Source: Alphaproteobacteria bacterium (GTDB lineage Bacteria > Pseudomonadota > Alphaproteobacteria > Reyranellales > Reyranellaceae). From it: a DNA stretch of 44,746 bases. Of the stretch, positions 1-44,746 are shown piece by piece (position 1 is the first letter of the stretch; every line of letters begins with the position of its first letter). A program made the position numbers and the translations under genes. The DNA is taken from the NCBI GenBank assembly GCA_016870115.1, contig VGCH01000025.1, positions 1 through 44,746 of the forward strand. Direction: 5' to 3'. The notes beneath the pieces were generated by a model, which did not search any database, was not told the DNA's origin, and worked only from the letters and a program-made list of their open reading frames with translations.

Positions 1-51
1 GATCGTTGCGGCGACACGGGGCCGCTGGCACGATCCGGTGAGGGGGACGAC

Positions 52-858
52 ATGGGCAAATGGCCGAAACTCGACCGCATCGACAACCGCGATGGCGCGG
101 CGGAGCCGGCCGCCTACGAGAAGGAGTTGGCGCGCCTGCAGGACCGGCTGCTCGAAATCCAGCTCGCCCATATCCGGACGGGGGGCAGGGCGGTGATCGC
201 GCTGGAGGGGTGGGATGCCGCCGGCAAAGGCGGCCTGATCCAGCGGCTTGTCTATGGGCTCGAACCGCGCTCGATCTTCGTGTGGCGCATCGGTGCACCG
301 AGTTCCGACGAGAAGGGCCGGCACCACCTCTGGCGCTTCTGGCAGAAGCTGCCGGCGCCGGGCAACTGGGCGGTGTTCGACCGCACCTGGTATGGTCGCG
401 TGCTGGTCGAACGGATCGAAGGCTACTGCGACAAGGCGGCGTGGAAGCGAGGCTATCGCGAGATCGGCGAGTTCGAGCGGCAGCTGGCCGACGACGGCGT
501 GCGCATCGTGAAGTTGTTGCTGCATGTCAGCGCCGACGAGCAGAAGCGACGCATCGTCGAGCGCATGACCAAGCCGCGCAAGCGCTACAAGGTCGGCCTC
601 GACGACTTCCGAAACATCGAAAAGCGCAAGGCGTACCTCGAAGCCTACGACGAGATGCTGGAGGAAACGCATTCGGCCACCGCCCCCTGGCAGGTGATCG
701 CGACCGACGACAAGCTCCAGGCGCGTCTGCTCGGATTGCGCGCGGTAGTGGATGCGCTGGGCAAGGGACTCGACACCGCGCCGCCGCCGCTCGCGCCGGA
801 GGTCGCAGAGGCGGCACGCAAGCTCTGGGGCTGGAAGCCGGCGCCGGAACGCCCGTGA
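52..858 (+). CDS. ppk2: Polyphosphate kinase 2 family protein
   Basis: A 268-residue protein of the PPK2 family, cytoplasmic P-loop kinases that move phosphate between polyphosphate and nucleotides. The Walker A loop EGWDAAGKGG lies at about residues 52-61. The family Walker B region FDRTWYGRVLVER lies at about 109-121, and a basic lid follows around 163-180 (KRRIVERMTKPRKRYK). Length fits a single-domain PPK2. The ATG is preceded by a G-rich ribosome site (GAGGGGGA) at the expected distance. It stands alone, convergent with rlmJ. Whether it favours polyphosphate synthesis or use, and AMP or ADP/GDP as substrate, cannot be told from sequence alone. Confidence 0.93.
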   Translation: MGKWPKLDRIDNRDGAAEPAAYEKELARLQDRLLEIQLAHIRTGGRAVIALEGWDAAGKGGLIQRLVYGLEPRSIFVWRIGAPSSDEKGRHHLWRFWQKLPAPGNWAVFDRTWYGRVLVERIEGYCDKAAWKRGYREIGEFERQLADDGVRIVKLLLHVSADEQKRRIVERMTKPRKRYKVGLDDFRNIEKRKAYLEAYDEMLEETHSATAPWQVIATDDKLQARLLGLRAVVDALGKGLDTAPPPLAPEVAEAARKLWGWKPAPERP

Positions 859-910
859 GCGGCCGGACCTTTCCTGGCTGACAGGTCGTCGGCGGCGCCC
901 GTCCGGCGAT

Positions 911-931
911 GCGGGCCGAGTTCGGCCCCGC
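911..931. terminator. Short GC-rich hairpin between convergent genes
   Basis: An imperfect inverted repeat (GCGGG-CCGA against TCGG-C-CCCGC, tiny loop) fills the end of the gap between the PPK2 gene and rlmJ. It has no T-run, so a terminator role is only a guess from its position. Confidence 0.3.
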
Positions 932-1816
932 CTAGCCGTTCGCGGAACTCTTGCTGTCGCTCGATCGCGAGGCCGGCGCGCCGGCCGGCCGCAACGCGAC
1001 ACTGAAGCGGCCTTCGATCCGGGCGGCGATCCAGGCCAACGCCTCCTCCAGCACCTCGGCGAAGGTCCAGGGCGGATTGACGATGGCAAGCGCGCACGCC
1101 GCGAGTTTGCCCGCAGGCACCGCACCGTCCGGCAGCGCGAGCTCCAGCCGGAGCCAGCCCGCCGGCAGGCTCGCCTCGAACGTCGCGACCGCGACGGGGT
1201 CCTTCAGGGGATACCAGATCGCGTAGCAGCCCGTAGCGAGGCGCCGGCGCGCCTGTCCCAGCTCGCGCGCCAGACGCTCGAACTCGTCGGGCTTCTCGAA
1301 GGGCGGATCGACAAACACGAGCGCGCGCCGTTCGCGCGGCGGCAGCAACGCGCGCAGCGCCTTCAACCCATCGGTCTCACGCACCTCGATCGCCTTGTCC
1401 CCGGCGAACTCGCGGCGCAACGCCTGCGCCTCGCCGCCCTGCAGCTCACACGCCACGAACCGGTCGCCTGGCCGAAGCAGGCCGCGCACCAGCCGCGGCG
1501 ATCCCGGATAGTGAGACAGGGGCCTGCGCGCCGGCCCGAACTTGCGATCGTAGCCGCGCACCGCCGCGAGATAGCGCTTCACAGGTTCGGGTGCGCCGCG
1601 CTCGCCCGCCGCCATCAATCGATGGATGCCGCCCGCCGCCTCGGCCGTGCGGGCGGCCGGCACGGCACCGAGGTCGTAACCGCCGCGGCCCGCATGGGTG
1701 TCGACCACCAGCAGCGGCTTGTCCTTCCGGGTCAGGAGCCGCAGCAGCTCGATCAGCGCGGTGTGCTTCAGCAGGTCGGCGAGGTTGCCGGCGTGGAAAG
1801 CGTGGCGGTAGTTCAC
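932..1816 (-). CDS. rlmJ: 23S rRNA (adenine-N6) methyltransferase RlmJ
   Basis: RlmJ transfers a methyl group from SAM to N6 of A2030 (E. coli numbering) in 23S rRNA. Starting at the GTG at 1816 the protein opens NYRHAFHAGNLADLLKH, which matches the known RlmJ N terminus. A GGGGG ribosome site sits just upstream, so longer ATG-started frames are unlikely. The SAM-binding stretch VVDTHAGRGGY is at about residues 37-47 and the catalytic DPPF motif at about 170-173 (DPPY in the E. coli enzyme). The length of 294 residues is slightly above E. coli RlmJ. It is a single gene, divergent from the acetamidase-family gene. Confidence 0.93.
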   Translation of the reverse strand: MNYRHAFHAGNLADLLKHTALIELLRLLTRKDKPLLVVDTHAGRGGYDLGAVPAARTAEAAGGIHRLMAAGERGAPEPVKRYLAAVRGYDRKFGPARRPLSHYPGSPRLVRGLLRPGDRFVACELQGGEAQALRREFAGDKAIEVRETDGLKALRALLPPRERRALVFVDPPFEKPDEFERLARELGQARRRLATGCYAIWYPLKDPVAVATFEASLPAGWLRLELALPDGAVPAGKLAACALAIVNPPWTFAEVLEEALAWIAARIEGRFSVALRPAGAPASRSSDSKSSANG

Positions 1817-1877
1817 GCGCCCCCTATAGCATCCCCGGCCCGGTTCGTGCTTCAAGCGAGGGCATCAGGAGGATTCC

Positions 1878-2816
1878 ATGGCCGCGCACGAGCTTCATTC
1901 TTCGCCCGAGACTTGCCACTGGGGCTACTTCGACAGCCAGCTCCAACCGCGCCTGCGTGTGAAGTCCGGCGACACCGCGACCATCCACTGTGTGTCGGGA
2001 GCGGCCGAGATCATGCCCGGCCCGCCCTACACCGTCCTGCCCGAGCACCGCGAGATCGTGGCCAAGCTCAAGCCCCATATCGGCCGGCACATCCTCACCG
2101 GACCCGTGCATGTCGAGGGCGCCGAGCGCGGCGACGTGCTGCAGGTCGATGTGCTCGACATCAAGTTCCGCACCGATTGGGGCTGGAACGTGCAGCGCCC
2201 GCTGATGGGGACGCTGCCGGAGGATTTCAACTTCTTCCGCCTCACCCACATCCCGATCGATGCCGCGCGCGGCGTCTGCCGGATGCCCTGGGGCACCGAG
2301 ATCAAGCTGCGTCCGTTCTTCGGTATCATGGGCGTCGCACCGCCGCCGGAATGGGGCCAGTGCAGCTCGGTCGAGCCACGGGCCTTTGGCGGCAACATCG
2401 ACAACAAGCACTTCCAGGTCGGCTCCACCGTCTACTTGCCGGTCTTCGCCGATGGCGCGCTGTTCTCGACCGGCGATGGGCACGGCATCCAGGGCGACGG
2501 CGAGGTCAATCTGACGGCACTCGAAACCTCGCTGTCAGGCACCTTCCGCTTCACGGTGCGCAAGGACATGAAGCTCCAGAACCCGCGCTGCGAGACCGCG
2601 ACGCACTGGATCACCCACGGCTTCGACGTCGATCTCGACGACGCCGCCAAGGAAGCGCTGCGCGACATGATCCGGCTGATCACCGCCCGCACCGGCATTT
2701 CTGCCGCCGACGCCTACATGCTTTGCAGCCTCTCGGCCGACCTGCATGTCACCCAGACCGTGGACGGCAACAAGGGCATCCACTGCATGATCGAGAAGTC
2801 GTTGATCGGCGGTTGA
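1878..2816 (+). CDS. Acetamidase/formamidase family protein
   Basis: A 312-residue member of the FmdA/AmdA family, metal-dependent enzymes that hydrolyse short amides such as formamide or acetamide to ammonia and the acid. The family signature GDGHGIQGDGE is at about residues 199-209 (usual form GDxHxxQGDGE). N-terminal strands of the type seen around GPVHVEGAERGDVLQV (residues 75-90) are also characteristic. The ATG has a strong AGGAGG ribosome site at 1867-1872. No urea or amide transporter gene adjoins it. The MFS transporter downstream is on the opposite strand. Natural substrate is unknown. Confidence 0.88.
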   Translation: MAAHELHSSPETCHWGYFDSQLQPRLRVKSGDTATIHCVSGAAEIMPGPPYTVLPEHREIVAKLKPHIGRHILTGPVHVEGAERGDVLQVDVLDIKFRTDWGWNVQRPLMGTLPEDFNFFRLTHIPIDAARGVCRMPWGTEIKLRPFFGIMGVAPPPEWGQCSSVEPRAFGGNIDNKHFQVGSTVYLPVFADGALFSTGDGHGIQGDGEVNLTALETSLSGTFRFTVRKDMKLQNPRCETATHWITHGFDVDLDDAAKEALRDMIRLITARTGISAADAYMLCSLSADLHVTQTVDGNKGIHCMIEKSLIGG

Positions 2817-2857
2817 GTGGGATCGGCTCGGCTGATTCCAGCCGGAGAGTTCACGCT

Positions 2858-4069
2858 CTACGCCGGACGCGGCACCAGGGGCGTCGGGGTCGCGGGCGGT
2901 CGCGCCGTCAACGCGACAGCGACGGCACCGAGCCCGATCGCGAACGAGCCGATATGCAGCCAGGCGTAGCTGTCGAACGTGTCGAACACCCAGCCGCCCG
3001 CCCACGGCCCCAGCGCCATGCCAAGGCTCGCCAACATCGAAACCGCGCCGAACAGCGTTCCCATGATGCGCGCGCCGAAATAGTCGCGGACCAGGATGGC
3101 GTAGAGCGGCATGACGCCGCCATAGGCGATGCCGAACACGACCGACAGCGCGTAGAACTCACCCAGCGATCCGACGAAAACGTAGGCACCCGCCCCCAGC
3201 GCCTGCACCATCAGGCCGATCGTGAGAATCGGCCGCGCACCAAAACGGTCGGCCAGCACCCCGAGCAAGAGCCGACCGCCCAGTCCCGAGACGCCGGCGA
3301 CGCTATAGACGCTGACGGCGGCCATAGCGGCGATCCCGCACCCCATGGCGTAGGTGACCATATGGAAGATCGGGCCCGAGTGGGCCGCGCAGCAGGCGAA
3401 GTGCGTAAGCGCCAGCGCCACGAATTGCGGCGTTCGCAGCGCCTGCCCCACCGTGAAGTCCGCATCAGCGTCGGCGCGGGCCCCGCTGGTCTCGGCCGGC
3501 AGCGCGGGCGGCGGCTGGGGGACAAGGAACGTCGCGGGAATCAGCAACGCCCAGGTGACCAGCCCAACAACCAGCATCGCCGTGCGCCAGTCGTAGGCGG
3601 TGATCAAGGCGCGTGCGAAAGGCGACACGGTGAGCGGTGCTACGCCCATGCCCGCCGAGACAAGCGCGACCGCAAGGCTCGCGTTTCGGCGGAACCACTG
3701 ACTCGCGACCGCCATCATCGGTGCGTAGAAGCTGCCGGCCGCGATTCCAACCACCAGGCCAAAGGCGAGCTGGAACTCGAGCAGGCTGCCCGCCCGGCTC
3801 GCGAGGATCAGACCGAACCCCTGAAGCACGGCACCCGCCAGCACCACCGGTCGCGCGCCATAGCGATCGCTGAGGGCACCCCACACGAAGGCAGCCAGCC
3901 CCATCGCCAGAAAGTCGATGGTCATGGCGGCCGACACGCCGGCCCGGGTCCACCCCGTGTCCGTGGAGATCGGCTGCAGGAACACCGTCAGCGAGAACAT
4001 GGTTCCGATGCTGACGCAGGTCATCAAGGCGCCGGCGGCGACGACGACCCAGCCCTGGCGATTCTCCAT
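2858..4069 (-). CDS. MFS transporter (monocarboxylate/OFA-like)
   Basis: A 403-residue major facilitator superfamily protein with about twelve hydrophobic segments. The loop 2-3 motif GALSDRYGARP occurs after the second helix and is partly repeated in the second half (GVLADRFGARP). The opening (GWVVVAAGALMTCVSIGTMF) and the sequence GWTRAGVSAAMTI resemble the monocarboxylate/OFA group that exchanges organic acids. The substrate cannot be read from sequence. It begins 13 bases after the NfeD gene ends, so it may be transcribed with the SPFH/NfeD pair. Confidence 0.88.
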   Translation of the reverse strand: MENRQGWVVVAAGALMTCVSIGTMFSLTVFLQPISTDTGWTRAGVSAAMTIDFLAMGLAAFVWGALSDRYGARPVVLAGAVLQGFGLILASRAGSLLEFQLAFGLVVGIAAGSFYAPMMAVASQWFRRNASLAVALVSAGMGVAPLTVSPFARALITAYDWRTAMLVVGLVTWALLIPATFLVPQPPPALPAETSGARADADADFTVGQALRTPQFVALALTHFACCAAHSGPIFHMVTYAMGCGIAAMAAVSVYSVAGVSGLGGRLLLGVLADRFGARPILTIGLMVQALGAGAYVFVGSLGEFYALSVVFGIAYGGVMPLYAILVRDYFGARIMGTLFGAVSMLASLGMALGPWAGGWVFDTFDSYAWLHIGSFAIGLGAVAVALTARPPATPTPLVPRPA

Positions 4070-4081
4070 CGGGATGCCCGC

Positions 4082-4519
4082 TCAGGGCGCCGGTTCGACG
4101 GTCAGTTCGGCGCCCTCGGCCTTCACCACGCGCACCTTGAAGCCCGCGGCCATGTCCGGTCCCACGACGCTCCAGCTCCCGTCGCCGATCTTGACGCGGC
4201 CGCGACCGCCGATGATCGGCGAATCCAGAACCACGGTCTTGCCGACCAGGCTCTCCGTGCGGTCGTTGATCGTGCGGGCCGCGTTGCGATCAAGCAGCTG
4301 GCGCAACAACGGCTTCAGCACCACCGCCGACGCGGCCGCGACCACGGCGAACACCCCGAGCTGCCACTCCAGTCCCATCCCTGGCCCCGCGAGCAGCGCG
4401 AAACCCGCCACCGTGGCGCCCACGGCCAGGAACAGGAACACGACGCCGGGGAGAGTCATTTCGAGAACCAGCAGCACCGCTGCCAGCGCCCACCAGTGCC
4501 AGAACACGACCTTGAACAT
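4082..4519 (-). CDS. NfeD family membrane protein
   Basis: A 145-residue NfeD-like protein. Three hydrophobic segments fill about residues 5-75. A soluble OB-fold type domain follows (GKTVVLDSPIIGGRGRVKIG, about residues 92-112). This short form normally pairs with an SPFH/stomatin protein, and here the SPFH gene lies directly upstream with only six bases between the two. The pair is thought to organise membrane microdomains or membrane-protein turnover. It corresponds to the E. coli ybbJ position beside qmcA. Confidence 0.9.
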   Translation of the reverse strand: MFKVVFWHWWALAAVLLVLEMTLPGVVFLFLAVGATVAGFALLAGPGMGLEWQLGVFAVVAAASAVVLKPLLRQLLDRNAARTINDRTESLVGKTVVLDSPIIGGRGRVKIGDGSWSVVGPDMAAGFKVRVVKAEGAELTVEPAP

Positions 4520-4525
4520 GGCCGC

Positions 4526-5494
4526 CTACCCGGCCGACGGAACGGAGCCGCGACGGCCGCCATCACCCGTGCCTCTGGCCTGGGCCTCCTTGGCGAGTTC
4601 GCCGATGCCCGCGATCGAGGCCATGACGCCGGCGGCCTCGACGGGCAGGAAGAACACCTTGGAATTGCTCGACGCGCCCATCTTGGACAGCGCCTCGACG
4701 TACTTGGTGCCGAGGAAGTAGTTGGTCGCCTGCACGCCGTTGCCGGCGATCGCATCGGCCACCACCGACGTCGCCTTGGCCTCGGCCTCCGCCAGACGTT
4801 CGCGCGCCTCGGCGTCGCGGAAGGCGGCCTCGCGGCGGCCCTCGGCGGTGAGAATCGCCGACTGCTTCTCGCCCTCCGCCCGCTTGATGCTGGCCTCGCG
4901 CACGCCCTCGGCTTCCAGGATGGTGGCGCGCTTCTCGCGCTCGGCCTTCATCTGCCGGCCCATCGAGGCGACCAGATCGTCCGGCGGCGCGATGTCCTTC
5001 AGTTCGACGCGCAGCACCTTCACGCCCCACGGATTCGTCGCCTGGTCGATCACCGCGAGCAGCGTGTCGTTGATCTCGTTGCGCTTGGAGAGATTCTCGT
5101 CCAGCGCCATGTTACCCATGACGCTGCGGATATTGGTCAGCGCGAGGTTGGTGATGCCGAGATGCAGGTTCTGCACCTCGTAGGCCGCACGCGCGGCGTC
5201 GGTGACCTGGTAGAAGGCGACGGCGTCCACTTGCACCGTCGCGTTGTCCTTGGTGATGACTTTCTGAGCCGGAATATCGAGCACGTTCTCCTGCATGTTC
5301 ACGCGATGGCCGACGCGATCGATGAAGGGAACGATGAGGTGCAGCCCGGGCGCCAGCGTGCGCGTGTAACGGCCGAAACGCTCGATCGTCCAGTTGGTGC
5401 CCTGCGGCACGGTCTTGACACCCGCGAACACCAGCACGATGGCCACGACCACCAGCGCCAGCACGAATATCAGCGATCCCGAGACGAACGTCAT
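4526..5494 (-). CDS. qmcA: SPFH/stomatin-like membrane protein (QmcA type)
   Basis: A 322-residue stomatin/prohibitin-family protein. One N-terminal membrane helix (about residues 7-25) is followed by the SPFH domain with VPQGTNWTIERFGRY and APGLHLIVPFIDRV. A long charged, alanine-rich coiled coil follows (about 185-245, rich in EAEG and AEGEKQ repeats). Such proteins oligomerise on the inner membrane and scaffold proteases or microdomains. Length and architecture match QmcA. The downstream NfeD partner supports the call. Confidence 0.9.
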   Translation of the reverse strand: MTFVSGSLIFVLALVVVAIVLVFAGVKTVPQGTNWTIERFGRYTRTLAPGLHLIVPFIDRVGHRVNMQENVLDIPAQKVITKDNATVQVDAVAFYQVTDAARAAYEVQNLHLGITNLALTNIRSVMGNMALDENLSKRNEINDTLLAVIDQATNPWGVKVLRVELKDIAPPDDLVASMGRQMKAEREKRATILEAEGVREASIKRAEGEKQSAILTAEGRREAAFRDAEARERLAEAEAKATSVVADAIAGNGVQATNYFLGTKYVEALSKMGASSNSKVFFLPVEAAGVMASIAGIGELAKEAQARGTGDGGRRGSVPSAG

Positions 5495-5577
5495 AGAACC
5501 CTCCGTTCTGAGGGACCCTACAGCATCGCTGGGCGAGCGGCCATCAGCGGGGTTAGGGTTGACCCACAGGAGATGCC

Positions 5578-6258
5578 ATGGCGACCACCCCGTTTGTTCT
5601 TGAACCGCTGCCTGCCTACCGCGAGTACACCGCCGACGAGGCGTTGACGCGCGCGCAGGCCTTCCACGCCGACATCGCCCGTCGACGCACCGTGCGCGAC
5701 TTCGACACGCGGCCGGTGCCGGCCGGGCTGGTCGATGCCTGCCTGCGCGCCGCGGGCACCGCGCCGTCCGGCGCCAACTTGCAGCCCTGGCACTTCGCGA
5801 TCATCGAGGATCCGGCGGCTCGCCGGCGGATTCGCGAACTTGCCGAAGCGGAGGAGCGCGAGTTCTATGGCGGCCGCGCGCCTAAGGCCTGGCTCGACGT
5901 GCTGGCGCCGCTTGGCACCGACGCCAGCAAGCCGTTCCTCGAGGACGCGCCGGTTCTGATCGCCGTGTTCGCGCAAAAATCGGGAACGCGACCGGACGGA
6001 ACCGTGGTGAAGCACTACTACGTGCCGGAGTCGGTCGGGATCGCCACCGGATTCCTGATCGCTGCGTTCCATCACGCCGGGCTGGTGACGCTTACCCACA
6101 CGCCGAGCCCGATGGGCTTCCTAAACGAGATCTGCCGGCGTCCGGCGTGGGAGAAACCGATGCTGTTGCTGGTCGCGGGCTATCCGAAGCCCGGTGCGCG
6201 GGTGCCGGTGCATGGCGGCCTGAAGAAGCCGCTGGCGGAGATCAGCTCGCGGGTGTGA
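5578..6258 (+). CDS. Iodotyrosine deiodinase-like nitroreductase-fold flavoprotein
   Basis: A 226-residue FMN protein of the nitroreductase fold that resembles iodotyrosine deiodinase (IYD) more than ordinary nitroreductases. IYD-like stretches include RRRTVRDF (35-42), [13 protein letters not shown] (59-71), [18 protein letters not shown] and LTHTPSPMG. In IYD a lid Glu, Tyr and Lys spaced +4 and +21 grip the amino-acid end of halotyrosine. Here E93, Y97 and K118 show exactly that spacing. The family removes halogen from halotyrosines using FMN. Substrate in this bacterium is unproven. AGGAG at 5568-5572 supports the start. The last 17 bases overlap the convergent amidotransferase gene. Confidence 0.85.
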
Positions 6259-6982
6259 CCTTCGAGGCGAGCCAGCCATCGAGGAAACCATCGATCCAGC
6301 GACCGAGCGGCGGATCGAACAGGCTGTGCATGGAGAGGTGAACACCGCGCTGATGCGCGCCCGCCATCTTCAGTCGCTCCGCGGCCTTCACGGTCCAGAT
6401 CTCCTTCATCTCGAGCGTCACCTCGGGATGGAACTGGAAGCCCCAGGCGCGCTCGCCCTGGCGGAACGCCTGCACCGCATAGTGTTCGCTGCTGGCCAAC
6501 AGTTCACTCGTCTCGGGCAAGTCGATGCCCTCGCGATGCCACTGATAGACATGCATGGGGCCGTCGAAAACAGCGCGACCAGCGTCGGTCGGTTCGATCC
6601 GGCTGTACCCAATCTCCACCATCCCCTCGGGATGCGGTCCAACCTTGCCCCCGGCGGCCCGCGCGAGAAGCTGCGCGCCGAGGCAGAGACCGAGGAACGG
6701 CACGCCTTGATCGGCGACCTTCGGAATCCACTCAAGTTCGCGGCGGATGCCATCCATGTTGCAGTCGTTGGCCGACATGGGCCCGCCGAAGATCACGACG
6801 CCGGCATAGTCGGAAACGTCTTCAGGCAGTTCGCAGCCGAGATTGGGGCAGAGCCGGTGCAACTCGTAGCCCCGTCGTTCCAGCAGCGCCCCGACCCGGC
6901 CTGGCCGCGAATGCTCCTGGTGGACGACGATCGCGATCTTGCCGCGATCCTTGGTCTTGGGCGCTGACGCCGGAGGGTGCAT
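6242..6982 (-). CDS. Class I glutamine amidotransferase-like protein
   Basis: A 246-residue stand-alone class I (GATase1) domain. The nucleophile elbow [10 protein letters not shown] carries C100, and the dyad HPE carries H185 and E187, so the glutaminase triad is complete. The motif [12 protein letters not shown] is typical of GuaA-like or gamma-glutamyl hydrolase-like stand-alone proteins. It has no fused synthetase and no obvious acceptor subunit nearby. The start is the ATG giving MHPPASAPK, just ahead of the first beta strand; ribosome-site support is weak. Function may be amide transfer or gamma-glutamyl hydrolysis. Confidence 0.83.
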
Positions 6983-7042
6983 GGTGCGCCGGAAAATACG
7001 GGTGCCGCCGCCTCCCGACAAGGCCAGCGGCGCGGGAGATCG

Positions 7043-7654
7043 ATGAAAATGTCGCGCGAGATCGAATTCTACTTCGACTGCTCCAGTCCGTGGACCTACC
7101 TCGGCTTCCATGCGGTTCAGCCGCTGGCGGCGGAATTGAACGCAACCATCTTGTGGAAGCCGATCCTGGTTGGCGGGGTGTTCAACGCGGTGAACCAGAG
7201 CGTCTACGACAATCGCGCCAATCCCAACCCCCTGAAGCACACCTACATGCTGAAGGACCTCGGCGACTGGGCGCGGCTCTATGGCCTCACGATCCGCTTT
7301 CCGCCGACGGTGTTTCCGGTGAACAGCGTGAAGTGCATGCGCGCGTCGCTGCACGCCCTGGACCGCGGGCGGCTTGTCCCGTTCGCGACGGCGGCCTTCG
7401 AGGCCTACTGGGCGCAGGACCGTGACCTCTCGCAGGACGAGGTGCTGGCCGATATCGCGTCCCAGGCGGGACTTGAGTGGGGGGAGCTTCGCGCGGCGCT
7501 CGCGGGTGAGACGCTGAAGGCGCGACTGCGGGCGAACACCGAGGAGTTGATCGCGCGCGGCGGGTTCGGCAGCCCGACAATGTTCGTGGGTGGCGATCTC
7601 TACTTCGGCAACGACCGGCTTCCCCTGGTGCGCGCGGCCCTGCTGGCGAGATGA
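7043..7654 (+). CDS. 2-hydroxychromene-2-carboxylate isomerase family protein (DsbA fold)
   Basis: A 203-residue protein of the DsbA-like thioredoxin fold, kappa-GST type, as in NahD (2-hydroxychromene-2-carboxylate isomerase of naphthalene breakdown). FYFDCSSPWTYLGFHA at residues 9-24 carries the family serine (S15). FPVNSVKCMRA and the cis-proline segment GFGSPTMFV, followed by LYFGNDRLPLV, are the other usual marks. The ATG at 7043 follows GGGAG at 7034-7038. It has no CxxC, so it is a glutathione-dependent isomerase type and not a disulfide oxidase. The actual substrate is unknown. Confidence 0.87.
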   Translation: MKMSREIEFYFDCSSPWTYLGFHAVQPLAAELNATILWKPILVGGVFNAVNQSVYDNRANPNPLKHTYMLKDLGDWARLYGLTIRFPPTVFPVNSVKCMRASLHALDRGRLVPFATAAFEAYWAQDRDLSQDEVLADIASQAGLEWGELRAALAGETLKARLRANTEELIARGGFGSPTMFVGGDLYFGNDRLPLVRAALLAR

Positions 7655-7766
7655 ACCGCCGCCACGATTTCGCCACGATCCCACGACCTATCGTCTTGGT
7701 GTTTGAATCCGCACGCCATCTGTTGTAGGCGCAACCCCTCGCCCTCCCCTCCCCGGAGTCACCTGA

Positions 7767-8339
7767 ATGCTTTTCCGCGTTTCGCGCGTCGCCGCGCTCG
7801 CCGCTTGCGGCCTCGGCCTCGCTGCCTGCCAGCTTGATCCTCCCAAGCCCGCCGCTCCGGTCAAGAAGCCGCCAGCCCCCGACTACGCGATGGCCGTGTC
7901 GCTCGGCGCGCCGCCCGCCAACTTGCGCGCGATCTGCTTCACAGACGCCGAGATCGCCCAGATCCGCGCCCGTATGGCGCAGCAGGAACTGTCGGTGGGA
8001 ACGCTGCAGTGCCAGTTGCCCGGCGGTGGTCGCGCGCTCCAGTCGCAGTACGAGAGCTTCGTCGACAAGTTCAATTCGGAGCTCGCAACCAACGCCCGCG
8101 CGACCACGGCGGCGTTGCAGCGCCGACGGATGAACTTCAACAGCGTCATCACCGAGATGGCGAACCGGACAGCGCAGCGCGCCCAAACCGATCCCCAATT
8201 CTGCGATCGCAAGCAGCGCGCGCTGGAGTGGGGCAACTCGCCCCAGGTCGCCTCGCTGACGCAGGTGCCGCCGCCCTACGATCTCGGGCCCGAAATGAAC
8301 ATCTGGGCCTGCGAGCCGCAGAAGGTACAGGCGAACTGA
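7767..8339 (+). CDS. Putative lipoprotein of unknown function
   Basis: A 190-residue protein that I do not recognise. It opens with a short basic N terminus, a hydrophobic stretch and a lipobox ending LAAC (cysteine at about residue 20), followed by a proline/lysine-rich linker. This predicts a lipid-anchored periplasmic or outer-membrane protein. The mature part contains four further cysteines (in AICFTD, LQCQL, QFCDRK and WACEP), which could form disulfides. The middle is probably helical (QYESFVDKFNSEL onward). It ends just before a strong hairpin shared with the convergent OmpA-family gene. Confidence 0.75.
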   Translation: MLFRVSRVAALAACGLGLAACQLDPPKPAAPVKKPPAPDYAMAVSLGAPPANLRAICFTDAEIAQIRARMAQQELSVGTLQCQLPGGGRALQSQYESFVDKFNSELATNARATTAALQRRRMNFNSVITEMANRTAQRAQTDPQFCDRKQRALEWGNSPQVASLTQVPPPYDLGPEMNIWACEPQKVQAN

Positions 8340-8350
8340 GCAGAAAAGCG

Positions 8351-8374
8351 AAGGGCGGCCCGCGGGCCGCCCTT
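8351..8374. terminator. Bidirectional rho-independent-like terminator
   Basis: A perfect 11-base inverted repeat (AAGGGCGGCCC / GGGCCGCCCTT) lies between two convergent lipoprotein genes. It is followed on the plus strand by ACTCTTTGTT and on the minus strand by CGCTTTTC. The position and the weak T-runs on both sides suggest it ends both transcripts. Confidence 0.7.
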
Positions 8375-8400
8375 ACTCTTTGTTGAAGGACCGGTCCGCG

Positions 8401-8826
8401 TTAGCGGATCACGATCTCGACGCGGCGGTTCTGGGGCTCGCGCACACCGTCGCGAGTCTTGACCAGCAGCTCGTCCTCGCCCTTGCCGACGACGGCGATC
8501 TGCCCGGTCGGCACGCCCTCGCGGACCAGCTGGTCCTTCACGGCGTTGGCGCGGCGCAGCGACAGCGCCATGTTGTAGTTCGCCGGCCCCGCCGTGTCGG
8601 TGTGACCGGTGACGGTCAGGCGGGTGTTCTGGCCGGCCTTCGAGACGTTGGCGGCTTCCTTGACGATGTCGCGGGCGCGAGGCGTCAGTACGGCGCGATC
8701 GAAGTCGAAAAAGATCAGGAACGTGCGGACCTGCGGCGCGGCAGCGACGGGCGGCGGCGGCGGCGCGTCCTCGCAGGCGGTAACCAGGAACGCGGCGGCC
8801 AGCAAGGCCAGTATCGACTTGATCAC
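8401..8826 (-). CDS. OmpA-family (Pal-like) outer-membrane lipoprotein
   Basis: A 141-residue lipoprotein. The signal peptide ends in a lipobox LVTAC (cysteine 18), followed by a proline/alanine linker (PPPPPVAAAP) and an OmpA C-terminal peptidoglycan-binding domain. That domain shows FFDFDRAVLTPRARDIV, the core TGHTDTAGPANYN, LSLRRANAVKDQL and NRRVEI. It should anchor the outer membrane to the cell wall. It is short and not next to tolB, so it is a Pal-like paralogue and not clearly Pal itself. Monocistronic. Confidence 0.88.
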   Translation of the reverse strand: MIKSILALLAAAFLVTACEDAPPPPPVAAAPQVRTFLIFFDFDRAVLTPRARDIVKEAANVSKAGQNTRLTVTGHTDTAGPANYNMALSLRRANAVKDQLVREGVPTGQIAVVGKGEDELLVKTRDGVREPQNRRVEIVIR

Positions 8827-8906
8827 TATGTGTCTCCCTCCATGAATACGCTTGCGCGCGGCGCGACGCTAGCACGCTCCGCCGCGCCGGCGCCAGCGCA
8901 CATCCT

Positions 8907-9875
8907 TCAGATGTGCTGCAGTGTTTCGCCGCGCTGCCGCGGAGAGCCGCCGCCGCGGCCGGCCGTCGCAGCTGCGAGCACCGCGCGATAGCCGGGCTGC
9001 ACCTCCATCCGCGGTCCGTACCCGCCCGCGAGCAGCGCGCGGTGCGCGGTCGGCAGGCGCCAGCAGGGCACGAACAGAAACAGGTGATGCTCGAGGTGGT
9101 AGTTCACCCAGTAGGGCGCGAGGAGCAGGCGCGCCAAGGGATCGGCGTAGGTGGTCCGGGTGTTGCGCAGCGGATCTTCATTGTCCGGCACAACGGCGTG
9201 TTCGGCGATGTTCCGGATGCGGCTCGCCAGCTGATACCAGGTGACCAGCGGCAGAACCCACAGAGGCGGGTAGAGCCACCAGTATCCGGCCAGCGCGAGA
9301 CCGGCCCACAGGCCGGCGTTGACCAAAATCGGGCCACGCTCGGCGTGCCACAGGCCGCGCCATTGCTCGGCGAACGGGCGGTCAGCGGGCCCCATGGCCG
9401 CGCGGAACTGTTCGCCGCGCCGCTGGAAGGCGGTCTGTCCCGTCAGGTCGCGGACGATCTTGCGCCGCAGACTCTCGCGCGAGATCGGAAATGGTGCAGA
9501 GAGGACAAGGTCCGGATCCTGCGCCTGCTGGGTGTGGCGGTGGTGCGTCAGGTGATAGGGACGGTAGCGATCGAGGCTGGTCACGACCGGGAAGGCGCAC
9601 GCCCAGGCGCCGACGATATCGTTCAGCGCGCGCGTGCGGAACAACAACCCGTGCGCGGCGTCGTGCATCAGGATCGCGAGCCCGAGCTGGCGAGCGCCGA
9701 TGACCATCACCGCCAGCAGGAAGGTGAAGGGATTGGGCCACCACAGGAAGAGCGCCATCGCGCCCACGATCAGACCCCAAGCATGCAGCACCAGCGCCGC
9801 ACCCACTAGGTCGGACTTGCCGCGCAGCGCGGTGATCTGCGTGGCGTCGAGATAGTCGCTAGGCTTGGCGAGCAC
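8907..9875 (-). CDS. Membrane fatty acid desaturase family protein
   Basis: A 322-residue integral membrane diiron desaturase or hydroxylase. All three histidine boxes are present: HDAAH (about 71-75), HLTHHRH (about 108-114) and HLEHH (about 260-264), plus RNIAEH near 226. Four to six hydrophobic segments surround them. The start is taken at the GTG at 9875, because GGAGAGG lies just upstream and the protein then begins LAKPSDYLDATQ. The gene overlaps the end of the upstream D-aminoacylase-like gene by 17 bases, which implies co-translation. Substrate (acyl lipid, carotenoid or other) is not evident. Confidence 0.87.
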   Translation of the reverse strand: MLAKPSDYLDATQITALRGKSDLVGAALVLHAWGLIVGAMALFLWWPNPFTFLLAVMVIGARQLGLAILMHDAAHGLLFRTRALNDIVGAWACAFPVVTSLDRYRPYHLTHHRHTQQAQDPDLVLSAPFPISRESLRRKIVRDLTGQTAFQRRGEQFRAAMGPADRPFAEQWRGLWHAERGPILVNAGLWAGLALAGYWWLYPPLWVLPLVTWYQLASRIRNIAEHAVVPDNEDPLRNTRTTYADPLARLLLAPYWVNYHLEHHLFLFVPCWRLPTAHRALLAGGYGPRMEVQPGYRAVLAAATAGRGGGSPRQRGETLQHI

Positions 9876-11574
9876 GTCCCTCTCCGTGGCGCAGCAATTG
9901 TCCGGAATGAACGCCGGTCTCGGTGTCGCCGCGGATCGTGACCTCGCCATTCACCAACACGTAGCGATAGCCCGCCGCGCGCTGGACCCGTCGCCACTCG
10001 CCGCCCGGCAGATCGTGGCGGATCTCGTCGGGCAGCACGCGCAGGCCGTCATAGTCGTAGACCACGATGTCTGCCGGGGCGCCAACCCGCAGCACGCCGC
10101 GACCGCGAAACCCGGCGACATCGGCCGGCAGCGCCGACAGACGCCAATGCGCGTCCTCGAGACTCAGCAAACCGTGCTGGCGCACCACCTTGCAGATCGT
10201 CTCGGTCGGATAGCGACCGGCCGTCAGGAACTTAGTGTGGGCGCCGCCGTCGGAGACGCCAAACAGGACATAGGGATCGTCGACGATCTCCTTCAGGTAC
10301 TCGATGCGTCCGTTGGGCGGCGCGGCGAAGAACTCGGTGGCGAGGTCTTCCTCCACGGCCATGTCGAGCATCACATCGACCGGGTGCTTGCCCATCTTGG
10401 CGCCGGCGTGGGCCAACGTGTGATCGAGCCAGACCTTGTTGCGGTCGAGCTTGGGTCCGACGATCGCGATGTCCGGCAGCGGGCCGGTCGCGGTGATCGG
10501 CAGCTTCTCGCGCAGCGCCGCGCGGCGCGCCGGATCACCGAGCTTGGCCAGACGTTCGGCGTGCGTGCCGGTCGTAGCTTCGCACCACACCTGCTGATCG
10601 TCGAACAAGTTCCAGTCCTCGAAGGTGAAGGTGAACCCGGCATCGGTCGTGAGCCCCTGCCCGACCACGCGAATGCCGCGCTCGCGGCAGCTCTTGAGCC
10701 AGGCGAGCGCGCGCCGGTGAATTTCGGGGCGGTGATCGAAAGCCTGGACCACGTTCATGATGAGCGGCCGCCCGCTCAGCGTCGCCACCTCCTCGTAGAA
10801 GGCGCGGTCGCGGGCGTTGTCGCCCGAGATCATCAGCATCTGCACGAAGCCGTCGTTGCGCTCGGCCAGTACTCGGGCGAACTCGCGGCAGGTGTCGTCG
10901 TGCATCACGTCGGTCGGCATCGGCGTACCGTCATAGTCGCGCTGCACCGCCGACGGGCCGGTGGGCATCATGCGCTGTGCCGACCAACCGCAGGCGCCGG
11001 CGTCCATCGCCTCGTGCATCAAGCGCCGCATCTCGGCGTGCTGGGCATCCGTCGGGCGCGTGCCGGCCTTCGCGGCCTCGAATCCCATCGTCCAGATCAG
11101 GAGCGGCGAAACCGGCATGTAGGGCAGGATATTGATGCCCTTGGGCGTGCGATCGACGGCGTCGAGAAACTCCGGGAAGGTCGTCCAGCTCCAGGGCAGG
11201 CCGCGCTCCATCGAGGCGAGCGGGATCGCCTCGACGCGGGTCATCGACAGCATCGCGCGTTCGCGCTCCGCCGGGCGCACCGGTGCGAACCCAAACCCGC
11301 AATTCCCGATCACCGCTGAAGTGATGCCGTGCCAGCTCGAGATCGAGCAATAGGGATCCCAGAAGAGCTGCGCGTCGTAGTGGGTGTGCAGATCGATGAA
11401 GCCCGGGGCGACAATGAGTCCGTCGGCGTCCAGCACCTCATCGGCGTCGGAGGGCGAGAGATAGCCCAGCGCGGCGACGCGGCCATTCTTGATGCCGATA
11501 TCGCCGCGGTACCGGGGCCCGCGCGTGCCATCGACGATGGTGCCGCCACGTACGATGCGGTCGAAGCGCGCCAT
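9859..11574 (-). CDS. N-acyl-D-amino-acid deacylase family amidohydrolase
   Basis: A 571-residue amidohydrolase-superfamily enzyme of the D-aminoacylase type, hydrolysing N-acyl-D-amino acids or related amides. It has the N-terminal beta-sandwich opening (RIVRGGTIVDGT), the metal motif DLHTHYDAQLFWDP with H63 and H65, the family cysteine in GNCGFGFAP (C92) and the late motif SDGGAHTKF. The ATG at 11574 follows AAAGGAG. It is first of a two-gene unit with the desaturase. The usual length (about 480-570 residues) fits. Substrate not assigned. Confidence 0.87.
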   Translation of the reverse strand: MARFDRIVRGGTIVDGTRGPRYRGDIGIKNGRVAALGYLSPSDADEVLDADGLIVAPGFIDLHTHYDAQLFWDPYCSISSWHGITSAVIGNCGFGFAPVRPAERERAMLSMTRVEAIPLASMERGLPWSWTTFPEFLDAVDRTPKGINILPYMPVSPLLIWTMGFEAAKAGTRPTDAQHAEMRRLMHEAMDAGACGWSAQRMMPTGPSAVQRDYDGTPMPTDVMHDDTCREFARVLAERNDGFVQMLMISGDNARDRAFYEEVATLSGRPLIMNVVQAFDHRPEIHRRALAWLKSCRERGIRVVGQGLTTDAGFTFTFEDWNLFDDQQVWCEATTGTHAERLAKLGDPARRAALREKLPITATGPLPDIAIVGPKLDRNKVWLDHTLAHAGAKMGKHPVDVMLDMAVEEDLATEFFAAPPNGRIEYLKEIVDDPYVLFGVSDGGAHTKFLTAGRYPTETICKVVRQHGLLSLEDAHWRLSALPADVAGFRGRGVLRVGAPADIVVYDYDGLRVLPDEIRHDLPGGEWRRVQRAAGYRYVLVNGEVTIRGDTETGVHSGQLLRHGEGRARQA

Positions 11575-11725
11575 GCCTGCTCCTTTGTCCAAATCGTGAG
11601 CGCGACCTCGGGGTCTGTCAATGCGCACCCGACGAGCGTGTTCTGGCTCGGAGGGTGCTGCCGCGTTCGGCGGTGATTCGATCCGGCGAATTCCAGCGGG
11701 ATCAGAAAGACACTAAGCTCAGGTG

Positions 11726-12616
11726 ATGGAACTGCTCACCGTCCGCACGCCCACCCTCGACATCGCCTGCGAGGCGCACGGCCCCGACGGCGGGCCGGTC
11801 GCGATCCTGTTGCACGGCTTCCCCTACGATCCGCGCGCCTACGATGCCGTGGCACCTGCGCTTGCAGCCGACGGTCATCGGGTTCTGATGCCCTACCTGC
11901 GCGGCTACGGGCCGACGCGCTTTCGCAGTGCTGAAACGCCACGCTCCGGCCAACAGGCGGCGCTGGGCGCGGACCTGCGCGATCTGATGGACGCGCTCGG
12001 CGTCGCCCGAGCGCTCCTGGCCGGCTACGACTGGGGCGGACGGGCGGCTTGCATCGTCGCCGCCCTCTGGCCCGAACGCGCGAGCGGACTCCTGTCTTGC
12101 ACGGGTTACAACATCCAGGACATCGCGGCATCGGTGAAGCCCGTGCCGGCCGCGCAGGAGCATCGCTTCTGGTACCAGTACTACTTCCACACCGAACGTG
12201 GACGCGCGGGGCTGGAAGCGAACCGGCGCGATATCTGCCGTCTGCTCTGGGAACTCTGGTCGCCCGAATGGCGCTTCGATGCGGCGACCTTCGAGCAAAC
12301 GGCGGCCTCTTTCGACAATCCCGATTTCGTGGAGGTCGTCATCCAGTCCTACCGGCATCGCTACACTTACGCGCCCGGCGATCCCGCGCTCGCAAGTATC
12401 GAGGCCGCGCTCCAGAGCCAACCGAAGATCGCCGTACCAACAATCAACCTGCACGGCGCCGCCGACGGGGTGGGTCCCGCCGGCGCCCGCGATCCGCATG
12501 TCGGCCGCTTCACCGGCCGCTATGAACGCCGCCTGATCACAGGCGTCGGCCACAATGTCCCACAGGAAGCCCCGCAGGCGTTTCTTGCGGCGCTTCGGGA
12601 ACTGGCAACCTCGTAG
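11726..12616 (+). CDS. Alpha/beta hydrolase with aspartate nucleophile (epoxide hydrolase/dehalogenase type)
   Basis: A 296-residue alpha/beta hydrolase. The oxyanion segment is LLHGFPYDPRAYD (about 28-40). The nucleophile elbow is AGYDWGG, with D102 where esterases have serine. This marks the epoxide hydrolase/haloalkane (fluoroacetate) dehalogenase branch. The catalytic histidine is in GVGHNVPQEAP (H276). A cap domain occupies about residues 130-220. A GTG three bases upstream is an alternative start; ribosome-site support is weak for both. It is convergent with the M20 peptidase gene and stands alone. Confidence 0.85.
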   Translation: MELLTVRTPTLDIACEAHGPDGGPVAILLHGFPYDPRAYDAVAPALAADGHRVLMPYLRGYGPTRFRSAETPRSGQQAALGADLRDLMDALGVARALLAGYDWGGRAACIVAALWPERASGLLSCTGYNIQDIAASVKPVPAAQEHRFWYQYYFHTERGRAGLEANRRDICRLLWELWSPEWRFDAATFEQTAASFDNPDFVEVVIQSYRHRYTYAPGDPALASIEAALQSQPKIAVPTINLHGAADGVGPAGARDPHVGRFTGRYERRLITGVGHNVPQEAPQAFLAALRELATS

Positions 12617-12633
12617 CGAGGGACGGTCGCGCC

Positions 12634-13773
12634 CTACTCCAGCGTCTCAAGCAGCCGCGCGCAGAGATAGGTGCGAGGCTTGAGCGAGGAATAGTAGATC
12701 TGCTCGTAGGCGGCGTGCGCTCCCTTGCCGTCGGCGCCAAGCCCATCCAGCGTCGGAATGCCGAGCGCGGCGGTGAAGTTGCCGTCGCTGCCGCCGCCGG
12801 TCAGCGGCACGTCCTTCAGCTCCATGCCGAGTTCGCGATAGATCGCCTGCGCCTTCTCGAACAGCGCGGAGATGCCGGCGTCCTTGCGGTAGGGCGGACG
12901 ATTCATTCCACCTTCGACCTTGACCTCGACGTCCGCTCCGATCGGCTCAAGGTTCAGAAACCAGTGCTCCATCTCCTCGGCCATGGCGGGATCGGGCACG
13001 CGCAGGTCGATCTCGGCGGTGCAGGCGGCGGGGATCACGTTCACGCCCGTCCCGCCCTGGATCAACCCGACATTGACGGTGATGCCGCGCTCGTAGTCGG
13101 TGCGACCCTCGATGCGCAGAATCTGGCGCGCCATCTCGAGGATGGCGCTGCGGCCATCCTCGTGCTTGGCGCCGGCGTGGCTCGCACGGCCGGTCACCGT
13201 CATCACGAAGCGGCCGACGCCTTTGCGCGAGGTCACGACACGATCGCCGTCCCGGCCCGGTTCCATCACCAGGCAGTACTTGTGGCCGCGCGCGGCGTTC
13301 TCGATCATCGCCCGCGAGGTCGGGCTGCCGACCTCTTCCTCGGGGATGAACATGAAGGTGACAGGCAGGCGGGTCTTCTTGCCCTGCCGCACCAGGTGGC
13401 GCAGCGCGTAGTAGGCGATGTAGCCGCCGGCCTTCATGTCGTAGATGCCCGGCCCAAAGACCGCGTCGCCTTCCTGCCGCACCTTCAACTCGCGCTCGAT
13501 GGTGCCGATCGGGTGCACCGTGTCGAGATGCGCCAACACCAGAACACCCTTGCCCTCACCCCACGGCGTGCGTGCGGTCAGAACGTCGCCCCAACCGTCG
13601 CGGCCGGGCGTGCGCTCAATGGAGAGGCCGAGGTCGCGGAATTGACCCTCGACCTTGTCGACCATGCGGTTGACCGCCACGGCGTCGTGGCTGGGGCTCT
13701 CGATCTCGATCCACTCGACGATGCCCTCAAGCACCTCCTTGGGATCGATGACGGGTTCGTTGGTGCTCGACAT
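12634..13773 (-). CDS. M20 family metallopeptidase (carboxypeptidase G2-like)
   Basis: A 379-residue di-zinc M20 enzyme resembling glutamate carboxypeptidase. Metal ligands are visible as H82 in AHLDTVHP, D112 in GPGIYDMKAG, E147 (with general base E146) in PEEEVGSP, E171 in MEPGR and H353 in GKGAHAAYE. The dimerisation insert carries the usual GRASHAG and GGTGVNVIP. It likely removes a C-terminal amino acid from a peptide or N-acyl amino acid in the cytoplasm. Its ATG shares one base with the stop of the upstream SDR (TGATG), so the two are translationally coupled. Confidence 0.9.
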   Translation of the reverse strand: MSSTNEPVIDPKEVLEGIVEWIEIESPSHDAVAVNRMVDKVEGQFRDLGLSIERTPGRDGWGDVLTARTPWGEGKGVLVLAHLDTVHPIGTIERELKVRQEGDAVFGPGIYDMKAGGYIAYYALRHLVRQGKKTRLPVTFMFIPEEEVGSPTSRAMIENAARGHKYCLVMEPGRDGDRVVTSRKGVGRFVMTVTGRASHAGAKHEDGRSAILEMARQILRIEGRTDYERGITVNVGLIQGGTGVNVIPAACTAEIDLRVPDPAMAEEMEHWFLNLEPIGADVEVKVEGGMNRPPYRKDAGISALFEKAQAIYRELGMELKDVPLTGGGSDGNFTAALGIPTLDGLGADGKGAHAAYEQIYYSSLKPRTYLCARLLETLE

Positions 13774-14690
13774 CAGACGGGATCCCAGGTGAAGTACTCG
13801 GGCGACCGCTTGAGATCGGTGAAGAACGGCTTCATCGATGGCACCGCGTGCTCGGCGATCGCCTCCAGTGTCCAGCCGTCCGAATTGTGCACCGAGCGGA
13901 CCGGTCGGTTGGCGTTGAACAGCATGATCTCATTCATGCGCACACCGAAGATCTGCGAGGAGATGCCTTCAGCCGCGTCGGAGAGCAGGAACACCGCCAT
14001 CGGCGCCACCTTGGCCGGGGTCATCCGCTTGGATCGCTCCAAGCGGGCGCGCTGGGCGTCGGTATCGGCGGGAATCGTGCCGATCATGCGCGTCCAGGCG
14101 AAGGGCGAGATGCAGTTGGAACGCACGTTGAAGGCCGCCATGTCGAGCGCGATCGAGCGCGAGAGGCCGATGATCCCCATCTTGGCCGCCGAATAGTTGG
14201 CCTGTCCGAAATTGCCGACCAGGCCCGAGGTCGAGGTGAAGTGCACGAAAGCGCCCGACTTCTGTTCCTTGAAGAAGTTGGCGGCCGCGCGCGCCACGTT
14301 GAACGAACCGTTCAGGTGCACGTCGATCACCTGCTTCCAATCGAGGTGGCTCATGCGGTGGAAGATGCGGTCGCGCAGGATGCCGGCGTTGTTGATGACG
14401 CCGTCGATCCGACCGAACGCCTCCACCGCCTGTTTCACCATCCCCTCGGCCGCCGCCGGGTCCGATACGCTGCCGAAGTTGGGAACCGCCTTGCCTCCGG
14501 CCGCGGCGATCTCGTCGCAGACCTTCTCGGCCGGCGTGGCCGAGCCCGAACCCTCGCCGTCGACGGCACCGCCCAGGTCGTTGACCACGACCTTCGCGCC
14601 TTCGGCCGCGGCCAGCAGCGCCATCTCGCGGCCAATGCCGCCACCCGCGCCGGTCACCAGCACGACCTTGTCCTTCAGCATGTTCGCCAT
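13773..14690 (-). CDS. SDR oxidoreductase, HSD17B4/multifunctional-enzyme-like 3-hydroxyacyl-CoA dehydrogenase
   Basis: A 305-residue short-chain dehydrogenase. The Rossmann glycine motif TGAGGGIG is at 13-20. NDLGGAVDGEGSGS (37-50) is the extended loop typical of the peroxisomal MFE-2 (HSD17B4) dehydrogenase domain. NNAGILRD follows, with catalytic Y166 and K170 in YSAAK. This branch oxidises (3R)-hydroxyacyl-CoA with NAD. GGGGAGAGA precedes the ATG. Sitting in a cluster with an acyl-CoA dehydrogenase and thioesterases, it probably handles a CoA-bound intermediate. Confidence 0.87.
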   Translation of the reverse strand: MANMLKDKVVLVTGAGGGIGREMALLAAAEGAKVVVNDLGGAVDGEGSGSATPAEKVCDEIAAAGGKAVPNFGSVSDPAAAEGMVKQAVEAFGRIDGVINNAGILRDRIFHRMSHLDWKQVIDVHLNGSFNVARAAANFFKEQKSGAFVHFTSTSGLVGNFGQANYSAAKMGIIGLSRSIALDMAAFNVRSNCISPFAWTRMIGTIPADTDAQRARLERSKRMTPAKVAPMAVFLLSDAAEGISSQIFGVRMNEIMLFNANRPVRSVHNSDGWTLEAIAEHAVPSMKPFFTDLKRSPEYFTWDPV

Positions 14691-14756
14691 ATCGTCTCTC
14701 CCCGCGAAATTTCCGCCGATGCGTCTTTCGGTTCTAGCGTCGGTCCGCGCGCGCGG

Positions 14757-15968
14757 TCAAAGGTCGCCGCCGGGTCGCGGCCGCGCGAGCCCGCTGGTGT
14801 AGAGGCCGATCGCGGCGAACGGTGCCAAGGCCACAGCGAGCGCCGTCGCGGGGCTTGCGACAGCGCCCGTCGCCTCGACCAGTACGACCGCGACCGTGCC
14901 GAGCGCGCCCACGCCCATTTGCGACAGCCCCGCCCATGAGGACGCGGTGCCGGCGAGTTTCGGATAGAGCCCAACCGCACCCGCGAGCGTGTTGGGAACC
15001 AGCATGCCGGAGCCGAATGAGATCAGCATGTGTGGCGCGATCACCATCCACCAAGCCAGGGGACCCAGCTGCGCGACGGCGGCCATGGCGACCAGCGCAG
15101 CGACATGGCACCACACGCCCCAACGCAGGATCGACGTTGGCGCGACCCGGCCGATCAGCCGGTTGTTGGCGACGCCGCCTAGCGTGAAGCCCCCGACGCT
15201 CAGTAGCACGATCAGGCCGAACTCGCGCGGGCTGAAGCCCAACTGCTCCTGGAGGATGAAGGGTGTGCCGGCGAGCATGCCGAAATTGAGCGCGAACGCG
15301 AAACCAAGCGTCAGCACGAAGCCGAGGAAACGGCGGTCGCCCAGCATCTCGCCGGAGCCGCGCAACAGGCCCGCGAGATTGAGCGCCTCACTGCGGTGGC
15401 GATTGGTCTCGCCGTAGCCCAGCGCCACGACCGCGCACAGGATCGCGCCAAAGCCCGCCACCACCCAGAAGCTCGATCGCCAGCCGAACCACTCCGCCAT
15501 CAGACCGCCGAGCGAGGGCGCGATCGCGGGCGAAAAGTTGATGCCGAGTCCGACCCAGCTCATGACCAGCGCCATTTCCTTGAAGTCGTAGACATCGCGG
15601 GCGAGCGCACGCCCCAGGACGCCGCCCGACGCGGCGGCCAACCCTTGAATGACGCGCAACACGATCAGGTCGCCGATCGAACCCGCGAGGGCGCACGCCG
15701 CCGATGCGACCGTGAAGAAGACCAGGCCACCCAGCAGCACAGGCCGTCGCCCATAGCGGTCACTGAGCGGCCCGTAGAACAACTGCCCGACGGCGAAGCC
15801 CAGCATGTAGGTCGTGAGTGTCAGCTTCACGTCGCCCGCCACCGCGCCGAGATCGGTGCCCACCGACGGCATCACGGGCGTGTAGATGCTCATGGTGAGC
15901 GGCCCGAAGCTCGACAGCGCCACCAGCAGCGCCATGTAGCCGCGCGAGCGCGGCGCGATGGGGCTCAC
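14757..15968 (-). CDS. Bcr/CflA-type MFS efflux transporter
   Basis: A 403-residue MFS protein of the drug:H+ antiporter-1 Bcr/CflA type with about twelve membrane helices. Diagnostic stretches are TMSIYTPVMPSVGTDL at the N terminus, GQLFYGPLSDRYGRRPVLL (motif A) and RVIQGLAAASGGVLGRALARD (motif C region). It should export small molecules across the inner membrane. It starts at a GTG overlapping the stop of the transglutaminase-like gene (GTGA), so the two are coupled. Its cargo may relate to the surrounding CoA cluster, but that is inference. Confidence 0.88.
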   Translation of the reverse strand: MSPIAPRSRGYMALLVALSSFGPLTMSIYTPVMPSVGTDLGAVAGDVKLTLTTYMLGFAVGQLFYGPLSDRYGRRPVLLGGLVFFTVASAACALAGSIGDLIVLRVIQGLAAASGGVLGRALARDVYDFKEMALVMSWVGLGINFSPAIAPSLGGLMAEWFGWRSSFWVVAGFGAILCAVVALGYGETNRHRSEALNLAGLLRGSGEMLGDRRFLGFVLTLGFAFALNFGMLAGTPFILQEQLGFSPREFGLIVLLSVGGFTLGGVANNRLIGRVAPTSILRWGVWCHVAALVAMAAVAQLGPLAWWMVIAPHMLISFGSGMLVPNTLAGAVGLYPKLAGTASSWAGLSQMGVGALGTVAVVLVEATGAVASPATALAVALAPFAAIGLYTSGLARPRPGGDL

Positions 15969-16693
15969 CGGCCGGCCGTCTCGGCCGCGCCCTCGGCGCC
16001 GAAGTCACCGCCGACCGCGCCACGTTCCTGTTCGGCGGTCATGCGCGGATAGTAGTGGCGGAAGGCATCGCGGATTTCCTCGAACGGGATGTCGGCGAAC
16101 ACGCCGCGATAGGCGAGATACTCCATGTGGCGCCGCCCGCTCAGATCGAACGGGTGATAGATCGAGTCGCCTACCGCGTCCCACTCAAGCGGCTTCAGCC
16201 CGAACTTCTCGGTGAGCTCCCGGTTGAAGGCGGGCGTCGCCTTGACCCAGCGCCCGTCCAGCCAAACGTCGGTGTAGCCGTGATAGTAGAAGACGTCGCC
16301 GCCCATCCAGTCGCTCAGCCGCCGTGTGGTCATGTGGTTGCGAACATCGGCGTAGCCCACGCGGGCGGCGATGCCTTCCGCGCGACAGAGCGCGGCCATC
16401 ACGCCCGCCTTGTTGATGCAATAGCCATGCCCGGAGGCGAGCGTCGTGCTGGCCTTGTAGGCCTCGCGCGCCATCACCGTGCTGTAGGGGTCATAGCGCA
16501 GCCCATCGCGGACCGCGTAGTAGAGACGCAACGCCCGTTCGCGGTCGCCGCCCTGTCCCGCGACTTGGCGCGCATGAGCGACGATTGCCGGATGGTCGGA
16601 GTCGATCAGCGGTGCCGGTGCGAGATAGGACGCGAAATCGGCGCCGTCGCGCACCAGATCGTCCCGCGGCGATGTAAGAGAATCGAAATTCAT
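15965..16693 (-). CDS. Transglutaminase-like (cysteine protease fold) protein
   Basis: A 242-residue protein with a transglutaminase-like core. The catalytic cysteine is C92 in GHGYCINKA and the histidine is H138 in YYHGYTDVWLDGRW. The third position, usually Asp in a VDPT-type motif, reads KATPAFN here, as in many bacterial members. There is no signal peptide, so it is presumably cytoplasmic. Related proteins act as proteases, amidases or acyltransferases. The last four bases overlap the exporter gene. Its role in the cluster is unknown. Confidence 0.82.
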   Translation of the reverse strand: MNFDSLTSPRDDLVRDGADFASYLAPAPLIDSDHPAIVAHARQVAGQGGDRERALRLYYAVRDGLRYDPYSTVMAREAYKASTTLASGHGYCINKAGVMAALCRAEGIAARVGYADVRNHMTTRRLSDWMGGDVFYYHGYTDVWLDGRWVKATPAFNRELTEKFGLKPLEWDAVGDSIYHPFDLSGRRHMEYLAYRGVFADIPFEEIRDAFRHYYPRMTAEQERGAVGGDFGAEGAAETAGR

Positions 16694-16738
16694 GGTCCGC
16701 CGAGCCTGCGGCGACGCCGGGTTGGCGTCAACCTTCCT

Positions 16739-17197
16739 TCACAGCGCCGAGGGCTCGTCCGCGGACTTCAGCAGGAAGTGCGCGTTCGCGGTGGCGACGG
16801 GCTTCGACCGGTCGTCCTGCCAGGCCTCGATATCCACGTTCACCATCCGCCGGCCCTGCTTGGTCACTTTGGCGGCGGCGAGTGTGTCGAGCGGGCGCGC
16901 CGACCGCAGATAGTCGACGGTGATGTTCACGATCTTCGGCACCGTTTCGGTGTCGGTCTCCCACAGGAGATGGAAGATCGCAGCCATCTCAAGCATCGCG
17001 CCGAGCGTCCCGCCATGCAGTGCCGGCAGCGACGTGTTGCCGATCAGCTCCGGCGCGAAGCGCATCCGGGTGAGGAGCTCGCCGGTCCCTGTTTCCGGCG
17101 CGATCCGCATCCAGGCGGCATAGGGAATGGTATCGGTGAGTGGCGCCACGTTGCCGGTCTTGCGCGCCTCCCTCAGGCGCTGGATCAGCGCGCTCAT
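16739..17197 (-). CDS. PaaI-type hotdog thioesterase (second of a tandem pair)
   Basis: A 152-residue hotdog-fold thioesterase of the PaaI group, hydrolysing acyl-CoA esters. The core helix segment is LPALHGGTLGAMLEMAAIFHL (about 57-77), with the following strand VNITVDYLRSARP. It starts inside the stop of the upstream paralogue (ATGA overlap) and has the same length, so the pair is a tandem duplication that has diverged. The two could work as a heteromer, because hotdog enzymes assemble from dimers. Confidence 0.85.
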   Translation of the reverse strand: MSALIQRLREARKTGNVAPLTDTIPYAAWMRIAPETGTGELLTRMRFAPELIGNTSLPALHGGTLGAMLEMAAIFHLLWETDTETVPKIVNITVDYLRSARPLDTLAAAKVTKQGRRMVNVDIEAWQDDRSKPVATANAHFLLKSADEPSAL

Positions 17198-17652
17198 CGT
17201 CCCGTCCCGGTCGACGGCGGCCGGCCCTTGGTCCCCATCATGAAGGTACCGGCCGCGGCCGCCACCGGATCCTTCGGATCGCCCTGGTGGGCGAACGCCC
17301 GCGTGAACGCGACGGAGCGCGTCAGCCGATAGCACTCGGCCTCGGCGATCACCGGCTCGCCCGGCACCGCCGGCCGCACATAGTCGATGCGAAGGTCGAG
17401 CGTCGCGAAAGGTCGTGGGGCGTCCAGCATTGAGGCGACAGCCATGCCGCAGCAAGCGTCGAGCATCGCCGTCACAGGGCCGCCCGCCAGCACCCCGGTT
17501 TCGGGGTTGCCGACCAGCTCCGGCCGCCACGCCAGTCGCATCGAGGCCATGCCGCGCGACACATCCAGCACCTCGATCCCCAGCGCCTTGTTGTGCGGGA
17601 TGTTGTCGGAGAACCACCTGCCGAAGAGCGCCCGCCGTTCGTCCTTGTTCAT
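17194..17652 (-). CDS. PaaI-type hotdog thioesterase (first of a tandem pair)
   Basis: A 152-residue hotdog thioesterase. ETGVLAGGPVTAMLDACCGMAV marks the central helix (about 51-72), with GP where paralogues have HGG, and LDLRIDYVRPAVPGEPV the next strand. It probably cleaves CoA thioesters in the cytoplasm. It follows the acyl-CoA dehydrogenase gene by ten bases and overlaps the next thioesterase gene by four. The HGG-to-GGP change at the helix start may affect catalysis, so the second copy could supply the active residues. Confidence 0.84.
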   Translation of the reverse strand: MNKDERRALFGRWFSDNIPHNKALGIEVLDVSRGMASMRLAWRPELVGNPETGVLAGGPVTAMLDACCGMAVASMLDAPRPFATLDLRIDYVRPAVPGEPVIAEAECYRLTRSVAFTRAFAHQGDPKDPVAAAAGTFMMGTKGRPPSTGTGR

Positions 17653-17662
17653 GTCGGGCCCG

Positions 17663-18844
17663 TCACAGTCCCATCTGGCGCGCGGCCAGGTCCTTCATGA
17701 TCTCGAGCGAGCCGCCGCCGATCGACATCACCTTGGTCTCGCGATAGATGCGCTCGACCTTCGAGCCGCGCAGATAGCCCGCGCCCCCCAGAACCTGCAT
17801 CGCCTCATTGGCGCAGTACTCCATGGTGGTGGTCGCGAGATTCTTCAGCATCGCGATCTCGGCCACCGGCTTCTCGCCCTGCCCGACCCGCCAGGCCAGG
17901 AGCTCGAGCGTCGACTTCACCGCGTTGATCCGCATGGCCATATCGACCAGCCGATGGCGGACCACCTGATTGGCGATCAGCGGCTTGCCGAACGTGTGGC
18001 GCTCGCGGGCATAGGCGATCGCCTCGTCGAGGCAGACCTTGGCGTAGCCGTAGGCGCCGGCCGCCATGCCCAGGCGCTCCTGGTTGAAGTTCAGCATGAT
18101 GCCGATGAAGCCCTTATTCTCGGTCCCGATCAGATTGCGCACCGGCACGCGCACGTCGTCGAAGAAGAGCTGCGCGGTGTCCGACGCCCACCAGCCCATC
18201 TTGCGCAGCTTGGTACGGCCGAAGCCCGGCCGGTCGCGCTCGATCATCAGCAGTGACACGCCCGACGCCCCAGGCCCACCGGTGCGGACCGCGACCGTGT
18301 AGTAGTCGGCGCGCACACCCGAGGTGATGAACATCTTCTGGCCGTTCACCACATACTCGTCGCCCTCGCGCCGCGCCGTCGTGCGAAGGTTCGCGACATC
18401 GGATCCGCCCGAAGGCTCGGTGATCGCAAGCGCACTGATCTTCTCGCCGGCGAGGATTTGCGGCAGCAATTCGCGCTTCATCCATTCCGGACCGAGTGCC
18501 GCGATCGGCGGCGAGCCAATCGTGTGGCTGTTGAGGCTGGCATTGACGCCGCCGCTGCCATGGCGCGCCAACTCCTCCGACTTGATGATGCCGAAAAAAG
18601 GATCGGTCGGCACACCGCCATACTCCTCGGGGAAACCGAGCTGCATCAGGCCGGCCGCCGACGCTTTTCGGTAGAGCTCGCGTGGAAACTCCTCCGCTTC
18701 GTCCCACTGGTCGACATGGGGCATGATCTCGCGGTCGACGAAGCGTCGGACCGTGTTGCGGAACGCCTCATGCTCCTCGCCATAGAATGGACTGGGCGGG
18801 CGCGTCTCCGGAATCGCCGGGTTCAGCTGCGGTGCGGTGGCCAT
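17663..18844 (-). CDS. Acyl-CoA dehydrogenase with non-canonical base position
   Basis: A 393-residue FAD-dependent acyl-CoA dehydrogenase. FAD and substrate motifs include ALAITEPSGGSDVANLRT (138-155) and KMFITSG (170-176). FGKPLIANQVVRHRLVDM and QVLGGAGYLRGSKVERIYRE (350-369) lie in the C-terminal helical domain. The usual EGTSE near the C terminus reads GGGSLE (376-381), so the standard catalytic Glu is glycine. E256 in NQERLGMA aligns with the base used by isovaleryl- and long-chain enzymes. The ATG at 18844 has GGAGG six bases upstream. It heads the leftward CoA cluster. Confidence 0.9.
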   Translation of the reverse strand: MATAPQLNPAIPETRPPSPFYGEEHEAFRNTVRRFVDREIMPHVDQWDEAEEFPRELYRKASAAGLMQLGFPEEYGGVPTDPFFGIIKSEELARHGSGGVNASLNSHTIGSPPIAALGPEWMKRELLPQILAGEKISALAITEPSGGSDVANLRTTARREGDEYVVNGQKMFITSGVRADYYTVAVRTGGPGASGVSLLMIERDRPGFGRTKLRKMGWWASDTAQLFFDDVRVPVRNLIGTENKGFIGIMLNFNQERLGMAAGAYGYAKVCLDEAIAYARERHTFGKPLIANQVVRHRLVDMAMRINAVKSTLELLAWRVGQGEKPVAEIAMLKNLATTTMEYCANEAMQVLGGAGYLRGSKVERIYRETKVMSIGGGSLEIMKDLAARQMGL

Positions 18845-18895
18845 TGTGTCCTCCGTCACCAAACTGGCACAGCCGCCCCACCCTCTCCTAGTGCG

Positions 18896-18923
18896 TTGAC
18901 AGCGCGCGTCCCTCCCTCATATT
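18896..18923 (+). promoter_or_regulatory. Predicted sigma70-type promoter of the liv operon
   Basis: A perfect -35 box TTGACA (18896-18901) is followed 16 bases later by CATATT (18918-18923). It lies in the gap between the divergent acyl-CoA dehydrogenase gene and livH and would give a leader of about 45 bases. Confidence 0.6.
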
Positions 18924-18974
18924 GAAAGCCGAAAGACGGCACAGACCGTTTGTGATTTCGACGGGGGGCGGAAG

Positions 18975-19847
18975 CTGGACGTTTTCCTGCAATTGACGCT
19001 GAACGGGCTCGCCGTAGGTTGCATCTACGGGCTCGTCGCGCTGGGCTTCGTGCTGATCTACAAGGCCACGGAGCTCGTGAACTTCGCGCAGGGCGACCTG
19101 CTCATGCTGGGCGCCTTCGTGGCGTTCATGGCGGTCACCTGGTGGGGCCTCGACTACTGGACGAGCTTCGTCATCGCCATCCTGACGGTGGCGCTGTTCG
19201 GCGCGCTGCTCGACGCCACGCTGCTGCGGCGGGTGATTGGTCAGCCCCAGTTCGCCGTGGTCATGCTGACCATCGGCCTTGGAGCCATCTTCCGTACCTT
19301 CGCGTCCGTCACCTGGGGTTCGGAAATCTACACCCTGCCCACGCCGTTCGACGGTGTCTGGAAGATCGCGGGCGTCACGATCAGTCACCAGTATGTCTCG
19401 ATCGTGGTCGGGACGCTGATTCTCTGCGGGGTGCTCTACGGCTTCTTCAACTACACCCGCATCGGCGTTGCCATGCAGGCGACCTCGCAGAACCAGCTCG
19501 CCGCCTACTACATGGGCATCCCGGTGAAGCTGATCTTCTCGCTCATCTGGGCGATCTCGGCGGCCACCGCGGCGGTGGCCGGCATCCTGCTCGCGCCGGT
19601 GACGTTGATCGACATCAACATGGGTCTGGCGGTCGCGCTCAAAGCCTTCGCCGCCGCGGTGCTGGGAGGCTTCGGCTCGATCCCCGGCGCGCTGGTCGGC
19701 GGCATCGTGATCGGCCTGATCGAGCTCTATGCCGGCGCGACCCTGCCGGAGGGCTTCAAGGACACCGCGCCTTACATCGTGCTGCTCCTGATGCTGGCGG
19801 TCCGTCCACAGGGCCTGTTCGGCTCGCTCGGCCGCAAGAAAGTCTGA
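18975..19847 (+). CDS. livH: Branched-chain amino acid-type ABC transporter permease LivH
   Basis: A permease of the LivH family (about 290 residues, seven to eight membrane helices). The family region GLAVGCIYGLVALGFVLIY and the loop ATELVNFAQGDLLMLGAF are clear. GGFGSIPGALVGG is the coupling loop near the C terminus. No ATG or GTG gives a full N terminus. The best-placed start is a CTG at 18975 giving MDVFLQLTLNG, with a GGGGGG/GGAAG ribosome site upstream. A TTG at 18993 is the alternative but cuts into the first helix and lies too far from that site. Partners livM, livG and livF follow. The embedded ligase suggests an acid substrate, not necessarily an amino acid. Confidence 0.9.
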   Translation: MDVFLQLTLNGLAVGCIYGLVALGFVLIYKATELVNFAQGDLLMLGAFVAFMAVTWWGLDYWTSFVIAILTVALFGALLDATLLRRVIGQPQFAVVMLTIGLGAIFRTFASVTWGSEIYTLPTPFDGVWKIAGVTISHQYVSIVVGTLILCGVLYGFFNYTRIGVAMQATSQNQLAAYYMGIPVKLIFSLIWAISAATAAVAGILLAPVTLIDINMGLAVALKAFAAAVLGGFGSIPGALVGGIVIGLIELYAGATLPEGFKDTAPYIVLLLMLAVRPQGLFGSLGRKKV

Positions 19848-19857
19848 GGGCCGGCCG

Positions 19858-21000
19858 ATGCGTTTCCTGTTCAAGACGTCCTACGCCCAGGACACACGGC
19901 TGTTCCGCGACCGGATCGACGCGGGCTGGTACGGCCTGCTCGGCGTCGCGGTGCTGATGGTTCCGTTCGTGCTCTCCGACTACTATGTCGGCGAAGTCAC
20001 CTGGGTCTTCGTCTACGCCATCGCCGGCGTCTCGCTGATGGTGCTGGTGGGTTTCACCGGCCTCGTGTCGCTGGGCCACGCGGCGTTTCTCGGGATCGGC
20101 GCCTACGCCCACGCCTACTTCCTTGAGCTGGGCGCCCCCTGGGTGGTTGCGGCTTCGCTGGCGGTCGTCATCACGACGCTCTGCGGCATCGTCGTGGGAT
20201 TGCCGGCGCTGCGCATGACCGGCATCTACCTGACCATCGCCACCCTCGCCTTCGCCGTCATCATCCAGGAAGTCTTCAACCGCTGGGAACACGTCACCAA
20301 GGGGCTGGCCGGCATGCCCGTCCCGAAGGCGCAGATTTTCGGCGTCTCGTTCGAGGACGACCGCTCCTTCTACTATCTCTGCCTCGCCCTGCTGGTGCTG
20401 GTGCTCTGGACGACGCGCAACCTCCTGCGCACGCCCACGGGCCGCGCCTGGATCGCGATCCGCGACAGCGAAATTGCGGCCCAGTCGATGGGCGTCAATC
20501 TCGCGATCTACAAGTCGATGGCCTTCGCCTACTCGGCCGGCGTCATGGGTCTCGCGGGCGCGCTGTTCGCCCACAAGATCGCCTATCTGGCACCCGACAT
20601 CTTCACCATCCTGCTGTCGATCCAGCTGCTGCTGCTGGTGATCGTCGGCGGACTTGGCTCGCTGCACGGCGCTGTGTTCGGCGCGATCTTCGTGGCGCTG
20701 CTGCCGCCGGTGATCGCCATCCTGCGCGACTCGATTCCGGCGACGCTGGGCAGCGTGGCGTCGGGCACCGGCGTCAAGCTGTTCGCGATCATCGGTGACG
20801 GCTTCGGCGGCTTCCTCAAAAAGCCCGGCGTCGAGGCCGGCATTTTCGGCCTCATCCTCGTGCTGGTGATCCTGCTCGAGCCGCTCGGCATGTACGGTCG
20901 CTGGATGAAGATCCGCATCTTCTTTTCGACCTTCCCCATGTACAAGCGCGCCACGTTCAAACGCCAGAAGAGCTACATGAAGTCGGAGCGGCTGCGGTGA
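19858..21000 (+). CDS. livM: Branched-chain amino acid-type ABC transporter permease LivM
   Basis: A 380-residue LivM-family permease. The core shows LVGFTGLVSLGHAAFLGIGAY (family hallmark), GLPALRMTGIYLTIATLAFA, GRAWIAIRDSEIAAQSMGVN and IVGGLGSLHGAVFGA. About ten hydrophobic segments precede a basic C-terminal tail (about residues 350-380), longer than in E. coli LivM. It pairs with LivH to form the membrane channel. The end overlaps the GTG start of livG by four bases (GTGA). Confidence 0.92.
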   Translation: MRFLFKTSYAQDTRLFRDRIDAGWYGLLGVAVLMVPFVLSDYYVGEVTWVFVYAIAGVSLMVLVGFTGLVSLGHAAFLGIGAYAHAYFLELGAPWVVAASLAVVITTLCGIVVGLPALRMTGIYLTIATLAFAVIIQEVFNRWEHVTKGLAGMPVPKAQIFGVSFEDDRSFYYLCLALLVLVLWTTRNLLRTPTGRAWIAIRDSEIAAQSMGVNLAIYKSMAFAYSAGVMGLAGALFAHKIAYLAPDIFTILLSIQLLLLVIVGGLGSLHGAVFGAIFVALLPPVIAILRDSIPATLGSVASGTGVKLFAIIGDGFGGFLKKPGVEAGIFGLILVLVILLEPLGMYGRWMKIRIFFSTFPMYKRATFKRQKSYMKSERLR

Positions 21001-21755
21001 CCTTCTTCCAGGCCGACAACATCTCGATCAACTTCGGCGGCATCCGCGCCGTCGACGGCGTCAGCTTCGAGGCGAAGAAGGGCGAGGTCTTCACGATCAT
21101 CGGCCCCAACGGCGCCGGCAAGACGACGATCTTCAACCTCGTGAGCCGGATCTACGATCCGTCCGAAGGCCGGCTGGTGTTCGAGGGCAACGACATCACG
21201 CGCGTGCCGCCGCACCGGATCGCGGCCCTGGGCATCGCCCGCACCTTCCAGAACATCGAGCTGTTCGAGCACGCCTCGCTCCTTCAGAACCTGCTGCTCG
21301 CCCGCCATGCCCACAAGAAGTCGGGGTTCTTCTCGGAGCTGCTCTTCACGCCGGCCGTGCGCCGGATGGAAGTCGAGCACCGCGAGGCCGTCGAGAAGGT
21401 GATCGATTTCCTCGACCTCCAGCAGTACCGCGACAACCTGATCGTCAACCTGCCCTACGGTGTGCGCAAGGTGACCGAGCTCGCGCGCGCGCTCTGCACC
21501 GATCCCAAGCTCCTGCTGCTCGATGAGCCCTCCTCCGGCCTCAACGTCGAGGAGACCGAGGACATGGCGTTCTGGATCCAGGACATCAAGAACCTGCTCG
21601 GGATCACGGTGCTGATGGTCGAGCATGACATGAAGCTGGTCTCGGCGGTCTCCGATCGCGTGCTGGCGCTGAACTACGGCAAGCCGCTGGCCACCGGCAC
21701 GCCCTCGGAGGTACAGGGGCACCCCGAGGTCATTCGCGCCTATCTGGGAGGCTGA
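20997..21755 (+). CDS. livG: ABC transporter ATP-binding protein LivG
   Basis: A 252-residue ATPase of the LivG type. Walker A is GPNGAGKTT (36-44). Walker B is LLLLDEPSSGLN, followed by VLMVEHDMKLV with the switch histidine. The signature motif reads NLPYGVRKVTELARAL in place of LSGGQ, as is normal for LivG. The start is a GTG overlapping the livM stop. It energises uptake together with LivF. Confidence 0.93.
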   Translation: MTFFQADNISINFGGIRAVDGVSFEAKKGEVFTIIGPNGAGKTTIFNLVSRIYDPSEGRLVFEGNDITRVPPHRIAALGIARTFQNIELFEHASLLQNLLLARHAHKKSGFFSELLFTPAVRRMEVEHREAVEKVIDFLDLQQYRDNLIVNLPYGVRKVTELARALCTDPKLLLLDEPSSGLNVEETEDMAFWIQDIKNLLGITVLMVEHDMKLVSAVSDRVLALNYGKPLATGTPSEVQGHPEVIRAYLGG

Positions 21756-21761
21756 CGCGCC

Positions 21762-22535
21762 ATGGCCGACCCGATCCTGAAAGTCAGCAACATCGAGACC
21801 TACTACGGTCCGATCATGGCGATCCGCGGCGTTTCCTTCGAAGTCCAGAAGGGCTCGATCGTCACCATCCTGGGCGCCAATGGCGCTGGCAAGACGACCG
21901 TTCTGAAGACCATCAGCGGCGTCATGGATCCGCAGAAGGGCAGCGTCCTGTTCGCGGGCCGCGAGATCCAGCGCACCGACCCGGACAAGGTGATGCGACT
22001 CGGGATCAGCCATGTGCCCGAGGGCCGCGAGGTTTTCCCGTTTCTTAGCGTTCGCGAGAACCTGCGGATGGGCGCCTTCACCCGTCGCGACCCCGATGGG
22101 GTGGCACAGGACCTGGAGACCGTCTTCGGCTACTTCCCCGTCCTGAAGGAGCGCGCCGACCAACGGGCAGGCTCGCTGTCGGGCGGCGAGCAACAGATGC
22201 TCGCGATCAGCCGCGCACTGATGGCGCGGCCGCAGCTGATGCTGCTGGACGAACCCTCGCTCGGGCTGTCGCCCAAGCTGGTGAAGGAGATCTTCGACAT
22301 CGTACTGCGCATCAATCGCGAGCGCGGGGTCACCATCCTGCTGGTCGAGCAGAACGCCAACATGGCGCTGCAGACGGCGGAGTTCGGCTATGTGCTGGAG
22401 GTCGGCCGCATCGTGATGGCCGACACCTGCAAGCGCCTCCTCGAGAAGGAGGACATCAAGGAGTTCTATCTCGGCATCAAGGACCAGGGCGCGCGTGGCC
22501 AGCGACGCTGGAAGAAGCGCAAGACCTGGCGCTGA
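21762..22535 (+). CDS. livF: ABC transporter ATP-binding protein LivF
   Basis: A 257-residue ATPase. Walker A is GANGAGKTT, the signature is LSGGEQQMLAISRAL, Walker B is LMLLDEPSLGLSP, and LLVEQN carries the switch region (Gln where LivG has His, normal for LivF). A basic C-terminal extension (QRRWKKRKTWR) goes beyond the E. coli protein. The ATG begins six bases after livG. A 27-base gap separates it from the acyl-CoA ligase gene. Confidence 0.93.
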   Translation: MADPILKVSNIETYYGPIMAIRGVSFEVQKGSIVTILGANGAGKTTVLKTISGVMDPQKGSVLFAGREIQRTDPDKVMRLGISHVPEGREVFPFLSVRENLRMGAFTRRDPDGVAQDLETVFGYFPVLKERADQRAGSLSGGEQQMLAISRALMARPQLMLLDEPSLGLSPKLVKEIFDIVLRINRERGVTILLVEQNANMALQTAEFGYVLEVGRIVMADTCKRLLEKEDIKEFYLGIKDQGARGQRRWKKRKTWR

Positions 22536-22562
22536 GGCCGGGACCCGAAGGAGACCGTCGGA

Positions 22563-24413
22563 ATGAACGCAAACGTCCCCCGACCCGCCAACGATGGCAT
22601 CGAGGTCGCCGGCTGCGACACGATCGCCAAGCTGTTCCGCCACCAGGTGTCGGCTCGCGCCGATAAGACCGCCTTTCGCGAGAAGACGCTGGGCATCTGG
22701 CAGTCGACCACGTGGCGCGAGTACGGCGAGCGCGCGCGGCATACCGGCATGGGGCTGGCGGCGCTGGGTCTGCAGCCCGGCGATGTGGCCTCGATCCTCG
22801 CCGAGACCATCCCCGAGTGGCTCTATGCCGACATGGGCACGATGGGCGCGGGCGGCGTTTCGAACGGCATCTATCCGACCGACGCGGCCAAGCAGGTCGA
22901 GTACATCGTGAACGACAGCCGCTCGAAATTCATTTTCGTGCAGAACGAGGAGCAGCTCGACAAGTTCCTCGAAATCCGCGAGCGCTGCCCCTCACTCCAA
23001 CGCGCCATCGTGTTCGATATGGAAGGGCTCGCCGACTTCAACGACCCGCAGGTCATGTCGTTCGACGCGCTAGTGGAGCTTGGCGCCCGGCACGACGCGG
23101 CGCACCCCAAGCTTTGGGACGATCGCATCTCGGCGTCGAAGGCCGAGGCACTGGCGCTGCTGGTCTACACCTCCGGCACCACCGGTCCGCCCAAGGGTGC
23201 GATGCTGTCGCACCGCAATGTGATCTTCCAGATCGCCAACGCCGACGCCTTCATTCCGATCGACGAGGACGGCGAGCAGCTCGCGTTCCTGCCGCTCTGC
23301 CATATCGCCGAGCGCACCTTCACGGCGTTCCTGCCGCTGCGCTCCGGCGCGATCGCCAATTTCGCCGAGAGCATCGACACGGTGCCCGACAATGTTCGCG
23401 AGGTGGCGCCGACCAGCTTCTTCGCCGTGCCGCGCATCTGGGAGCGCTTTTACTCCGGCATCACCATCCGCATGAAGGAAGCGACCTGGATCGGCCGCGC
23501 CGCCTACGGCTGGGCCTTAGGGGTTGGCCAGCGTCGCGCCGAGCGTCGGCTGGAGGGCTTGCCCCCATCGGGCTGGCTCGATCTGCAGTACCGCATTGCC
23601 GATTTCATGGTGCTCGACAACATCAAGCGCTCGATCGGGATGCACCGCGTGCGGTTCGCCGGGACCGGCGCCGCGCCGATCGCGCCGGACCTGATCCGCT
23701 GGTACCGCGCGCTCGGCATCGACATGCGCGAGGTCTACGGACAGACCGAGAATTGCGGCGTGGCGACGGGCATGCCGGACCGGATCAAGCTCGGCACCGT
23801 GGGCGTTGCCGCGCCGCGCACCGAGATGAAGCTGTCGCCCGAGGGCGAGATCCTGCTCAAGGGCCCGCACATCTTCATGGGCTACCTGAACCAGCCGCAG
23901 AAGACGGCGGAGACGGTGAAGGACGGCTGGCTGCACACCGGTGATGTCGGCACGCTCGACAATGAGGGCTATGTCCGCATCACCGACCGGATGAAGGACA
24001 TCATCATCACCGCGGGCGGCAAGAACATCACGCCATCCGAGATCGAGAACCAACTCAAGTTCTCGCCCTACATCTCCGACGCCGTCGTGGTGGGCGACCG
24101 CCGGAAGTTCCTGACCTGCCTGGTGATGATCGACTACGACAACGTCGCCAAGTTCGCGCAGGACGCCAACGTGCCGTTCACCGACTTCACCTCGCTCTGC
24201 CGCACCCAGCAGGTGAAGGATCTGGTTTGGGGCGAGATCGAGCGGGTCAACGCCAATTTCGCGCGGGTCGAGACCATCAAGAAGTTCCGGCTGATCGAGC
24301 AGCAGCTCACCGCCGAGGACGACGAGGTCACGCCGACCCTCAAGCTCAAGCGCAAGTTCGTGAACGAGAAATACAAGGGGTTGATCGAGACCATGTATGC
24401 AGAGGCCGCGTGA
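22563..24413 (+). CDS. AMP-dependent long-chain acyl-CoA synthetase-like ligase
   Basis: A 616-residue adenylate-forming ligase of the long-chain acyl-CoA synthetase type. The P-loop LLVYTSGTTGPPKGAMLSHRN is complete. The adenylate motif is EVYGQTENCG, the hinge is HTGDVGTLDNEGYVRITDR, and the C-terminal region IITAGGKNITPSEIEN follows. It activates a carboxylic acid with ATP and CoA. Sitting between livF and the receptor gene, it is well placed to trap the imported substrate as a CoA ester. This embedded arrangement recurs in proteobacterial Liv-type clusters. Confidence 0.9.
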   Translation: MNANVPRPANDGIEVAGCDTIAKLFRHQVSARADKTAFREKTLGIWQSTTWREYGERARHTGMGLAALGLQPGDVASILAETIPEWLYADMGTMGAGGVSNGIYPTDAAKQVEYIVNDSRSKFIFVQNEEQLDKFLEIRERCPSLQRAIVFDMEGLADFNDPQVMSFDALVELGARHDAAHPKLWDDRISASKAEALALLVYTSGTTGPPKGAMLSHRNVIFQIANADAFIPIDEDGEQLAFLPLCHIAERTFTAFLPLRSGAIANFAESIDTVPDNVREVAPTSFFAVPRIWERFYSGITIRMKEATWIGRAAYGWALGVGQRRAERRLEGLPPSGWLDLQYRIADFMVLDNIKRSIGMHRVRFAGTGAAPIAPDLIRWYRALGIDMREVYGQTENCGVATGMPDRIKLGTVGVAAPRTEMKLSPEGEILLKGPHIFMGYLNQPQKTAETVKDGWLHTGDVGTLDNEGYVRITDRMKDIIITAGGKNITPSEIENQLKFSPYISDAVVVGDRRKFLTCLVMIDYDNVAKFAQDANVPFTDFTSLCRTQQVKDLVWGEIERVNANFARVETIKKFRLIEQQLTAEDDEVTPTLKLKRKFVNEKYKGLIETMYAEAA

Positions 24414-24437
24414 CCTTGGGCGGCGGCCGTCTATAAT
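24410..24437 (+). promoter_or_regulatory. Predicted internal promoter for the receptor gene
   Basis: A perfect -10 box TATAAT (24432-24437) lies 16 bases after a GTGACC -35-like box (24410-24415), in the gap after the ligase gene. It would give extra transcription of the binding protein, which is usually needed in excess over the membrane parts. Confidence 0.6.
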
Positions 24438-24469
24438 CGCCCGGGCGAATCTTTAGGGAGGATGCGTCG

Positions 24470-25633
24470 ATGTTCTGGAAACTGGCGGCGGCGACCGGTG
24501 TCGCTGCGATTGCGTTCGGGGCTGCCGCCTCGGCGCAGACCCGCGGGGTCACCGCGAACGAAGTGAAGCTCGGGCTGCCGACCGACCTGTCGGGCGTGGC
24601 CGCGACCTACGGCGTGTCGTCGTCGAACGCGGCCAAGATGCGGTTCGACGAGGTCAACGCCGCGGGCGGCGTGAAAGGCCGCAAGGTCACTCTGATCGTC
24701 GAGGACCAGGGCTACCAGGTTCCGAAGGCGGTGCAGGCTTGCAACAAGCTGATCAACCGCGACCGCGTTTTCGCCTTCGTGGCGCCGCTCGGCACGCCGA
24801 TGAACAACGCCTGCTTCAAGGACCAGCTCGCGGCCGGCGTGCCCAACCTGTTCCCGCTGTCGGCGGCGCGCTCGATGTTCGAGCCGTACCACCCGCTGAA
24901 GTTCTACAATGCGGCGAGCTACGTCGACCAGATCCGTTCGGGCATCGACTACTTCGTGAAGACGAAGGGCAAGAAGAACGTCTGCGTGATGTACCAGGAC
25001 ACCGACTTCGGTAAGGAAATCCTGGAAGGCGCCGAACTGCAGACGAAGAAGCTCGGCATCAAGCTTGTCGAGGCGGCCGGCCACAAGCCGACCGACCAGG
25101 ACTTCACCGCTCCGCTCACCAAGCTGCGCGGCGCGGGCTGCGACCTGATCGCGATGGGCACCATCGTCCGCGACAGCATCGTGCCCTACGTCACCGCCCG
25201 CAAGATGGGCTGGACCAACGTCGACTTCCTCGGCTCCGCGGCGGCCTACGACCTGATCGTTGGCGCGGCGCAGGGCATGGAGGGATTCTACGGCATGGGC
25301 CTCACGGACATGCCCTATGGCGACAGCCAGGTTGCCTCGGTGCGCAACTTCGTGGTGGCCTACAAGGCCAAGTACAACATCGATCCCAACATCGGCGCGG
25401 TTTACGGCTATGTCGGCGCCGACCTCACCATCGCGGGCCTTGATCGCGCTGGCCAGAATCTCACCACGGACTCCTTCATCAAGGGCATGGAGAGCATCAA
25501 GGGCTATCGCGACATCTTCAACGGACCCGAAGTGAGCTTCGGCCCGAACATCCGGCAGGGCGCCAACAAGTCGTTCCTGGCCGTGGTCAAGGGCGGTCGC
25601 TGGGTCCGCGAGACCGAGCCGCTGGGCTTCTAG
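24470..25633 (+). CDS. ABC transporter periplasmic substrate-binding protein (LivK-like)
   Basis: A 387-residue periplasmic binding protein of the Leu/Ile/Val-type family (type I fold). A signal peptide of about 23 residues ends ASA-QT. The mature protein starts with the family pattern VKLGLPTDLSGVAATYG. NAAKMRFDEVNAAGGVKGRKV, YQDTDFGKEI and GAVYGYVGADL follow. AGGGAGGA at 24455-24462 fixes the ATG. It delivers substrate to LivHMGF. The ligand is unknown; the neighbouring ligase points to a carboxylic acid. A strong terminator follows. Confidence 0.92.
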   Translation: MFWKLAAATGVAAIAFGAAASAQTRGVTANEVKLGLPTDLSGVAATYGVSSSNAAKMRFDEVNAAGGVKGRKVTLIVEDQGYQVPKAVQACNKLINRDRVFAFVAPLGTPMNNACFKDQLAAGVPNLFPLSAARSMFEPYHPLKFYNAASYVDQIRSGIDYFVKTKGKKNVCVMYQDTDFGKEILEGAELQTKKLGIKLVEAAGHKPTDQDFTAPLTKLRGAGCDLIAMGTIVRDSIVPYVTARKMGWTNVDFLGSAAAYDLIVGAAQGMEGFYGMGLTDMPYGDSQVASVRNFVVAYKAKYNIDPNIGAVYGYVGADLTIAGLDRAGQNLTTDSFIKGMESIKGYRDIFNGPEVSFGPNIRQGANKSFLAVVKGGRWVRETEPLGF

Positions 25634-25656
25634 CCCGCAACGCATAGCGCATCGCG

Positions 25657-25690
25657 AAACCCGGGCGGGCAACCGCCCGGGTTTTTCTTT
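25657..25690 (+). terminator. Rho-independent terminator of the liv operon
   Basis: A nine-pair GC stem (CCCGGGCGG / CCGCCCGGG, 25660-25681) with a GCAA tetraloop is followed by TTTTTCTTT. It is preceded by AAA, which extends the stem. It lies directly after the receptor gene stop. Confidence 0.92.
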
Positions 25691-25733
25691 GGCCGCACCG
25701 CGGGCACGCCCTATGCTCCCGCCGGGAGGAACG

Positions 25734-26504
25734 ATGGCGGGACGGCTGGATGGCAAGGTGGCGCTGCTCACCGGCGGCGCGTCGGGACTGGGGCTCGCGT
25801 CCGCGCGGCTGATGGTCCGCGAGGGCGCGCGTGTGGTGTTGGCAGACGTGGCCCGCGACGCCGGCGAACGGGCGGCCGCCGAGATCGGACCCAACGCCTC
25901 GTTCATGACGCTCGACGTCACCGACGAAGCCCGCTGGGCGGAGGTGGTCGATGCCACCGTGGCGCGGCATGGCAAGCTCAACGTGCTGCTGAACTCCGCC
26001 GGCATCGCCTGGCCCGATGGCTCGATCGAGAGCTGCTCGCTCGCCGATTTCCGCCGCATGATGGCGATCAATGCCGAGGGCACCTTCCTCGGCTGCAAGA
26101 GCGCGGTGCGAGCGATGAAGGGCTCGAGCGAAGGCTGCTCCATCGTGAACATTTCCTCCGTGGCGGGGCTGGTGAGCGGCTGGTCGATGGCCGCCTACTC
26201 CCCCTCCAAGGGCGCCGTGCGCCTTCTCACCAAGAGCGTGGCGCTCCACTGCGCTCGGGCCGGCTATCCGATCCGCTGCAACTCCGTGCATCCGGCCTTC
26301 ATCCAGACGCCGATGGTCCAGCAGGGCATTGACGCCGACAGCGATCCGGAGCGCGCGCTGCGCCGCATGCGCCGGCAGGTGCCGCTCGGCCGGATCGGCG
26401 AACCCGACGATATCGCTTACATGGTGCTCTATCTCGCCTCCGACGAATCGAAGTTCGTGACCGGGGCGGAAATGGTGGTCGATGGCGGCTGCACCGCGCT
26501 CTGA
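25734..26504 (+). CDS. SDR family oxidoreductase (first of three tandem)
   Basis: A 256-residue classical short-chain dehydrogenase. The cofactor motif is TGGASGLG (13-20) with D38 after strand 2, suggesting NAD preference. NSAGIA follows, and the catalytic residues are Ser at 141-142, Y155 and K159 (YSPSK). GGGAGG at 25724-25729 supports the ATG. The segments FLGCKSAVRAMKG and KGAVRLLTKSVALHCA recur almost unchanged in the next two genes, so the three form a tandem family. Closest resemblance is to alicyclic alcohol or hydroxysteroid dehydrogenases. It begins after the liv terminator and needs its own promoter. Confidence 0.9.
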   Translation: MAGRLDGKVALLTGGASGLGLASARLMVREGARVVLADVARDAGERAAAEIGPNASFMTLDVTDEARWAEVVDATVARHGKLNVLLNSAGIAWPDGSIESCSLADFRRMMAINAEGTFLGCKSAVRAMKGSSEGCSIVNISSVAGLVSGWSMAAYSPSKGAVRLLTKSVALHCARAGYPIRCNSVHPAFIQTPMVQQGIDADSDPERALRRMRRQVPLGRIGEPDDIAYMVLYLASDESKFVTGAEMVVDGGCTAL

Positions 26505-27288
26505 CGGGCCCGAACTCGCAGGTCGCGTCGCCATCGTCACCGGTGGCGCCTCGGGCATTGGCGCGGCCAGCGTCGCCCTGCTCGCCGCCGCCGGCGCCCG
26601 GGTCTATGCCGCTGACCGCAACGACGCCACCGGGCCCGGCATTGCCGTGGCCCACGACGTGGCGTCGGAAGACTCCTGGCGGGCGCTGCTCGACCGGGTG
26701 CTGGCCGAGTCGGGACGGCTCGACATCCTAGTCAACAACGCCGGCATCTCGGGCGGCCAGGGCACGATCGAATCGACCACCGTCGAAAACTGGCGGGCGG
26801 TCCACGCGGTCAACGCCGACGGTGTGTTCCTCGGCTGCAAGTTCGCGATCGAAGGCATGAAGCGCACCGGACGCGAGAAGCCCCAACCGGGCGGCTCGAT
26901 CGTGAACGTGTCGTCCATCGCCGGGCTCATCGGCTCCGCCGGCCCCACCGCCTACACCGCGAGCAAGGGCGCGGTGCGGCTGCTGACCAAGAGCGTGGCG
27001 CTCTATTGCGCCGAACAGCGCTACGGCATCCGCTGCAATTCGGTGCATCCGGGCGGCGTCGATACCGCGATCTTCGCGCCGCTCTGGCAAATGGTGGGCC
27101 ACGAGCAGGGCAAGGCGCTGATCGGCATGGGCCACCCGATCGGCCGCATGGCCGAGTCGTCGGAGCTCGCCGAGCTGGTGCTGTGGCTCGCCTCGGATCG
27201 CTCGAGCTTCGCCACAGGGGCGGAGTTCACCGCCGACGGCGGCATCACCGCCGGCGTGCAGAGGAGGCAGATGTTTGGCCCGACTTGA
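26482..27288 (+). CDS. SDR family oxidoreductase (second of three tandem)
   Basis: A 268-residue short-chain dehydrogenase. TGGASGIG is at 20-27, D45 suggests NAD, NNAGIS is at 85-90, and the catalytic residues are S145, Y158 and K162 (YTASK). An insertion (RTGREKPQPG, about 128-137) makes it longer than its neighbours. The ATG lies 23 bases inside the end of the first SDR gene, and the C terminus overlaps the start of the third. The overlaps on both sides show one transcript and probably coupled translation. Substrate unknown. Confidence 0.88.
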   Translation: MAAAPRSDGPELAGRVAIVTGGASGIGAASVALLAAAGARVYAADRNDATGPGIAVAHDVASEDSWRALLDRVLAESGRLDILVNNAGISGGQGTIESTTVENWRAVHAVNADGVFLGCKFAIEGMKRTGREKPQPGGSIVNVSSIAGLIGSAGPTAYTASKGAVRLLTKSVALYCAEQRYGIRCNSVHPGGVDTAIFAPLWQMVGHEQGKALIGMGHPIGRMAESSELAELVLWLASDRSSFATGAEFTADGGITAGVQRRQMFGPT

Positions 27289-28033
27289 GAACCGCACCGT
27301 ACTGGTGAGCGGCGGCGCCTCAGGCATTGGCGCGGCGACCGCGCGCCTCGTCGTGGCCGAGGGTGGCAACGCGGTCCTGGCCGACCTCAATGAGGCGGCC
27401 GGCCGGACGCTCGCGGCCGAGTTAGGATCACGCGGCCATTTCGTGCGGCTGGACGTGGTCGACGAGGCTTCGTGGATCGCCGCGGTGGTGGCGGCCGAGG
27501 CGCGCTTCGGCGCGCTGCACGGTCTGCTCAACGCCGCCGGTGTGGGTGTCCGCAACGACGTCGAGACCTGCTCGCTCGCCGAATGGCGCCGGGTCAACGA
27601 GATCAACTCGCTTGGTACCTTCCTTGGCTGCAAGTCCGCGATCGCGGCGATGAAGCGCGCGGGCGGTGGCTCGATCGTCAATATCTCCTCCGTGCTCGGC
27701 CTGCGCGGGGCGGCGCACGCCATGGCCTACAGCGCCTCGAAGGGCGCGGTGCGCACGCTCACCAAGAACGTGGCGCTCTGGTGCGCTCACATGAAGTACG
27801 GCATCCGCTGCAACTCCGTGCATCCCGGCTACATCGACACGCCCATGATCGCGCCGCGCCTTGCCCAGACCGACGGCAACATGACCGGCCGCCAGTCGCT
27901 GGAGGCGCTGCATCCGCTCGGCCGGCTCGGGCGGGCCGAGGAGGTCGCGGCCATGATCCTCTTCCTGCTGTCCGACGAGAGCGGCTTCTCGACCGGGGCC
28001 GAGTTCGTCTGCGACGGCGGCCTCACCGCCTGA
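27275..28033 (+). CDS. SDR family oxidoreductase (third of three tandem)
   Basis: A 252-residue short-chain dehydrogenase. The cofactor motif reads SGGASGIG (12-19), where Thr is more usual first. D37 suggests NAD, NAAGVG replaces NNAG, and the catalytic residues are Ser at 138-139, Y152 and K156 (YSASK). The start is a TTG at 27275, seven bases after a strong GAGGAGG site (27261-27267), 14 bases inside the previous gene. Three consecutive, overlapping paralogues suggest sequential oxidation of related alcohols, or a mixed tetramer. Confidence 0.88.
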   Translation: MARLENRTVLVSGGASGIGAATARLVVAEGGNAVLADLNEAAGRTLAAELGSRGHFVRLDVVDEASWIAAVVAAEARFGALHGLLNAAGVGVRNDVETCSLAEWRRVNEINSLGTFLGCKSAIAAMKRAGGGSIVNISSVLGLRGAAHAMAYSASKGAVRTLTKNVALWCAHMKYGIRCNSVHPGYIDTPMIAPRLAQTDGNMTGRQSLEALHPLGRLGRAEEVAAMILFLLSDESGFSTGAEFVCDGGLTA

Positions 28034-28100
28034 CCCACTCCCAGAATTACTCATGGGCGCCCCGGGCGCGACCGGGACGCACCCCGCCTACACTCAGCCG

Positions 28101-28805
28101 ATGGATCTCCAGCCCCTCCTCGCCCGGACCGGCTTCGCCTTCGTTCGCGGCGCCGACATGCGCGCGGCACTGGCGAGCGCGGGGCCGCTCGACGATTGGC
28201 CAGCGTTCGCCGCGAGCTGGAACGACCTCTCTACCGACACCTGCATGGCCGACGGTGGCCGCTATCGACGCCGGCGACACGCGGTCTACGCGGTGCCGCG
28301 CTCGGGCCCCATCGCGCGTCAGCCGCATCAGCCGCACTTCCAGACCACCGACTACAATCCGCTGAATGGCGGCGTGCAGCGCTGGTTCGAGCCGGTGCTG
28401 ACCGCGATCGGGGACGGACCGACGATGCGCACCGTGCTCGGCTGGTGCCGCGACCTCTTCGGCGCGCTCGATCCGGCGACCGCGGCCTGGCACGTCGAGA
28501 CCCATCAGTTCCGCATCGAGGCCCGCGCCGGGGTCGTCGGCAAGCCGACGCCTGAGGGCATGCACCGCGACGGCGTCGACCATGTGCTGGTGCTGATGAT
28601 CGGGCGCACCAACATCGCAAGCGGCACCACGTCCATCCACTCGATCGATCGCAAGCCGCTCGGGTCCTTCACGCTCGCCGATCCCTTCGACGCCGCGCTG
28701 GTCGAGGATCGGCGCTGCTTCCATGGCGTGACGCCCGTTGAGCCGATCGATCCCACGCAGCCCGCCCACCGCGACGTGTTGGTGGTGACGTTCCGCAAGG
28801 CCTAG
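28101..28805 (+). CDS. 2OG-Fe(II) dioxygenase family protein (PF10014, isoleucine hydroxylase-like)
   Basis: A 234-residue protein resembling the Bacillus L-isoleucine-4-hydroxylase family. The iron facial triad is visible as H155-x-D157 in MHRDG and H208 in CFHGVTP. R224 in HRDVLVVTF is placed to bind 2-oxoglutarate. These flanks are close to those of the Bacillus enzyme (VFHAVTP, RDILLVTF). Members hydroxylate free amino acids. The ATG giving MDLQPLLARTGFAFV fits the family start. An upstream in-frame ATG at 28053 is possible, and neither has a good ribosome site. It lies 67 bases after the SDR trio and may share its transcript. Confidence 0.85.
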   Translation: MDLQPLLARTGFAFVRGADMRAALASAGPLDDWPAFAASWNDLSTDTCMADGGRYRRRRHAVYAVPRSGPIARQPHQPHFQTTDYNPLNGGVQRWFEPVLTAIGDGPTMRTVLGWCRDLFGALDPATAAWHVETHQFRIEARAGVVGKPTPEGMHRDGVDHVLVLMIGRTNIASGTTSIHSIDRKPLGSFTLADPFDAALVEDRRCFHGVTPVEPIDPTQPAHRDVLVVTFRKA

Positions 28806-28830
28806 CGTCCTTCGACCGAGCGGAAACCCC

Positions 28831-29652
28831 TCACCCCAGAGGCATCGACGCGACGGTGCAGGTGACGGCAAAGATCGGGATCGGCGCCATGAAGGCGACG
28901 TGGCCCCGCGCGCCTTTCGCCGCCGCCGCGGCGGCGATGAAGGTCCTGATCTCGAAACCGCCCTGGCCCGCGTCGCGATATATCTCGGCATCGCTGTAGG
29001 AGAGCAGCGCCGCGCGATCGTTGGCCGCCCAGCGGCGCATGAACTCGCGGTCCCACGCCTCGGCGATCTTTCCCGAATCGGGCGTCGCCGGCCAATGCGA
29101 GATGCCACCCGTCGCCACCAGCGCGATGCGCTGCGGCAGCGCGTCGGCCGCCCGCCGCAACGCCTCGCCGAACGCCCAGGCGCGGTGCAGCGGTGCGAGC
29201 GGCGGCCCCTGGCAATTGATGTTGGCCGGGATCAGCGCGCAACTCTCGTCGGGGCGCAGGAAATGCAGCGGCACGGCGATGCCATGGTCGAACTGCCATT
29301 CCTCCGCATAGGCGACATCGACGGTCTCCATCGTGCGTTCGATCAGTCGCCGCGAAAGTGCGGCGTCGCCTTTCCAGCGGCGCTTCGGGATTTTCAGGAA
29401 CGCCTCATCCTCGATCGGCCCATCGTAGGAGTCGGCCATACCGATCGCGAATGACGGCATGTTGTTCATGAAGAAATTGGCGAAGTGCTCGGCCGCAAGC
29501 ACGATCAGCGCATCGGGACGGAGCGCGCGGATCTCGGCGCCCATGTCGCGGAAGGCGGCATAGAAGGCCTCGCGCACCACCGGATCCGCGCGATCCGCGC
29601 GACCCGTGATGCCCGGCCCGTGGCTGCAGACCCCGCTATAGACCAGCGGCAC
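28831..29652 (-). CDS. Extradiol ring-cleavage dioxygenase, LigB-like catalytic subunit
   Basis: A 273-residue class III extradiol dioxygenase catalytic subunit, like LigB of protocatechuate 4,5-dioxygenase. Iron ligands are H11 (CSHGP), H56 (AAEHFANF) and E234 (GGFEIRTF). The catalytic base is H186 in GGISHWP, and DHGIAVPL is a further family mark. It cleaves a catechol-type ring with O2. The start is the GTG at 29652, preceded by GGGAGG. It overlaps the alpha-subunit gene by 17 bases. Ring substrate (protocatechuate, gallate or another) is not determined. Confidence 0.88.
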   Translation of the reverse strand: MPLVYSGVCSHGPGITGRADRADPVVREAFYAAFRDMGAEIRALRPDALIVLAAEHFANFFMNNMPSFAIGMADSYDGPIEDEAFLKIPKRRWKGDAALSRRLIERTMETVDVAYAEEWQFDHGIAVPLHFLRPDESCALIPANINCQGPPLAPLHRAWAFGEALRRAADALPQRIALVATGGISHWPATPDSGKIAEAWDREFMRRWAANDRAALLSYSDAEIYRDAGQGGFEIRTFIAAAAAAKGARGHVAFMAPIPIFAVTCTVASMPLG

Positions 29653-30007
29653 GCCCGCCTCCCTGTCGTTCGGCGGCGAGCCGTGCGTCGTGCGCGGCGA
29701 TGCCCTCATAGCCGGTCGCGGCATAGACCCCGGCCCGCACTGGACCATGGGCGGTGAGCCCATCGCGCATGCGCTGCAGGTAGTCGAGCCACTCGATGTT
29801 GTGCAAGGCCGCGTAGTGCATCAGCAGCTGGCCGTTCACGCCCATCACATAGAGCAGGCCGATATCGGGCTTGCTGAGCGCCGCGCGCTCCTCGACGCTC
29901 AGCTCGTACTCGTCAAGAACGGCGTCGCGTTCGGTACCGAAGCGCGCCCGCTGGCGCGGGTCGCGATTGAGCTGCCAGATCAGTTTCTGAACGCCATAGA
30001 GCGACAT
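29636..30007 (-). CDS. Extradiol dioxygenase small subunit, LigA-like
   Basis: A 123-residue helical protein of the LigA family, the alpha subunit that lids the LigB active site. LIWQLNRDPRQRARF and YELSVEERAALSKPDIGLLYVMGVNGQLLMHYA (in two parts) match the family pattern. The length fits LigA. Its gene precedes and overlaps ligB, giving the order ligA-ligB. It starts three bases after the Bug receptor gene ends. Confidence 0.87.
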   Translation of the reverse strand: MSLYGVQKLIWQLNRDPRQRARFGTERDAVLDEYELSVEERAALSKPDIGLLYVMGVNGQLLMHYAALHNIEWLDYLQRMRDGLTAHGPVRAGVYAATGYEGIAAHDARLAAERQGGGRAAGL

Positions 30008-30010
30008 CGG

Positions 30011-30991
30011 CTACTCCAGCTTGACGCCGGTGGCGCGCACAACGTCGCCCCAGCGCGCGCGTTCCTTCGGGATATAGGTCGCGAAGCTCTCGACCGAACC
30101 GCCGGCCAGCCGCACGCCGCGCTCGGCGAACTGCGCCACCATCGCGGGCTCGGACAGGATCTTCGTGGTCTCCGCGTTCAGCCGCGTCACCACCGCCGCC
30201 GGCGTGCCGGCCGGCGCCACCAGCGCGAACCACGACGACGCCTCGAAGCCCGGCAACCCCGCCTCGGCAGCGGTCGGCACATTGGGCAGGATTGCCATGC
30301 GCTGCGGCGCGGCCCAGGCCAGCGCGCGCAGCGTGCCAGCCCGGATGTGGCCCAGGACCAGCGGCGGATTGTCGACCAGCCCGTCGATCTGGCCCGCGAC
30401 CAGGTCCTGCACCGCCGGCGCCGCGCCGCGATAGGGCACGTGGCTCAGCTTGATGCCGGCGGCCTTCTGGAACATCTCCATCGCGAGATGCGTCGTGGTG
30501 CCGTTGCCGGCGGAGCCGAAATTGAAACGACCGGGCTGCGCCTGGGCCGCCGCAATGAACGCCCGCAAGCCCTCGACGCCGGTGCGCGGATGCACCACCA
30601 CGATGTTGGGCATGTCGGCGACCATCGACACCGGCGCGAAGGCGGTCGCGGGATCGAACGGCATCTTGCCGTAGAGGAACTGGTTGATGGTGAGGATGCC
30701 GGCCGACGCCAGCAGCAAGGTGTAGCCGTCGGGGTCGGACTTGGCGACGATCTCGCCGCCGACATTGCCGCCTGCACCCGGCTTGTTGTCGACCAGAACG
30801 CTCTGGCCCAGTGCCTTCTGGAGCTCCGGCGCGAGGGCCCGGGCCAGCACGTCGGCGACGCCGCCCGGCGGGAAGGGCGCCACGATGCGCAGCGGCTTGG
30901 TGGGCCAGGTTTGGGCGCGGATCGCGGGCGCGGCGAGCGTGAGCGGAGCCGAAGCGAGCGCGACAAGGACGGAACGGCGACGGAAGCTCAT
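30011..30991 (-). CDS. Bug/TctC-family periplasmic solute-binding protein
   Basis: A 326-residue Bug receptor of the tripartite tricarboxylate transporter type. A signal peptide with RRR at residues 4-6 (MSFRRRSVLVALASA, cleavage near IRA-QTWP) leads to the mature start WPTKPLRIVAPFPPGG. VDNKPGAGGNVGGEIVAKSDPDGYTLL and the later HVPYRGAAPAVQDLVAGQID are family landmarks. It should capture a carboxylate in the periplasm. No TctA or TctB genes are in the window, so it is an orphan receptor sharing permeases elsewhere. It overlaps the hydrolase gene by four bases (ATGA). Confidence 0.9.
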   Translation of the reverse strand: MSFRRRSVLVALASAPLTLAAPAIRAQTWPTKPLRIVAPFPPGGVADVLARALAPELQKALGQSVLVDNKPGAGGNVGGEIVAKSDPDGYTLLLASAGILTINQFLYGKMPFDPATAFAPVSMVADMPNIVVVHPRTGVEGLRAFIAAAQAQPGRFNFGSAGNGTTTHLAMEMFQKAAGIKLSHVPYRGAAPAVQDLVAGQIDGLVDNPPLVLGHIRAGTLRALAWAAPQRMAILPNVPTAAEAGLPGFEASSWFALVAPAGTPAAVVTRLNAETTKILSEPAMVAQFAERGVRLAGGSVESFATYIPKERARWGDVVRATGVKLE

Positions 30992-31995
30992 GGACGGACT
31001 CCCTCCCGGAGGTCTGCGAGAAACGCGGACAGATGGTGCACCCATTGCCCCGCCTCCAGTGTCGTGAAGTGGCCGCGCGTGGCGGGGCCCGCTGGCACCA
31101 GAACATAGCGCGCCGACGGAACGCGCTTCAACGCCGCCTCGACCGCGCCGAGTACCGGCGGGTTCAGTTCGTCGTCGGCGAAGTTGAGCGCCAGCAGTGG
31201 CCGCTCGATGCGGTCGAGCAGCGGGGTCGGGTCGTAGTCCATCGAGGCTTCGACCTGGTAGAGCCGGTCGTTGGCATCAGCGGCCCGGGCGCGCTCGACC
31301 AGCCGCGCATAGAGCGCATCGGCGGCCTCGCGGCTCGGCGCCATCTCCTGCAGCCGCGCCACGCTCTCGGTCATCAGCGCGCTCAACGGCGCGGTGCGGA
31401 CCCAGCGCGTGGGCTTCGCCGCGCCATAGTCGCCGCCTCGCCAATCGGGATCGTTGCGGATCGCCTCGATCGAGATGCGCCGCTGCAGCCAGTTGCGCCC
31501 GCTCATCGGGCCTGGCTGGCTGGCCACGGCCACGAAAGCGGCGGCATCGCGCGGATGCGTTCCCGCCCACATCCAGGTGAGCATGCCGCCCATCGAGAGT
31601 CCCAGGATCAGGGCGAGGCTCTCGACACCCAGCGCCTCGTGCAGCAAGCGACGCGTGGCCGCGATGTGGTCGACGTAGCGGTAGTTCGGGAAGCACGCGG
31701 CGAGCCCGTCGCTGGGCTTGGCCGAGGCGCCGAAGCCGATCATGTCGGGCGCGATCAGGAAGTGCCGCGCCGCATCGAGCGGTGCGCCGGGACCGAACAG
31801 CGCGGCACTGACGCCGGGCGTTGCGGTGAAGGTGGCGGCGCTGCCCGTCGTGTTGTGCAGCAACAGAACTGGCGCGCCGCCCGGGTTGCCGAAGGTCGTG
31901 AGCGAGAGCGCCAGACGCTCAAGCGCCTGACCCGACGCGAAGGTGAATCCGCCGAGCTCGTGGCGCATCGTGCGGAGATTGGGGAGGTCGGTCAT
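30988..31995 (-). CDS. MetX-like alpha/beta hydrolase
   Basis: A 335-residue alpha/beta hydrolase resembling homoserine O-acetyltransferase. The nucleophile is S134 in LGLSMGGM. LLHNTTGSAATF is the oxyanion region, FADDELNPP carries the acidic residue, and H309 in GHFTTLEAG completes the triad. In a cluster with a ring-cleavage dioxygenase it more likely hydrolyses an ester or C-C bond than makes O-acetylhomoserine. That is an inference from context. It is coupled to the Bug receptor gene downstream. Confidence 0.85.
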   Translation of the reverse strand: MTDLPNLRTMRHELGGFTFASGQALERLALSLTTFGNPGGAPVLLLHNTTGSAATFTATPGVSAALFGPGAPLDAARHFLIAPDMIGFGASAKPSDGLAACFPNYRYVDHIAATRRLLHEALGVESLALILGLSMGGMLTWMWAGTHPRDAAAFVAVASQPGPMSGRNWLQRRISIEAIRNDPDWRGGDYGAAKPTRWVRTAPLSALMTESVARLQEMAPSREAADALYARLVERARAADANDRLYQVEASMDYDPTPLLDRIERPLLALNFADDELNPPVLGAVEAALKRVPSARYVLVPAGPATRGHFTTLEAGQWVHHLSAFLADLREGVRP

Positions 31996-32013
31996 GGCAG
32001 TACCTCCACCGAT

Positions 32014-32086
32014 GTCATCCTGAGCGGAGCGAAGGATCTTTCCCGCGGCGCCGCTGACAAAGTTCCTTCGCTCCGCTCAGGACGAC
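32014..32086. repeat. Palindromic intergenic repeat element
   Basis: Two 23-base arms (32014-32036 and 32064-32086) are inverted copies of each other with one mismatch. Each carries the core CCTGAGCGGAGCGAAGGA. The 27-base centre contains its own short palindrome (CCCGCGGCGCCGC). The element lies between the SDR and MetX-like genes in the leftward cluster and would form a long hairpin in their mRNA. Its sequence is of a kind scattered through many bacterial genomes; only one good copy is in this window. Confidence 0.8.
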
Positions 32087-32118
32087 AGGGTTTGCTTGCC
32101 GGGCGGCGGCCGCGCGCG

Positions 32119-32889
32119 TCAGTTGCCGATGGTGACGCCGCCGTCGGCCACGATGGTCTGGCCGGTGATGAAGCGGCCGGCGGGACCGGCGAGCAGGACG
32201 GCGATGCCGCCGATATCGTCGGGATCACCGATCCGCCGCAGCGGCGTGGCCGAGTTGCGGCGCTCGAGGTTCTTCGGGTCCTCCCACAGCGCGCGCGCGA
32301 AGTCGGTCTTCACCAGCCCCGGCGCGATCGTGTTGATGCGAATATTGTCCACCCCCAACTCGGTCGCAAGATTGCGGGCAAGCTGCATGTCCGCCGCCTT
32401 GGAGATGCCGTAGGCCCCGATCACCGGCGTGCCGCGCAGGCCGCCGATCGAGGAGACGATGATGATCGAGCCGTCCTTCTTCGCCCGCATATCCGGCAGC
32501 ACCATCGTGGTCAGCCAGATGTTCGAGAGAATGTTGTTCTGCATGATCTTCATGAAGGCCTCGTCCGGCATCTTCTCGGTCGGGCCGTAGTACGGGTTGG
32601 ACGCCGCGTTGCAGACCAGCACATCCACCGGTCCCAGCCGCTTGCGCGTCTCGGAGATCAGCGTCTGGCACTGCGCCTTGTCCGAGATGTTGCAGGGGAT
32701 CACGATCGCCTCGCCTCCGGCCGCCCGGATCTCCGCCGCCGCCTCCTCGCAGACCGGCGCCTTGCGGCTCGACACCACCACCCGCGCGCCCTGCAGCGCC
32801 AGATGCATGGCGATCGACTTGCCGATCCCCTTGCTCGAGCCCGTCACCACGGCAACCTTGCCGGTGAGATCGAAAAGCGGTGAACCCAT
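32119..32889 (-). CDS. SDR family oxidoreductase (upstream of the ligAB cluster)
   Basis: A 256-residue short-chain dehydrogenase. TGSSKGIG is at 16-23, and CNAAS replaces NNAG at about 93-97. Catalytic residues are S147, Y160 and K164 (YGISK). The serine/arginine pair after strand 2 (VVVSSRK) suggests NADP. The ATG at 32889 follows GGGAGAAA. It is the first enzyme gene of the leftward aromatic-type set and overlaps the HTH gene upstream by 46 bases. It differs clearly from the three tandem SDRs at 25.7-28.0 kb. Confidence 0.9.
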   Translation of the reverse strand: MGSPLFDLTGKVAVVTGSSKGIGKSIAMHLALQGARVVVSSRKAPVCEEAAAEIRAAGGEAIVIPCNISDKAQCQTLISETRKRLGPVDVLVCNAASNPYYGPTEKMPDEAFMKIMQNNILSNIWLTTMVLPDMRAKKDGSIIIVSSIGGLRGTPVIGAYGISKAADMQLARNLATELGVDNIRINTIAPGLVKTDFARALWEDPKNLERRNSATPLRRIGDPDDIGGIAVLLAGPAGRFITGQTIVADGGVTIGN

Positions 32890-33842
32890 CGTCGTTTCTC
32901 CCTGAAGAATTGGCACCGGCTGCCGCCGGGACCTTGCCCTCCCCTGTCGCAAGGCCAGCGCCGCGAGGCAAGCCCGCGGATGGCGACCCGGATTCGGGTT
33001 CGTTCGCGAACGACGCCATCGCGCCCAAGTCGTTGGAATCCGCGACCATTCCTTCGATAGGAACCCTGTCGCCCATTCCCGGCCACGAGAAGAGCCGATT
33101 CCGCGGCCGCGAGACGACGCCGCATCTGGATCAGCTCAAGCTCAAGAAGAGCCGCGCGGTCGTTGCCAACCGGGGTGACCAGCGGGGTCACTTGAGGAAC
33201 GGACTCGGAGGCGGCGGCCGGCCGGACGGCGCCGATCGCCCGGGCGACGCCGCGCTCGATCGCGGCCTCCAGCTCGCGGCGGCGGATGGCGCGATCCTCC
33301 GCCCGATCGAAGCGACCCAGCACGCGCATCAGCATGATGTCGTTGTAGCGCTCGTCGTTGGCGATCAGGTTGCCTTGGTGGAAGACCGGCTTGCGCACGA
33401 CGGCCGAAGCGCGCTGCTCGGCCAGTTCCTCCAGCATTTCCCGTCGGCGGCCACGGGCAGTCTCAAGCCGAGCCGCGAATTTCGGCAGTTTCTCACGCCA
33501 ACGCTGGACGGTCCGAACGGCGACGCCGGCGCGGGCCGCCGCCTCGACCATCATGCCGGTCCGCTCGTAGCAGCGCAGAAAGCGGGTCCGCAGCCGGGCC
33601 GGCGTCGGTCGGCGCAGCGGCTTCTCCCACGGCCCCGTCCCGCTTTCGGCGATCAGATCGGAGGGCGGAGGCGGCATCTTGAGCTGGCGTTCGGAGAACA
33701 GCTCTTCCCAAGCCTGCATGAAGAGTTCACCGCGCGTCAGCGAGGAGAAACAGGGCGGCGGCGGATGGTCCGGCGCCTTGAAGCGCAGGTGGTACACCGC
33801 CTCCAGCGCGGTCATCGGCTCGTGCCACTTCTTGTAGATCAT
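32844..33842 (-). CDS. HTH protein resembling phage terminase small subunits
   Basis: A 332-residue protein of uncertain role. Residues 84-118 form a helix-turn-helix (RFLRCYERTGMMVEAAARAG then VAVRTVQRWREK). It is followed by KPVFHQGNLIANDERYNDIM and LMRVLGRFDRAE, a pattern seen in HTH proteins related to terminase small subunits. Flanks are low-complexity. The C-terminal 80 residues look unnatural (arginine-rich), and a different frame below 33076 reads better, so a frameshift is possible. AGGAG five bases upstream supports the start. The last 46 bases overlap the SDR gene. It may be a DNA-binding regulator or a phage remnant. Confidence 0.6.
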   Translation of the reverse strand: MIYKKWHEPMTALEAVYHLRFKAPDHPPPPCFSSLTRGELFMQAWEELFSERQLKMPPPPSDLIAESGTGPWEKPLRRPTPARLRTRFLRCYERTGMMVEAAARAGVAVRTVQRWREKLPKFAARLETARGRRREMLEELAEQRASAVVRKPVFHQGNLIANDERYNDIMLMRVLGRFDRAEDRAIRRRELEAAIERGVARAIGAVRPAAASESVPQVTPLVTPVGNDRAALLELELIQMRRRLAAAESALLVAGNGRQGSYRRNGRGFQRLGRDGVVRERTRIRVAIRGLASRRWPCDRGGQGPGGSRCQFFREKRRWVHRFSISPARLPW

Positions 33843-33859
33843 GGTCGCTCCTGGGGTGT

Positions 33860-33871
33860 CTGAACGTTCAG
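33860..33871. promoter_or_regulatory. Palindromic operator candidate
   Basis: A perfect 12-base palindrome CTGAACGTTCAG sits two bases after the predicted -10 box of the HTH gene, covering its likely transcription start. This is the classic position for a repressor site of TetR-like or similar dimeric regulators. The protein that binds it is unknown. Confidence 0.6.
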
Positions 33872-33873
33872 CC

Positions 33874-33903
33874 GATATATGCTTATTATCGTCCGATTGT
33901 CAA
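33874..33903 (-). promoter_or_regulatory. Predicted sigma70-type promoter of the HTH gene
   Basis: On the minus strand a perfect TTGACA (33903-33898) is followed 18 bases later by TATATC (33879-33874). This short stretch is unusually AT-rich for the window. It drives the HTH gene and probably the SDR-to-ligB cluster behind it. Confidence 0.6.
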
Positions 33904-34015
33904 ACTCGGCATGAGCCTGCTGTCGCTGGCGAAGGACCTTAGCTGGCAGGCCGGCTTACCCTCGGCGGGACGGCCTGTGGTATGCTCGCGGATCGCTCGC
34001 TCGGAGACCCACCGC

Positions 34016-34447
34016 ATGTTCGACAGAAGGACCCTGCTGCAAGGCGGCCTCGCGGCCGTCGTGGCATCGACGCTGGCTGGCGCGGCCAAGGCCCAGGCCG
34101 GCAAACCGACTCTCGTCTTCCTCGGCCACGAGCTTTGAGGCGGCTGCAAGGTCTGGCGTGCCCAGTCTGAGCCTGAGCTTCTCAAGTCCGCGGCGTTCAG
34201 CAAGATCGACTATCACGTGGTCTATCCGGCCACGGGCGGTCTCATGATGGCCGAGGCCAGCTGGCCCGCGGCCGCGCAGCCGGTCCGCGTCGCGTTCATG
34301 GAAACCGACGACTACAAGAACCGCCCCTACGCCCCACCGCGCTTCATCCTGGCGCAGGACGGCAAGATCGTGCTGAGCGCGGTCGGCAATAGCGGCTGGA
34401 GAGAGCGCATGTGGCCGCGCATCGCGGAGATCACCGGGACGGCGTAA
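34016..34447 (+). CDS. Exported thioredoxin-like selenoprotein (Sec at in-frame TGA)
   Basis: A 143-residue protein if the TGA at 34136-34138 is read as selenocysteine (U41). Residues 1-28 are a signal peptide with a twin-arginine-like start (DRRTLLQ) and cleavage near AKAQA. A first beta strand (PTLVFLGHEL) leads into U-G-G-C, a CxxC-type redox motif with Sec at the nucleophile position and C44 resolving. A cis-proline segment APPRFIL (P108) and QDGK follow, as in thioredoxins. The downstream frame stays open for 102 codons to TAA and reads as normal protein. GGAGA at 34003-34007 supports the start. A SECIS-like hairpin follows the TGA. The alternative is a Cys-to-stop pseudogene. Confidence 0.82.
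34142..34173 (+). promoter_or_regulatory. Candidate bacterial SECIS element
   Basis: Just after the TGA the mRNA can fold as an interrupted stem GGCU/AGCC, C-G, GG/CU and CUGG/CCAG, topped by the five-base loop CGUGC (34157-34161). The loop has G in its second position and starts 18 bases after the TGA, inside the usual 16-37 base window for bacterial SECIS. An overlapping alternative fold (34142-34162) exposes AGGUCU, the same loop I recall for E. coli fdhF, but only about ten bases from the TGA. Confidence 0.6.
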
Positions 34448-34458
34448 CGGCGCGGCGC

Positions 34459-34491
34459 GCGACGAGTCCGAACGGAGCCGCGACTCGTCGC
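34459..34491. terminator. Hairpin between convergent genes
   Basis: A perfect ten-base inverted repeat (GCGACGAGTC / GACTCGTCGC) with a 13-base loop fills the gap between the selenoprotein gene and the convergent MBL/rhodanese gene. No T-run follows, so termination strength is uncertain. Confidence 0.5.
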
Positions 34492-35564
34492 TACCCCGCG
34501 CCACCCTGCACGGCGCGGCCTTCGGCGCGCCAGCGCAGCATGCCGCCGGGCAGGTTGGCGAGGTCGGTGATCCCCACCTTCTGCAGGATCGACACAGCCT
34601 GGACTGAACGACTGCCGGCGCGGCAGACGCAGACCACGGGGCGGTCGCGCGGCACCTCGCCCGCCCGGGCAGCGAGCTCGCCCAGCGGCAGAAGACGTGC
34701 GCCGGCGATGTGGCCCAACGGGCCGGCGAACTCGGCCGGCTCACGGACATCGAGGACAGTGACCTCACCCGGATGCTCCTCAAGCCAGTGCGGCTCGATC
34801 TCCCAGACGCCGCCAAAGGTGAAGTTGAGCGGCGCCCAAGCGGGATCGGCGAGGATCGCGCCCTCGTTGTCGGGCCGTCCGCAGCGCAGGTTTGCCGGCA
34901 CCGCCTGATCGATCAGTTTCGGATGGGGCAGCGCCATGTTGCGCATGAAGCCGGCGAAGTCGGCCTCGCCGATTTCGCCGCCCAGCCGCGGGTTGAAACG
35001 CTTTTCTTCGGCGACGCTGGTGACGGTGAGGCCGCGATAGTCGTGCGCGGGATAGAGCAGACACTGATCGGGCAACGAGAAGAGACGCGCGCGTACCGAG
35101 CGATAGAGCATTCGCGCGTCGCCTTGCTGGAAGTCGGTGCGGCCCGAGCCCCGGATCAGCAGGCAATCGCCAGTGAAGGCCATGGTCTCGTCGTCGAGCA
35201 CATAGGACAGGCAGCCGTCGGTGTGGCCGGGCGTGGCGCGCACTTCCAATGCGCGACGGCCGAAGGCGATGACATCGCCGTCGGCCAGCGCAAGATCGGC
35301 GCCAGCGGCTTTCGCGGCGGCGGCGACCGCGATGCGGCTGCCGGTGCGCTGCTTCAGGAGCCAGGCCCCGGTGACATGGTCGGCATGGACATGCGTCTCC
35401 AGCGTCCAGGTGAGCGTGAGACCGAGCTCGGCGAGAAGCGCGCGGTCGCGGCGCACCTGCTCAAACACCGGGTCGATCAAAACCGCCTCGCCTGAGGCGC
35501 GGTCGCCCAGAAGATAGGTGTAGGTCGAGGAGACGGGATCGAAGAGCTGACGGAACACCAGCAT
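34491..35564 (-). CDS. MBL-fold persulfide dioxygenase fused to rhodanese domain
   Basis: A 357-residue two-domain protein. The N-terminal metallo-beta-lactamase domain resembles ETHE1 persulfide dioxygenase. THVHADH (57-63), H114, D133 and H174 supply the metal site, and GSGRTDFQQGD is typical of the ETHE1 branch. The C-terminal rhodanese domain (about 262-350) has its catalytic loop CRAGSRS with C314. Such fusions couple sulfur transfer from thiosulfate or persulfide with glutathione persulfide oxidation to sulfite. It converges on the selenoprotein gene, so any link between them is by neighbourhood only. Confidence 0.88.
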   Translation of the reverse strand: MLVFRQLFDPVSSTYTYLLGDRASGEAVLIDPVFEQVRRDRALLAELGLTLTWTLETHVHADHVTGAWLLKQRTGSRIAVAAAAKAAGADLALADGDVIAFGRRALEVRATPGHTDGCLSYVLDDETMAFTGDCLLIRGSGRTDFQQGDARMLYRSVRARLFSLPDQCLLYPAHDYRGLTVTSVAEEKRFNPRLGGEIGEADFAGFMRNMALPHPKLIDQAVPANLRCGRPDNEGAILADPAWAPLNFTFGGVWEIEPHWLEEHPGEVTVLDVREPAEFAGPLGHIAGARLLPLGELAARAGEVPRDRPVVCVCRAGSRSVQAVSILQKVGITDLANLPGGMLRWRAEGRAVQGGAG

Positions 35565-35580
35565 CGCCGCCTCCTGCGGG

Positions 35581-36543
35581 TTACGCCGCCGCCGGGGCGC
35601 TGGCGCGATCGATCGCGGCCACGCTCGCGGCGTCGAGGGTGAGGGTCGCGGCGGCCAGGATCTCGGCCAGCTGGGCGGTGCCGGTCGCGCTCACGATCGG
35701 CGCGGCGACCGACTTGCGCTGGATCAGCCAGGCGAGAGCCACCTGCGCCGCCGTCGCCTTGTGCGCGCGGCCGGCGGCTTCGACGGCATCGAGGATGCCG
35801 AGGCCGCGCGGCGTTAGGTACTTCTTCACCCCGCCGCCGCGCTTGCTCTTGCCGAGATCGGCCTCGGACCGGTACTTGCCCGAGAGAAAGCCGCTCGCCA
35901 GCGAGTAGTAGCCGATGCAGCTCACGCCCTCGGCCAGACACAGCGCCTCCAGCGGGCCCTCGTAGAGGGCGCGTTCGCAGAGATTGTAGTGCGGCTGCAG
36001 CGTCTCGTAGCGCGGCCAGCCGTTCTTCTTCGAGAGGGCGAGCGCCTCGGCAAGACGCGGCGCCTCGAAGTTCGATGCCCCGATATGGCGCAGCTTGCCC
36101 GTCTTCACGAGCTCGGCGTAGGTGCCGAGCGTCTCTTCCTGCGGTGTGTCCTTGTCGTCGCGATGCGACTGGAAGAGATCGATGCGGTCGGTGTTGAGAC
36201 GCTTCAGCGAAGCGTCGACGGACTTCACGATGTGGGCGCGCGAGAGACCCTTGGCATCGGGCGCCATCTCCATGCCGCACTTGGTGGCGAGCACAATGCG
36301 GTCGCGCTTGGCCGGGTTCTTCGCGAGCCATGAGCCGATGATCGCCTCCGACTCGCCGCCCTTGTTGCCCGGCGCCCAGCGCGAATAGACGTCGGCGGTG
36401 TCGACCAGCGCGAAACCGGCGTCGACGAAGCCGTCGAGCAGGCGATGCGAGGTCGCCTCGTCGGCGGTCCATCCGAAGACGTTGCCGCCGAAGGCGATCG
36501 GCGCCACCTCAAGACCGGTGCGTCCCAGCTTGCGCTTGTTCAT
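35581..36543 (-). CDS. Aldo/keto reductase
   Basis: A 320-residue NADPH-dependent aldo/keto reductase of the AKR TIM-barrel fold. The catalytic tetrad is present: D48 and Y53 in DTADVYSRW, K88 in ATKCG and H127 in QSHRDD. GRTGLEVAPIAFGGNVFGW is the usual N-terminal opening. The ATG at 36543 follows an AGAGAG site. A longer in-frame N terminus is unlikely because it precedes the first strand. It starts 17 bases before the MBL/rhodanese gene on the same strand, so the two may be co-transcribed. Substrate unknown. Confidence 0.9.
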   Translation of the reverse strand: MNKRKLGRTGLEVAPIAFGGNVFGWTADEATSHRLLDGFVDAGFALVDTADVYSRWAPGNKGGESEAIIGSWLAKNPAKRDRIVLATKCGMEMAPDAKGLSRAHIVKSVDASLKRLNTDRIDLFQSHRDDKDTPQEETLGTYAELVKTGKLRHIGASNFEAPRLAEALALSKKNGWPRYETLQPHYNLCERALYEGPLEALCLAEGVSCIGYYSLASGFLSGKYRSEADLGKSKRGGGVKKYLTPRGLGILDAVEAAGRAHKATAAQVALAWLIQRKSVAAPIVSATGTAQLAEILAAATLTLDAASVAAIDRASAPAAA

Positions 36544-36659
36544 GTCGTTCTCTCTTTCCGTTGGACGCAGCCTAGAGCGGATGTGCCGCCCGGGAAAGCG
36601 ACCAAGTCCGCGCCGCGAGGCGTCAGCGGCAGGAACCGCGGGGTGTGCTAGCGTGAGAC

Positions 36660-37476
36660 ATGACACTGCACCAAGACGTCCAGAGGAGTCTCGAAAAGCT
36701 CCTGGCCGCGCCGAATGCCGACGACGTGGCCCGTCTCAACGCGGGGCTGCGCCTGTTGTCCAAGTGGCGAAGCGTCCTGGTCCAGAATACGCTGTTGAAG
36801 CACGAGGGTACCGTCGTGCGGCAGGGACCGCTCAAGGGTCTGGATTTCCTGCCCCACTCGGCCGAGGGTTGCCACATCGCGAAACTGTTGGGCTGCTACG
36901 AGCAGCCGCTTCAGCCGCACATCGAGCGCGCCATCGCAGCCAACTATCCGACCATCCTCAATATTGGCTGCGCCGAGGGCTACTACGCGGTCGGGATGGC
37001 AAGGCGCATGCCGGCGACGCGCGTCTTCGCCTTCGACCTCAATGTCGCGGCGCAAGAGACCTGCACCACGCTCGCCCGCAAGAACGGGGTGAGCGCGCGC
37101 TTCGAGGTGGGGGCGCTGTTCTCACCGGCGGACTTCGCGGCGCACGCGGGCGGCAAGGTGCTGGTGCTGTGCGACATCAAGGGGGCGGAGCGCGAGCTGC
37201 TCGATCCCGCGCAGGCGCCGGCGCTCCGCGGGATGGACATGATCGTCGAGAGCCATGACTGCCTGAGGGCCGGAACGACCCCCCCTGCTCACGGAACGGT
37301 TCTCAGCCAGCCACGAGATCACGGTGGTTCACGATACCGGCGAGCGGCAACTTGCCGATGTCCCGGCGTGGTTTCGCGATCTCGCCCATCTCGACCAGCT
37401 GCTGGCGACCTGGGAGTGGCGCTCCGGGCCGACGCCGTGGCTGGTAATGAAGGCCCGGTCAGCGGAGTCGGCCTGA
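36660..37476 (+). pseudogene. SAM-dependent methyltransferase-like gene with frameshift at C7 tract
   Basis: The first 208 codons encode a class I methyltransferase-like domain with ILNIGCAEGYYAVGMA and VFAFDLNV as the SAM-binding part, ending MDMIVESHDCLR. At a run of seven C (37279-37285) the natural frame is lost. With six C the protein would continue LLTERFSASHEITVVHD, ADVPAWFRDLAHLDQLLATW and PTPWLVMKA to a TGA at 37474-37476, which reads as a normal C terminus (about 271 residues). As written the frame runs into arginine-rich nonsense to 37508. It may be a slippage-prone gene, a real pseudogene or a sequencing slip. No specific substrate is evident. Confidence 0.75.
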
Positions 37477-37586
37477 CCGTCGCACGGTTCTCTTGGCCGG
37501 CTATCTGATCCAGAGTCTTTCCGATCCATCTGGACTCAGCCGGATCGCAAAGCCAACCAACGAGGCATCGCGAAGAGCGCACGACT

Positions 37587-37624
37587 GGGATCAGCTGAAC
37601 CCGCAGGCGGTTCCACCTGATCCC
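37587..37624. repeat. Bipartite inverted repeat upstream of the acyl-CoA ligase gene
   Basis: GGGATCAG pairs with CTGATCCC and, inside that, GAACC pairs with GGTTC around a seven-base loop, giving a 13-pair interrupted hairpin. It lies in the 197-base gap between the methyltransferase-like gene and the ligase gene, 50 bases before the ligase ATG. It could be an operator, a leader hairpin or a dispersed repeat. The rest of this gap shows nothing clear. Confidence 0.5.
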
Positions 37625-37673
37625 ATTCCGCTGTAGGTTCCGGCGGCAAATCGTTGTCCAAGGAGCCGTCGCC

Positions 37674-39320
37674 ATGCTGGGTCTGATGCAAGACCGTCCC
37701 CTGCTGATCTCGCACCTGATCGAGCACGCCGCGCGCAATCACGGCGACACCGAGATCGTGTCGCGCCGCGTCGAGGGCGACCTGCATCGCTACACCTATG
37801 CCGACGCGCATGTGCGGGCGAAGAAGATGGCCGAGGCGCTGCAGGCGCTGGGGGTCGTGGCCGGCGACCGCGTGGGCACGCTGGCGTGGAACGGCTACCG
37901 CCACTTCGAGCTCTACTACGCGATCTCGGGCATGGGCGCGGTCTGCCACACCATCAATCCGCGCCTGTTCCCCGAGCAGATCGTCTACATCGTGAACCAC
38001 GCCGAGGATCGCGTGCTGTTCGTCGATCTCAATCTGCTGCCCGCCGTCGCCAAACTTGCCGGGCAGTTCAAGGGCGTGAAGCATATCGTGGCCATGTGCG
38101 GCCGCGAGCAGATGCCGAAGGACTCCGGCATTCCGGGCCTGCTCTGCTACGAGGAGCTGCTGGAGGGACGGCCCGGCACCTACGCCTGGCCGGAGCTCGA
38201 CGAGCGCACGGCGTGCTCGCTCTGTTACACCTCGGGCACGACGGGCAATCCCAAGGGCGTGCTCTACAGCCATCGCGCGACGGTGCTTCATGCCTTTGCC
38301 GGGTCGCTGCCCGACACGCTGAACCTCTCGGCACGCTCCGTGGTGCTGCCGGTCGTGCCGATGTTCCATGTCAATGCGTGGGGGCTGCCCTATGCCTGCG
38401 CCATGGTCGGCGCCAAGATCGTGTTCCCGGGCGTGGCGCTCGATGGTGCGAGCCTCACCGCGCTGTTCGAGACCGAGAAGGTCTCCTTCACCGCCGGCGT
38501 GCCGACGGTGTGGCTCGCGCTCTTGAACCATCTCGCCGAGAAGAAGCAGCGGCTCTCGACGGTGCGGTACGCGGTGATCGGCGGCTCGGCGGCGCCTCCC
38601 GCGATGATCGAGGCGTTCCAGCGCGACCACGGCGTGGAGGTGCTGCACGCCTGGGGCATGACCGAAATGAGCCCGCTCGGCACGGTGAACCATCCCAAGG
38701 CCAAGCACGCCGCGCTCGATGCGGCGGCGCAGATGGCCAACCGGCTGAAGCAGGGCCGCCCGCCCCATGGCGTCGAGATGGCGATCGTGGGCGACGACGG
38801 AAAGGAACTGCCGCACGACGGCAAGGCGTTCGGCGACCTGCTGGTGCGCGGACCCTGGATCACCTCGGGCTACTTCAAGGGCGAGGGCGGCGCAGTGCTG
38901 CGCGAAGTGCCGGGCCGCGGCGGTGGCTGGTTCGCCACCGGCGACGTGGCAACGCTCGATCCCGACGGCTACATGCAGATCACCGACCGCTCGAAGGATG
39001 TGATCAAGTCGGGCGGCGAATGGATCAGCTCGATCGACCTCGAGAACGCGGCGATGGCGCATCCCGAGGTCGCCGAGGCGGCGGTGATCGGCATCGCGCA
39101 TCCCAAGTGGGATGAGCGGCCGCTGCTGATCGTGCATCGCAAGGCAGGCAGCGCCGTCACCAAGGACGCGCTGATCCAGTTCCTCGGGAGCAAGGTCGCC
39201 AAATGGTGGCTGCCCGACGACGTTCAGTTCGTCGACGGCCTGCCGCACACCGCGACCGGCAAGATACTGAAGACGCGCCTGCGCGAGGACTTCAAGGACT
39301 ACCGTCTCCCGACGGCGTGA
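37674..39320 (+). CDS. Acyl-CoA ligase, DmdB-like (methylthiopropionyl-CoA or medium-chain ligase)
   Basis: A 548-residue adenylate-forming ligase. The P-loop is [20 protein letters not shown], the adenylate motif [12 protein letters not shown], the hinge [19 protein letters not shown] and the C-terminal lysine is in TATGKILK. The opening ([20 protein letters not shown]) and [20 protein letters not shown] resemble DmdB, which makes 3-methylthiopropionyl-CoA in DMSP breakdown. The family also includes medium-chain and general acyl-CoA ligases. AGGAG at 37661-37665 supports the ATG. No other dmd genes are nearby, so the substrate stays open. Confidence 0.88.
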
Positions 39321-39330
39321 GGCTCGCGGT

Positions 39331-39762
39331 TCAGCGCAGGGCGGCCCAGAAGAAGAGGAGCGTGGCGACGGCGCCCAGCGCCGAGCGGCCGGCGTGCAGC
39401 GTGCCCCAGCGCAGGATCAGCGCGCGGCTCTCAGGGCTGGCGGCGTCGGGCGCGATGGCATTGAGGCGGTGGTTCACCGGCATGATCACGATCAGCGTGT
39501 AGGGCCAGTTGGCCAACAGCACGACCGCGCCGACAAGCCAACGCAGGTCGGCGGTGAGAAACCAGGCCAACGCGCCCAGCAAGAATCCGACGATGGCGAG
39601 CGTCGCCTGCATCGTAAAGCCGCGCGCGTAGGCCGGCTTCCATTGCGCGAGCAGGCCGCGATCGTCGAGCCCCAGACGTGCGGGCTGTTCGGCGACATTG
39701 ATGTAGACCGCAGCTCCCGTGAAGAGCGCGGCGACAACGAGAGCGGCAAGACCGGCGAGCAT
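39331..39762 (-). CDS. DUF1772 family membrane protein
   Basis: A 143-residue protein with four hydrophobic segments, matching the DUF1772 (anthrone oxygenase-like) pattern. It begins LAGLAALVVAALFTGAAVYI, has QWKPAYARGFTMQATLAIVG in the middle, and NWPYTLIVIMPVNHRL, the most characteristic stretch, near residue 95. Some family members act as anthrone oxygenases; most are uncharacterised inner-membrane proteins. The ATG at 39762 is chosen because it opens directly into helix 1. An earlier TTG would add a proline-rich leader with no ribosome site. It is convergent with the ligase gene. Confidence 0.8.
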   Translation of the reverse strand: MLAGLAALVVAALFTGAAVYINVAEQPARLGLDDRGLLAQWKPAYARGFTMQATLAIVGFLLGALAWFLTADLRWLVGAVVLLANWPYTLIVIMPVNHRLNAIAPDAASPESRALILRWGTLHAGRSALGAVATLLFFWAALR

Positions 39763-39851
39763 GCCCGACCCTGCCAGCTTTCGCGGCCGGCCGCACGCTT
39801 TACCGGGGTCGGGGCGGGGCGTATCGTCGGACAACGACGGGAGGCTCTGGC

Positions 39852-40841
39852 ATGGCCGTGGACACCATTCCCATCATCGATCTTGGCCCCTATCTCGCCG
39901 GTGAGCGCGGTGCGATGGACCGCGCGGCGGCCGAACTGCGGCACGCCCAGACCGAGATCGGCTTCTACTTCATCGTCAATCATGGCGTGCCGCGGCAGCA
40001 GATCGCCGCGGTCTTCGCCGAGGCGGCGCGCTTCCACGCGCAGCCGCTCGAAAAGAAGATGGCGCTGAAGCTGAACGAGCACAATCAGGGCTACATGCCG
40101 ATGCGCGGCAACACGCTGCGCACCTCCTCGGTGCAAAGCGGCACCAAGCCCAACCTCAACGAGGCGTTCTTCATCAAGCGCGACCTGCCCGCCGGTCATC
40201 CCGACGTGATCGCGAACCGCCGCTTCCGCGGCGCCAACCGCTGGCCCGACGGCCTGCCCGGCTTCCGCGAGACGATCGTGGGCTACTGCACCACCATGGA
40301 AGCGCTGGTGCAGAAGATGGTACGGCTCTACGCCCGCGCGCTCGATCTGCCGGCCGCCTGGTTCGACGGCGCCTTCGCGGAGTCGCAGTTCACGCTGCGC
40401 ATGACGCACTATCCGCCGCAGGAGGGACCGATCGACGACGAATTCGGTCTCGCGCCGCACACCGACACGACATTCCTGACGCTGCTCGCGCCCAATGATG
40501 TGCCCGGCCTCTCGATCAAGACGCAGAGCGGCAAATGGATCGAGGCGCCCGCGATTCCCGACGCCTATGTCGTGAATGGCGGCCAGATGCTGCAGCGCTG
40601 GACCAACGACCGGTTTCTCGCCACGCCGCACCGCGCGATCAACCAATCTGGCGGCGCGCGCTATGCCATCCCGTTCTTCTGCGACAGCAACATCGACTGG
40701 CCGATCGCCGCGGTACCGACCTGTGTCGGGCCCGACAATCCGCCCAAGTACCCGACCACGGACTACACCGACTACATGACCTGGTACCAAAGCCGGAACT
40801 ACGACGTGCTGAAGCCCGCCGCGAGCCAAGCCGCGGAATGA
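39852..40841 (+). CDS. Isopenicillin N synthase-like 2OG/Fe(II) oxygenase
   Basis: A 329-residue non-haem iron oxygenase of the isopenicillin N synthase/ACC oxidase family. The N-terminal DIOX_N part opens IPIIDLGPYLAGE and contains GFYFIVNHGV. The iron ligands are H203 and D205 (HTDTT) and H260 (ATPHRAI). The 2-oxoglutarate anchor reads R270-Y-A, where RxS is usual. It hydroxylates or desaturates a small molecule using O2. GGGAGG at 39839-39844 fixes the start. The stop overlaps the next gene (ATGA), making a two-gene unit with the racemase-fold protein. Confidence 0.9.
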   Translation: MAVDTIPIIDLGPYLAGERGAMDRAAAELRHAQTEIGFYFIVNHGVPRQQIAAVFAEAARFHAQPLEKKMALKLNEHNQGYMPMRGNTLRTSSVQSGTKPNLNEAFFIKRDLPAGHPDVIANRRFRGANRWPDGLPGFRETIVGYCTTMEALVQKMVRLYARALDLPAAWFDGAFAESQFTLRMTHYPPQEGPIDDEFGLAPHTDTTFLTLLAPNDVPGLSIKTQSGKWIEAPAIPDAYVVNGGQMLQRWTNDRFLATPHRAINQSGGARYAIPFFCDSNIDWPIAAVPTCVGPDNPPKYPTTDYTDYMTWYQSRNYDVLKPAASQAAE

Positions 40842-41647
40842 GCAGCTCCTCGCGCCGCGACAATTGGGGCAGCGCCGCCCGCATCGCGATCTTCATCGTG
40901 GGCGGCGAGGCGGTACCCGAGGCGGAATGGGCCGCGATGGCGCCCGATTGCGTGTCGATCCACGCCGCGCGAGTCAGCGCGCCGGCACCCTGGGCGTCCT
41001 GGAATGCCGATCGCACCGAGGTCGAGCTCGCCGCCGACATGCGACGCGGCGCCGAGCAACTCGCCACGCTCCGGCCCACGGTCGCGGTGCTGGCCCACAC
41101 GTCGAGCAGCGTCGTGGGCGGCGATGGCTGGGACGCGGCCGCGATGCGCGCCATGGGCGCGGCGTTCGGCGGCACCACGATCGCGCGGACCAACGGGCAG
41201 GATACGCAGGATGCGCTCGCCGCACTGGGCGTCCGCCGCCCATTGCTCATCCTGCCGCCCTGGTTTCCGCCGCCGACGCTCGCCGCGGCAGGCGACTACT
41301 ACGCTCGCGCTGGCGTCGCACCGGCCGCCCTGCATCGCCTCGATCCCGGACCGGCGTGGCGCGACATTCCCGAGAGCGAGCTCTACGCGCGCGGGCTGGG
41401 CATCGCGCAGGACCTCGAGCTGCTCGTGGCGCAAACGCTCGCCGCCGCGACCAGCAGCCCCGGCGCGTCGGCCGACGGGGTGCTGATCGCGGGCACGGGC
41501 TTTCGCAGCGTCGGCGCCATCGACCACCTCGAACGGACGCTCGGCCGCCCGGTGATCACCGCCAACCAGGCAAGCCTCTGGCGCGCGCTGCGGTTGGCGG
41601 GCGTCGGCACGCGCGTCGCGGGCTACGGGCGGTTGCTCGCCACCTGA
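40838..41647 (+). CDS. Asp/Glu racemase-fold protein (maleate isomerase/arylmalonate decarboxylase-like) lacking both cysteines
   Basis: A 269-residue protein of the Asp/Glu racemase superfamily, closest in layout to maleate cis-trans isomerase and arylmalonate decarboxylase. The first active-site loop reads LAHTSSSVVGG (85-95), where the family has ACTS, so H87 replaces the first cysteine. The second loop reads IAGTGFRSVGAIDHLE (217-232), where CT is usual, so G219 replaces the second. The only cysteine is C38, far from both loops. It is translationally coupled to the oxygenase gene. It may have lost thiol-based catalysis or use another mechanism. Confidence 0.75.
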   Translation: MSSSSRRDNWGSAARIAIFIVGGEAVPEAEWAAMAPDCVSIHAARVSAPAPWASWNADRTEVELAADMRRGAEQLATLRPTVAVLAHTSSSVVGGDGWDAAAMRAMGAAFGGTTIARTNGQDTQDALAALGVRRPLLILPPWFPPPTLAAAGDYYARAGVAPAALHRLDPGPAWRDIPESELYARGLGIAQDLELLVAQTLAAATSSPGASADGVLIAGTGFRSVGAIDHLERTLGRPVITANQASLWRALRLAGVGTRVAGYGRLLAT

Positions 41648-41737
41648 ATCGTCGGCGCACAGTCGACCGCGTCGCCCGAAAGAGCCCGTGCAGTCGCTCG
41701 GGATGACAGCACCGTCTAGCTTGGCTAGCGTCGTGTC

Positions 41738-42883
41738 ATGACACCCACTCTTGCCCGCATCGACGTCCATCTCTTTCGTGCGCCGGTAAAGGAACCGGTG
41801 CGCGCCGCGTTCGGGTCGCTGACCGAGCGCGTGGCGATCTTCGTGCGGGCCGAGGATTCCGAGGGCGCGCATGGCTGGGGCGAGGTCTGGTCCAACGCGC
41901 CGTCGCTCTCGGCGCCGCATCGCGCGCAGGCGCTGGCCGACATCGTGGCGCCCGCCGCACTCGGCCGCCCGCTCAACGATCCCGTGGCGCTGTGGGCCGC
42001 GCTGGAGCGGCGGCTGCACCTGATCCGCCTGCAGAGCGGCGATGCCGGCGCCTTTTCGTCGGCGCTGGCAGGGCTCGATCTCGCGATCCACGATCTCGTC
42101 GCCCGCCGCGCCGGGCTGCCCCTATGGCGGGCGCTCGGCGGCCGCGATGGCGCGCCGGTGCCGGTCTATGCGAGTGGCCTCAATCCCGGACCGTCGGCGC
42201 TGGAGACGGTGCGGCGCACACGCGAGGCGGGCTACCGCGCCTTCAAGATCAAGATCGGCTTCGGCCGGGAGACCGATCTCGCGACGCTGGCGCCGGCTGC
42301 CGCCGACCTGCGGCCGGGCGAGCGGCTGATGGTCGATGCCAACCAGGGCTGGGATCTGCGCACCGCTGTCGCGATGGCGCGCGATCTCCAGGCGTTTCCG
42401 CTCGGCTGGCTCGAGGAGCCGCTTCCCTGCGATCGGCCGGCGCATGAATGGGCCCAGGTCGCAGCCGCGGCCGCGGCGCCGCTGGCGGCGGGCGAAAATC
42501 TGCGGGGCGCACTCGACTTCCAGAGCGCGATCGACGGCGGATCGCTGGGGGTGGTGCAGCCCGACGCCGCCAAGTGGGGTGGCCACTCGGGCTGCCGCCC
42601 CGTCGCCCTGGCCACGCTCGCGGCCGGGCGAACCTACTGCCCGCACTTCCTGGGTGGCGCGCTGGGGCTTGCGCACTCACTGCACTTGCTGGCGTCGGTG
42701 CGCGGACCCGGCTTGCTGGAGGTCGATGCCAATCCCAACCCGTTGCGCGAAGCGCTGCTGGGCGATCTCCTCAAGGTGACGGACGGCGCGCTGACCTTGC
42801 CGGCCGGCCCGGGGGTTGGGTTCGAGCCCGATCTCGGCGCGATCGCGGCGTTCCGCACCCTGCATCTGGAGCGCCGCGGCTAG
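41738..42883 (+). CDS. Enolase-superfamily enzyme, mandelate racemase type
   Basis: A 381-residue enolase-superfamily protein. The barrel base motif FKIKIG carries K170 and K172. Metal ligands are D200 (MVDANQGWD), E226 (WLEEPL) and E253 (AAGENLRG). The opposite base is H303 in CPHFLGG with D276 in QPDAAKWGG. The D-to-H spacing of 27 equals that in mandelate racemase. It abstracts the alpha proton of a carboxylate, so it is an acid-sugar dehydratase or a racemase. It follows the oxygenase/racemase pair by 90 bases and may serve the same pathway. Confidence 0.9.
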   Translation: MTPTLARIDVHLFRAPVKEPVRAAFGSLTERVAIFVRAEDSEGAHGWGEVWSNAPSLSAPHRAQALADIVAPAALGRPLNDPVALWAALERRLHLIRLQSGDAGAFSSALAGLDLAIHDLVARRAGLPLWRALGGRDGAPVPVYASGLNPGPSALETVRRTREAGYRAFKIKIGFGRETDLATLAPAAADLRPGERLMVDANQGWDLRTAVAMARDLQAFPLGWLEEPLPCDRPAHEWAQVAAAAAAPLAAGENLRGALDFQSAIDGGSLGVVQPDAAKWGGHSGCRPVALATLAAGRTYCPHFLGGALGLAHSLHLLASVRGPGLLEVDANPNPLREALLGDLLKVTDGALTLPAGPGVGFEPDLGAIAAFRTLHLERRG

Positions 42884-42901
42884 TGCGCGCGCTCACCCGC
42901 C

Positions 42902-43543
42902 TCACTCGCTTTTCTCGGCAACCAGGAAGATCCTCGGATCGCGTCGACCGGAGCCGTGGCGCGCGCGCTCGATGATCGTGAAACCGGCGTGCGCGATCTC
43001 GGTCTCCAGTGTCGCGGAGTCGAAGACCGAAACGCTCGGCGCCTTCCCGAGCCATCGGGCGATGGGCACAGCCATCCGGATGAGCGGGTTCATCTCGGAG
43101 AGACAAGGTGTCTTCGAGATGAACAGACCGCCCGGCTTCAGGACGCGGCGGGCCGCCGCCGACGTCGCGGCGCGATCGCTGACGAGGTGCAAAACGTTGA
43201 ACGCGAGGACGGCGTCGTAGAGAACCCCGGTTCCAGGGTCACTGGACGCCGGTGCGACGGAGAACGCGACGTTGCCGAATGTCCCGGCAGCCACCTTCTC
43301 CCGCGCGATTGCGATCATCTCGGCCGAGACATCCGTTCCGAGGAGGCGCGACACCGACGGCGCAAGCTTGAGCGCAGTCGTCCCGGTGCCGCAGCCGATT
43401 TCCAGCACGGTGGCCGCCGCGCCGAGAAGCTGACGCGTCCGCGCCACCGTGCGTTCGTAACCCGCAAGGTCCCGGATGGGATCGGTCGCGTATTTTCGGG
43501 CAACGCGATCCCAGAAGGGCGCGTCAGGGTTCGTCGCGATCAT
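42902..43543 (-). CDS. Class I SAM-dependent methyltransferase
   Basis: A 213-residue small-molecule methyltransferase of the UbiE/Methyltransf_11 kind. Motif I is VLEIGCGTGTTAL, motif II GTDVSAEMIAIAREK, motif III is in YDAVLAFNVLHLV, followed by RVLKPGGLFISKTP. The ATG at 43543 gives MIATNPDAPFWDRVARKYA and follows a GGAG site. A longer in-frame start at 43615 would lie inside the AT-rich promoter zone. It is divergent from the broken LysR gene, which is probably its regulator. Substrate unknown. Confidence 0.87.
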   Translation of the reverse strand: MIATNPDAPFWDRVARKYATDPIRDLAGYERTVARTRQLLGAAATVLEIGCGTGTTALKLAPSVSRLLGTDVSAEMIAIAREKVAAGTFGNVAFSVAPASSDPGTGVLYDAVLAFNVLHLVSDRAATSAAARRVLKPGGLFISKTPCLSEMNPLIRMAVPIARWLGKAPSVSVFDSATLETEIAHAGFTIIERARHGSGRRDPRIFLVAEKSE

Positions 43544-43632
43544 TTGCTTCTCCAATTGAAATCGACTGCTCGCTACCATATGCGTATACGGATGAATTCT
43601 TCGAAATTCGTACAATATATATATGTTTACGC
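43544..43632. promoter_or_regulatory. AT-rich divergent promoter region with inverted repeats
   Basis: This 89-base gap is much richer in A and T than its surroundings. It contains ATGCGTATAC and, some 45 bases on, GTTTACGCAT, which form an imperfect inverted repeat. Between them are GAATTCTTCGAAATTC (a TTCGAA-centred palindrome) and a TATATATAT run usable as a -10 on either strand. The layout fits a LysR-type regulator controlling a divergent gene. Confidence 0.5.
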
Positions 43633-44531
43633 ATGAGCCGAATTGATTGGAACCTCGCGCGAGCGTTCTGCGCGACCGCTGACGCGGGGTCGCTGTCCGC
43701 GGCTGCGCGCCAGATCGGTCTCACGCAGCCGACCCTGTCGCGGCAGGTGGCCGAACTCGAGGCTGAGCTTGGCGTCGCCCTGTTTGAGCGGATCGGCCGG
43801 AGGCTTGTCCTGACCGCGACGGGCCGTGGCCTGCTCGAGCATGCCCGCACCATGGCCGCTGCCGCGGACTCCATGGTGCTTTCCGCCGCCGGCCAGACGC
43901 AGGACGTGAGCGGGCGCGTTTGCATCTCCGCGACCGAGGCGTTCTCCGCTTTTGTCTTGCCGCAGATCGTCGAGCGCATTCGGCGGGAGCGCCGCGGGTC
44001 ACGCTCTCCCTCATTGCGACCGACTCCCTGAGCGATCTGCGTCGCCGCGAGGCCGACATCGCGATCCGCCATCTCCGCCCGACGGAACCGGAGCTGATCG
44101 CCCGGCACATCGGCGACATGCATGCGGACTTCTACGCGTCGGGCGCCTGGATCGCCCGTCACGGCAAGCCGACCACCGCGAAGGCTATCGCGAAAGCCGA
44201 AATGCTCGCCTTCGAACCGGTCGATCGGTTCCTGGACCAGCTGGGCAAAGCCGGAATCGTGGTCTCGCCGGATCGCTGCCGCATCGCTTCGGACAACGCG
44301 ATCATGCTCTGGCAGATGGTGCGGCGGGGATTGGGGGTCGGGATCGTCCTGCGCAGCATCGCGACGCAAACGCCTGATCTGGTGAGATTGCTCCCAAACT
44401 GGACGGGCATTCCGGTGCCGGTGTGGCTGGTCACCCACGGCGAACTGCGGACGAGCGCACGGGTCAGGCTGGTGTTCGACGTGCTCGCCGAAGAGTTGGC
44501 CAAGCGCATCGGCGATCGCGCCGGAGCGTAG
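43633..44531 (+). pseudogene. LysR-family transcriptional regulator with frameshift
   Basis: The first part (to about 43990) encodes a normal LysR N terminus. The winged HTH reads DAGSLSAAARQIGLTQPTLS and RQVAELEAELGVALFER. The first frame ends at a TGA at 44029-44031. The effector domain continues in another frame (RVTLSLIATDSLSDLRRREA, DIAIRH onward, to the stop at 44529-44531). One base is missing near 43990-43993; restoring it gives RRERPRVTLSL, a normal join, and a protein of about 299 residues, the usual LysR length. It is either a pseudogene or a sequencing error. It faces the methyltransferase gene. Confidence 0.8.
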
Positions 44532-44585
44532 TTTCGGTTCACAGCGCGCAGGTCCAGAAGGACGCGCGGCGTTCCCAACGCAAAA

Positions 44586-44613
44586 CCGGCGCTTCTCTTG
44601 CGAGAAGCGCCGG
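44586..44613. terminator. Strong hairpin, terminator candidate
   Basis: A perfect 12-base inverted repeat (CCGGCGCTTCTC / GAGAAGCGCCGG) with loop TTGC lies after the LysR gene. On the minus strand it is followed by TTTTG, so it may also end a leftward transcript coming from beyond the window. The remaining 130 bases to the window end show no gene that I can support. Confidence 0.65.
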
Positions 44614-44746
44614 CGATTGCTGTCCCTATCCCACTGGACGTCCGGTTCGGATGCACGGGGTTTTCGTGTCCCCAGTCCCCGCGAGCCTCGGCCGAAGTCC
44701 CTCTGTCGTCTTGAAGCTTGGGTCCCCACCCGCGCCTCGTGAGGAG

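Follow-up and report, generated by a model that had tools for sequence, protein, structure and literature searches.

A predicted exported thioredoxin-fold selenoprotein with a Sec-Gly-Gly-Cys motif, conserved within one bacterial family

The locus at positions 34016–34447 (+ strand) of the window, the whole 44,746-nt stretch of DNA analysed here, is predicted with high confidence to encode an exported selenoprotein with a thioredoxin fold. The reading frame opens at an ATG (34016) with a ribosome-binding site, GGAG, placed 9 nt before it (34003–34006, + strand), reaches a single in-frame TGA at codon 41 (34136–34138, + strand) after the residues GHEL, and then continues through 102 sense codons to a TAA at 34445–34447. 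Read through the TGA it specifies 143 residues with selenocysteine (Sec, U) at residue 41, and the sequence around this residue is GHEL-U-GGC-KVWRAQSEPEL. An earlier note on this DNA had described an open reading frame with a ribosome site and a signal peptide that stops at TGA after HEL, and a continuation of 102 sense codons to TAA in the same frame; both descriptions agree with the window sequence, where the GGAG and an RR-type N-terminus are seen. Its placement of the TGA where a CxxC-type motif begins likewise holds, residues 41–44 forming U-G-G-C (34136–34147, + strand) with the same codon used in the orthologues. GGAG-like motifs are visible by eye in front of many orthologues and are missing in a few (e.g. 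locus L037).

Taken alone, the open frame after the stop is weak evidence, because at a G+C content of 67.7% base composition gives a chance of about 0.10 that 102 codons stay open. Judged by sequence comparison, it is the conservation of the TGA-containing frame across genomes, not its open length, that exceeds chance. The window's own genome (G000) and 100 relatives were searched (G numbers denote genomes and L numbers loci). Matches were obtained in 61 of the 101 genomes: every one of the 61 members of the window's bacterial family (f1) matched, and the 40 genomes outside it did not. In 55 of these 61, own genome included, the gene is full-length and its frame is interrupted by a single TGA and no other stop, this TGA standing at the equivalent codon within the motif UGGC, and the 54 other UGGC genes are 50–65% identical to the window gene; the family members without a UGGC gene are G001, G010, G025, G035, G037 and G053. 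Adding one UAAC gene (L069) and six UGPC genes brings the Sec-type genes to 62. The aligned set of 60 consists of the 55 UGGC genes, L069 and the UGPC genes L063, L064, L070 and L071, with L123 and L124 added later, and TGA occupies the site in all 60 and in both additions.

The six UGPC genes (the four named above, L123 and L124) form a clade of distant Sec-type relatives, found in six genomes of the family and located elsewhere than the UGGC gene. L069 (2244–2702) is a second, divergent Sec-type paralogue in G027, which also carries a UGGC gene. A further match, with three TGA codons (contig C2 of G025, L125), was not hit by the UGPC queries. Across the relatives and the class and phylum samples searched, the close family was seen in one bacterial family only. 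Of 385 genomes sampled from the class, 11 gave a match, and six of these lie outside the home family (best E 1e-16, no internal stop); of 398 sampled from the phylum, 6 did, four of these again from beyond the home family (E 1e-4 to 6e-4). At most 10 candidates were scored per genome in both samples. Scanning genome contigs with the single window protein gave no relative; with the family alignment it gave two loci, those of G037 and G044 that were already in the set, and a plasmid search gave no match.

By codon comparison, the part of the protein encoded after the UGA is under purifying selection, with a median dN/dS of 0.27 over 946 pairs drawn from 44 ungapped UGGC genes. Apart from the TGA, the aligned Sec genes contain no stop before the terminal one, which answers the earlier note's concern that many disruptions in other isolates would point to a pseudogene. 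That the locus is a pseudogene or a sequencing error, namely a Cys gene with a TGC-to-TGA change that is untranslated past the stop, is scarcely credible: the same genome does hold a decayed Cys copy (L058), but the identical TGA codon recurs in 55 genomes in frames that stay open to the terminal stop and are constrained after the TGA, and in L058, which really is decayed, the lesions lie away from the site of residue 41 and that site has a Cys codon.

The column of residue 41 holds Cys in eight homologue rows and in two more (L128, L129). Ser stands there in 34 rows, all paralogues, and 32 of these share a locus with a Sec gene; one distant row (L072, by eye) has Arg. The Ser paralogues (SxxC; L004 1014–1442 and rows on 33 further loci) retain Cys44 in 32 of the 34 rows, this second Cys being lost as well in L005 and L019. 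The Cys forms comprise CGFC (L059), CGQC (L058) and other CxxC rows. In G037 the syntenic slot is occupied by L059, which is intact. L058 (2595–3020, contig C22 of G000) is a copy in the EF-G/msrP slot of the window's own genome; two lesions break it, one in a run of G close to its start and the other an in-frame TAG. Random or absent residues at this position had been named beforehand as a mark of a pseudogene; with TGA in 62 Sec-type genes and otherwise Cys, Ser and a single Arg, the column reads, on the alignment, as exchange between Sec and Cys, together with a single duplicate lineage that carries Ser. In the full tree (midpoint root) the Ser rows and both Cys copies are placed among Sec rows. 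In a thinned 54-row tree, from which L072 was left out, many of these forks are unresolved and L066, an outgroup Cys row with a branch of 3.3, falls inside the group. An AU test did not reject the alternative in which the UGGC genes fall on one side (p 0.089). Because the thinned tree is less resolved and because of this AU result, conversion of Sec to Ser and of Sec to Cys is called likely and nothing stronger.

Shortly after the UGA lies a SECIS-like hairpin (34153–34165, + strand) with the stem CUGG/CCAG, a 5-nt apical loop CGUGC and 18 nt between the UGA and the loop. Section 5 of PMC13188914 describes bacterial SECIS elements by an apical loop of 3–9 nt, an upper stem of 4–16 bp, a spacing of 16–37 nt, a G at loop position 1 or 2 and a minimum free energy of −7.5 kcal/mol or lower; the window hairpin lies within these limits, its G being second in the loop and its stem having the minimum of 4 bp. 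The first 45 nt after the UGA of the window gene fold at −12.4 kcal/mol, while the stem-loop alone is weak (−3.2 kcal/mol). Among the 62 Sec genes every such fold is at or below −7.5 kcal/mol, and the hairpin is part of the minimum-energy fold in 51, with another structure in 11. An Rfam search over 33900–34600 at E ≤ 10 returned one match only, far under its gathering score.

All four stem pairs are possible in 60/60 Sec genes, compared with 8/33 Ser genes (33 of the 34 rows, one fragment being too short) and 0/8 Cys genes. The four pairs are invariant across the 60 aligned Sec genes and so yield no covariation signal; in the later addition L124, pair 15–27 is broken and by eye the stem goes on with G-U and C-G pairs. 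Codon choice over the hairpin is frozen. The Arg codon at +7 is CGT in 62/62 Sec genes, against 2 of the 32 Arg codons at that position in the Ser paralogues; at other positions of the Sec genes CGT accounts for 47 of 496 Arg codons, and CGC is the commonest. The Ala and Gln codons of the hairpin are GCC and CAG without exception in the 55 UGGC genes, and choice resumes at the next codon. Frozen codons also occur outside the stem, at Val −5 (GTC in 52/52), Lys +4 and Ile +5. The comparison with the Ser paralogues is the better guide to these patterns, because Fisher tests ignore relatedness.

The genome also holds the selenocysteine machinery. The earlier note had proposed a check for selA, selB, selC and selD, and all four were found above curated cut-offs: selA (526.8 bits), selB (443.8) and tRNA-Sec (72.3) on contig C19, and selD (287) on C34. 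Contig C19 also carries a second Sec-type gene, fdhA, which encodes the formate dehydrogenase alpha subunit and has one in-frame TGA. Within the family, tRNA-Sec scores at least 68 bits in 60 of 61 genomes, versus 4 of the 40 others, and a full, split or large partial selA is present in 51 of the 55 UGGC genomes. The four with no substantial selA match (G033, G034, G047, G054) are all drafts of 240–770 contigs, and G033 is also without a strong tRNA-Sec.

These data bear on a second explanation, according to which the UGA is a functional stop that yields a 40-residue peptide only, or is passed by near-cognate readthrough without Sec insertion. Low-level reading of UGA by tRNA-Trp occurs in bacteria, and the base following the TGA is G in 60/60 aligned Sec genes; this G may be a context effect, or no more than the first base of a Gly or Ala codon. 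However, the homologues have Cys rather than Trp at the site, the codon falls at the nucleophile position of a thioredoxin, the Sec machinery is in the genome, and, unlike the Ser paralogues, the Sec genes show frozen synonymous positions across the hairpin. We therefore consider a functional stop very improbable.

An AF2 model built from 99 aligned rows, paralogues included, has a mean pLDDT of 87.4, with values of 92–98 per block over residues 31–143 and low values before residue 31. According to this model the mature part is a thioredoxin fold, in which U41 stands just before a long helix (residues 42–57) and Pro108 is conserved. The codon of this proline lies at 34337–34339 (+ strand), and the residue is invariant in the 99 rows, as expected of the thioredoxin cis-Pro that the earlier note had pointed to in APPRFIL. 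Thioredoxins are at the top of the VIA-align comparison with solved structures (Z 9.8, rmsd 3.1, 91 residues). The TM-scores that Foldseek gives for thioredoxins are modest, at 0.39–0.49 by query length among the 50 matches listed. Model and structure matches refine the original description of a thioredoxin-like protein to that of a thioredoxin fold. Sequence profiles run against solved chains gave nothing better than E 0.04, and the window protein matched neither an NCBIfam model nor Pfam PF00085 (Thioredoxin) at E ≤ 1. Over the 99 members, the best NCBIfam match was to the PedC/BrcD disulfide isomerase family (E 0.001, in six members), and Pfam at E ≤ 0.1 gave Thioredoxin_7 in 11, Thioredoxin_2 in 2 and Thioredoxin in 1 (E 0.0092), with best E values of 0.0026–0.0092.

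Residues 1 to about 28 (34016–34099, + strand) would form a twin-arginine-like signal peptide with a putative cleavage site at its end, in keeping with the low pLDDT before residue 31. An RR pair lies within the first eight residues in 55/55 UGGC genes, and the Pfam TAT_signal model matches the window protein below cut-off (E 0.086) and 28 of the 99 members at E ≤ 0.1. The signal peptide proposed before is in keeping with these data, and what had been given as either Tat or Sec export looks more like Tat.

Several catalogued UxxC selenoproteins are similar in design. In Table 1 of PMC13188914, the thioredoxin-like families Trx (PF00085), PF13098, SaoT (NF040730) and the HUIPC-motif family (NF047660) likewise place Sec first in a CxxC-type motif, and share with the window protein the thioredoxin fold, a hairpin just after the UGA and Cys homologues. 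They differ in that no NCBIfam model claims the window protein; the families given there only as Pfam or cd entries were compared by profile or motif alone, because the table gives motifs and no sequences. No UGGC motif is listed in this table (119 families by the paper's text), many of whose entries give only UxxC, and none of the nine new families in Table 3 of the deep-Sep study (PMC12013277) is named as thioredoxin-like. The UGSC-containing selenoprotein NF041046 has a similar four-letter motif but is absent from the matches of the 99 members at E ≤ 0.1. The periplasmic thioredoxin SoxS of Paracoccus pantotrophus (3d4t, 3dml), which is not known to be a Sec protein, has the same fold and is exported (Z 9.6 and 9.5), but it shares 14–18% identity with the window protein and its Z-scores are tied with those of many ordinary thioredoxins. 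The open-licence literature searched held no report of selenocysteine in Reyranella or Enhydrobacter, or of a UGGC selenoprotein. With its TGA conserved, the machinery present and no NCBIfam family claiming it, the gene very probably encodes a new, uncatalogued family of exported thioredoxin-like selenoprotein, in line with the first reading of an exported selenoprotein of an unrecognised family.

We propose that, under the direction of the small downstream hairpin, SelB and Sec-tRNA(Sec) would insert selenocysteine at the UGA of codon 41 and so give the 143-residue precursor. The twin-arginine-type signal would then export this precursor, leaving a mature thioredoxin-fold domain with the active site Sec-Gly-Gly-Cys. 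Its selenolate would most likely attack an oxidised sulfur (a disulfide, a sulfenic acid, perhaps a peroxide or sulfoxide) on extracytoplasmic proteins, and Cys44 would resolve the resulting intermediate, forming a selenylsulfide that a membrane thiol relay would reduce again. A DsbD-like protein is present and could supply the electrons. The protein may be an exported selenol-disulfide oxidoreductase that serves in extracytoplasmic protein repair.

The gene neighbourhood in relatives points towards a possible partner. At 54 loci in 54 other genomes, an EF-G-like gene lies upstream of the Sec gene in 52 and msrP downstream in 51, on the same strand wherever found; two of the three loci without msrP end at a contig edge and one is without it in the flank examined. 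The distance from the Sec gene to msrP is about 14–1272 nt, even where intervening genes come and go, and a DUF962/Mpo1-like gene lies downstream in 28 of the 54 loci. MsrP was identified in one representative (L050) by NF003767, at 394.7 bits against a cut-off of 207. None of the EF-G-like, DUF962 and msrP genes occurs within the 44.7-kb window, and the MsrP link therefore rests on the relatives. Since the old slot in the window's genome holds the broken Cys copy, the Sec gene of this genome has probably been duplicated, moved or transferred while the Cys copy decays. The window gene itself converges with a gene on the − strand (34491–35564) for an MBL-fold hydrolase with a rhodanese domain (PF00753, PF00581), whose NCBIfam matches are all below cut-offs. 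Upstream of it, also on the − strand, is a 332-residue frame (32844–33842) that looks helix-turn-helix-like by eye and has no Pfam or NCBIfam match at E ≤ 0.001.

In the known MsrPQ system MsrQ is the electron donor, and we know of no thioredoxin-like or selenium partner of MsrPQ. A general replacement of MsrQ by the selenoprotein was considered and rejected, because 33 of 37 same-family genomes have a Ferric_reduct protein (PF01794) above cut-off, three of these proteins looking MsrQ-like by eye. In the window's genome PF01794 gives no more than a sub-cut-off match, to a protein that is cytochrome b561-like by eye, and it has no match in G001, G003 and G029. MsrPQ is a system of the E. coli periplasm, as described in PMC9302797, and msrP is the usual downstream neighbour of the Sec gene in relatives. 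This adjacency suggests a role in the repair of oxidised extracytoplasmic proteins, and we hold such a role beside MsrP tentatively, its chance of being right coming close to even.

It is a serious possibility, although we would not call it probable, that the exported selenoprotein has a job unrelated to MsrP, for example SoxS-like thiol chemistry of periplasmic sulfur, with the EF-G-like and msrP genes as accidental neighbours. SoxS is among the best structural matches, level with thioredoxins, the gene next to the Sec gene in the window is that of the MBL-fold/rhodanese protein on the opposite strand, with msrP missing from the window, and the EF-G-like protein has no redox role. Moreover, the above-cut-off Ferric_reduct proteins imply that MsrP needs no new donor in those 33 genomes. 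Such accidental proximity must nevertheless account for msrP lying downstream on the same strand at 51/54 loci.

Returning to the role beside MsrP, a more elaborate version is rather unlikely but worth stating: the Tat-exported selenoenzyme and the molybdenum enzyme MsrP would constitute a selenium-dependent module that repairs oxidised proteins outside the cytoplasm, and tandem duplication would have produced the Ser paralogue, which is without the nucleophile, is kept intact and perhaps serves as a partner for binding or holding.

The gene very probably represents a selenoprotein family that gene callers treating UGA as a stop would break in two or miss. With one site occupied by Sec, Cys or Ser in close relatives, and the full hairpin possible in 60/60 Sec genes versus 8/41 Ser and Cys genes, the family offers a compact natural experiment. 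If the association with msrP in relatives reflects function, it would tie selenium to extracytoplasmic protein repair in a way that can be tested.
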